Shown: piece by piece, positions 1 through 38,080 of the stretch | How the letters are laid out: each line of letters begins with the position of its first letter | Numbering within the stretch: position 1 is the stretch's first letter | NCBI GenBank assembly: GCA_015272205.1 | Contig: JACYMB010000083.1 | Location: 1 to 38,080, forward strand | Source of the DNA: Synechococcales cyanobacterium T60_A2020_003 | Lineage (GTDB): Bacteria > Cyanobacteriota > Cyanobacteriia > RECH01 | DNA: 38,080 nucleotides | Direction: 5' to 3' | Notes under the pieces: model-generated | What the model was told of the DNA's origin: nothing | Databases searched by the model: none | The model's input: only the letters and a program-made list of their open reading frames with translations | Translations under genes and position numbers: made by a program

Positions 1-1017
1 TTCACGCTTAGTATCATTTGGGCGACCCAAGGCGTCACGTGGTCTTTCCTAGGTTGGACGGTGCGGCCTGGATCCGGGATTGGGGGAGCGTTTGTGTCTT
101 GGCTACTCTATTTCTGGGATCACACATCTTTTGCCTTTGCGCTGATTGCGTGGCCCATGATTTCCGCGTTCATTTCCACCATCCCCCGATTTCTAGATTT
201 AGATCGCTCCCAAGTTTTTCGGCTTCCGGGAGTGGAGCATCGCCAACAGCTCGCGACGTTGTATTTGACCTGTGCTGTGCTGAGCTGCTGGATTGGGTTC
301 CATTTCCTGGTGCAAAGCTGGTTATCAAGCTACCCCAGTCTAGTGCTAGACGATCCCCATTACAGTGCATTTGTAGTGAAGGTTGGAGAATCCTTTGCCA
401 AAGGGTTGCCCCCTGATTCCGTTGGAGTCGCGCTACTCTCGAACGCGGAGGAACGCCTAGTGCAGCAACTTCGGGGACGGCCTTGGACAGATACGGAACG
501 GTGGTTGATTGCGGAAAATCAGCGGGAGTTTAGGATTTTTCGGGAACAGGTGATGGCGGAGGTGCAGGCTCAAGCTCAGCCATCGCAGAACGACTCACCC
601 AGCCAGATGCTGTTTTGGAAGCGATCGCCCTCGGATGTACCACTCCAAGAATTTCCGTTTTGGACATTCCCAGCACCAGAGGTGGTCGATGTGAGTTCTG
701 AAAATGAGTATTTAATGAGCTTCACGACGAGTTGGAAGGGGCCTAGTTCTCGGCTTAGTGGGTTTTACTTGAACAGGCGTTGTGCGATCGCGGAAGTGCA
801 GCCGCCATCCCGATTGCCCTCTCCCCGTGAGTTTCTGCCGGAGCGTCTACCGAGACCCCAAGACTTCATCACCGGAAACGTTTCACCGGAAACCTTATTT
901 CCAGAGCGATCGCCCGATGCGGATCTGTTTCCTCCCGATCAACCCAGAGTTCCGAGAACCTCTGTCACTTGTGATCCCATTAGCGATGTGCAGTATTTTC
1001 GTAATTCACCGGGATAG
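1..1017 (+). CDS. FraD-like (DUF5357) membrane protein, 3' part
   Basis: The frame is open to the left edge, so the true start lies outside the window. The visible part has at least two hydrophobic segments (about bases 85-180 and 250-330) around a stretch with 'ISTIPRFLDLD', 'RQQLATLYL' and 'SSYPSLVLDD'. From memory this pattern matches the cyanobacterial DUF5357 family, which includes the septal-junction protein FraD of filamentous species. After the membrane part comes a charged helical region (about bases 430-600) and then a long Pro/Arg/Ser-rich tail with repeated 'PE-L-P' words. FraD has an N-terminal membrane part and a C-terminal periplasmic part, which fits. The family call rests on remembered consensus and could be wrong; membrane location is clear. 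A strong hairpin follows the stop. Confidence 0.5.
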   Translation, partial: FTLSIIWATQGVTWSFLGWTVRPGSGIGGAFVSWLLYFWDHTSFAFALIAWPMISAFISTIPRFLDLDRSQVFRLPGVEHRQQLATLYLTCAVLSCWIGFHFLVQSWLSSYPSLVLDDPHYSAFVVKVGESFAKGLPPDSVGVALLSNAEERLVQQLRGRPWTDTERWLIAENQREFRIFREQVMAEVQAQAQPSQNDSPSQMLFWKRSPSDVPLQEFPFWTFPAPEVVDVSSENEYLMSFTTSWKGPSSRLSGFYLNRRCAIAEVQPPSRLPSPREFLPERLPRPQDFITGNVSPETLFPERSPDADLFPPDQPRVPRTSVTCDPISDVQYFRNSPG

Positions 1018-1047
1018 GAGATCTGGGGCTAGTCATGCTTGAAAACG

Positions 1048-1082
1048 CGAATCGATAGGCAGTGTTGATGCCCATCGATTCG
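1048..1082. terminator. Hairpin after the FraD-like gene
   Basis: CGAATCGAT-A-GGC pairs with GCC-C-ATCGATTCG around a 9-base loop: 12 pairs with one A/C mismatch. It lies 30 bases after the upstream stop codon. There is no good T-tract on the plus strand, so it may be a weak terminator or an RNA-stabilising end. Confidence 0.4.
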
Positions 1083-1117
1083 GTAGCGTAACCTAAGTTT
1101 CGGAAACTCTTAAAACC

Positions 1118-1411
1118 TTACAAAACCTTTGTAAAGTCGTCTGAGCTTAGTTCCTTAACGGACGCATCGCAGACCTTAGCGATGAGATCTCCGTCAAAGC
1201 GAATGTTGACGTTACCGCCTTTGGCAGCGAGATCCAATTGACCAAATTTGGGATTGAAATCAAGACACAGAAGGTCTTTACAGCGCAATTTGCCAATCGC
1301 ATGAAAGCCCAGTTGCACGACCCCTGTGACCCACTTGTACTTGCTGTAGTAGCCGTCAGTGACAATGTAGCGAATCCAGGCTGGGAAACAGATCATGCAG
1401 TGGCGAAGCAA
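1118..1411 (-). pseudogene. Transposase remnant (DDE, IS4-like)
   Basis: The minus-strand frame reads '...FPAWIRYIVTDGYYSKYKW...LGFHAIGKLRCKDLL...'. This resembles the catalytic-core stretch of IS4-type DDE transposases, where a conserved 'RYLVADGYYAK' is followed by 'GLHLISKLR'. Only about 95 residues remain, with no upstream catalytic Asp or downstream Glu region, no terminal repeats and no ATG (the first candidate start is TTG). Its upstream edge runs into the truncated plus-strand gene, as expected if an element inserted there and later decayed. The call is from motif memory; the exact IS family is uncertain. Confidence 0.5.
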
Positions 1412-1428
1412 CCAAGCGCTATCGAGAT

Positions 1429-2190
1429 GTGGTGGCCTCGCGATTTGCGACGCTGTCGGAGATTGGCGAACTGAAGTTGGAGGCGTTTTTCCCAGCGGGG
1501 GGTGGAACAGACAACGGCGCGACTCTGGCTCATGTTACCGTTGCTCATGAATTAGATGAGTCCTTAAAACGACGGGTCTATGAGGGAAATCCTGAGTCTA
1601 TTTCTTTGGCTGCCATTGACCTCAAAACCCATGTGGGACGGTTGCGTGAGAATGACAAACAGATCTACGGCAAAACCCGTGAGTCTCCTTGGTGCGAACC
1701 CCGTGCGGCTTGTGGGGCGATCGTGGGAACCCTCAAAGACTATCATCCCGATAATTTGATTCACTGTCGCATTCGTAGTGATCTGGGTGAACGAAATTTT
1801 CAATACCTATCGAACAACTCTATTTTGACGGACGACGGCGTTGACATCACCATGGCCGTTGCCGCAATCATTGTTGCCATTCGCGGTATTCGAAATACGG
1901 CAATGGCGATCGCGCAAGAGATGGATGAACGGGGACTTGCTCACCTCACCGCAAGCACTACCGTCAATCGTCCCTCCCGCGATGATCTAGTGATCTATCT
2001 GGCTCGTGCCACTGTCTTCAACGGCAAAATCTGCATTCAAAGTCTGGGCACTGAGGCCAAGTTGTACGGTGGCAAACTGGTGGAGGAATACGCTGGCGAG
2101 AAGCGGTTGCAGCTTCGGTACTCTGATTGGGATTGTGATAATTTGCCCATTGAAGAACTTTCGTATAAGGTGCGGATGTCGGGATTATAG
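1429..2190 (+). CDS. Unknown protein, probably N-terminally truncated
   Basis: I do not recognise the family. The frame encodes a soluble, mixed-charge protein of about 253 residues with one Ala/Ile-rich stretch ('MAVAAIIVAIRGIRNTAMAI', about residues 140-159). The frame stays open upstream to about base 1363 and reads protein-like sequence ('KRYRDVVASRFATLSEIGEL') back to about 1400, where the opposite strand carries a transposase remnant. This suggests the gene lost its 5' end to an insertion or deletion. The GTG at 1429 or 1432 lacks a convincing ribosome binding site. It may be a pseudogene or a shortened gene. Confidence 0.4.
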   Translation: MVASRFATLSEIGELKLEAFFPAGGGTDNGATLAHVTVAHELDESLKRRVYEGNPESISLAAIDLKTHVGRLRENDKQIYGKTRESPWCEPRAACGAIVGTLKDYHPDNLIHCRIRSDLGERNFQYLSNNSILTDDGVDITMAVAAIIVAIRGIRNTAMAIAQEMDERGLAHLTASTTVNRPSRDDLVIYLARATVFNGKICIQSLGTEAKLYGGKLVEEYAGEKRLQLRYSDWDCDNLPIEELSYKVRMSGL

Positions 2191-2844
2191 GTTGGTCAAA
2201 ACGACTGATAGATGAATGATCGATTTTTAAGGATAGGCAGTCAGAAAGATGTGCCGTCATCGCAGTCGTTGAGAAAATCTACCGTGCGGAGTAGCGTAGA
2301 GATATCGTGAGATAGATGCTAATCACGGGTAAAAATTGAGAGACTATTGGGTATTCACTCACCTGACCCAAAAGCAGCGCAACCAAAATTTAGGACGTTG
2401 CTAAGCACAGGTACGAACTAAATATTCAAAGCTTCTCGTAGGGAAAAACGGTCGTTTTCTCCTATTCAAACTCATACCTCAATTCAACAACGCCAGATTT
2501 AGAGGGTATTTGAAAAGTCAATGGCTGTAATTATAAGCCTTCGTAGATCTCCCCTCCCCCCCTCTTGTTAAGGAGGGAACTGGCTCGAAAGTCCTCCTTG
2601 TTATAGACGCAAAGCAGCTTCCCGCAGGGTAGGGGGATCTAGAGGGGGCTACAACGCTTTCATCTATGACAGACAACTTTTGAGACATCCTCGTAGTCCC
2701 CTAAAGCGCTGGAGATATCTTTATAGTGATTTATTGCCTCAGTTAGAGCAATGGGGATAGCGATAGATGCTTGAGTAGGGTAGTCATGGATGTTCAACTC
2801 AAAACTGAGAACTTAAAATTCAAAACCAATATCAGATACTTGTA
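2191..2844. other. Gene-free region with MITE-like element
   Basis: About 650 bases without a supported gene. It contains the MITE-like element at 2502-2692, with polypyrimidine and polypurine runs inside it. The remaining AT-rich sequence shows no RNA gene or clear promoter that I can recognise. Confidence 0.5.
2502..2692. mobile_element. MITE-like element with imperfect terminal inverted repeats
   Basis: The left end GAGGGTATTTGAAAAGT (2502-2518) and the right end ACTTTTGAGACATCCTC (2676-2692) are imperfect inverted repeats: read inward, the right end is GAGGATGTCTCAAAAGT. The 191-base interior has no open reading frame and carries a C-run and a G-run that could fold on each other. Small size, terminal inverted repeats and no coding capacity fit a miniature inverted-repeat transposable element. 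No clear target-site duplication is visible. Confidence 0.55.
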
Positions 2845-3740
2845 ATGCGGCAAAAACCTACAGAACAACTTGGCTTTGTAGCAACCTGGTCGCTCGCCGT
2901 GGGAGGGATGGTTGGCGGTGGAATCTACACAGCCTTGGGAGTTGTGGTTGCGGTTGCGGTTCACTGGAGTTGGCTTAGCTTCTTAATTGCGGGGGGTGTG
3001 GCGTTAACAGCCGCCTACCGTTATGCATTTCTAGCCAACAAATTTGAGCAAGGCGGTGGAGCCTTTGAGTTCCTACGGGAAATCGGTCAGTTTGTGCCCA
3101 ATGCAAGGGTGACGGTGCAGATTCGGCTCCAGTCCGGCGATCACGATCCACTGGTTCTATCCGACTTAACCTACAAACAGGTTTCGGACTATCACCCACT
3201 TCCCGCAGGACGCTATACCCTAAAGGTGCAGGTTGGGGATCAAACACTGCTCCAATCCACCTACGGTTTAGCGGGGAGCGATCGCTATACCCTGACGCTC
3301 TATGGCATCCTGCCCGATCCAATTGACCCGAATCCTCATACCTGGATGGCTCAGCTCAAAGGTGTTTTGGGTGGAGTAGGTGCCCATGCGGTGAATGATT
3401 ATCTTCCGCAGATGATCGTGCTCCATGACAGGAGTAGTAGCCGACGGAGCGCCCTCAGGTTCGCCTCGTGCATCTTGCACCAGGAATGATGCCCCTTGTC
3501 TTGCAGCTTACGGAATCGTCTAACGTGCTGTTTTCTAAAACTCTGGCCTATCCGACCCCCAGTGCCGCAGAATCGGTGGATAGCAGGGTCACGGAGGTGG
3601 CGATCGCGATCCACGGAAACACCTCTGCGATCGCCTCCCAGGCGATCGACCTAAAACCCAGAACCCTCACCGATATCTTTGTGGTGGGCGGGCTGACGGC
3701 TCCCCGGTCTGCTGAAATTGTGATAGCGCCACCTACCTGA
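2845..3740 (+). pseudogene. Amino-acid permease / DUF4397 fusion with frameshift
   Basis: Residues 1-80 look like the start of an APC-family amino acid permease ('QLGFVATWSLAVGGMVGGGI', then a second membrane segment and 'ANKFEQGGGAFEFLREI'). At about residue 85 the sequence changes in frame to a soluble DUF4397 domain ('LSDLTYKQVSDYHPLPAGRY', 'YTLTLYGI'). The first frame ends at 3489, but a second DUF4397 unit continues in another frame from about 3450 ('PQVRLVHLAPGMMPLVLQL') to a stop at 3740. So a permease 5' end was joined to the body of a secreted DUF4397 gene, and a single-base indel lies near 3433-3452. The product is unlikely to be functional. A sequencing error could explain the frameshift but not the fusion. 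Confidence 0.75.
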
Positions 3741-3748
3741 AGCCTGCC

Positions 3749-5491
3749 CTAGTCCGAGGGGAGATGGCGTGAGAAGGCATAGATGCGCTGGGTTTCTAAG
3801 GTCGGCAGTGCGGAGGAAACAACTCCCCTTGATTCCGTCGTAGTATCCAGCTTGAAGATTTGGCGATCGAGCTGAATTTGTAGTCCTGTGAGGGGATCGC
3901 CTCCCGCTGATGCCAAAAACTCCACCTGACTCACAAACGGCCAAACGGCGATCGTGTCTAAATACTGCAATACAGCCTTCAAATAGGGATCGTCAGGCTT
4001 TGTCAACCAGTTCTCGCCCGATGGATTGGGCTGGTCTAGACCCAGGTGGAAAATAAGGGAAGATTGGCCGAAGATGGCGATCGCCACGGGTCTGGCTTCT
4101 TCTTGCAGTAAGAAATTTTTCTCACGGGCGAGCGATCGCAGCTTTTCTAACCGCCCATACCGCTGGGTTGTGGACGGCAAATCATCAGCCCACTGAAGGG
4201 CGATCGTCACCAAATAGGTTTGGAGGAGCAAATGCCCCAGTTTCTTAGCTTTTGTGTTCAAATAGCTGACGTTGTAAGATGTGGCCTCGATCAGTAACGG
4301 TACGCGATCGACAATTTCAATCCCGTAGCCTTTCAATCCCGCAATCTTTCGGGGATTATTGGTCACCAAACAAATTTGATTGACCCCCAAATCATTGAGG
4401 ATTTGTGCGCCGACGCCGTAGTTGCGCTGATCGGCTGGAAAACCCAACTTTTCATTGGCTTCAACGGTGTCTAGCCCTAAATCCTGGAGTGAATAGGCTT
4501 TGAGTTTGTTGATCAACCCAATGCCTCGTCCCTCCTGCCGCAGGTAGACCACCACACCCCGACCCGCATTCTCAATCATCTTCAACGCGGCCTGAAGCTG
4601 CATGCGGCAGTCGCACCGCAATGATCCCAAAGCATCGCCTGTTAAACATTCCGAATGCACTCTCACCATCACCGACTGATCGTGGAACGTTGCCGGATCA
4701 CCTTTTACAATGGCGAGATGCTCGGAGTTATCTAACGTATTGCGGTAGCCATAAATGCTGAAGTGTCCAAACTGGGTCGGCAAATCCGCTACCGCCTCCC
4801 GATGGATGAACCGCTCATGCTGGAGGCGATAGTTGATCAAATCAGCGATGCTGATCAGCTTAAGCTGATGATGACGCGCATAATCCACTAGTTCGGGCAG
4901 GCGTGCCATCGATCCATCGGGATTCTGAATTTCGCAAATTACGCCCGCGGGGTAAAGTCCTGCCAGGTTTGCCAGGTCAACCGCCGCTTCGGTGTGCCCC
5001 GCCCGTTTGAGCACGCCACCTTCGCGGGCACGCAGCGGAAAAATATGCCCAGGTCGGCGTAGATCGGTCGGTTTCGCATTCGGATTTAGAGCGATCTGGA
5101 TAGTACGGGCGCGATCGTCCGCTGAAATGCCCGTGCCTACACCTAAATGCAGTGCGCCATCAATACTAACCGTGAAGGCTGTTTGCTCGTTGCTGTCCTC
5201 AAACTCCCGTGGGTTCACCATCAAGGGAAGTTCGAGCTGATCCAGGCGATCGCCCGTCATGGCCAGGCAAATTAGTCCCCGTGCCTCAACGGCCATAAAA
5301 TTGATCATGTCTGGCGTTGCAAACTGCGCGGCGCAGATTAGATCTCCTTCATTTTCACGATTTTCATCATCCACCACCACAATGACCCGACCTGCCTTTA
5401 AATCAGCCAAGGCATCTTCGATCGAGTCAAATTCAAAAGAAGGGTCAAGCCATGCAGGGTTTGCACGATCTTCCAACGGTTTCGCGTCCAC
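3749..5491 (-). CDS. ribBA: Bifunctional riboflavin biosynthesis protein RibBA
   Basis: The N-terminal domain (about residues 20-222) is 3,4-dihydroxy-2-butanone-4-phosphate synthase: '[10 protein letters not shown]' at 41-50 and '[20 protein letters not shown]' from 146. The second domain (about 228-425) is GTP cyclohydrolase II, with zinc ligands C282, C293 and C295 in '[16 protein letters not shown]' and the 'RQEGRGIGL' segment. Together they supply both precursors of the riboflavin ring. A further 150 residues (about 430-580) form the C-terminal extension common in cyanobacterial RibBA, whose role is unknown to me. The start is GTG at 5491; AGGA lies about 11 bases upstream. The leader carries a duplicated 14-base motif. 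Length and motifs are intact. Confidence 0.97.
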
Positions 5492-5546
5492 AGGACAGGT
5501 TCCTACAAATGGGTAACAGCTAAATGAAGTGTCTTACTGTCCATTG

Positions 5547-5576
5547 TATAGCTGTCCCTCTATATAGCCGTCCCTC
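5547..5576. repeat. Tandem 16-base repeat upstream of ribBA
   Basis: TATAGCTGTCCCTC (5547-5560) and TATAGCCGTCCCTC (5563-5576) recur with a 16-base period and one difference, 56-85 bases before the ribBA start. On the minus strand the nearer copy is followed by TATACAAT, a plausible -10 box, so the repeats could be activator or repressor sites in the ribBA promoter. Confidence 0.4.
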
Positions 5577-5595
5577 GTGGAGTGAGGAGAAATAC

Positions 5596-5621
5596 AAAAA
5601 CGGGACGATAATCTCGCCCCG
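5596..5621 (-). terminator. Second terminator downstream of ycf35
   Basis: On the minus strand CGGGGCGA-GATTA-TCGTCCCG is followed by TTTTT: an 8-pair stem with one mismatch and a U-tract. It lies between ycf35 and ribBA, behind the stronger terminator at 5678-5712, and would stop read-through into ribBA. Confidence 0.55.
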
Positions 5622-5677
5622 CAAATGTCTGATCTAATTTAAGTGAACTGAGGGCAAGGTTAAACCAAACCATCTCC

Positions 5678-5712
5678 AAAAAACGGGCTAGCCTGACCTA
5701 ACGGGCTAGCCC
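5678..5712 (-). terminator. Rho-independent terminator of ycf35
   Basis: On the minus strand GGGCTAGCC (5712-5704), a 10-base loop and GGCTAGCCC (5693-5685) form a perfect 9-pair stem, followed by a run of six T. It starts 27 bases after the ycf35 stop. Confidence 0.8.
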
Positions 5713-5738
5713 ACGAATTCGGGAACGCTCAGAGGAAC

Positions 5739-6092
5739 CTACTTTTGAACAACAAGCTTAACGTTAGCGTTCTGCAAGCCAGGACGCTTCACTTCAGCCA
5801 GGGTTTTGTTAACAGCGTATTTTTGATTGATGGAGTTAATTAACTCGGTCTGGTTGTGCTTTTTGGCAACACCCCATAGGTCTGCAACGAGATCAAAGGA
5901 ACCGTCTGCATTTCGAGACCAGCCTAGATCATATTCACCTTCGAGAACAGCAACGATGTCAGCACGAACGCGCTGACCGTTGTAGCCACGAACATCAGCT
6001 TCGGTCTTCACCGAGATACCGAGATCGCGCAGAGACGACTTCAAAATTTCAGCATCTGTGATTTTTGTGCGCAGAGTGCTAAAGTGAGACAT
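5739..6092 (-). CDS. ycf35: Ycf35 (DUF1257) protein
   Basis: A 117-residue soluble protein starting 'MSHFSTLRTKITDAEILKSS' and containing 'GYNGQRVRADIVAVLEGEYD', features of the DUF1257/Ycf35 family conserved in cyanobacteria and some plastids. The ATG at 6092 is chosen because AGGAGG (minus strand of 6101-6106) sits 8 bases upstream; a longer frame to 6134 adds unrelated residues. It lies downstream of ycf46 with a 142-base gap containing two hairpins. Ycf35 and Ycf46 are often neighbours. The biochemical role is unknown; the context suggests it works with the Ycf46 ATPase. Two terminators follow it. Confidence 0.9.
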   Translation of the reverse strand: MSHFSTLRTKITDAEILKSSLRDLGISVKTEADVRGYNGQRVRADIVAVLEGEYDLGWSRNADGSFDLVADLWGVAKKHNQTELINSINQKYAVNKTLAEVKRPGLQNANVKLVVQK

Positions 6093-6181
6093 TTGGATTT
6101 CCTCCTGTAGAGAAACCGAGAAAAACAACAACAACGATACGAAATGTAGAGGGTGCCGACAAGCGGCGTTTCTACCAAACC

Positions 6182-6228
6182 GCTAGCAAAATCGCTAGCC
6201 TTTCCTCCTGTTGGGAGCAGGAGAGAAA
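6182..6228. promoter_or_regulatory. Two hairpins in the ycf46-ycf35 spacer
   Basis: TTTCCTCCTG (6201-6210) pairs with CAGGAG-A-GAAA (6218-6228) with one bulged A. Next to it GCTAGC-AAAATC-GCTAGC type sequence (about 6182-6199) can form a 6-pair stem. They lie just after the ycf46 stop, have no U-tract and could be RNA processing or partial-termination sites that set the ycf35:ycf46 ratio. Confidence 0.35.
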
Positions 6229-6233
6229 GCTTT

Positions 6234-7760
6234 TTACGACTCCATTTGCATATACTCCGCAAATGAAGATGCCGCAGGTCGAGCCCGTTGCCGAGCCCAG
6301 TCTCTGAGTGCGGTGACCTGCTCATTCATGGTTCTAGACAGAGGCATGGTCGCCTTAATCGCTGCGATGATGTCGAGTTGACTAAACTCTCGATCCTGCG
6401 CGAACGCCTCATACATGGCTGCGATTAGCGCCTGCTCAATCTCTGCACCAGAGAACCCGTCACAAACTTTGGACAGTTGATCTAAATCAAAGCGACTAAT
6501 ATCTAACCGACGCTTCGATAGGTGAATGCGGAAGATATCTTGCCGCTCTTCAATCGTGGGGAGATCAACAAAGAAAATTTCATCAAAGCGTCCCTTTCGG
6601 AGGAACTCACCGGGGAGCCGCTCAACCCGGTTTGCGGTAGCCATCACGAACACTGGCGATGACTTTTCCTGCATCCAGGTTAGGAAGGAACCAAAAATAC
6701 GGCTAGAGGTGCCACCGTCGGAATCTGCCGAACCTGCACTGCCCGCAAACGCCTTGTCGATCTCGTCAATGAATAGGATCGCGGGTGAGATGGATTCTGC
6801 CGTCTTGAGCGCATTTCGTAAATTGGCCTCCGAACGTCCGACCATTGAGCCATCGTATACGCGACCCATATCGAGACGCAGCAGCGGCAGACCCCATAAT
6901 CGTGACGTTGTTTTAGCGATTAGCGACTTCCCACAGCCTGGAACCCCAAGGATCAGCATCCCTTTCGGCTGAGGAAGACCGTATTCCCGCGCACGTTCGG
7001 TGAAGGCATTCGAGCGTTGACGCAGCCACCGCTTTAATTCTTCCAAACCGCCAACAGAATCCAGAGTTTCATCTTCCTCAATAAACTCTAAGATGCCATT
7101 GCGGCGGATGAGCTGACGTTTTTCCGACAAAACGACATCAACTTCGGCCTCCGTTAATCGTCCAGCCGTGACCTGTGCCTTACGGTAGACCCGATCCGCC
7201 TCGTCTCGTGTCAACCCTAAAGCCGCTTTAAGCAACTTCTCACGCGCGTCAGTGGAGAGCCGACGAGTAGACCGCACCTGCTCAAGATGCTCCATGAGAA
7301 CCTGGTTCAGCTCTGACATGTCCGGCAACGGATAGTCGAGAACGGTCACTTCTTTCTCCAATTCGATTGGAACCTGCTGGACTGGAGACATAAGGACAAT
7401 CGCCTTATAAATCTCCTTTCGCTGAGCCTCCTTGAAACTGTGAATGGCATCTCTTAACCAACGAGTTACGGCAGGAGAATCGACGAAGGGGTGGAGATCC
7501 TTAAAAATGTATATACCAGATTCTTTCTGGCGAACCACCCACTCTATAGCGGCTTCTGGAGATACGGTGTTGTGCTGGGTGGTACCGCGGGGCTGACCAT
7601 ACTCTACAATGCCGTGGGTGACAGTCCACACAAACACGCGTCGCTGGGGCTTTGCCTGGGCTAGAGCCGCGATCGCCTGCTCGGTGCGCTCCTCCTCAGA
7701 CGTAACCAGGTAGATGAGGGGATATTGAGCTTTAATCAGTACACTTAGCTCTTCTTTCAT
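6234..7760 (-). CDS. ycf46: Ycf46 AAA+ ATPase
   Basis: A 508-residue protein. The N-terminal half (1-230) is the Ycf46-type domain, starting 'MKEELSVLIKAQYPLIYLVT'. The AAA+ module follows, with Walker A GVPGCGKS at 272-279, Walker B 'ILFIDEIDK' at 328-336 and a sensor/arginine-finger region around 'FLRKGRFDEIFF'. It is soluble. Ycf46 is conserved in cyanobacteria and red-lineage plastids; in Synechocystis the homologue has been linked to stress response and inorganic-carbon use (from memory). It is preceded by a small RHH gene 72 bases upstream and followed by ycf35, all on one strand, so the three are probably co-transcribed from the promoter near 8222-8251. Confidence 0.95.
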   Translation of the reverse strand: MKEELSVLIKAQYPLIYLVTSEEERTEQAIAALAQAKPQRRVFVWTVTHGIVEYGQPRGTTQHNTVSPEAAIEWVVRQKESGIYIFKDLHPFVDSPAVTRWLRDAIHSFKEAQRKEIYKAIVLMSPVQQVPIELEKEVTVLDYPLPDMSELNQVLMEHLEQVRSTRRLSTDAREKLLKAALGLTRDEADRVYRKAQVTAGRLTEAEVDVVLSEKRQLIRRNGILEFIEEDETLDSVGGLEELKRWLRQRSNAFTERAREYGLPQPKGMLILGVPGCGKSLIAKTTSRLWGLPLLRLDMGRVYDGSMVGRSEANLRNALKTAESISPAILFIDEIDKAFAGSAGSADSDGGTSSRIFGSFLTWMQEKSSPVFVMATANRVERLPGEFLRKGRFDEIFFVDLPTIEERQDIFRIHLSKRRLDISRFDLDQLSKVCDGFSGAEIEQALIAAMYEAFAQDREFSQLDIIAAIKATMPLSRTMNEQVTALRDWARQRARPAASSFAEYMQMES

Positions 7761-7832
7761 GGGATCATCAACCTATTTGAATAGAGACAGCGCAGACTGC
7801 AGAACAAAATCCCAACAGCTTATGGACATGCC

Positions 7833-8183
7833 CTAGCAGGGAACCAATTCTTCGCCTACAGGCTGACTAAGCTCAGAGGATACCGAACTAACGTTACGAA
7901 TCGACAGTTCATCATCCATCAACACACCGGGTTGGTCGCCGAGAGAAACCATATCTCCATCCCGTAGGACTAAGGAACTAGAACAATCGGGACAACTGTA
8001 AACCTGATGGGTTTGTCCGTGAGACGATTCTACCTCGTCCACCAAGGCAGGGTGATTCATGTAAAACACGATGGCCTTCTCTGCGATCGCCGACATGGGT
8101 TCCGAGGTAACCGCCGCCGTAATCTTGAGCTGTCGGTGGAGTTCGGGAGGTAGATAGAGTGTGACCTTTTGCTTGTCTTGCAT
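7833..8183 (-). CDS. Small ribbon-helix-helix protein upstream of ycf46
   Basis: A 116-residue protein. Residues 1-45 ('KVTLYLPPELHRQLKITAAV' and following helix) match a CopG/Arc-type ribbon-helix-helix DNA-binding fold: a short beta strand, then two helices. A middle 'CPDC' pair could bind metal, but only two cysteines plus one at the very C-terminus are present, so a full zinc ribbon is unlikely within one chain. The rest is acidic and Ser-rich. The gene order RHH-ycf46-ycf35 recalls the Synechocystis slr0373-slr0374 stress operon, though I cannot verify homology here. A perfect palindrome at the predicted transcription start suggests autoregulation. The start is the ATG at 8183. Confidence 0.75.
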   Translation of the reverse strand: MQDKQKVTLYLPPELHRQLKITAAVTSEPMSAIAEKAIVFYMNHPALVDEVESSHGQTHQVYSCPDCSSSLVLRDGDMVSLGDQPGVLMDDELSIRNVSSVSSELSQPVGEELVPC

Positions 8184-8200
8184 AGAACTACAAATGATAA

Positions 8201-8270
8201 ATACCCGGGTATGTAGACAACAGCATAGGAGGGATACCAGGAGACTGTCAAGCTGTCTTGCTGTCTTGAC
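8201..8270 (-). promoter_or_regulatory. Promoter and operator of the RHH-ycf46-ycf35 operon
   Basis: On the minus strand TTGACA (8251-8246), an 18-base spacer and TATGCT (8227-8222) form a sigma-70-type promoter. The perfect 12-base palindrome ATACCCGGGTAT (8201-8212) lies 9 bases after the -10 box, at the expected start point. Around the -35 box there are two adjacent copies of CTGTCTTG (8253-8268) and the inverted pair GTCAAG (8247-8252) / CTTGAC (8265-8270). These look like binding sites; which protein binds them is inference. Confidence 0.55.
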
Positions 8271-8289
8271 GGCATTTTTGTTACATTGC

Positions 8290-9483
8290 TTAATAACTTG
8301 GATTCAGCCAGTATAAGTAGGTGCTGTAGGCCATCGTGACTACGCCCGTGATTAGGGCGGATTCATCCACCTGGAACTGAGGATGATGCAGGGGATAGTT
8401 GACCTGATCTTCAAATGCAACTCCTAGACGGAACATGGTTCCAGGGGCATGGTCAAGGTAGAGGGAGAAGTCCTCTGCGCCGAGCGAAGGTTCTAAAAGT
8501 AGCTGCACTCGGTGATTGCCCCAGGCTTCTTGGGCCGCTTGTTCCACCAGGCGCGTGAGGCCAGCGTCGTTCAGCACGGAGGGAACCCGACGGTTGTAGT
8601 TCATAACGTACTGTGCCCCGTAGCTTTGGCAGACGCTGGCGACAATGTTTTCAATCCAGTCGGGCAAATCGGCGTGGGTCTCAGGATGGAGCGATCGCAC
8701 CGTGCCGAGGAGCCGGACTTGATCAGCAATGACGTTAGGGGCGCGACCTCCTTGGATTTGCCCGATGGTGAGCACCACGGGACGTAGCGGATTTTGGGTG
8801 CGGCTGATCGCTTGTTGCAGCGTCGTGATTACCTGGGAGGCAATCCAAATCGCGTCAATGGCCTCGTGGGGACGGGCACCATGACCGGATTCCCCGGTGA
8901 TCACGATTTCGAGGTCATCAGCGGCAGCGGTAAGCGCACCGTACCGAATGCCGATATGTCCGGCCTGAATGGTGGGGAAGGTGTGTACCCCCAAAATGGC
9001 ATCCACCTGATCCATGACGCCATCTTTGATCATCCAGCTTGCGCCTTGGGCGGTTTCTTCGGCAGGCTGAAAGATGAAGCGGATGTTACCGGGCAGCCCC
9101 TCCTCAAGCTGGGATAGCACCATCGCGGTTCCCAATCCGACGGTGGTATGGACGTCGTGACCGCAGGCGTGCATGATCCCCAGTTGGCGCGAGGCGTACT
9201 CAAGCTGGGTTTGCTCTTGAATGGGGAGGGCATCCATGTCGGCTCGAATGGCAAGCCTGCGGGAGTCTTGCCCCGAACCGGGCAATTCGCCGATAACCCC
9301 TGTTTTGCCGACCAGTTCTTGAACCTGCAATCCGCAGGAGGATAAAACCCCGGCGACGTAGGCGGCGGTTTGGTACTCTTGCCCGCTCAGTTCGGGGTGG
9401 GCGTGGATGTGGCGGCGAATTTCAATGAGACGAGGAGCGATCGCGTCGGCAATGTCTTGAATGCGGCTGAGCATGGATTCCAT
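8290..9483 (-). CDS. M20-family amidohydrolase (N-acyl-amino-acid hydrolase type)
   Basis: A 397-residue metal-dependent hydrolase. It shows 'RRHIHAHPELSGQEYQTA' near the N-terminus, the metal-site motif 'HACGHDVHTT', the acidic pair in 'FQPAEETAQG', and the dimerisation-domain 'GESGHGARPHEAIDA'. These are typical of the hippurate/IAA-amino-acid hydrolase branch of peptidase M20D, which removes acyl groups from amino acids. The exact substrate cannot be told. No signal peptide is visible. The ATG at 9483 and another at 9474 are both possible starts; neither has a strong ribosome binding site. It ends about 20 bases from the RHH promoter elements and may run into that operon. Confidence 0.9.
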   Translation of the reverse strand: MESMLSRIQDIADAIAPRLIEIRRHIHAHPELSGQEYQTAAYVAGVLSSCGLQVQELVGKTGVIGELPGSGQDSRRLAIRADMDALPIQEQTQLEYASRQLGIMHACGHDVHTTVGLGTAMVLSQLEEGLPGNIRFIFQPAEETAQGASWMIKDGVMDQVDAILGVHTFPTIQAGHIGIRYGALTAAADDLEIVITGESGHGARPHEAIDAIWIASQVITTLQQAISRTQNPLRPVVLTIGQIQGGRAPNVIADQVRLLGTVRSLHPETHADLPDWIENIVASVCQSYGAQYVMNYNRRVPSVLNDAGLTRLVEQAAQEAWGNHRVQLLLEPSLGAEDFSLYLDHAPGTMFRLGVAFEDQVNYPLHHPQFQVDESALITGVVTMAYSTYLYWLNPSY

Positions 9484-9921
9484 GAAATGAATGTGGGTCT
9501 ATTGAGTTTGAGTTTAGGTTTAGGGTTGAGGGCGACATCACCAATGGCAGTGATCCGTTTCGGGGCGGTCAACAGCATGGGTTCCGTTCACGCTACATCT
9601 AGCGTTTCCCTTTGACGTCTGATTGAGTGCAGCGGTTTTCACAAACAGAACCCTAACCCTCACGGCGGAGCAATTGGAAAAAGTTCTAAATTTGTGATGA
9701 TTTTCCCACGAGCTAGACGACAGTTCCCTGATCCTTACAGTAGCGTCTGTTTAGGGTTGACACTGTAGCTCCGGTCAGCATTTTAGACCGAAAAAGCCGT
9801 CGTGAGAAATACAAATGATCCTGGTCGAATCCTATATGTGGTGGCATGATGGGAGAAGCTAAGTAAAAAGTCCCTAAATCTAGAGGTGCGATCGCCACAT
9901 ACAGGATATTAGGGACTGACG
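9484..9921. other. Gene-free region between divergent genes
   Basis: About 440 bases separating the minus-strand amidohydrolase from the plus-strand nuclease gene. Apart from the inverted repeat at 9869-9917, I see no RNA gene or repeat in it. Confidence 0.5.
9869..9917 (+). promoter_or_regulatory. Inverted repeat in the leader of the nuclease gene
   Basis: AGTCCCTAA (9869-9877) and TTAGGGACT (9909-9917) are perfect inverted repeats around a 31-base loop containing a HIP1-type near-palindrome (GGTGCGATCGCCAC). The right arm contains AGGGA just before an ATG at 9922, so if that start is used the ribosome binding site would be hidden in the stem. It could equally be a DNA operator. Confidence 0.4.
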
Positions 9922-9972
9922 ATGGGTTTTAGAGAACGCCGTTGGATAAACCCTGCCACGGGAGCTGTGATT

Positions 9973-10767
9973 ATGCCGTATTTTCTCTCCGCTGCTAAGT
10001 TACAAACCTACTATCGTTGCCCGCAAGCTTATTACTTTCGCTACGAGCGCAAAATGCCGGGAACTGCGTTTTATGGGTCTGCGGCCTTAGGGACGGCACT
10101 CCACCAAGCGCTGGCGCAGATGTATCGCGATTGGCATTACCAGGATGCGACACCACCCCTAGAGTGGATTGAGTCCTGTTGGAACCAGCAGGTCACGGCT
10201 CTCAGTCAGAACCAAATTGTGGAAGGTCGGTCAATTCTGCGGCGGTATTACTATTCGTTTATTGCGAATCAATCGGCGATGCGGCGACCGCTGGCGGTAG
10301 AAGGCCGGGTGCAAGGGTCGCTCAAGGTTGAGAATCTGGAGTTTGTGCTGTCCGGACGGTATGATCGCCTCGATTATTTAGAGGACGGCCTGGAACTCAT
10401 TGATTACAAGTCTGCTAAAGATGTGACCAACTACGAAGATGATGAGGTGGATCTGCAAATTGGCCTCTATTACCTCGCGCTGGAGCAGCGGTACGCCCTG
10501 AGCCTGAAGCAGATGAGTTTGCTGTATTTGCGTACCGGAGACAAGGTGACGTTTGAGGCAACGCCTTTCCATCGGCAGCGGGTCAAAACGGTGATTAGTG
10601 AACTGGCGGTGCAACTGCGGCGCGATCGCAACTGGCAGCCCTTTCCTGGAAATCAGTGCGATCGCTGTGCCTATGCTCGCTACTGTCCAGCAGTTAACGC
10701 CCATCCCGACCCAATTCCTGAGTTTGCCCAGCCAGAACCTCAGCTCCAGCTTGTCTTGAGCCTTTAA
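9973..10767 (+). CDS. RecB/Cas4-like PD-(D/E)XK nuclease with Fe-S cysteines
   Basis: A 264-residue protein starting 'MPYFLSAAKLQTYYRCPQAY', the usual N-terminus of RecB-family PD-(D/E)XK nucleases. The active-site series is visible: 'GRYDRLDYL' (Asp), then 'LELIDYKSAK' (D-x-K), with a later 'DLQIGLYYLAL' (Gln motif). C16 plus three C-terminal cysteines in 'QCDRCAYARYCP' have the 1+3 spacing that holds a 4Fe-4S cluster in Cas4 and AddB-type nucleases. It is stand-alone: no cas genes or CRISPR repeats are nearby, so a DNA repair role is more likely. The start at 9973 gives the family's normal N-terminus; an ATG at 9922 adds 17 residues. It overlaps the convergent CoA-binding gene by 4 bases. 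Confidence 0.85.
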   Translation: MPYFLSAAKLQTYYRCPQAYYFRYERKMPGTAFYGSAALGTALHQALAQMYRDWHYQDATPPLEWIESCWNQQVTALSQNQIVEGRSILRRYYYSFIANQSAMRRPLAVEGRVQGSLKVENLEFVLSGRYDRLDYLEDGLELIDYKSAKDVTNYEDDEVDLQIGLYYLALEQRYALSLKQMSLLYLRTGDKVTFEATPFHRQRVKTVISELAVQLRRDRNWQPFPGNQCDRCAYARYCPAVNAHPDPIPEFAQPEPQLQLVLSL

Positions 10768-11192
10768 GGTGCCTCTGGCGAGGGGGTGAGTCCTAATCGT
10801 AGATACTCGATTTTGATGCAGCGATCCATAATTGGTGTGATTCCCGCTGCGGTGAGTCGTTGGGCGGTGGCGTCGTCTTGAATCCCCAACTGTGCCCAGA
10901 ACATTTTTGCACCAATGGCGATCGCCGCTTCTGCGATTTCGGGTAAAAACTCGGAACGTCGGAAGACATTGACTAAATCAATCGAGTCGGGAATCGCGTT
11001 CAGTGTGGGGTAGCACAGTTCTCCGTCGATGGTAGACAGAACGGGATTGACGGGATACACGCGATAGCCAGCGTCTCTTAAAAATGCGGCAATCTGGTAG
11101 CTGGCGCGATGGGGTTTATGGGAATGGCCGACTAGGGCGATCGTGCGGGTTTGCCTGAGCAGGGTGCGTAGAGTTGCGTCGTCTGGAGCCAT
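10764..11192 (-). CDS. CoA-binding domain protein (YccU-like)
   Basis: A 142-residue single-domain protein with a Rossmann-type fold: 'TIALVGHSHKPHRASYQIAA' (nucleotide-binding loop), 'GYRVYPVNPVL', 'DLVNVFRRSEFLPEIAEAAI' and 'MFWAQLGIQ'. These match the CoA_binding_2 family found alone in many bacteria, with unknown physiological role. The ATG is at 11192. The 3' end overlaps the convergent nuclease gene by 4 bases, so the two share almost no termination space. Confidence 0.88.
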   Translation of the reverse strand: MAPDDATLRTLLRQTRTIALVGHSHKPHRASYQIAAFLRDAGYRVYPVNPVLSTIDGELCYPTLNAIPDSIDLVNVFRRSEFLPEIAEAAIAIGAKMFWAQLGIQDDATAQRLTAAGITPIMDRCIKIEYLRLGLTPSPEAP

Positions 11193-11441
11193 AGGGTTCA
11201 GTGGTTGGTAGGGGCGGATTTTGCAGTAAATCTTAGATATTCGATAAGGGCGATCGGTTCAACTCGTCCGCACCGATCATCGATATACCCGCATTTGCAG
11301 TGTCGATCTGCGGTGTTTAGATTAACCGCACATATGAAAAGCCACTTACAATCTAGCCTTGAGCAGAATCAGGGGATGTAGAATTCCGATGTTGTTTGGG
11401 TGATTTCCCATCGTCTGTGTTCCTGTCATGGGTACGATACT

Positions 11442-12647
11442 ATGCGGCCATTTTTTCTAGTTGGAGTAACTCTAGGACTTCTGGTTGGAGTTGCATCTTC
11501 CGTTCAGGCGACCCCAGACGATCTTCCTCAACCCTCCCTAAGCGCTGATCTAGATTCAGACTCAGATGGGGTCAGCCAGAAGGCGATCGCCCTTTCTGTC
11601 TCAACGTCTCCCCAACCGCTCATCGCCCAATCTCCCCCCAGACCTCAACAGCCCCCACCATCCTTACAGCCATTACCCGAAGAACTTCCCCCGCCACCCT
11701 TGCCGCCGCCGCAGGATCTCCTCAACCCCGATGTGGATCAGCAGCCTGAAACAACGGACGAGACTCCAACCACCGAGGGAACTCCAGGAGAGATCCCAGA
11801 CACAATTACAGTTCAAGGGTTTGAAGTTCTCGGTAGCACCGTCTTTAGTGACGCCGAACTTCAGGCCGTAACTGAACCGTTTACCAATCGCCCCATTACC
11901 TTTGCCGAGTTGCTCCAGGCTCGATCCGCCATCACCCAGCTCTACACCGATGCGGGATACATCACCTCAGGAGCCTACATTCCTCCTCAAACCCTAGAGG
12001 ATGGCATTGTGCAAATTCAGGTGGTGGAGGGGAGTCTGGCGGACATTAACATCACAGGGAATGAACGGCTGCGGGCAGATTACGTGCGGAGTCGAGTGGC
12101 GATCGCCGCTAGTCCCCCGCTAAATGTCAACAATCTGCTGGAAGGATTACAGCTTCTTCAACTCAATCCCTTGATCGAAACCCTATCGGCGGAATTATCA
12201 GCCGGGGTGCGTCCCGGAACCAGCATTCTTGACATCACGGTTCAGGAAGCCGATACCCTGGGAGTGGCGATCAGCTTGGACAACTCGCGATCGCCCAGTA
12301 TCGGCACCTTTCAGCAGGACATTGAACTCAGCCAAGCGAATCTGCTGGGCTTTGGGGATCGCATTTCCCTGACCTACGCCCACACGGGGGGCAGTAGTGA
12401 AGTGGATGGCAGCTATTTGATTCCGCTTAATCCCCGCAACGGAACGCTAGGTCTCAATGTGGGATTTAACGACGGGAACGTGATTGAGCCTCCCTTTGAT
12501 CAACTGGATCTGACGGCAACCTCTAGCTACTATGAACTCGCATTTCGCCAGCCCCTGTACCAGTCGCCCAGCGAAGAGTTTGCCCTGGGGGTGGTGCTGT
12601 CCTGCAGCTTGCCGAACTCGATAACTTTTTTCGCTCCGCCTGTCTGA
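11442..12647 (+). pseudogene. TpsB (ShlB/FhaC-type) outer-membrane transporter, truncated
   Basis: The ATG at 11442 starts a signal peptide ('MRPFFLVGVTLGLLVGVASS', cleavage after VQA). A Pro-rich region follows, then POTRA domains ('VQGFEVLGSTVFSDAELQAV', 'LYTDAGYITSGAYIPPQ', 'GNERLRADYVRSRV') and the beginning of a beta-barrel ('LSQANLLGFGDRISLTYAHT'). TpsB proteins export a partner TpsA protein across the outer membrane and usually exceed 550 residues; here recognisable sequence ends near residue 385 ('FALGVVLS') and 16 unrelated codons lead to a stop. At that point the other frame is already CHAT-protein sequence, so the rest of the barrel was deleted. It cannot form a full barrel. A GTG at 11400 in the same frame would precede the signal peptide and is unlikely. 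Confidence 0.85.
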
Positions 12648-13633
12648 ATGCCCAAGAGGTACAGATAGACCAAATAGACCAGGCCGCCGCCGTTATTTAC
12701 CCGATTTTGCTGGACGATCGCCTCGCCGTGATTCTCAGTTTGCCAGGGCGATCGCTTCAGGAATTTACGGTTTCGGTTCCGCGTCAAGAGGTCGAGTCTG
12801 TGGTTGCGAATTTGGTACGAACCCTGCGGATTCCGCCAGACAGTCGCGGTCATCTCCCCTTTGCCCAACAGCTTTACGATTGGCTCGTGCGTCCCCTAGA
12901 ACCTGTGTTAGCCAGCAGTCAAGTGGAAACGCTAGTTTTCGTCCCCGACAGCGTGCTGCAAAACGTTCCGATGGCGGCCCTCCACGATGGAACGCAGTAT
13001 CTCATTCATCGCTATGGGGTGGCGCTCACGCCCAGCCTCCAGCTTTTAGAAACTCGCCCCATTGCCTCAACCGAACTGAGCGTGATCAAGGCCGGACTCA
13101 GCGAAGCACGAGCGGGATTCGCGCCCCTGCCGGGTGTGGTCGAGGAGCTTGCCCAACTGGAAAAACTAGTGCCCCAAGGCGGGGTGCTGCTCAATCAGCA
13201 GTTCACCGATGCCGGGTTAACGCAAGCGATCGAAACAGTTCCTGCCCCGATTGTTCATTTGGCAACCCACGGGCAATTTAGCTCCCAGTTAGAAGAAACG
13301 TTTATTTTGACCTGGGATGGTGCCATCAACGTGGGGGAACTCAGTCAGCTTTTACGTGCCGTCAGCCAAGATGAGCATCCCGTTGAAATGCTGGTACTCA
13401 GTGCTTGTCAGACTGCGGTGGGCGATCGCCGTGCCGCCTTAGGATTGGCAGGGATGGCAGTAGGTGCGGGGGCACGCAGTACGGTGGCAAGCCTCTGGCA
13501 AGTGGATATTGCCGTTGAAGGGGTGACCAAAGCCGAAGCCTTACGCCGCGCTCAAGAAAAACTGATCAATGATCCGCTGTACCGACGACCCTACTTTTGG
13601 TCGGCCTTTGTGCTGGTTGGAAATTGGCTGTAG
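12599..13633 (+). pseudogene. CHAT-domain protease, N-terminally truncated
   Basis: From about 12599 the frame reads 'VLQLAELDNFFRSACL', then 'AAAVIYPILLDDRLAVILSL', the pre-domain usual in cyanobacterial TPR-CHAT proteins. The CHAT (caspase-like) domain follows, with the catalytic His in 'HLATHGQF' and Cys in 'LSACQTAVGDRRAALGLAG'. The N-terminal TPR or haemagglutinin-type part and the start codon are gone, joined to a broken TpsB gene in another frame. Near the end 'SLWQVD' runs straight into 'VTKAEALRRAQ'; related proteins usually carry about 15 more residues there, so a small in-frame deletion is likely. TpsB and CHAT genes are common neighbours in cyanobacteria, so one deletion can explain the fusion. 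Confidence 0.8.
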
Positions 13634-13652
13634 ATCAAGGCCATGACCCAAG

Positions 13653-13682
13653 AAAAAGAGCGTACCGTTGTCAGCACGCTCT
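13653..13682 (-). terminator. Terminator of the DUF3747/SLH gene
   Basis: On the minus strand AGAGCGT, a 12-base loop and ACGCTCT are followed by TTTTTCTT: a 7-pair stem with a U-tract, 60 bases after the stop of the minus-strand gene. It lies between convergent genes. Confidence 0.7.
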
Positions 13683-13742
13683 CAACTGTTTTCAGTCAAC
13701 TCTAACGAGAACTTCGATGAAACCAAACCTTACGGATAGACC

Positions 13743-15047
13743 TTAGCCCTGAGCTTCGCTGGTGACTTCAGGTTCACCGCTGACACAGTTCATCATGCGG
13801 AGGGTGGCTGCTGTCGCATAGTTGCGCTGAGCGGATTGATTGGGTGCAAAGGCCTCACCACGCTCGTTCAGAGGAGAAGCCACGCCACAGAAGGACGACA
13901 TGTCCGTAATCAACGATTCTGCCCAGTGTCCAGAGGTATCAGAGAACTGTTTCGGATCTTGCGTGTCTTCTAACTCGGCGGCATTCCCTTGAGCGGTTTG
14001 GGCATACTCAGCCGCACGGCGGAGAACTGCCATCAGTTCAGCACGGGTCACGGCTTGCGCTGGACGGAACAGCCCATCTTGATAGCCCGTAACGATGTTG
14101 TTGTCCTGAGCAAACTTGATCTTTGCAGCGCTCCAACGGGTGCTTTCGACATCCGCAAAGGGACGACCACTCACAGAGGTGGGCAGGTTCAGATCAACGC
14201 CTTCTACGTTGTCTAACGCTTCAAGAACGATGGACACCAGTTGTTCACGAGTTAGCGATGCGGTTGGACGGAAGGTACCGTCTTCAGGGAATCCGGCGAT
14301 GAAGCCAATATCGACGGCTTCTTGAATTTCACGGGCGTAAATGTCGGTGGAAATATCACGGAAGGCGTAGGTCTGGGAACCGTTATTTCCAGTATTTCCG
14401 GTGTTGCCCGTATTTCCAGTATTTCCGGTGTTGCCCGTATTTCCAGTATTTCCGGTGTTGCCGCTGCTAACGGTATCAGCTAAGTCTCCTTCGTAGGTTA
14501 GGTAAACATGACCTAAGGCTTGACCTTCATAGGTACGCTTTGTAAAACGCCAGCCATCATTCAAGTTAATCTTGGCAAAGTCCGTTGTAACGCCATTGGT
14601 TTTACCAATTAAAAGTTCTGGCCCGGTGCGGTTGAAGGGGCTACCGATTAGCAACATATCCCCATCACGGTTTACAACGCGCAAGCTGTATTGCAACCCT
14701 AAATCTTCGCCATTGGCACGAATGGAATAGCCATTGCTGTCGGTGCTGCGTCCGCAAATTCCAGTGAAATCGAAGCTGAGAAGTAGCGGATCAATAATAG
14801 TAGGGCTGCTACCACTTTCACTCCAGCAGGAGCGAGAGGACGAGACTTGTTCTAATATGAGAAGCTGATGAGAAGCACCGCTGCCAATGGGAGATGCGAT
14901 CGCAACAAACTTGCTTTGATCGACTTCTTTTTGTCCGAATGCAGAAGCCGAAAAAGCAGGTGCAATGCTAACCAACGTTCCCACGGCGGTCGTTGCGAGT
15001 GCGGCGGATAAAGCAGTGATGCGGCGGATCGCGGATTTCATGGACAT
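13743..15047 (-). CDS. Secreted DUF3747 protein with SLH domains
   Basis: A 434-residue exported protein. A signal peptide (about residues 1-33, ending 'APAFSASA') is followed by a DUF3747-type domain (about 36-190: 'FGQKEVDQSKFVAIASPIG', 'LLILEQ', 'GICGRSTDSNGYSIRANGED'). Then comes a low-complexity (GNT)8 linker and two to three S-layer homology units: 'FRDISTDIYAREIQEAVD...FRPTASLTREQ', 'FADVESTRWSAAKIKFAQ...FRPAQAVTRAE' and a C-terminal one. SLH modules usually bind cell-wall polymers, so it is probably a cell-surface or periplasmic wall protein. The linker is encoded by three 27-base tandem copies, prone to length change. ATG at 15047; terminator at 13653-13682. Confidence 0.85.
   Translation of the reverse strand: MSMKSAIRRITALSAALATTAVGTLVSIAPAFSASAFGQKEVDQSKFVAIASPIGSGASHQLLILEQVSSSRSCWSESGSSPTIIDPLLLSFDFTGICGRSTDSNGYSIRANGEDLGLQYSLRVVNRDGDMLLIGSPFNRTGPELLIGKTNGVTTDFAKINLNDGWRFTKRTYEGQALGHVYLTYEGDLADTVSSGNTGNTGNTGNTGNTGNTGNTGNTGNNGSQTYAFRDISTDIYAREIQEAVDIGFIAGFPEDGTFRPTASLTREQLVSIVLEALDNVEGVDLNLPTSVSGRPFADVESTRWSAAKIKFAQDNNIVTGYQDGLFRPAQAVTRAELMAVLRRAAEYAQTAQGNAAELEDTQDPKQFSDTSGHWAESLITDMSSFCGVASPLNERGEAFAPNQSAQRNYATAATLRMMNCVSGEPEVTSEAQG
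14384..14464 (-). repeat. 27-base tandem repeat encoding the GNT linker
   Basis: Three near-perfect 27-base units (14384-14410, 14411-14437, 14438-14464) encode most of the Gly-Asn-Thr repeat between the DUF3747 and SLH parts. Such in-frame repeats commonly vary in copy number between strains. Confidence 0.85.
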
Positions 15048-15641
15048 CTCCTAGAGTTCTTGTGATGTATCTTGTTCTTGTGAGGAAGGGGGTCGTTAAG
15101 CCTGAAATCATTACAGCAATGTCTGCTGGTTTTGATATGTAGAGTTAACGAAACAAAACGTTTCTGAAGCTATCGCTTTAGACCTATTTGGTTCAAATAT
15201 CTATAGGCGTCTTTCAAAAACGTGAGGGTTGAAATGGATGACGAACTTTGTAGAAAAAAGTTCTTGGCTTCACAAAATAATCAGGTTTTTGTGGTAAGCA
15301 TCGATTCAGTATTCTGAGATTCATTTCTTTGCTAAAAGTTCCCTGCTCTGAATTTAGAATCGTTGGTGTTTGAACTTGATTCTTATTATTCATGAGGCGA
15401 TCGCCTTTTTGAAGTGCGAGGGTCTAAGTTCTTGAACTGTGACAGTTTCAGAAACCGAGAGGAGTCTCCTAAATGGCCTGCAATGCTTGATATTCCGCAC
15501 CTTCTAGTGTCCTGCTCTTCCAGGGAATCGCATATTTTTAGAGCTAGGGAGGGGGGCGATCGCAAATCTGGTCTAAGCATAGGGAACTATTTGGGCAAAC
15601 GCTCTTCAGTAAAGAATTTAACCCACGGTATCGTGTAGCAC
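15048..15641. other. Gene-free region upstream of the DUF3747/SLH gene
   Basis: About 590 AT-rich bases. GTTCTTGTGA occurs twice with an 18-base period (15056-15065 and 15074-15083), just before the DUF3747/SLH start. A HIP1-extended GGCGATCGCC followed by TTTTT lies near 15400. No gene, RNA or mobile element was recognised. Confidence 0.45.
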
Positions 15642-16334
15642 CTACCAAAGTCGTAGTTGCGTGATCGCAATATTGCCGCTAAAACAGACATCTACATCCG
15701 CGCCTGGATCGCGCCGTCGCTGGGCATAGTCTCCAGTATACCGATACTGGTTTTGCTCGATGTGAAAATCTGTGGGTAGGGGTTGCGTACAGGCTGAACA
15801 GTAGATCATCTGAGGGTCTGGATCGTCTGATTCGACGTGGGGAAGATTCACATTCCAGAAAGTGCCCTCCGGGATCGGTTGACTGAGAAGCTGTTCTAAG
15901 ACCTGCACCGTCAGATCGGTTGCCCTGTCCCAGTCAATGGGGCGACCCCGTTTAATGTAGTGGGATACGGCAATTCCTGGCACACGCAGTAGTGTCGCCT
16001 CGCGCACCGCAGCAACGGTGCCGGAAATGTAGATATCTGAACCTAGATTGCCGCCTGCGTTGATTCCCGATAGAACTAGGGTGGCATCCGGTTGCAGGTA
16101 GCGCACGCCGAGGCGGGTACAGTCTACGGGCGTACCATCTACGGCAAATTCCGTTTCATTGCGCTGTTCTACGGTAATGGGGCGATGGGTGGAGGTTTGG
16201 TGGCTGCAGCCCGATTGATGATCTTTGGGTGCGACTAAGACGCTTGGGATAGGGTGAATACGGGCGATCGCCTGTTGCATGGCGCGAATGCCGGGGGCAT
16301 CGATGCCATCGTCGTTGGTGAGAATTACGGTCAT
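15642..16334 (-). CDS. surE: 5'/3'-nucleotidase SurE
   Basis: A 230-residue protein with the SurE metal motif 'ILTNDDGIDAPGI' (N7, D8, D9) at the N-terminus, 'VLVAPKDHQSG', 'GTPVDCTRLG' and 'VLSGINAGGNLGSDIYISGT'. SurE removes phosphate from nucleoside 5'- and 3'-monophosphates with a divalent metal. The ATG at 16334 is chosen because it begins the family N-terminus 'MTVILTNDDG'; a longer frame reads into the upstream gene. It overlaps the preceding GTPase gene by ATGA, so translation is probably coupled. Confidence 0.95.
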   Translation of the reverse strand: MTVILTNDDGIDAPGIRAMQQAIARIHPIPSVLVAPKDHQSGCSHQTSTHRPITVEQRNETEFAVDGTPVDCTRLGVRYLQPDATLVLSGINAGGNLGSDIYISGTVAAVREATLLRVPGIAVSHYIKRGRPIDWDRATDLTVQVLEQLLSQPIPEGTFWNVNLPHVESDDPDPQMIYCSACTQPLPTDFHIEQNQYRYTGDYAQRRRDPGADVDVCFSGNIAITQLRLW

Positions 16335-17782
16335 GACCGGGCAGAGTATTCCTGATCGAGGGTGGACTGAAGCTCTTGCTGCAAACGGTGCAGAATAGTG
16401 TCTGAATCGATTTGAGCCAGAATATCTTGAATTACGGTATCTGCGCCTTGAGGCCCCCACGTACAGCCCTGTACCAGATAGACCTGGGCCGCTTTCCCGA
16501 CCCGATAGGAACCGTATCCTGCTAGAGCAGCCTGGGCAGCGGCGGCGGTGGTGTAGGCTGTAAACCCAGACACGCTATCGAAGGCAGAGGCGATCGCCGC
16601 CCCGCTTTTACCGACACCAAGGAGAAAGCTGCTGCCCAATTCACCGACGGCTAGGCTTCCCGAACTCCAGATAATCGCGTTCATCAGTTTGCGGGCTTCG
16701 TGGCTGGTCATGGGCAATCCGTAGAGTTTGGCGAGGGAGCGAATCAACATCAGATCCGCCACCGCACCGCCCAGCACATCCAGAATCGCAATCGGATTGA
16801 GCGCCACAATCCCCCCTTTCCATTTGGCATAGCGCCAGATTAGCTCATCGGCCTCTTGTTGATAGGCGTAAACAGTTTTGCGGGCGATCGCCGCTTCCGT
16901 GTCTCGTGCCTGTCGCAAGGCATTTAGCGCTAACAAGGCTTGTCCTTCCCGCATGAGGATATCGACTAAACGGGTCTTCAGCTCATGCACGTTGGGCGGT
17001 AACGGTTCCCACTCATGCTCCACCCGTCCATCGGGATATTCGACCCGTACTTCCACTGGCGCGGGTTCGGCGGCCACCATCACCACATCATCGGCCACAA
17101 AAAAGGGGCGATTCGGGGTAGGAGTCGAAGCTGCGTAGGGGCGTTTCTGCTCTTGAATCAGCAAATCTTGCAGCTTGCGGTAAATGGTTTGGCGATCGCG
17201 ATCGGGGTACAAATCCGTTTTGTTAAAGACCAAGATCAGCGGTTTCTGAGCCGATTGCAGTTCCGTAAGGGCGAGGTATTCGGTACGGGTGATATCGCCT
17301 GCAACGACGAAGAGAATCAGATCGGCTTGGTAGGCCACCTCTCGCGCTAAATCTGCCCGTGCCTGTCCATCAATTTCATCGAGTCCGGGTGTGTCGATTA
17401 ATTCAATAGGTACGGCTCCGTTGGGAGTGTCTAGCGACCACATCACCGATCGCGCCCATTGCGTTATCCCGTGGGTTGGCCCCGTTTGCAGCAGCTTTTG
17501 TCCCATTAAGGCATTCAAAACGGCAGACTTTCCACGACTGACTAACCCAAAGACCGCAATCTTAATCAAGCGGTTGTTTAATTTCTCGATGACCGAGGAT
17601 AGCTGATCAATCTCGCGTTTCGTCGTGGCCTGTATCTCAGCAAGGGGCGATCGCCGATCCAGCACTCTCCGCTGGGAAAAGCGATTCAGGGTCTGCCGGA
17701 GACTGGTACGTGCCCGGTTGAGATAGGTATCGGTCGCGCCTGGAGTACGGTCACGGTTTTTGGGAGAGGGTGGTTGATTCAA
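16331..17782 (-). CDS. DUF697-type membrane-associated GTPase
   Basis: A 483-residue protein. The GTPase domain has G1 GLVSRGKS at 79-86, G3 DTPG at 130-133 and G4 NKTD at 187-190. After about residue 290 a helical part follows with hydrophobic stretches ('VALNPIAILDVLGGAVADLM', 'GKSGAAIASAFDSVSGFTAY') as in YcjF/DUF697 proteins common in cyanobacteria. It probably associates with membranes; its cellular role is not established. The stop codon overlaps the surE start. The neighbouring upstream gene (17926-19440) is a diverged protein of the same architecture, so the pair may have arisen by duplication. Confidence 0.85.
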   Translation of the reverse strand: MNQPPSPKNRDRTPGATDTYLNRARTSLRQTLNRFSQRRVLDRRSPLAEIQATTKREIDQLSSVIEKLNNRLIKIAVFGLVSRGKSAVLNALMGQKLLQTGPTHGITQWARSVMWSLDTPNGAVPIELIDTPGLDEIDGQARADLAREVAYQADLILFVVAGDITRTEYLALTELQSAQKPLILVFNKTDLYPDRDRQTIYRKLQDLLIQEQKRPYAASTPTPNRPFFVADDVVMVAAEPAPVEVRVEYPDGRVEHEWEPLPPNVHELKTRLVDILMREGQALLALNALRQARDTEAAIARKTVYAYQQEADELIWRYAKWKGGIVALNPIAILDVLGGAVADLMLIRSLAKLYGLPMTSHEARKLMNAIIWSSGSLAVGELGSSFLLGVGKSGAAIASAFDSVSGFTAYTTAAAAQAALAGYGSYRVGKAAQVYLVQGCTWGPQGADTVIQDILAQIDSDTILHRLQQELQSTLDQEYSARS

Positions 17783-17925
17783 AGCCGTTACGTAGAACCC
17801 AATATCTCTAATTGTGAACGCAACTTCCGCTCTAGGAGCAGGGCGATCGCCGTACTATCCGCGATTAATTTCCGAACCGCTCCTGAATGCTTAAAGGTGG
17901 AGCGATCGCCCGTTGGATTAAACCA

Positions 17926-19440
17926 TTAAATCGTGGCTTCTGCCTTGGCTTCGGCAGTGGGAAGCAATCGTGTCATTCCCTGGGTCACCAACTGCTGCAG
18001 AAACTCGGTGCGTTGGTTGCTCTGGAAGACCGACTTCAGCGTGTTCAAAATGCGATCGATTTGAATCGGCTGTTTTGCCAAATCGGGATTTTGGCTGCGC
18101 TCTTGCAAATACTCGACTAAACTGAGTCCGGCAATCCGGGTCAAATAGGCCGCACTCACCCCTTGCAGCATGCCGCCCGCCACATAGGTCAAGGCACTTC
18201 CTTTTAATAGGGGACTAATCGCCTGGGTAGACACTTCCACCAAGCCCAACTTCACCATCTGGGCGGCCATCGTGCCTGCAATTTCCTTTGCCTGATCCAT
18301 TGAGAAGGGCTGATGATACACCGTACCCAGATCCATCACTAGTTGGGCATTCACCGCAGCGGTTGCTAGGAGATCCAGCGTCGGTACAGGATTCGCAAAG
18401 GCGGCGGCGGCGGCGATCCACTGGGACTGTTCAATCATGGATAGAGCGCGATCGCGCCGAATCTGATTAAGTTCTGCCACAATGTCCTGACGCAGTAGCC
18501 AAGACTTCCGCAGCACCGTTGCCCATACAAGCTGTTGCGCTTCCTGGTGCAAAATCGTGCCTAAACGATCGCTCAAGGAAAATACATTGGCCTCCGGTTG
18601 CTCGGTGCGCTCAATGATCGAGCCGTCGTCTTGATGTTGACGAACTTTAATCGGTGCAGGAACCGTGGCGATCGCCACCACATCCTCAGGTTCCATGACC
18701 GATTTCACCCGCTGCTGTAACTGATGGAGCACGGTCAGGCGATCGTCCGGCAAATACTGATCCTGTTTGCTAAAGACGAGTAAGACCCGCTGTCGCTGTT
18801 GGCGTAATTGCTGGAGAATCTGGAATTGAGAATCCGTTAAATCGCCCGACGTGAGGAAGAGCAGCAGATCATGGGTTAGGGCATCGCTGGGCATAGCGAG
18901 ACTTGCGGCATCATCGGTCACTTGGTTGATGGCGGGTAGGGAGTCCATCAACGAAACCGTCTGACTATGCTTGTCTTGATGTCCCGACAGCCAGTTGTCC
19001 TGTAACCAATTCATCAGAGCGGTTTTACCCACACCTGACTCGCCCAATACCGTCACGGTTAAATGTTGACGATCGAGTTCTTGGTTCAACTCGGCTAGCT
19101 TTGTCCGCAACGGTTCTACAACCGAATCCGATACCGCATCGCCAGTTCCCGTCGGTTCACTCTGAAGTTGGGTAATTAGGGCATCAACGGCTGACAGTGC
19201 CTGTTCCACAACGGTACGGTTTGCCGCGATGGGAAGCAAGACCGCAGGGGATTTGGCACTGTTGTCTGAGGATTTGAAGTATTGACGCAACCAGAGATAG
19301 CCCGATCCAAGGGCGATCGCGCCCCACATCAGATCGCCGCCTGCGTGCAGAGCAGAATCACCGAAACTTTGCAGTGCCCATAGTCCGGCTGTTAACCCCA
19401 AACCACCTACTAAAATCGGTTTCTTCAGTATTGCTGCCAT
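17926..19440 (-). CDS. Diverged DUF697-type GTPase-like protein
   Basis: A 504-residue protein with two N-terminal hydrophobic segments (about 8-25 and 36-52), a P-loop GESGVGKT at 133-140 and a helical, hydrophobic C-terminal half with 'NPVPTLDLLATAAVNAQLVM' and 'EIAGTMAAQM', similar in layout to the next gene downstream. The other GTPase motifs are poor: DSLP (166-169) replaces DTPG, and SKQD (224-227) replaces NKxD. Nucleotide binding is plausible, but hydrolysis or guanine specificity may be altered. It lies about 140 bases upstream of the second GTPase on the same strand. Confidence 0.8.
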   Translation of the reverse strand: MAAILKKPILVGGLGLTAGLWALQSFGDSALHAGGDLMWGAIALGSGYLWLRQYFKSSDNSAKSPAVLLPIAANRTVVEQALSAVDALITQLQSEPTGTGDAVSDSVVEPLRTKLAELNQELDRQHLTVTVLGESGVGKTALMNWLQDNWLSGHQDKHSQTVSLMDSLPAINQVTDDAASLAMPSDALTHDLLLFLTSGDLTDSQFQILQQLRQQRQRVLLVFSKQDQYLPDDRLTVLHQLQQRVKSVMEPEDVVAIATVPAPIKVRQHQDDGSIIERTEQPEANVFSLSDRLGTILHQEAQQLVWATVLRKSWLLRQDIVAELNQIRRDRALSMIEQSQWIAAAAAFANPVPTLDLLATAAVNAQLVMDLGTVYHQPFSMDQAKEIAGTMAAQMVKLGLVEVSTQAISPLLKGSALTYVAGGMLQGVSAAYLTRIAGLSLVEYLQERSQNPDLAKQPIQIDRILNTLKSVFQSNQRTEFLQQLVTQGMTRLLPTAEAKAEATI

Positions 19441-19558
19441 CCCACATGTCTCCCAGATCAGCGCAATCTAGCACTCCTATCTTATCGAGTCGGGCGATCG
19501 CTTGTAGAAAAATTCTTGTCCTAGGAACCGAACAGATTGTTGATAGACTCTAGGCGAT

Positions 19559-19894
19559 TTAGTAATCCAGGGTTAGTGTGTCAAAGTTCCCTGCTAGCCC
19601 AGAGGTCGGCGATGTGTACACGGAACGACCTGGCGCAAATTCTGCGTCTGCTCCAGAGACATCGTTCTCGCGCATTTGCTGCACGTTGTCTTCTAAATGT
19701 TGAACCGCCTGATCCAACACGGCTAAGCGTTGCACGATCAACTCCCGCCGCTGATCGATGGCGTCTAGTTCTTGCTCTAGGCGTTTCTTCTCAACGGTGA
19801 GCTTGTAAATGTCTAGAAATGCTGCTGCCTCCGAACGCTGGCGAGGCATGGTGCTAATTTTAGGGCGAATCTTTCCGGCAGTGGGGCGACGCAT
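19559..19894 (-). CDS. Small coiled-coil protein, possibly GvpV-like
   Basis: A 111-residue protein: a basic N-terminus with 'KISTMPRQRSEAAAFLDIYK', then a strong heptad-type coiled coil ('EKKRLEQELDAIDQRRELIV', through about residue 77), then a short polar tail. The 'STMPRQRSEAAA' word followed by such a coiled coil is, from memory, seen in cyanobacterial proteins annotated as gas vesicle proteins (GvpV). The gas vesicle cluster 10 kb away lacks an obvious gvpV, which makes the link interesting but unproven. No membrane segment. It could simply be a conserved cyanobacterial protein of unknown role. Confidence 0.6.
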   Translation of the reverse strand: MRRPTAGKIRPKISTMPRQRSEAAAFLDIYKLTVEKKRLEQELDAIDQRRELIVQRLAVLDQAVQHLEDNVQQMRENDVSGADAEFAPGRSVYTSPTSGLAGNFDTLTLDY

Positions 19895-20100
19895 GGCTTT
19901 ACCTATTGGAATACGACATAGTCTCTTCTTCTAGCTTTCCCACGTTTATCCGGTAGGTCGCAAAACTCTAAGTTTTGTAATTTCGTACCTCTGATTACAA
20001 CTTGCAGTGAAGGATATCGGGACAATGTGATTCTGTACCTAATACGCTTGTTTTGGGTACATGTTCACAGGACATCCATAATCTTGAAACAACTGGCGCA

Positions 20101-21876
20101 ATGCCTCCTTCAATTAAGCCTCGTATTATTGTTTGCGGTCTTGGATTAACGGGTTACAAAATCTTTTGTTTGCTCAAGCAGCAAGGTGCTGTGGTCGTTG
20201 GCGTCAACGATGTGCCCATTGAGGGAGACACAACAGCTCAGGCTCAAAGCTGCCCCATGTCCTTTGGGTCGGATTCGACCTATGTGCGGGATATTGTAAT
20301 TGGGAATTTGCGATCGCCCGCCACTCTCATTGAAGCCGGAGTCCGTGAGGCTCATACGCTGGTGCTGGCGACCAGCGATGATGCCCTAAACCTGGCAATT
20401 TTGACCCAGGCCAGGGTGCTCAATCCGCGCATTCGCATTATCAACCGCCTGTTTAATACGAGTTTGGGCGATCGCCTGGATCACACTCTGCCCGATCACA
20501 CCAGTATGAGCGTTGCAGCCTTGTCGGCTCCCGTCTTTGCCTTTGCGGCTCTGGGCAATAAAGCGATTGGGCAACTCCAACTCTACAATCAGGTTTGGCC
20601 TATCCAGGAAGAGTTTATCCACGATGTTCATCCCTGGAAGGGGCGTTTGCTCAGCGATCTCTGGGACGACCGCACCCGGATGTTAATTTACTATCTGCCC
20701 CGTCATGAGGATGTTGATTTAGTCTCGGCGGTATTGCAGGGGAATCGCCTCCAAGTGGGCGATCGTTTGATTATTGCCACTCAGCCTAGTATCCGCACGG
20801 TTCAGCGCACCCTTCACTACAAGTTCCTGGAATTTTGGGCAAAGGTACGGCAGTTCCAACAACGCCTACAGCCCACGCTTACGGTTCTGGTCGCACTGCT
20901 CTTCGTGATTGCCCTTTCGACGGTAACCTACATCATCAATAACTACAACACTCCGATTGTGGATGCCCTTTACTTTTCAGTGGGCATGATTACCGGAGCA
21001 GGTGGACAGGAACGTGTGGCTGAGCAATCCGACCCTAGCATCAAACTCTTCACGGTTATGATGATGCTGGTGAGGGCAGGCGTTATTGGCATTTGCTACG
21101 CTCTCCTCAATGACTTTGTTTTGGGGAGTCGGTTTAAGCAGCTTTGGAATAGCCCCCGCATTCCCACCCGCAACCACTACATTGTTTGTGGATTGGGGGG
21201 GCTAGGAATTCAGATTGTGGATCAACTCCATGCCAACGGCTGCTCTATTGTCATTATCGAAAAAGATCCCAATAACCGATTCCTACACACTGCTGCTGCT
21301 CTCAAGATTCCGGTGATTCAGAGTGATGCCAGCTTAGCGGCAACCCTGGTCGAAGCCCATATTCAGACTGCCGATGCCTTACTCGCCTCAACCAGTGATG
21401 ATGTCGCAAATCTGGAGATTGCGCTGAGTGCCAAAGGGCTTGCCCCTCGTGTTCCGGTGATTGTGCGAAATCAAGATCCGCAATTTGCACCTCTAGCCCA
21501 AGCGGTCTTTGAGTTTGAGGCGGTTCTTAGCCCTACCGAGCTAGCGGCTCCGTCGTTTGCGGCAGCGGCTTTGGGCGGTCGAATCCTGGGGAATGGCATG
21601 ACGGCAAATACGTTATGGGTTGCCCTGGCGACAATGATTACACCTGCTCACCCCTTTTGTGGACAACAGGTGAAAGATGTTGCTACCAGCACTGACATTG
21701 TTCCGCTTTACATCGAAGGGTCGCAGCGGGCCATTCACGGCTGGACTCTTTTGGATGTACATCTCTGCCCTGGCGATGTTCTGTACCTTACGGTACAAGC
21801 CTCTAAACTGGAGCACTTGTGGCGATCGCAACCCAACCTCACAGCCCACCAGGAATATCTGAACCAATCCACTTAA
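20101..21876 (+). CDS. RCK/TrkA-N ion channel protein with two NAD-binding domains
   Basis: A 591-residue protein from the ATG at 20101. The first Rossmann/RCK domain starts 'RIIVCGLGLTGYKIFCLL' (about 8-25). The central membrane part has a helix ('LTVLVALLFVIALSTVTYII'), a pore-loop-like segment 'DALYFSVGMITGAGG' (288-302) and a second helix ('LFTVMMMLVRAGVIGICYAL'). A second RCK domain starts 'HYIVCGLGGLGIQIVDQL' near residue 359. The layout RCK-pore-RCK resembles K+ channel and CASTOR-like proteins. The filter position reads TGAGG rather than TVGYG, so K+ selectivity is uncertain. A TTG at 20053 would extend it by 16 residues without a better signal. It ends 17 bases before the rbc terminator. 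Confidence 0.85.
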   Translation: MPPSIKPRIIVCGLGLTGYKIFCLLKQQGAVVVGVNDVPIEGDTTAQAQSCPMSFGSDSTYVRDIVIGNLRSPATLIEAGVREAHTLVLATSDDALNLAILTQARVLNPRIRIINRLFNTSLGDRLDHTLPDHTSMSVAALSAPVFAFAALGNKAIGQLQLYNQVWPIQEEFIHDVHPWKGRLLSDLWDDRTRMLIYYLPRHEDVDLVSAVLQGNRLQVGDRLIIATQPSIRTVQRTLHYKFLEFWAKVRQFQQRLQPTLTVLVALLFVIALSTVTYIINNYNTPIVDALYFSVGMITGAGGQERVAEQSDPSIKLFTVMMMLVRAGVIGICYALLNDFVLGSRFKQLWNSPRIPTRNHYIVCGLGGLGIQIVDQLHANGCSIVIIEKDPNNRFLHTAAALKIPVIQSDASLAATLVEAHIQTADALLASTSDDVANLEIALSAKGLAPRVPVIVRNQDPQFAPLAQAVFEFEAVLSPTELAAPSFAAAALGGRILGNGMTANTLWVALATMITPAHPFCGQQVKDVATSTDIVPLYIEGSQRAIHGWTLLDVHLCPGDVLYLTVQASKLEHLWRSQPNLTAHQEYLNQST

Positions 21877-21892
21877 ACGTGATGAAACAGAC

Positions 21893-21930
21893 AAAAAAAT
21901 TCTGGAGGTAGGAAATACTACCTCCAGAAT
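21893..21930 (-). terminator. Rho-independent terminator of the rbcLXS operon
   Basis: On the minus strand ATTCTGGAGGTAG, a 6-base loop and CTACCTCCAGAAT form a perfect 13-pair stem followed by seven T. It is 140 bases after the rbcS stop and also sits just behind the convergent channel gene. Confidence 0.92.
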
Positions 21931-22039
21931 TGCAATGGGACACGTTCAGATCATCGAACTAGTTGGGATAGCCTGCTAGCACTATTCCGACTAGCGAGAC
22001 CTTCCACATTTGTATCCACTCATTCAGACCAAAGAGCCC

Positions 22040-22060
22040 AGGGTAGAGCACCTCTACCCT
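22040..22060 (-). terminator. Hairpin directly after rbcS
   Basis: AGGGTAGAG (22040-22048) and CTCTACCCT (22052-22060) form a perfect 9-pair stem with a 3-base loop, 11 bases after the rbcS stop. There is no U-tract, so it is more likely an RNA-stabilising 3' structure than the main terminator. Confidence 0.6.
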
Positions 22061-22070
22061 CAAGCAAATC

Positions 22071-22415
22071 TTAGTAACGGAAAGAGCTACCGCTACCAGG
22101 CTTGTGAACGATAAAGCTCATAACCTGACACTGCTTGATGTTGTCGAACGCAACAACACGGATGTAGCAATCACGATACTCGTTACGGCATTCGTTCACC
22201 TCGTTCAGGACGTCTTGAACCGACGGCTTTCCGAACAGAGGCAGCTTCCACATCGTCCAGTAGTGGGTCTCTGGGTTCGAGTCTTCGTTGAACTCGATCG
22301 CCGGAATGAACCCTTGATCAATCACATACTGAAGCTGACGAGCAATCTGCTGGTCGCTGAGGGGAGGAAGATAGGACAGCGTTTCAAACCGACGCTCTTT
22401 AGGCAGTGTTTTCAT
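22071..22415 (-). CDS. rbcS: RuBisCO small subunit
   Basis: A 114-residue protein starting '[20 protein letters not shown]', with '[12 protein letters not shown]', '[19 protein letters not shown]' and 'MSFIVHKP', the form IB small subunit. Eight copies cap the L8 core in the carboxysome. It is the last gene of rbcL-rbcX-rbcS, 38 bases after rbcX, and is followed by a hairpin and a strong terminator. The length is normal and the protein is not fused to other domains. Confidence 0.98.
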
Positions 22416-22453
22416 GGCTCACCTGTAAACTATGAGGTCAATAACTTAGACAA

Positions 22454-22855
22454 TTAGGAATCCGGATCGATGTCCGACTCCGGTATTGATTCCATGCTGG
22501 GCAAGGTATCTGACGGTTGAAGCTGCGTAATACGCTCTAGGTATTCCCGGTGATGCTCCATATTCGCCTGCTGAATGCCCGATCGCGCCATTTCTGGCAA
22601 AAATTCGGTCACTTCATCCGCCAAGTAAGCCCTTACCGTCATGATGCGAAAGGCCAAATCCTGGTTTTCCTGAATCAGCTCGTTCAGATAGGCTTCTCCA
22701 TCCTGAATCTTGCCAGTCGAAGAAAACTGACTTAACCAGATCGAAAGGGGGGGATTCGTTTCGCTGAGTTGCGCCACGACAACCCGCACAGCTCGATAGG
22801 TTAAATAGCTGATCAGAACCTTCGCTGTATCCTTCGCAATATTTTTGAGGTCCAT
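22454..22855 (-). CDS. rbcX: RuBisCO assembly chaperone RbcX
   Basis: A 133-residue helical protein starting 'MDLKNIAKDTAKVLISYLTY', with 'VRVVVAQLSETNPPLSIWLS', typical of RbcX, which dimerises and clamps the C-terminal tail of RbcL during L8 assembly. RbcL here ends '[14 protein letters not shown]', containing the EIKFEF motif that RbcX binds. It sits between rbcL and rbcS as in many filamentous cyanobacteria. The Ser/Asp-rich C-terminal tail is usual. Confidence 0.95.
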   Translation of the reverse strand: MDLKNIAKDTAKVLISYLTYRAVRVVVAQLSETNPPLSIWLSQFSSTGKIQDGEAYLNELIQENQDLAFRIMTVRAYLADEVTEFLPEMARSGIQQANMEHHREYLERITQLQPSDTLPSMESIPESDIDPDS

Positions 22856-22915
22856 AAAGAAGTGCAGAGGCTTAGAAACGGGCTGTAGCTCGTTATCTAA
22901 ACCTCAAAATCAGGA

Positions 22916-24349
22916 TCAGACGGTATCAACCGCTTCAAACTCGAACTTGATTTCCTTCCAAAGTTCACAAGCAACAGCCAACTCAGGCGACCACTTCGCG
23001 GCTTCACGGATGATATCGCCACCTTCACGCATGAGGTCACGACCTTCGTTCCGAGCCTGAACGCAAGCTTCCAGCGCAACGCGGTTCGCGGTTGCACCCG
23101 GTGCGTTCCCCCAGGGGTGACCCAAGGTACCACCACCAAACTGTAGGACGGACTCATCGCCGAAGATTTCAACCAGAGCTGGCATGTGCCATACGTGGAT
23201 ACCACCGGACGCCACCGCCATAACACTGGGCATGGATGCCCAGTCTTGGGTGAAGTAAATACCGCGAGACAGATCTTTCTCAACGTAGTTTTCACGGAGC
23301 AGGTCGATGAAGCCTAGGGTGATGTCGCGATCGCCCTCAAGCTTACCCACAACGGTTCCGGTGTGGATGTGGTCACCACCCGACATCCGCAAGCACTTCG
23401 ACAACACGCGGAAGTGAATACCGTGATTTTTTTGACGGTCGATTACCGCGTGCATCGCCCGGTGGATGTGGAGCAGAACGCCATTATCGCGGCACCAGTG
23501 AGACAGGGTGGTATTAGCGGTGAAACCAGCGGTCAAGAAATCATGCATGATGATGGGCATGCCGAGTTCTTTTGCGAACTCAGCCCGCTTCAGCATTTCC
23601 TCGCAGGTTGCAGCAGTTACGTTCAGGTAGTGACCTTTGATTTCTCCGGTTTCCGCCTGAGCCTTGTGGATTGCATCGGCAATGAACAGGAAGCGATCGC
23701 GCCAGCGCTGGAAGGGCTGAGAGTTAACGTTCTCATCATCCTTCGTGAAGTCGAGGCCACCACGCAGAGCCTCATACACAGCACGGCCATAGTTCTTCGC
23801 AGACAGACCAAGCTTCGGTTTGATGGTACAGCCCAGCAGGGGACGACCATACTTGTTCAACTTGTCGCGCTCAACTTGAATCCCGTGGGGAGGACCTTGG
23901 AACGTCTTTAGGTATGCAACCGGAATGCGCAAATCTTCCAAACGCAGCGCTTTCAGCGCTTTGAAACCAAATACGTTACCAACCAAAGAGGTCAGCAAGT
24001 TGGTTACAGAGCCTTCCTCAAACAGGTCGAGGGGGTAAGCAATGTACGCGATGAACTGTCCGTCGTCTGCACCACGAACAGGCTCGATATCATAGCAACG
24101 ACCTTTGTAGCGATCGAGGTCGGTGAGTAGGTCTGTCCATACGGTCGTCCAGGTTCCTGTTGAAGATTCTGCCGCCACTGCTGCGCCTGCTTCCTCAGGA
24201 GGTACACCCGGCTGAGGAGTTACCCGGAACGCCGCCAAAATATCGGTATCTTTAGGAGTATAGTCTGGGGTGTAGTAGGTCAGTTTGTAATCCTTAACCC
24301 CAGCATCATACCCAGCCTTTGACTGAGTTCTGGTTTGTGAATAAGACAT
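22916..24349 (-). CDS. rbcL: RuBisCO large subunit (form IB)
   Basis: A 477-residue protein, complete. K177 ('TIKPK') and the carbamylated lysine K203 in '[17 protein letters not shown]' are present, as are '[19 protein letters not shown]' (loop 6 with its lysine) and the C-terminal 'EIKFEF' RbcX site. It fixes CO2 onto ribulose-1,5-bisphosphate in carboxysomes. It is the first gene of rbcL-rbcX-rbcS, 60 bases before rbcX. An 800-base region upstream, shared with a divergent aldo/keto reductase, holds several palindromes that may be regulator sites. Confidence 0.99.
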
Positions 24350-25148
24350 CGTTTCCCTTCCTAGTTAAATCATTGCGATCCGAACAAACGTATCCCCGGT
24401 GTCCATCAATTCAACTCACCTATAGTGAGGCATGACTCTGCCGAGCCTTTCCTCGATGCGCCACACCATCACGAGGATTCAATTGTTTGAAATCAAAGTA
24501 CGTTGACAAGGCAATATCAGCCTCCCAGGGCTGACCCTTCCAGTGTCGGAATACTCCAATTCACAGGTTTAGATCAAAATATATCAGGAATCTAATAAGC
24601 CTTTCTTCGAATCTTCTTTGCTTAAAGATAAGCTTTGTTTATATTTTGTTTGTATTCATACAAGATGTAACGTTACAAAACAGTCAAACTATTGATCCAG
24701 AAGACGTTATAGAGGTTTTTGTCGGATTGATGGATCGGGATTGATCACTCTTGCGAATCATTAATTTTTGTAAAAATTGGCCTCTGAAATTCCCTTTTTA
24801 AGAGATTTTGGTGGTTTTGTCAATCCTCTATGCCATTAGTAAGCAAAAGCGAGAAATGGCTGCTGATATCAGACTGAGACCCGATATAAGGGTGTTGGTA
24901 TATGATGCATAAAAGTGTCATTAAATCCAGCTTCCTGACGCTAAACGTATGCCACTTTTATCGATAAAGAACGTAAAACTCAAATCAATTATTGGTTGAT
25001 TTAGCATTTTCTTTGGTGCTGCCTTGTGATACTGAGGGTTACACTTTCATGACGATTAAATCTGACGTTGCATGATCGCGTTCCGATAACGTCCCAACCC
25101 CTAAACTCGCTACACTTCTTTATATATAGAAATGTAACAAGGAAGGCT
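24350..25148. promoter_or_regulatory. rbcL upstream region with palindromes
   Basis: About 800 AT-rich bases between rbcL (minus) and the aldo/keto reductase (plus). On the rbcL side there are three compact dyads: GCTTA-AAGA-TAAGC (24620-24633), TGTAT-TC-ATACA (24651-24662) and the perfect palindrome TGTAACGTTACA (24666-24677), 270-330 bases before the rbcL start. On the reductase side AAATCAA-TTATTGG-TTGATTT (24982-25002) lies about 147 bases before its start. Dyads of this kind suit LysR- or CRP-type regulators, but I find no clear NtcA (GTA-N8-TAC) site. No gene or RNA was recognised. Confidence 0.45.
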
Positions 25149-26096
25149 ATGAGTAGAATTACTCTAGGTGAAACAGGCGTCGTTGTTCCTGCGATTGGAA
25201 TTGGGACATGGGCTTGGGGGGATACTCTGTTTTGGGGATACGGTAACGAGTATGGGGAGCCGCAGCTTCGTGAAGCCTTTCAGGAGGCGATCGCCACAGG
25301 CATCAACTTTTTCGATACTGCCGAAATTTACGGCTTTGGCGAGTCCGAACGCTTGCTCGGTCGCTTTATGCAGGAATTGGGTACGCCCGTTCACATTGCC
25401 ACCAAGTATTTTCCGCTGCCGTGGCGATTCTCGGCGGGTTCGGTTGCAGATGCGTTAACCGCTAGCCTGAAGCGATTGCAAGTGCCAACGGTGGATCTAT
25501 ATCAAGTCCACTGGCCGTTTGATTTTTTCATGGGACAGCCAACGTTGATGGATGCCTTAGCAGATGAGGTGAAACAGGGGCGAATTCGCGCGATCGGGGT
25601 TAGCAACTATTCCGCCGATCAGACCAAACAGGCGCATGAGCGTTTGGCGAAACGAGGCGTGCCTTTAGCGGTGAATCAGGTGCAATACTCGTTGCTGAAC
25701 CGCAAGATTGAAACGAATGGTGTGATGGCGATCGCTCGCGACTTAAACATCACAATCCTGGCCTATAGTCCGTTGGCGCAAGGATTACTGACAGGTAAAT
25801 ACACGCCACAGGAGCCCAAGCCCTCCTCCGGCGCACGGCGCATCGATCCGCGATTTAGCCCAAGCGGTCTTACGAAATTAGCGCCCGTATTGCAAACCTT
25901 GACTGATATTGCCACAACCCATGACCGCACCCCCGCCCAAGTGGCGTTGAATTGGCTGATCGCCCAGGGGAATGTGATTCCGATTCCGGGGGCAAAAAAT
26001 GCGAACCATGCTCGCCAAAATGCAGGGGCGATCGGCTGGTCGTTGAGTGAGTCAGAGATTGCAAGGTTGAGTGAGGTTACCCTTTTATTTACCTAG
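25149..26096 (+). CDS. Aldo/keto reductase
   Basis: A 315-residue NADP-dependent oxidoreductase of the AKR fold. The catalytic tetrad is visible: D56 and Y61 in 'FFDTAEIYGFGESE', K86 in 'ATKYFP' and H121 in 'YQVHWP'. 'RAIGVSNYS', 'NQVQYSLLNRKIE' and the cofactor-site 'IPIPGAKNANHARQNAGA' follow. Its substrate cannot be told from sequence; plant and cyanobacterial relatives reduce aldehydes such as pyridoxal or reactive carbonyls. The ATG at 25149 is preceded by AAGGAAGG; the longer frame from 25068 has no such signal. It is divergent from rbcL. Confidence 0.92.
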   Translation: MSRITLGETGVVVPAIGIGTWAWGDTLFWGYGNEYGEPQLREAFQEAIATGINFFDTAEIYGFGESERLLGRFMQELGTPVHIATKYFPLPWRFSAGSVADALTASLKRLQVPTVDLYQVHWPFDFFMGQPTLMDALADEVKQGRIRAIGVSNYSADQTKQAHERLAKRGVPLAVNQVQYSLLNRKIETNGVMAIARDLNITILAYSPLAQGLLTGKYTPQEPKPSSGARRIDPRFSPSGLTKLAPVLQTLTDIATTHDRTPAQVALNWLIAQGNVIPIPGAKNANHARQNAGAIGWSLSESEIARLSEVTLLFT

Positions 26097-26171
26097 TTTG
26101 AGCGTAGGACAACGGTAACTCAAAGCGAGGGTAGGTTTGCCTACTCCCATGCTGTGCCGAGTATTATCGGG

Positions 26172-26222
26172 GATATGGGCGTTGCGTTGCTCCTGTGATC
26201 GCCCAAATCTGACGCCCATATC
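26172..26222. terminator. Long inverted repeat after the aldo/keto reductase
   Basis: GATATGGGCGT (26172-26182) and ACGCCCATATC (26212-26222) are perfect 11-base inverted repeats with a 29-base loop, 76 bases after the reductase stop. There is no T-tract, so it could be a weak terminator or an operator for the following gene. Confidence 0.4.
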
Positions 26223-26419
26223 TGAGGAAATGTGAAGGTCAGCTTGTGATTTGGGTATTTCCGAGGGTAGCAATGATAGAGTGATGGGTGTTTTGAACCC
26301 GTCATTTCCATAGGCGCACTATACGTATACATATGCATGGCGTTCACATTGCATTGAGCGTCCCATCATGAATAGTGCGATCGCGAGTATTTGAGTATGT
26401 TGCCTGCGAGGAAACTCCT

Positions 26420-27904
26420 ATGTCCCACGATTCATCTACCCCAGAGCCAACATCAGCAGATTTTTCAGAACATACACCTCAAGACTCCCCAGAGCCTACA
26501 GAGCTTCAGCCAGACAATTCAGAATATCAGGAAGAACAAACTGTAGAAGCGTCCGAGGTCGAGGTTGAGGTATCGGCGTTGGAAATAGAGGTTGGGCAGG
26601 TCGAGGAGGTAGGCGATCGCGCCCCACTCCCTGACACCCCGTTTCAAGACCAAGCCGTCGATACCGTTGCATCCGAGGAGATGTCTGATACTCAAGATGA
26701 CGAAGAAACCTGGCCTCAGACCGAAGATCTAGAGGATGAGTCGGCACAGATGATGAGCGATGAAGAGAGCGCAGATGGGCAAGATGGGCAGGAGGAGACT
26801 ATAGCAGTAGGAGGGGATTCCCTGAGCGATCGCCCGTTGGCAGATGAGGCAATATCCGAGGCGATTGCCGCAGACGTCGCAGAGCAACCTCAAAAAGCAG
26901 CCGCTTCCCCAATTCCCCCAAAAGAATCAGCCCTGGATACGGTCGGAAATTTTGTTGGGTCAGTGTTCCAACTGATTTGGAAAGTTGTCCAAGCGATCGT
27001 GCCTCTGTTTCGGGCGATCGCCGTTTTAATCCTACGATTTGTGATTCAAATTTTGCAGCTTTTGCTGGATCTCCTCGAAGGCTCACCAAAGCTACCTGCT
27101 CCCACCTCATCTCCAAACAATCTGACCGATCAAGCAGGGGCAAAAACTCCTCTACCTACTGCATCACCCAAACAAAAGCGCTCCCTGCTCAGCGCCGTGG
27201 GAGCTGTTTGGAGGGGATTGATCAACTTAGTGCGGGCCGTGTTGCCGGATACCTGGAACCAAAAACTGCCTACACCACTGCTAAATCTCTTACTGGCTGG
27301 GGCGATCGCCCTTGCCCTCTGGATTACGCCTTCAATCCTTTTCCCCCGGTCTGCGCCTAAAGCTGCAACCCAACCTCCCCAATCCGAAATACCAGACTCC
27401 TCGGTGCCGCCTGCTCTCGATGTGGCCGATACCTCTGAAGATGTTCAAGACAGTAAACCCCTAATCAGTGTTTCAGGTGAAACGGAGATTCCGTTAGATG
27501 AGATCGTTTCGGAATCCGGAGATCTAATGCTTCCGCCCATTCGTGGCTTTGCTCCAAGCCAACGGAAATCTATGGAAACGCTGCAAAAGCAACTGGTGGA
27601 TTTGCGAAATCGTTATGACAGCACGCCTCTACTCATTCAGTCGGCGCACGTCAATGCGAAGCGCGATCGCCTTACGGTAGAACTAGGGGAAGATTGGTAT
27701 GAGCTGCCCCCTCGCCGCCAAGACCGACTTGCAGAAGACCTTTGGCAGCGATCGCAGCAGGCGAGTTTACCCAAGCTTCTGCTTATAGACGGTGAACAAA
27801 CGGTTCTGGCAAGAAGCCCAATGGTTGGCCAAGAAATCCTGATTTTACAGCGGCAGCACCCCGTGGCTCCCGCTGTAACTCCTGAAACACGAGAAGATAC
27901 ATGA
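26420..27904 (+). CDS. Acidic membrane protein of unknown function
   Basis: I do not recognise this family. From the ATG at 26420 (GAGGAA 8 bases upstream) it has 494 residues. Residues 1-160 are strongly acidic and Ser/Glu-rich with no fold evident. Around 173-220 an amphipathic-to-hydrophobic stretch ('FVGSVFQLIWKVVQAIVPLF', 'AIAVLILRFVIQILQLLLDL') could lie on or in the membrane. A clear membrane helix follows near 295-320 ('LLNLLLAGAIALALWITPSI'). The last 120 residues form a soluble domain with 'MLPPIRGFAPSQRKSMETLQ', 'DRLTVELGEDWYELPPRRQD' and 'LPKLLLIDGEQTVLARSPMV'. The domain may face the periplasm. It is single-copy in the window, and its neighbours give no functional clue. Confidence 0.75.
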   Translation: MSHDSSTPEPTSADFSEHTPQDSPEPTELQPDNSEYQEEQTVEASEVEVEVSALEIEVGQVEEVGDRAPLPDTPFQDQAVDTVASEEMSDTQDDEETWPQTEDLEDESAQMMSDEESADGQDGQEETIAVGGDSLSDRPLADEAISEAIAADVAEQPQKAAASPIPPKESALDTVGNFVGSVFQLIWKVVQAIVPLFRAIAVLILRFVIQILQLLLDLLEGSPKLPAPTSSPNNLTDQAGAKTPLPTASPKQKRSLLSAVGAVWRGLINLVRAVLPDTWNQKLPTPLLNLLLAGAIALALWITPSILFPRSAPKAATQPPQSEIPDSSVPPALDVADTSEDVQDSKPLISVSGETEIPLDEIVSESGDLMLPPIRGFAPSQRKSMETLQKQLVDLRNRYDSTPLLIQSAHVNAKRDRLTVELGEDWYELPPRRQDRLAEDLWQRSQQASLPKLLLIDGEQTVLARSPMVGQEILILQRQHPVAPAVTPETREDT

Positions 27905-28214
27905 TAATTTTTGTGAATACCTCTCAGATTGGATCAAACGCCCACACAGCTTAGCTCCCACCCATACCTGTAGCGTAGCAAGTTCAAATGAACGCGGCGA
28001 ACTCTTTACAATTAGCAATGCTATCCGTAGGGGTATATTGCTATACATCATGAGTTTTAAGCCCTTCCCGTAGTATGCATTTGCTTTGGCTGTTGACTGG
28101 AATATCGATGATATCCAAAGTCAGCAAACGCCATAGAGAGAATTATCTTAATGTTTTATTTGTGAATAAGATTTAAGCTGTTAACAGCAGACATTTAAAA
28201 GGAGTTGAAAGACC
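27905..28214. other. Gene-free region with an imperfect hairpin
   Basis: About 310 bases. GCTGTTGACTGGAATATC (about 28089-28106) faces GATATCCAAAGTCAGC (about 28109-28124), a long imperfect dyad around a 2-3-base centre. It lies about 90 bases before the next gene and could be the promoter operator or a terminator. AAAAGGAG before 28215 is the ribosome binding site of that gene. Confidence 0.4.
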
Positions 28215-28802
28215 ATGAGCCGCCGATTGTCCTTAATGGTTCAAGTCTTTGCAACATTAGCGTTAACCGGATTGGGTTGGGTTGCTGATGCGGTTGCCCA
28301 GGTCTACTTTCCAGGTGACCAAGGCTCAGCTGTAGAAGCGATTCAAGGTGCTTTGGGATTGCCTGTAGATGGATACTACGGTGTATCGACGGAACAAGCT
28401 GTTCTCAGTTTTCAGCGCCGAAATGGCTTAGTTTGCGTCGATGGATTAACGGGGCCGGAAACCTTAGAAGCTTTGGGGCTTGGATACCTAATCACGAATC
28501 CGAACGAGCCTTGCGGAAATTTGGCAGGCTTACCCCCTCAAGGCGGACGCCCCCCTGCCCGTACTGTGTGTCCAACGACGTCCTCTGGTTCGTATGTTGC
28601 CATTGTTCCTGGAAATACGGGGGACTCGCCCGAATCTCTCCGCAATAAAATTAATGCGATTACACCCGCTACATTACGTCATGCTCCCTGGGGTTCCTTC
28701 ATTAGTGCAGGTCTGTATGACTCCTATGCCTGTGCAGAAGCTCAAGCGGCTTATTTAAGAGCCGCAGGCTTTGATGCGCGAGCCGTTTACAACCCGTTCT
28801 AA
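28215..28802 (+). CDS. Secreted peptidoglycan-binding (PG_binding_1) protein
   Basis: A 195-residue exported protein. A signal peptide ('MSRRLSLMVQVFATLALTGL' to about 'AVAQ', residue 29) is followed by one PG_binding_1 unit: 'GDQGSAVEAIQGALGLPVDG', 'YYGVSTEQAVLSFQRRNGL', 'VDGLTGPETLEALG'. The C-terminal half is a smaller module ('SYVAIVPGN...LRNKINAI...AEAQAAYLRAAGFDARAVYN'), which looks SPOR-like: a beta-strand, a helix and an 'A-x-x-L-R-x-x-G-F-x-A' ending. Cys residues suggest disulfides. It probably binds the cell wall; no catalytic residues are seen. A good ribosome binding site precedes the ATG and a strong terminator follows. Confidence 0.85.
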   Translation: MSRRLSLMVQVFATLALTGLGWVADAVAQVYFPGDQGSAVEAIQGALGLPVDGYYGVSTEQAVLSFQRRNGLVCVDGLTGPETLEALGLGYLITNPNEPCGNLAGLPPQGGRPPARTVCPTTSSGSYVAIVPGNTGDSPESLRNKINAITPATLRHAPWGSFISAGLYDSYACAEAQAAYLRAAGFDARAVYNPF

Positions 28803-28864
28803 TGCAATTCACAACCTCAGGTTTGGATGTCTTCGGTGTGATCGCCCCACCATTAGCATGACAG

Positions 28865-28896
28865 AACCCGCCCATCGGAGACATGGGCGGGTTTTT
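28865..28896 (+). terminator. Rho-independent terminator
   Basis: AACCCGCCCAT, loop CGGAGAC and ATGGGCGGGTT form a perfect 11-pair GC-rich stem followed by TTT, 62 bases after the peptidoglycan-binding gene. Confidence 0.92.
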
Positions 28897-29075
28897 AGGT
28901 CGAGTACCAGGATAGCGATAAATATCTTCCGTCAATATATACGCAATCCCACTGAATACAATTTCCTGAAACTTGTCTACAACTGATCTGGGATAGGTGA
29001 ACTACGCTACAGTTCACGAGTTTGCATTTACCAGCCGCTCAAGATTAGTTTTTCTAGCTTTTGTCTGGAGGAATA

Positions 29076-29339
29076 ATGCTCTCAGGACAAACTTCTGATC
29101 CCGTTCGTCAACAAGCGCTTACGATGCTGATTGCTCAGTTTATTGAGCAAGGTCATCCTGCTGAATACGCAAAACATATGGCAACAGCCACAATTTTTCA
29201 AGCTGATCTAGAACTCCGGAATGCACAGCTTGTACGTCTACTAGACTGGATACGACAAGATTACCCAGAGGTTTACAAAGGTGCACTCTCAATTATTGAG
29301 GAAACTCGCGAGGACTTCGAGAAGCGAGTACATACTTAA
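29076..29339 (+). CDS. Small helical protein upstream of gvpA
   Basis: An 87-residue protein of unrecognised family, mostly helical and charged: 'RQQALTMLIAQFIEQGHPAE', 'QADLELRNAQLVRLLDWIRQ', 'IIEETREDFEKRV'. The ATG at 29076 follows GGAGG by 4 bases, which sets the start; a TTG at 29061 is less likely. No signal peptide or cysteines. It is the nearest plus-strand gene before gvpA but is 740 bases away, behind a hairpin, so co-transcription is doubtful. It could be a regulator or accessory protein of the gas vesicle cluster, or unrelated. Confidence 0.6.
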   Translation: MLSGQTSDPVRQQALTMLIAQFIEQGHPAEYAKHMATATIFQADLELRNAQLVRLLDWIRQDYPEVYKGALSIIEETREDFEKRVHT

Positions 29340-30078
29340 GCATGAATAGCAGACTCTTATAGACGAGCAAAATTAATTTTTAGACCATAAAATAGTCATT
29401 GTTTTAGAGATTATTCAGTCGTTTTATCTGGCTGAATAATCCTTGTATCTTTAAATTATTTTCTATCAAAAAATCTAAGAAAGTTCTCTTTTTTCCGGAT
29501 TGTTTTTTCCATAGATGAACATTAAATTGACAGAACAAGCTTCTGTGTTTTTAGCACCCCGACGGGTTTTCTTAAGGCTCTGGGACTAGTGTTCTCTATA
29601 ACGCATAACCTTGCTTATCCTAGTAAGCAAGCGAATTCGTACGAAGACAACACGCCACAATCCTTGAACTGTAAAGAAGAAATAAGAATGCAGAAAATTT
29701 GGTTTGCGATGTTAGTTCGTTTTTTAGAGTGGGTACTATTTAAATATCCTCGAAGAGAGGTGCTAGAGACAATCACTATTTCTAGTTGACTTAATTAGGA
29801 TAACGGTGATTTTTCTAGTACGAGTAGTCAGAGTTTAATCGTCGATCTTTAGGTTCGAATTAAACTTCAAATCTGTTTCAAACAATTAGTGCTTGTCTGG
29901 AACAAGGTATGAAGTTAGTTAATGAACACTAGCTAGACGAATAATTCAGGTCTGGATACTCAACCGAAATACGAGGGTGTAGTCTGTCTCACACTCGATT
30001 TTTAACAGCTTACATTCTGCTTTCGTAAGTTGTTTCTGTCTAACCAGTCCATTCAAACATTTCCTTAGGTGATTAACT
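29340..30078 (+). promoter_or_regulatory. gvpA upstream region with three hairpins
   Basis: About 740 AT-rich bases. GATTATTCAG / CTGAATAATC (29409-29441) is a perfect 10-pair stem and may end the upstream 87-residue gene. CTTGCTTA-TCCTAG-TAAGCAAG (29610-29631) is a perfect 8-pair stem. CGAG-GG-TGT / ACACTCG (29972-29997) followed by TTTTT (29999-30003) lies 75 bases before gvpA and looks like a leader terminator or attenuator. The gvpA promoter should be in this region, but I cannot fix it. Frames of 33-66 codons inside it have no good support. Confidence 0.5.
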
Positions 30079-30294
30079 ATGGCAGTTGAAAAAGTAAACT
30101 CCTCCTCTAGCCTTGCTGAAGTTGTTGACCGCATCCTCGACAAAGGTATCGTTGTTGATGCATGGGTTCGTGTTTCATTGGTTGGTATCGAACTACTGGC
30201 TATTGAGGCTCGCGTTGTGATTGCGTCCGTAGAAACCTACTTGAAGTATGCAGAAGCTGTAGGTCTGACTGCTCAGGCTGCTGTTCCTGCATAG
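30079..30294 (+). CDS. gvpA: Gas vesicle structural protein GvpA
   Basis: A 71-residue protein nearly identical in pattern to other cyanobacterial GvpA: '[20 protein letters not shown]', '[20 protein letters not shown]', '[16 protein letters not shown]'. GvpA is the small hydrophobic protein that forms the ribs of the gas vesicle wall. There is only one copy in this window, whereas some species carry several. AGGTG lies upstream of the ATG. Two hairpins follow the stop and probably reduce read-through into gvpC, matching the need for much more GvpA than GvpC. Confidence 0.98.
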
Positions 30295-30314
30295 GACTCA
30301 CAACCCTTGGTAGT

Positions 30315-30359
30315 GCTCTCTACTGGGTAGAGGGCCTTCTGGGGAGTCCCAGACTCCCC
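30315..30359 (+). terminator. Tandem hairpins between gvpA and gvpC
   Basis: GCTCTCTA-CTGGG-TAGAGGGC (30315-30335) is an 8-pair stem with one G-T pair, and GGGGAGTC-CCA-GACTCCCC (30341-30359) is a perfect 8-pair stem. No strong U-tract follows, so they fit partial termination or stabilisation of an abundant gvpA transcript. Confidence 0.65.
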
Positions 30360-30426
30360 TCCAGCCTTCCCTTGCGATCGCACTGGGTAGGTTTCACTAT
30401 TCCTCACCCCAGCAGGAGGTATTCCC

Positions 30427-31521
30427 ATGAGTTCCCTCAGAGATTCGTGGCAGGCACTACGAGTCCAGCGCCAGCAAGAATTTAATCAACGGCAAATCGA
30501 GGTGCAGGAACTGCTCAGTGGGTTCTCAGCTGAACGGCAAGCTCAGGCTGCGCAATTACGTAGCGAACTCAGCCAATTTCAGCAAGAAATTAGAACCGCC
30601 ACTCAACTGTTTCTTGCATCTGCTAGTCAACAGCGCCAAATTCAGGCGCAGCAACTGTTTCAAGAGCTAGAGAGCTATACCCGCGTCATTAAAGCGGAAA
30701 CGGCTGAGTTTTTGTCTCAAGTGACGAGCGATCGCACCCTAATGGCACAACAGCTTACCCGCGATCTGCAAGGGTTTCGTCGTGAGTTATCCACCCTTGT
30801 GGCAGCCCTCATTCAGGCGTACACCGAAAAGCGTCATCAGGACGAAATCCAAATTATGCAAGAGCTAGCCACCTACGTCGAAGATCTCAAAGCCGACGTC
30901 CAGGTTTACCTGTCGGAATTGGGAGCCATGCGCGAACGACGGGCTGAGCAGGTTTGGAGCGAACTTCAGCAGAGCCATGACAAGCGCTTGGCTGAAGTAG
31001 AGGCGCTGTTTCGCGACTTGGCAGACTTTCGGGCAGAGCTTACGTCCTATTGCACCAGCATCCGACAAAGCGTTTGGGGAAACGAAGGCGTTCCCGTTGC
31101 TGCCCCAAAGCCAACGATGCAGCTTAAAAGACCCGCCGCCAAACCTGCATCTTCTAACAAGGTACAGGCTAAAGCAAAGGCGAAGGTAGCCCCTGCGCCC
31201 AAAGCCGTGCCTCCAGCTAAACCAGCGGCGATCGCCCCCCCTCCTGCTATAGAAGCACCCGCTCCAGTTCCAGCCCCAGTCGCACCCAAGGTTGATGAGA
31301 CAGCATCTAACTCCGATGCCCATCATCACCCCCTGGCTCAACTGGAAGCCGAAATTTGTGAGCATATCCGCAAAATGCAGGGAGCTAGACTCCCCGAAAT
31401 CGAGACAGCCTTGGGAATTAACCGCTTCCAAGCCGTTGATGCACTACGTGCGTTGATCAAGGAAGGTCTGGTAACTCAACGCGATCGCGTCTACTTGATT
31501 CAAGAGGAAGTAAGCCTGTGA
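30427..31521 (+). CDS. gvpC: Gas vesicle outer protein GvpC with C-terminal winged-helix domain
   Basis: A 364-residue protein. After a 43-residue N-terminal part come four clean 33-residue repeats (44-76, 77-109, 110-142, 143-175) and a partial one, with the alternating 'ELxxFxxEI...FL' and 'R..QAQQ' pattern of GvpC helices that bind across GvpA ribs and stiffen the vesicle. Residues about 225-285 are a basic Ala/Pro/Lys linker ('[19 protein letters not shown]'). The last 60 residues form an extra domain ('[20 protein letters not shown]', then '[13 protein letters not shown]') with winged-helix character, also present in the adjacent GvpN. Classical Anabaena GvpC is about 190 residues and lacks this. 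AGGAGG precedes the ATG. The stop overlaps the gvpN start. Confidence 0.93.
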
Positions 31522-33380
31522 CCACTGTTCTCCATGCCCGACCTCGCGGTTTCGTAAGCACCCCCGCTATCGAGCGCATCATTGCCCGCGCATTGCGCTA
31601 TCTCCAGTCAGGATTCCCGGTTCACCTCCGGGGGGCTGCCGGAACTGGAAAAACGACTTTGGCACTCCATTTAGCCGACCTACTGAGTCGTCCCATCATG
31701 CTGTTGTTCGGAGATGACGAGTTTAAGTCTACCGACCTGATTGGCAACCAGTCGGGTTACACCCGCAAGAAAGTTGTGGATAACTTTATTCACAGCGTCG
31801 TCAAGATGGAAGATGAGCTTCGGCATAACTGGGTCGATTCCCGTTTGACCCTCGCCTGCCGCGAAGGATTCACCCTGGTCTATGACGAATTTAACCGCTC
31901 ACGCCCAGAAGTGAATAATGTACTCCTGTCCGCATTGGAAGAGAAGTTGCTGGTGTTGCCACCCAGCAGCAACCGCAACGAGTACATTCGGGTTAATCCG
32001 CATTTCCGTGCCATCTTCACCTCGAACCCAGAGGAGTATTGTGGGGTTCATGCCACTCAGGATGCCTTGTTGGATCGATTAATCACCATCAACATTCCTG
32101 AACCGGATGAGCTAACCCAGCAGGAAATCATTGCCCAGAAAGTCGGTATCGATCGCCAGAGTGCAGTAACGATTGTGCAACTGGTGCGTCGGTTCCGCGT
32201 TAAGGCCAATCTGGAAAACTCGTCTGGATTGCGGTCGTGTTTAATGATTTCCAAAATTTGTCATGAGCATGGCATTATTGCGGGCACGGAGAACGCCGAA
32301 TTTCGAGATCTCTGCCAGGATATTTTGCTCTCTCGATCGGGGCTGCCCGTTCGTCAGGCGACCCAACTGATTTGGGAAACCTTTAATGAACTGGTTGGGG
32401 TTAGCTTTACGCCTCAAGAGCCTACGGATCACCTATTCGATCCCTATAGACCACCGGTGGATGGCGATCTTGACGATTCCGCAGAAGCCGATGCCCTACT
32501 GGCAGAAGTCCAGGCGCAGGCTGCTCGTTCTTTAGTTCTAGATACACCAGAACCCCAGGTAAATGCCCCAGCAGAAACAAATCAGCCGGAAATTATCGAT
32601 GAACTGACCGAAGCTGTCATCGATCTTGACGAAGCTCAGGGGGGTGACGAGCACATTGAAGACGTTGCCGAACTTGAAAATTCTGATGAAATTGCCGATG
32701 TAGCAGCGACAGAACTCGCTGAAGCTGACGAGGACGAAGCTGGAATTGTTGATGCGTTAGCAGCAGACAGTCTTGATGATCAGGAACCTGGGGATCAGGA
32801 ACTCGATGTAGAGGCAGAAGCTGAAGATCTCGAAATTGCTGAGCCCACTCCTACCGAAGCGGCGGATGTAGAGGCGATCGCCCCTTCTGAAGAATCTGTG
32901 ATTGCTGAAGAGGATACCCTTGTTGTGGAACCAACTGTTTTGGTTGAATCAGCCATCGCTGTTGACGACGTTAAAGCGGACGTAACAGCGGCAGAGCTTG
33001 AGTCACCGGAACTTGAAGCCTTGGATGCTGACTCTGGCGAAGCGGAGGATGACTTCGACGCCGAAGCGAACGTGACAGAAACAGTTTCCAATGACCTCGA
33101 TGATGAGGCGATCGCCCTTGCTGCTGCACCGAGTACAATTGATCCAGTAATCGAAGAGTTTTCGGAAGTGCCCTTTGAGCGAGATGTGTACGCCTACCTA
33201 CAGACCACAGAAGAAGCTCGTCCATCGGAAATTGAAGTTGCGCTAAGCATCAACCGTTTCCAGTCGATTAATGCGCTGCGTTCTTTGGTCGATAAAGGTC
33301 TCATTCTGATCCAATCCAGTCCCGACAAGCCCTCAACCTATCGTTTGAATACCTCTGTCCCGGCTACTGCCTCAGTGTGA
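31518..33380 (+). CDS. gvpN: Gas vesicle AAA+ ATPase GvpN with acidic linker and winged-helix tail
   Basis: A 620-residue protein, far longer than usual GvpN (about 300-400). Residues 1-310 are the MoxR-type AAA+ ATPase: start '[20 protein letters not shown]', Walker A GAAGTGKT at 39-46, '[20 protein letters not shown]', Walker B-like '[14 protein letters not shown]', sensor '[10 protein letters not shown]'. Residues about 315-550 are an acidic Asp/Glu/Ala-rich linker with no visible fold. Residues about 551-615 are a winged-helix-like domain ('[20 protein letters not shown]') closely similar to the GvpC C-terminus. The start is GTG at 31518, overlapping the gvpC stop by 4 bases, so translation is coupled. 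GvpN is needed for vesicle growth and, in haloarchaea, contacts GvpC (from memory). Confidence 0.95.
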
Positions 33381-33400
33381 CCTCACGTCCCTAGTGTCCT

Positions 33401-33754
33401 ATGACAACCACCATGCCCACCCGCTCATCCCCCCAATCCCATCGCACGATCGCAACGGCCACGCAAGGATCAACCCTGGCTGATGTCTTAGAGCGCGTTC
33501 TCGATAAAGGGATTGTGATTGCGGGTGACATTTCTGTTTCCGTTGGTTCCACTGAACTGCTCAGCATCCGCATCCGTCTCCTCATTTCCTCGGTTGATAA
33601 GGCTAAGGAAATTGGCATTAACTGGTGGGAGAGCGATCCGTATCTGAGTGGTCAAGCCCAGCAGCTCTTACAGGCGAATCAGCAACTTCAAGCCCGTATC
33701 GAAAGCTTAGAAACCGAGCTACGCGCTTTAAGGGCTGCGCCGGAGACTCCCTAG
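33401..33754 (+). CDS. gvpJ: Gas vesicle minor protein GvpJ
   Basis: A 117-residue GvpA-family protein: a Thr/Ser-rich N-terminus, a GvpA-like core ('LADVLERVLDKGIVIAGDIS', 'VGSTELLSIRIRLLISSVDK') and a C-terminal coiled coil ('QQLLQANQQLQARIESLETE') that GvpA lacks. This marks it as GvpJ, a minor component thought to act at nucleation or at the vesicle tips. It starts 20 bases after gvpN. A 128-base gap to the next small gene contains the first copy of a 12-base leader repeat. Confidence 0.93.
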   Translation: MTTTMPTRSSPQSHRTIATATQGSTLADVLERVLDKGIVIAGDISVSVGSTELLSIRIRLLISSVDKAKEIGINWWESDPYLSGQAQQLLQANQQLQARIESLETELRALRAAPETP

Positions 33755-33856
33755 CGGAACCGATCTCTATGGCGATTGCCCATTGGCGTCGTTCTCTGGT
33801 GTCAGGGTACTACCCCACCGAATAACCTGAATTCCGCCTGTTAGAGGGAAGTACAC

Positions 33857-33868
33857 CACTATAGAGAC
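33857..33868 (+). repeat. Leader repeat, copy 1
   Basis: CACTATAGAGAC, identical to 34114-34125. It ends 14 bases before the GTG start at 33883, with AGGAG in between. Confidence 0.6.
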
Positions 33869-33882
33869 TTTAGGAGTTTTCT

Positions 33883-34083
33883 GTGATTACGATTCGTACG
33901 ATGAAACAAATTGCCACCAGTCGCTCTATTCCTAGCTTTCGGTCGGCAGGATCACGACTGGTAGATAGTTCTGCCGCATTCGATCAGGCGCGAATGGATG
34001 CTGAGCGCGATCGCCAAATTGCACAGGAATCCTTGCGTCAGTGGCGAAGCACGCTCTGGAGCCGTCAGTTCAAGAATCGCTAA
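33883..34083 (+). CDS. Small basic protein in the gvp cluster (gvpX position)
   Basis: A 66-residue protein ('MITIRTMKQIATSRSIPSFR', 'AAFDQARMDAERDRQIAQES', 'LRQWRSTLWSRQF'). The GTG at 33883 is chosen because AGGAG sits 6 bases upstream; an ATG at 33901 would give 60 residues. It is rich in Arg and Ser with a helical C-terminal half and no membrane segment. In other cyanobacteria a small gene called gvpX lies between gvpJ and gvpK; this or the next gene could be its counterpart, but I cannot tell which. Function unknown; the location implies a role in vesicle formation. Confidence 0.6.
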   Translation: MITIRTMKQIATSRSIPSFRSAGSRLVDSSAAFDQARMDAERDRQIAQESLRQWRSTLWSRQFKNR

Positions 34084-34113
34084 GATTAGTAGCGCTTACC
34101 CCTTGGATCTCAT

Positions 34114-34125
34114 CACTATAGAGAC
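34114..34125 (+). repeat. Leader repeat, copy 2
   Basis: CACTATAGAGAC, identical to 33857-33868. It ends 13 bases before the ATG at 34139. Confidence 0.6.
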
Positions 34126-34138
34126 ATACAGCGTTTAT

Positions 34139-34393
34139 ATGAACACTGTACCTATGGAGCAATTCGATCAACCCGATCAACCTAAACCGATGAACCAAGT
34201 GCAACGTCAACCCAAACCCTATCTTGATTCAGAGCACTATCGACAAATGCTAGTGCGCGACGGCGAGCGACGTTTTCAGGAATGGCACACCGCATTTCTG
34301 GAACACCAAAAAACGTTTCGTAATGCTACACAGGAGGGCGTTGGCAAAGCGTCTTTGCGAGACGCAGCGTCCCAAGACAATCACCAAGTGTAG
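34139..34393 (+). CDS. Second small protein in the gvp cluster
   Basis: An 84-residue hydrophilic protein ('MNTVPMEQFDQPDQPKPMNQ', 'YLDSEHYRQMLVRDGERRFQ', 'EWHTAFLEHQKTFRN'). ATG 34139 or 34154 could start it; neither has a strong ribosome binding site, but the 12-base leader repeat sits 13 bases before the first. The last 20 codons ('EGVGKASLRDAASQD') are encoded by a sequence with a perfect hairpin that resembles a dispersed cyanobacterial repeat, so the original C-terminus may have been replaced by repeat insertion. It ends 7 bases before gvpK. Possibly gvpX or an undescribed accessory gene. Confidence 0.55.
   Translation: MNTVPMEQFDQPDQPKPMNQVQRQPKPYLDSEHYRQMLVRDGERRFQEWHTAFLEHQKTFRNATQEGVGKASLRDAASQDNHQV
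34340..34372 (+). repeat. Hairpin repeat inserted in the 3' end of a small gvp gene
   Basis: GCGTCT-TTGCG-AGACGC (34349-34365) is a perfect 6-pair hairpin inside GCGTTGGCAAAGC...GACGCAGCG. The word pattern 'GCGTTGGC-AAGC-TCT...AGACGC' recalls short dispersed repeats of Nostoc-type genomes (from memory). It lies inside the coding frame. Confidence 0.45.
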
Positions 34394-34400
34394 GGTGATC

Positions 34401-34886
34401 ATGATTCAACCGGATAATGCGTCCTCAGACATCCCATCCGATACCATCGATTTAAACTCTGCACTCTCCGCACCGTCAAAGCCAAATTCAGGACTTGCCC
34501 CTCTTTTGCTGACGGTCGTTGAGTTGGTGCGGCAATTGATGGAAGCGCAGATCATTCGACGGATGGATCAGGGTGAGCTAACCGAGGCTGATTTGGAACG
34601 GGCAGCGGAAAGCCTCCGCAAACTTGAGGAGCAAGTTATCCAGCTTTGCGAGATTTTTGAGATTGATCCCGCCGATCTCAACATTGATTTAGGCGACATC
34701 GGAACATTGCTGCCCAGAACAGGGTACTACCCTGGCGAAACTTCAACCAACCCGTCAATTCTAGAACTCCTGGATCGCCTGCTCAATGTTGGTGTCGTCC
34801 TCGAAGGCGATGTCGAACTGGGCCTTGCACAGCTTAACTTGATCCATGCGAAGTTACGCCTAGTTCTCACCTCGAAACCCGTTTGA
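34401..34886 (+). CDS. gvpK: Gas vesicle protein GvpK
   Basis: A 161-residue protein from the ATG at 34401. The core shows 'LAPLLLTVVELVRQLMEAQI', 'IRRMDQGELTEADLERAAES', 'LEEQVIQLCEIFEIDPADLN' and 'DLGDIGTLLP', typical of GvpK. It then ends with a segment like the GvpA core ('SILELLDRLLNVGVVLEGDV', 'ELGLAQLNLIHAKLRLVLTS'), so a GvpA-type helix-beta unit is attached at the C-terminus. GvpK is an assembly or nucleation component. A frame to 34323 exists but overlaps the upstream gene. It is followed by a 176-base spacer with an inverted repeat. Confidence 0.93.
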   Translation: MIQPDNASSDIPSDTIDLNSALSAPSKPNSGLAPLLLTVVELVRQLMEAQIIRRMDQGELTEADLERAAESLRKLEEQVIQLCEIFEIDPADLNIDLGDIGTLLPRTGYYPGETSTNPSILELLDRLLNVGVVLEGDVELGLAQLNLIHAKLRLVLTSKPV

Positions 34887-34935
34887 TTTGCTGCAAACGA
34901 GGGAACTCTATCAATGGTGCTTCCTGCGTTCGGAA

Positions 34936-34987
34936 CAAAGGGGACTGGGAACCTGGAATCATAATGACGCCGATCCGCTCCCCTTTG
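34936..34987 (+). promoter_or_regulatory. Inverted repeat in the gvpK-gvpF spacer
   Basis: CAAAGGGGA (34936-34944) and TCCCCTTTG (34979-34987) are perfect 9-base inverted repeats with a 34-base loop. With a 176-base spacer in an otherwise compact cluster, it may be a processing site or the site of an internal promoter. Confidence 0.4.
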
Positions 34988-35062
34988 CCCTCCGTCCAAC
35001 CAGAGCAAGCATACCCCTTCCAATCCGCCGATTTATCACTGACAACCCCAAGGTGATTTCCC

Positions 35063-35806
35063 ATGTCAAACGGTCTGTACCTATACGGCATTTTCCCAAC
35101 CCCTGGCCCCACCCATCTGGAAATTGAAGGGCTAGATAAGCAGCCAGTGAAGTCGCACCAGCTTGATCAGTTTGTTTTTCTCTACTCTGATGCTCAGCAG
35201 GATCGCTATCTGGCAAGCCGCCGCAACTTACTAGGACATGAACGGGTTCTAGAACATGCGATGGAGCACGGATTTCATACTCTGCTCCCCCTGCAATTTG
35301 GTCTCATTATTGATGATTGGGATATGGTGCGGGAGCAGCTTATTACGCCCCAGGGCGAAAAACTCAGCACGTTGCTTCATCACTTGGAAGGACAACGAGA
35401 AGTAGGTGTGAAACTGTTTTGGGAAACGGAGAAAGAGCTAGAAGCCTTGATGGCTGAAAACGATACCTTGCGGGCGGAGCGCGATCGCCTTGAAGGACGC
35501 ACCCTCAGCATGGATGAGATTGTCCGGATTGGGCAGGCTATAGAACAGGCCATGGAGGATCGTAAAGACGCTATTATCCAAACCTTTCAAACCACGCTCA
35601 ATCCGCTAGCCACCAAGGTCGTTGAAAATGATCCGCTAACGGAGACCATGATTTATAATGCGGCCTATTTGATTTCGTGGGATGCGGAGTCGGCGTTTAG
35701 CGAAAAGGTAGAACACCTCGATCACCATTTTGAAAATCGCTTGCGGATTCGCTACAACAACTTCACAGCTCCGTTTAACTTTGCCCAATTAGAAGCCTTT
35801 GCCTAG
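35063..35806 (+). CDS. gvpF: Gas vesicle protein GvpF/GvpL
   Basis: A 247-residue GvpF/L-family protein: 'GLYLYGIFPTPGP' at the N-terminus, 'HERVLEHAMEHGFHTLLPLQ', 'FGLIIDDWD', 'VGVKLFWETEKELEALMAEN', and the C-terminal beta/alpha domain 'ENRLRIRYNNFTAPFNFAQL'. GvpF binds GvpA and is thought to help deliver it to the growing vesicle. The ATG at 35063 gives the family N-terminus. Only one GvpF/L gene is present in the window; gvpW, a second family member in other cyanobacteria, is absent here. gvpG follows after 59 bases. Confidence 0.93.
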   Translation: MSNGLYLYGIFPTPGPTHLEIEGLDKQPVKSHQLDQFVFLYSDAQQDRYLASRRNLLGHERVLEHAMEHGFHTLLPLQFGLIIDDWDMVREQLITPQGEKLSTLLHHLEGQREVGVKLFWETEKELEALMAENDTLRAERDRLEGRTLSMDEIVRIGQAIEQAMEDRKDAIIQTFQTTLNPLATKVVENDPLTETMIYNAAYLISWDAESAFSEKVEHLDHHFENRLRIRYNNFTAPFNFAQLEAFA

Positions 35807-35865
35807 TGGATCTCTAGAGAATTGCTCCATTGCCATGACCTTCACCGCAATCCCAGAGGTTTTTT

Positions 35866-36108
35866 ATGTTTCTTGATCTCCTCTTTGCCCCGATCACCGC
35901 TCCCGTTAACGGTCTTGCCTGGATTGGAAATAAAATTCTAGAACATGCAGGTTCGGATCTGGACGAGAAAGAATCCTTGCAAAAACAGCTCCTCGCCCTG
36001 CAACTCGCCTTTGATATGGGCGATATCTCCGAAGAAGAATTCGAGGAGCAGGAAGAGGAGCTATTGCTGGCTATCGATGCACTCACCTATCCGCCAGAAG
36101 AAGGATAA
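35866..36108 (+). CDS. gvpG: Gas vesicle protein GvpG
   Basis: An 80-residue protein: 'MFLDLLFAPITAPVNGLAWI' followed by a helical acidic part ('LQKQLLALQLAFDMGDISEE', 'EFEEQEEELLLAIDAL'). This is the normal GvpG pattern; GvpG is a minor or assembly factor that contacts other Gvp proteins. It is the last recognisable gas vesicle gene on the plus strand. Only 34 bases separate it from the convergent cyclophilin gene, and no clear terminator lies between, so read-through antisense to the cyclophilin is possible. Confidence 0.95.
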   Translation: MFLDLLFAPITAPVNGLAWIGNKILEHAGSDLDEKESLQKQLLALQLAFDMGDISEEEFEEQEEELLLAIDALTYPPEEG

Positions 36109-36142
36109 CTCGGAGTGTGATGGTTTCCGTAGTTTTGGAACT

Positions 36143-36901
36143 CTAGGGGGTTTTCAGGTTTTCTAGACCTGAAATAACCCGTGCGGATTCGATGCGATCG
36201 CCTTGCTGAATCGCGTCCACAACCTCCATACCCTCAGTTACGTACCCCAAAACGGCGTAGTTGCCATCTAAAAAGCCTAAATCCGACAACGCAAAGTAAA
36301 ACTGTGATGATGCTGAATCTGGCATTTGCGATCGCGCCATCGCAACCGCACCCCGCTGATGCATCAACACTGGGGGACGGTCAACCTTCGCGTCTTCCAA
36401 CGTGCGGCTGTAAACAATTTCACTATTACTCCCTTGGGGCTTAATTTCTAGGGGAATGTAGCGAGGGAGTCCTGTTTCTGGATCAACATAGCTTCCAGTG
36501 CCGTACATCTGAGGCGGAACATTGGGATCCTTCGTTTGCGGATCGCCACCCTGCACTACAAAGGGTTCTGGATCTCTGACGACTCGATGAAAGGCTGTAC
36601 CGTCATATACGCCCTTCTGCACCAAATCGACAAAATTACCAGCGGTAATCGGCGCATTGGTGCCATCGACCTCAATCCGAATTGGGCTGCCGTTAACGAT
36701 CAGTTCAACCGTAGCCGTGCCATCCAGACGAGGCAGCGAACTTGCCATGGGAGCGTTGACAATGCTGGTACTTTGAGGTGTTGATGTCGCAGATGCCGTT
36801 TCTGCGGCTTCTTGAGTGGCGCAAGAGATAAGGGCGATCGCCAATACGAGGAACAACCCCACCGAAAACAGGGGTTTAAGAATAGGTTTGATCACGTTCA
36901 T
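36143..36901 (-). CDS. Cyclophilin-type peptidyl-prolyl isomerase lipoprotein
   Basis: A 252-residue protein. The N-terminus is a lipoprotein signal ('LFLVLAIALISCATQ', with the modified Cys in LISC). The cyclophilin domain follows from about residue 60: 'GTNAPITAGNFVDLVQKGVY', 'GTAFHRVVRDPEPFVVQGGD', 'GAVAMARSQMPDSASSQFYF', 'LDGNYAVLGYVTEGMEVV'. It should catalyse proline cis-trans isomerisation on the outer side of the inner membrane or in the thylakoid lumen. Its start is 34 bases after the ycf4 stop, so the two are probably one operon. A hairpin (GGGTTTTCAGGT / ACCTGAAATAACCC, 36148-36180) lies at its 3' end just before the stop codon. Confidence 0.93.
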   Translation of the reverse strand: MNVIKPILKPLFSVGLFLVLAIALISCATQEAAETASATSTPQSTSIVNAPMASSLPRLDGTATVELIVNGSPIRIEVDGTNAPITAGNFVDLVQKGVYDGTAFHRVVRDPEPFVVQGGDPQTKDPNVPPQMYGTGSYVDPETGLPRYIPLEIKPQGSNSEIVYSRTLEDAKVDRPPVLMHQRGAVAMARSQMPDSASSQFYFALSDLGFLDGNYAVLGYVTEGMEVVDAIQQGDRIESARVISGLENLKTP

Positions 36902-36935
36902 TCAACTAAATCCTTGGTTTCTAGATCTGTGTACG

Positions 36936-37505
36936 TTACAGCCCTTCAAGTGGAACGCCCAAGAATCGTGCTAGTTCTGCCCCCTGATTCTCAAGACGTG
37001 AGAGTGCCATCGGCTGCCCTACTGGAGTTAAGGGTAAATCGCCCTTCCCCTTCACGCGAAGATATAAAACTCGCCGGGGATTCAGCCCTTCCTTGATTTC
37101 CACACGAATCGCTTGCACATCTTCTAAGGGGTAAGAAACCTCAATGGTGCGATTCTTGCCCAAAAACCCCTTCCGAAAAATGGTCACAGTTCCCGTATTC
37201 CGATCAAATCGATTAAAGCCGCCACCCACGTCTAAAAGAATGACACTCCATAAGTAAGTGGCTAGCAGCAAACCCGCCACACCATAGAATCCCATGACGG
37301 CACCTTGAGGTACGAAAATTAAATCCGTCGGACTGGCAAACGGTAGTAGGTTGACTTTGAAATAGCTCGATAAGCTTGCGAGCAGGAAGCCCAGGCTGCC
37401 GCCTAAAACTACAGTTGCCCACCAGTAATTGCTAAATCGCCTAGACCCCAGAACATCTTGGGTGAGGGTTAAATCGGCTGTCTTTTTTGTTGTAGAGGAC
37501 GACAT
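36936..37505 (-). CDS. ycf4: Photosystem I assembly protein Ycf4
   Basis: A 189-residue protein with two membrane helices near residues 26-48 ('YWWATVVLGGSLGFLLASLS') and 66-92 ('PQGAVMGFYGVAGLLLATYL'), then a soluble domain with 'VGGGFNRFDRNTGTVTIFRK', 'GFLGKNRTIEVSYPLEDVQA' and 'GLNPRRVLYLRVKG'. These are the hallmarks of Ycf4, which assists photosystem I assembly at the thylakoid membrane. It is divergent from psbD, a common order in cyanobacteria, and is followed by a cyclophilin lipoprotein gene. The ATG at 37505 gives the usual length. Confidence 0.97.
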   Translation of the reverse strand: MSSSTTKKTADLTLTQDVLGSRRFSNYWWATVVLGGSLGFLLASLSSYFKVNLLPFASPTDLIFVPQGAVMGFYGVAGLLLATYLWSVILLDVGGGFNRFDRNTGTVTIFRKGFLGKNRTIEVSYPLEDVQAIRVEIKEGLNPRRVLYLRVKGKGDLPLTPVGQPMALSRLENQGAELARFLGVPLEGL

Positions 37506-38007
37506 GGGTAAAAATCCTAATTTTTTAAGTGATATGCAAAAACCTGGGCAGGGAGTGGAGCTTTAAGCTATATGCCTATTTTCGAGAGGCAACAGTGACA
37601 GTGTTTCAGATTCATGGATAAGACACCGTTATCTACTCTAACGCTTGATATTCAGCATTGGTACGTTACAAATCTGAGAGAACAAAGGAAGCATTGGATC
37701 TCCAAAAAACGCTGTGAATCCCACTCAAAGCGAGTTTTAGGAAAAATGAATTGCTCATATCAGATTGTAAAATTTTTAATATCTCTATATCATAGAGAGA
37801 CGTTAAGTGCTGTTCACCGTGGGATGCGATCGCATGGTGTAAGGCAAAGTTAGCGTTGGATAGCGCCTAGCTAGGTTTGAGGATCAAGCTTAGGAAGCGT
37901 CCAAATAAAATCTAAAAGCCTGGCTGATTAGCAGGTTTTCTTAGCCCTTGGGAAGGGTATCCTGCTCTCGCCTTAGGGATTTGCTGCGATATTAACGAGG
38001 ATATGAA
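37506..38007. promoter_or_regulatory. ycf4-psbD intergenic region
   Basis: About 500 bases holding the divergent promoters. TCTCTAT-ATC-ATAGAGA (37782-37798) is a perfect 7-pair dyad in an AT-rich stretch 210 bases before psbD. The psbD leader with alternative hairpins is listed separately. A 79-codon frame here is not supported as a gene. Confidence 0.5.
37914..37966 (+). promoter_or_regulatory. psbD leader with mutually exclusive hairpins
   Basis: AAAGCCTG (37915-37922) can pair with CAGGTTTT (37932-37939; one G-T pair). AGCAGG (37930-37935) can instead pair with CCTGCT (37961-37966), enclosing a perfect inner hairpin CCCTT-GGG-AAGGG (37945-37957). The two folds share bases 37932-37935 and cannot coexist. 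They lie 42-94 bases before the psbD ATG. Confidence 0.5.
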
Positions 38008-38080
38008 ATGACCATAGCAATGGGGCGCGCGCAAGCCCAGCGAGGATGGTTCGACGTTCTCGACGACTGGCTCAAGCGTG
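38008..38080 (+). CDS. psbD: Photosystem II D2 protein, 5' end
   Basis: The first 24 codons read 'MTIAMGRAQAQRGWFDVLDD' then 'WLKR', the characteristic N-terminus of the D2 reaction-centre protein; the gene runs off the right edge. D2 pairs with D1 to hold the photosystem II pigments and quinones in the thylakoid membrane. GAGG lies 8 bases before the ATG. Another ATG at 38003 opens a two-codon frame (ATG AAA TGA) whose stop overlaps the psbD start. Confidence 0.97.
   Translation, partial: MTIAMGRAQAQRGWFDVLDDWLKR

What the first reader, a model, noticed from the sequence alone, without database searches (positions are those of the whole stretch)
31335..33360. GvpC and GvpN share the same extra C-terminal winged-helix-like domain
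The C-terminal ~60 residues of GvpC (encoded near 31335-31518) and of GvpN (near 33170-33360) align without gaps over a 33-residue core with 18 identities, including EIE, AL, INRFQ and ALR. Classical GvpC and GvpN lack such a domain as far as I recall. The two neighbouring genes encode proteins known to work on the same structure, so a duplicated domain at both ends suggests a shared binding partner or direct pairing, perhaps bringing the ATPase to the vesicle surface. It could also bind DNA or RNA and couple vesicle state to gene expression. This looks like an undescribed variant gas vesicle system.
Basis: partly seen in the sequence, partly recalled or inferred. Interest (0 to 1): 0.75.

Follow-up and report, generated by a model that had tools for sequence, protein, structure and literature searches.

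The report
Shared winged-helix tail on GvpC/GvpN
In many cyanobacteria two proteins that build the buoyancy-giving gas vesicles, the outer-coat protein GvpC and the motor-like ATPase GvpN, end in the same small winged-helix domain, which probably docks them together during vesicle growth; part of the likeness was printed in 2017 but not explained.

Summary
GvpC (30427-31521) and GvpN (31518-33380) end in homologous domains of about 60 residues (19/44 identities, no gaps, E 7e-14). Family against family the match is 1.2e-30. Both model as canonical winged helices (pLDDT 90 and 92). The tail is not peculiar to this window. In the loci fetched, every convincing match lies on GvpC or GvpN, or on decayed fragments of them. 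Of 56 cyanobacterial genomes with gvpN among 386 sampled, 19 carry both tails, 7 only the GvpN tail, none only the GvpC tail, 30 neither. Nearer relatives include at least nine clusters with only the GvpC tail, so the pair is associated but not obligate. Pseudogene remnants show repeated loss. Prior art: Pancrace et al. 2017 noted a 28-residue GvpC/GvpN identity in Planktothrix, without naming a fold. Best reading: a docking module for GvpC-GvpC and GvpC-GvpN contacts, as the unrelated GvpC C-terminal domain does in Halobacterium. Against exclusive pairing: GvpN tails persist, equally constrained, in species whose GvpC has no tail. For a link: GvpN tails are lost about nine times faster in that clade, but this is one clade. 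DNA binding is not excluded.

The parts
30079..30294 (+). gvpA, main shell protein (context)
   Evidence: ORF; same protein next to gvpC or gvpN in relatives
30427..31521 (+). gvpC, 364 aa: helical 33-residue-type repeats, Pro/Ala/Lys linker, winged-helix tail
   Evidence: TIGR02641 repeat hit E 1.9e-6, over its cut-off; ORF
31072..31326 (+). GvpC Pro/Ala-rich, slightly basic linker (boundaries approximate)
   Evidence: sequence, composition
31333..31509 (+). GvpC C-terminal winged-helix domain
   Evidence: model pLDDT 90.4
31518..33380 (+). gvpN, 620 aa, GTG start overlapping the gvpC stop by 4 bases; AAA+ ATPase, acidic linker, winged-helix tail
   Evidence: TIGR02640 E 5e-116; 4-base overlap kept in 20 clusters of the thinned set
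31551..32336 (+). GvpN AAA+ (MoxR-like) domain
   Evidence: TIGR02640 match
32388..33158 (+). GvpN hyperacidic linker: about 260 aa, 84 D/E against 3 K/R (boundaries approximate)
33162..33353 (+). GvpN C-terminal winged-helix domain
   Evidence: Pfam TrmB E 1.5e-5; model pLDDT 92.2
33401..33754 (+). gvpJ (context)
   Evidence: matches the corresponding cluster gene in relatives
34323..34886 (+). gvpK (context; start codon uncertain)
35063..35806 (+). gvpF (context)
35866..36108 (+). gvpG (context)

Best explanation
GvpC and GvpN of many cyanobacteria each carry, after a flexible linker, a winged-helix domain that goes back to one shared ancestral domain. Shown: homology, fold (by prediction), confinement to these two proteins in the loci examined, purifying selection, repeated loss. 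Inferred: the domain is a docking module. The GvpC tail associates with GvpC tails on the vesicle surface and with the GvpN tail, so that the AAA+ ring is held on its linker at the coated, growing shell; GvpN could locally displace GvpC-GvpC contacts where new GvpA is inserted. The contact helps but is not obligatory, and the GvpN tail has a further role (self-association or another partner) that keeps it in some species whose GvpC lost its tail.
For: Same fold on two proteins acting on one structure. Nothing but GvpC/GvpN carries it in the loci fetched, and in the phylum scan all listed matches at E 4e-13 or better lie in frames of gvpN/gvpC clusters. Both tails are kept even where gvpC sits beside gvpA, 5-6 kb from gvpN (L115-L118). 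Never the GvpC tail alone in 56 gvpN-bearing genomes. GvpN tail lost about nine times faster per branch length in the clade with tail-less GvpC: 8 losses over 2.0 against 5 over 11.8 changes per site, p 1e-4. Purifying selection: dN well below dS in both tails. Precedent: in Halobacterium GvpN binds the C-terminal globular domain of GvpC and not its N-terminal fragment, that domain binds itself, and GvpN pulls down GvpC monomer (PMC9372576). Loss of GvpN blocks elongation in several organisms (PMC11445434).
Against: The tails are lost independently: 9 rows GvpC-only and 12 rows GvpN-only of 86. GvpN tails diverge about 3.1 times as fast as the ATPase domain whether GvpC has a tail or not (3.10 against 3.07), so no general relaxation. 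The loss-rate contrast rests on one clade; independent pairs on supported branches number only two. No co-variation at matching positions beyond one recognition-helix position, and that cannot be upheld once descent is allowed for. The Halobacterium GvpC domain is a zinc-finger type, so the precedent is by analogy.
Confidence: 0.45

Rival explanations
1. Both tails bind one common third partner (another Gvp, a chaperone or another cell factor) rather than each other; this puts the coat and the ATPase in one complex and lets either tail be lost alone.
For: Independent loss of either tail; unchanged relative constraint on the GvpN tail where GvpC lacks one; same residue in both tails at one recognition-helix position in 53% of genomes against 26% expected.
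Against: No candidate partner found; the position signal rests on too few independent changes.
Confidence: 0.25
2. The domains still bind DNA or RNA, so that free GvpC/GvpN feed back on gvp transcription or anchor vesicles to the nucleoid.
For: Fold and nearest profiles are DNA-binding winged helices. The GvpC tail keeps a polar face: invariant R31, D51, R52 and near-invariant Q33, D36, R39 in the recognition helix and wing.
Against: Most of those residues vary in the GvpN tail, where only R31 is invariant. Mean net charge is about zero, though a DtxR-like domain (L111) counted by hand is also near zero, so this does not decide. Only weak inverted repeats upstream of gvpA in the window. A surface coat protein is an unlikely regulator.
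Confidence: 0.15
3. The two tails share ancestry only: each now serves its own protein (GvpC-GvpC meshing; GvpN ring assembly) without contact between them.
For: The GvpN tail is fast-evolving and often lost, the GvpC tail better conserved; each is found without the other.
Against: Association across the phylum sample and faster GvpN-tail loss where the GvpC tail is missing, though both are open to shared descent.
Confidence: 0.15

Closest known systems
Cyanobacterial GvpC40 of benthic Planktothrix and GvpC of Geitlerinema sp. PCC 7407 (Pancrace et al. 2017, PMC5259702)
   Same: Long GvpC whose C-terminal stretch matches GvpN (28 aa, 64% identity); Planktothrix-type loci here carry both tails (L079, L124, L181)
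   Different: The paper names no fold, does not follow it beyond these genera and gives no function
Halobacterium GvpC C-terminal globular domain and GvpN (PMC9372576)
   Same: A C-terminal GvpC domain that self-associates and is the GvpN binding site
   Different: Zinc-finger-type domain, not a winged helix; as described there it is a GvpC domain only
Classical cyanobacterial GvpC/GvpN (Anabaena, Microcystis)
   Same: Same repeats, ATPase domain and gene order
   Different: GvpC ends without a tail; GvpN has a diverged tail, a remnant or none
Winged-helix domains of MarR/TrmB/IclR regulators and Z-alpha domains
   Same: Fold, TM-score about 0.8
   Different: Those sit in nucleic-acid-binding proteins; here the domain sits on a coat protein and an ATPase

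Membership tests
GvpN (TIGR02640) | AAA+ domain over the curated cut-off | tested here: met
   386.6 bits against cut-off 266.8
Cyanobacterial GvpC (TIGR02641) | 33-residue repeat over the curated cut-off | tested here: met
   28 bits against 18.8, two stretches
Cyanobacterial GvpC (TIGR02641) | binds the vesicle surface and strengthens it | not testable with these tools
   needs protein or mutant
Winged-helix superfamily | three helices followed by a two-stranded wing | tested here: met
   predicted models; Foldseek matches
Pfam TrmB (PF01978) | score over gathering cut-off | tested here: not met
   GvpN tail 25.2-25.5 bits against 25.6; GvpC tail 17.2
DNA-binding winged helix | sequence-specific DNA binding | not testable with these tools
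   conserved polar recognition face is suggestive only
GvpC-GvpN docking as in Halobacterium | GvpN binds the GvpC C-terminal domain | not testable with these tools
   analogy from PMC9372576
GvpC-GvpN docking as in Halobacterium | the two tails are kept or lost together (a prediction of docking, not part of its definition) | tested here: inconclusive
   associated in the sample, but 9 GvpC-only and 12 GvpN-only rows

The most novel reading that the evidence does not exclude
A coat protein and its AAA+ remodeller share a duplicated domain used as a homotypic, competitive clasp: GvpC tails hold the coat mesh closed and GvpN, bearing the same clasp, opens it where shell is inserted. This would be a domain-mimicry way of steering an organelle-building ATPase.
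Probability: 0.2. Interest if true: 0.75.

Novelty: new variant of a known kind. Interest (0 to 1): 0.5.

Why it matters
How GvpN drives vesicle elongation and how it finds the shell are open questions. A separable 60-residue domain present on both GvpC and GvpN, lost naturally many times, gives a direct way to test GvpN recruitment, and a possible modular handle for engineered gas vesicles used in ultrasound imaging.

Tried and rejected
Chance similarity: rejected. A tail found elsewhere in the genome: none; weak phylum hits near E 1e-8 and above are other proteins, the one read looking like a DtxR/MntR-type regulator. Local copying between neighbouring genes as sole cause: C and N tails are compatible with two clades (AU p 0.66) and persist where the genes are apart. 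Oppositely charged linkers as a pairing device: GvpN linkers are acidic, GvpC linkers mildly basic, but they do not correlate (rho 0.15, p 0.36). Matching-position co-variation: no general signal. Net charge as an argument against DNA binding: not decisive. RNA elements at the locus: none.

Full report
Observation. The window holds a cyanobacterial gvp cluster (gvpA-C-N-J-K-F-G). GvpC (30427-31521) meets the cyanobacterial GvpC repeat model and GvpN (31518-33380) the GvpN model. Their last 60 or so residues align without gaps, 19/44 identical, E 7e-14; family against family E 1.2e-30. A reversed-sequence control gave no hits. In the window's own genome the two tails find only each other.

Fold. 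AlphaFold2 with real alignments gives a three-helix, two-strand winged helix for both: GvpC tail pLDDT 90.4, GvpN tail 92.2. Foldseek finds MarR, IclR, CadC, AspA and Z-alpha domains with TM-scores near 0.8 but modest E-values, as expected of a small common fold. Pfam TrmB matches 36 of 51 members below E 0.01, just under the gathering cut-off for the window GvpN tail. So: a winged helix, not assignable to one named family.

Distribution. I read 80 gvpN loci nearest to the query and further loci from a 386-genome phylum sample. In that sample 56 genomes have gvpN; joining by place gives 19 with both tails, 7 with the GvpN tail only, none with the GvpC tail only, 30 with neither. The nearest-80 set adds ten clusters with only the GvpC tail (L037 is such a case through decay of its GvpN tail). 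In a thinned set of 86 GvpN sequences: 43 both, 9 GvpC only, 12 GvpN only, 16 neither, 6 undetermined. Some rows are near relatives, so these are counts of sequences, not events. Within the fetched loci no other protein carries the domain.

Loss. Remnants are visible: a GvpC tail after a premature stop in Arthrospira (L068 5696-5881), a frame-broken GvpN tail in L037 (2944-3096), and a decayed GvpN tail downstream of gvpN in L182. On the GvpN ATPase tree the GvpN-tail state changes at least 16 times and the GvpC-tail state at least 5. This agrees with the published contrast between long GvpC40 of benthic and short GvpC of planktic Planktothrix (PMC5259702). The ancestral state at the base of the tree is not settled, because short tail-less GvpN also form a long-branched group.

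Coupling tests. (a) If the tails only paired with each other, loss of one should free the other. GvpN tails diverge 3.07 times as fast as the ATPase domain in species with tail-less GvpC and 3.10 times in species with both: no general relaxation. The GvpC tail ratio is 1.97 with and 2.26 without a GvpN tail. Sequence pairs overlap, so these are descriptive. (b) GvpN-tail losses per branch length are about nine times more frequent in the classical clade with tail-less GvpC (8 over 2.03 against 5 over 11.8, p 1.4e-4). The first length estimate included a stem branch and was redone. This is a single-clade contrast, losses were counted under a no-regain assumption, and the eight rows of short tail-less GvpN and the remote outgroup were left out of it. 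(c) Same-position agreement within genomes is raised at one recognition-helix position (53% against 26%), but phylogenetically independent pairs are too few to test it. Together: a link is likely, exclusivity is not.

Surface. The GvpC tail has invariant R31, D51, R52 and Y54 (numbering of the 62-column alignment) and near-invariant L20, E24, Q33, D36, R39; the GvpN tail keeps only R31 invariant. The GvpC tail is thus the more constrained partner. Whether the conserved polar face meets protein or nucleic acid cannot be told from sequence.

Mechanism. [quoted passage not shown] GvpN is needed for elongation in several organisms (PMC11445434; PMC11223475). I therefore favour a docking and mesh-opening role for the shared cyanobacterial tail, at 0.45, with a common third partner, nucleic-acid binding, and separate roles as rivals. 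No complex of the two tails could be predicted with the single-chain tool, so direct contact is untested.

Novelty. What is added here: the fold, the spread across filamentous cyanobacteria, the restriction to GvpC and GvpN, the losses, and the tests of coupling. The library lacks most subscription papers and preprints, so earlier descriptions may exist.

Noticed in passing
window 32388-33158: GvpN linker is about 260 aa with 84 D/E and 3 K/R (net -81); only one relative read (L033, 391 aa, net -101) exceeds it.
   Followed up: partly
L167, L168, L172, L174, L175 (families f26, f27): GvpC there ends in a different conserved C-terminal segment (e.g. IEQFVVDYVAQLSTNSSLLEVVNDRDTVRDLLAQGANTLKVDPSDILNTLLQM), so GvpC seems to have acquired different tails in different lineages; GvpN in these is short and tail-less.
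   Followed up: no
L115-L118: gvpC lies next to gvpA and 5-6 kb from gvpN, both with tails, and gvpG is on the opposite strand upstream of gvpN.
   Followed up: partly
G262 contigs 29 and 148 (L181, L130): One genome assembly holds two gvp clusters, one with both tails and one of classical type with short GvpC; contamination not excluded.
   Followed up: no
window 34094-34393: Small reading frame between gvpJ and gvpK with a conserved stretch of about 38 residues, also found in L125 (11110-11388) and L166 (6259-6420).
   Followed up: no
window 36128-36219: ARAGORN calls a 92-base tRNA-Arg(TCT) overlapping the 3' end of a cyclophilin-type reading frame on the other strand; Rfam finds no tRNA there, so it is probably a false call.
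   Followed up: partly
window 31518-31521: gvpC stop and gvpN GTG start overlap by 4 bases; the same overlap is kept in 20 clusters of the thinned set, suggesting translational coupling.
   Followed up: partly
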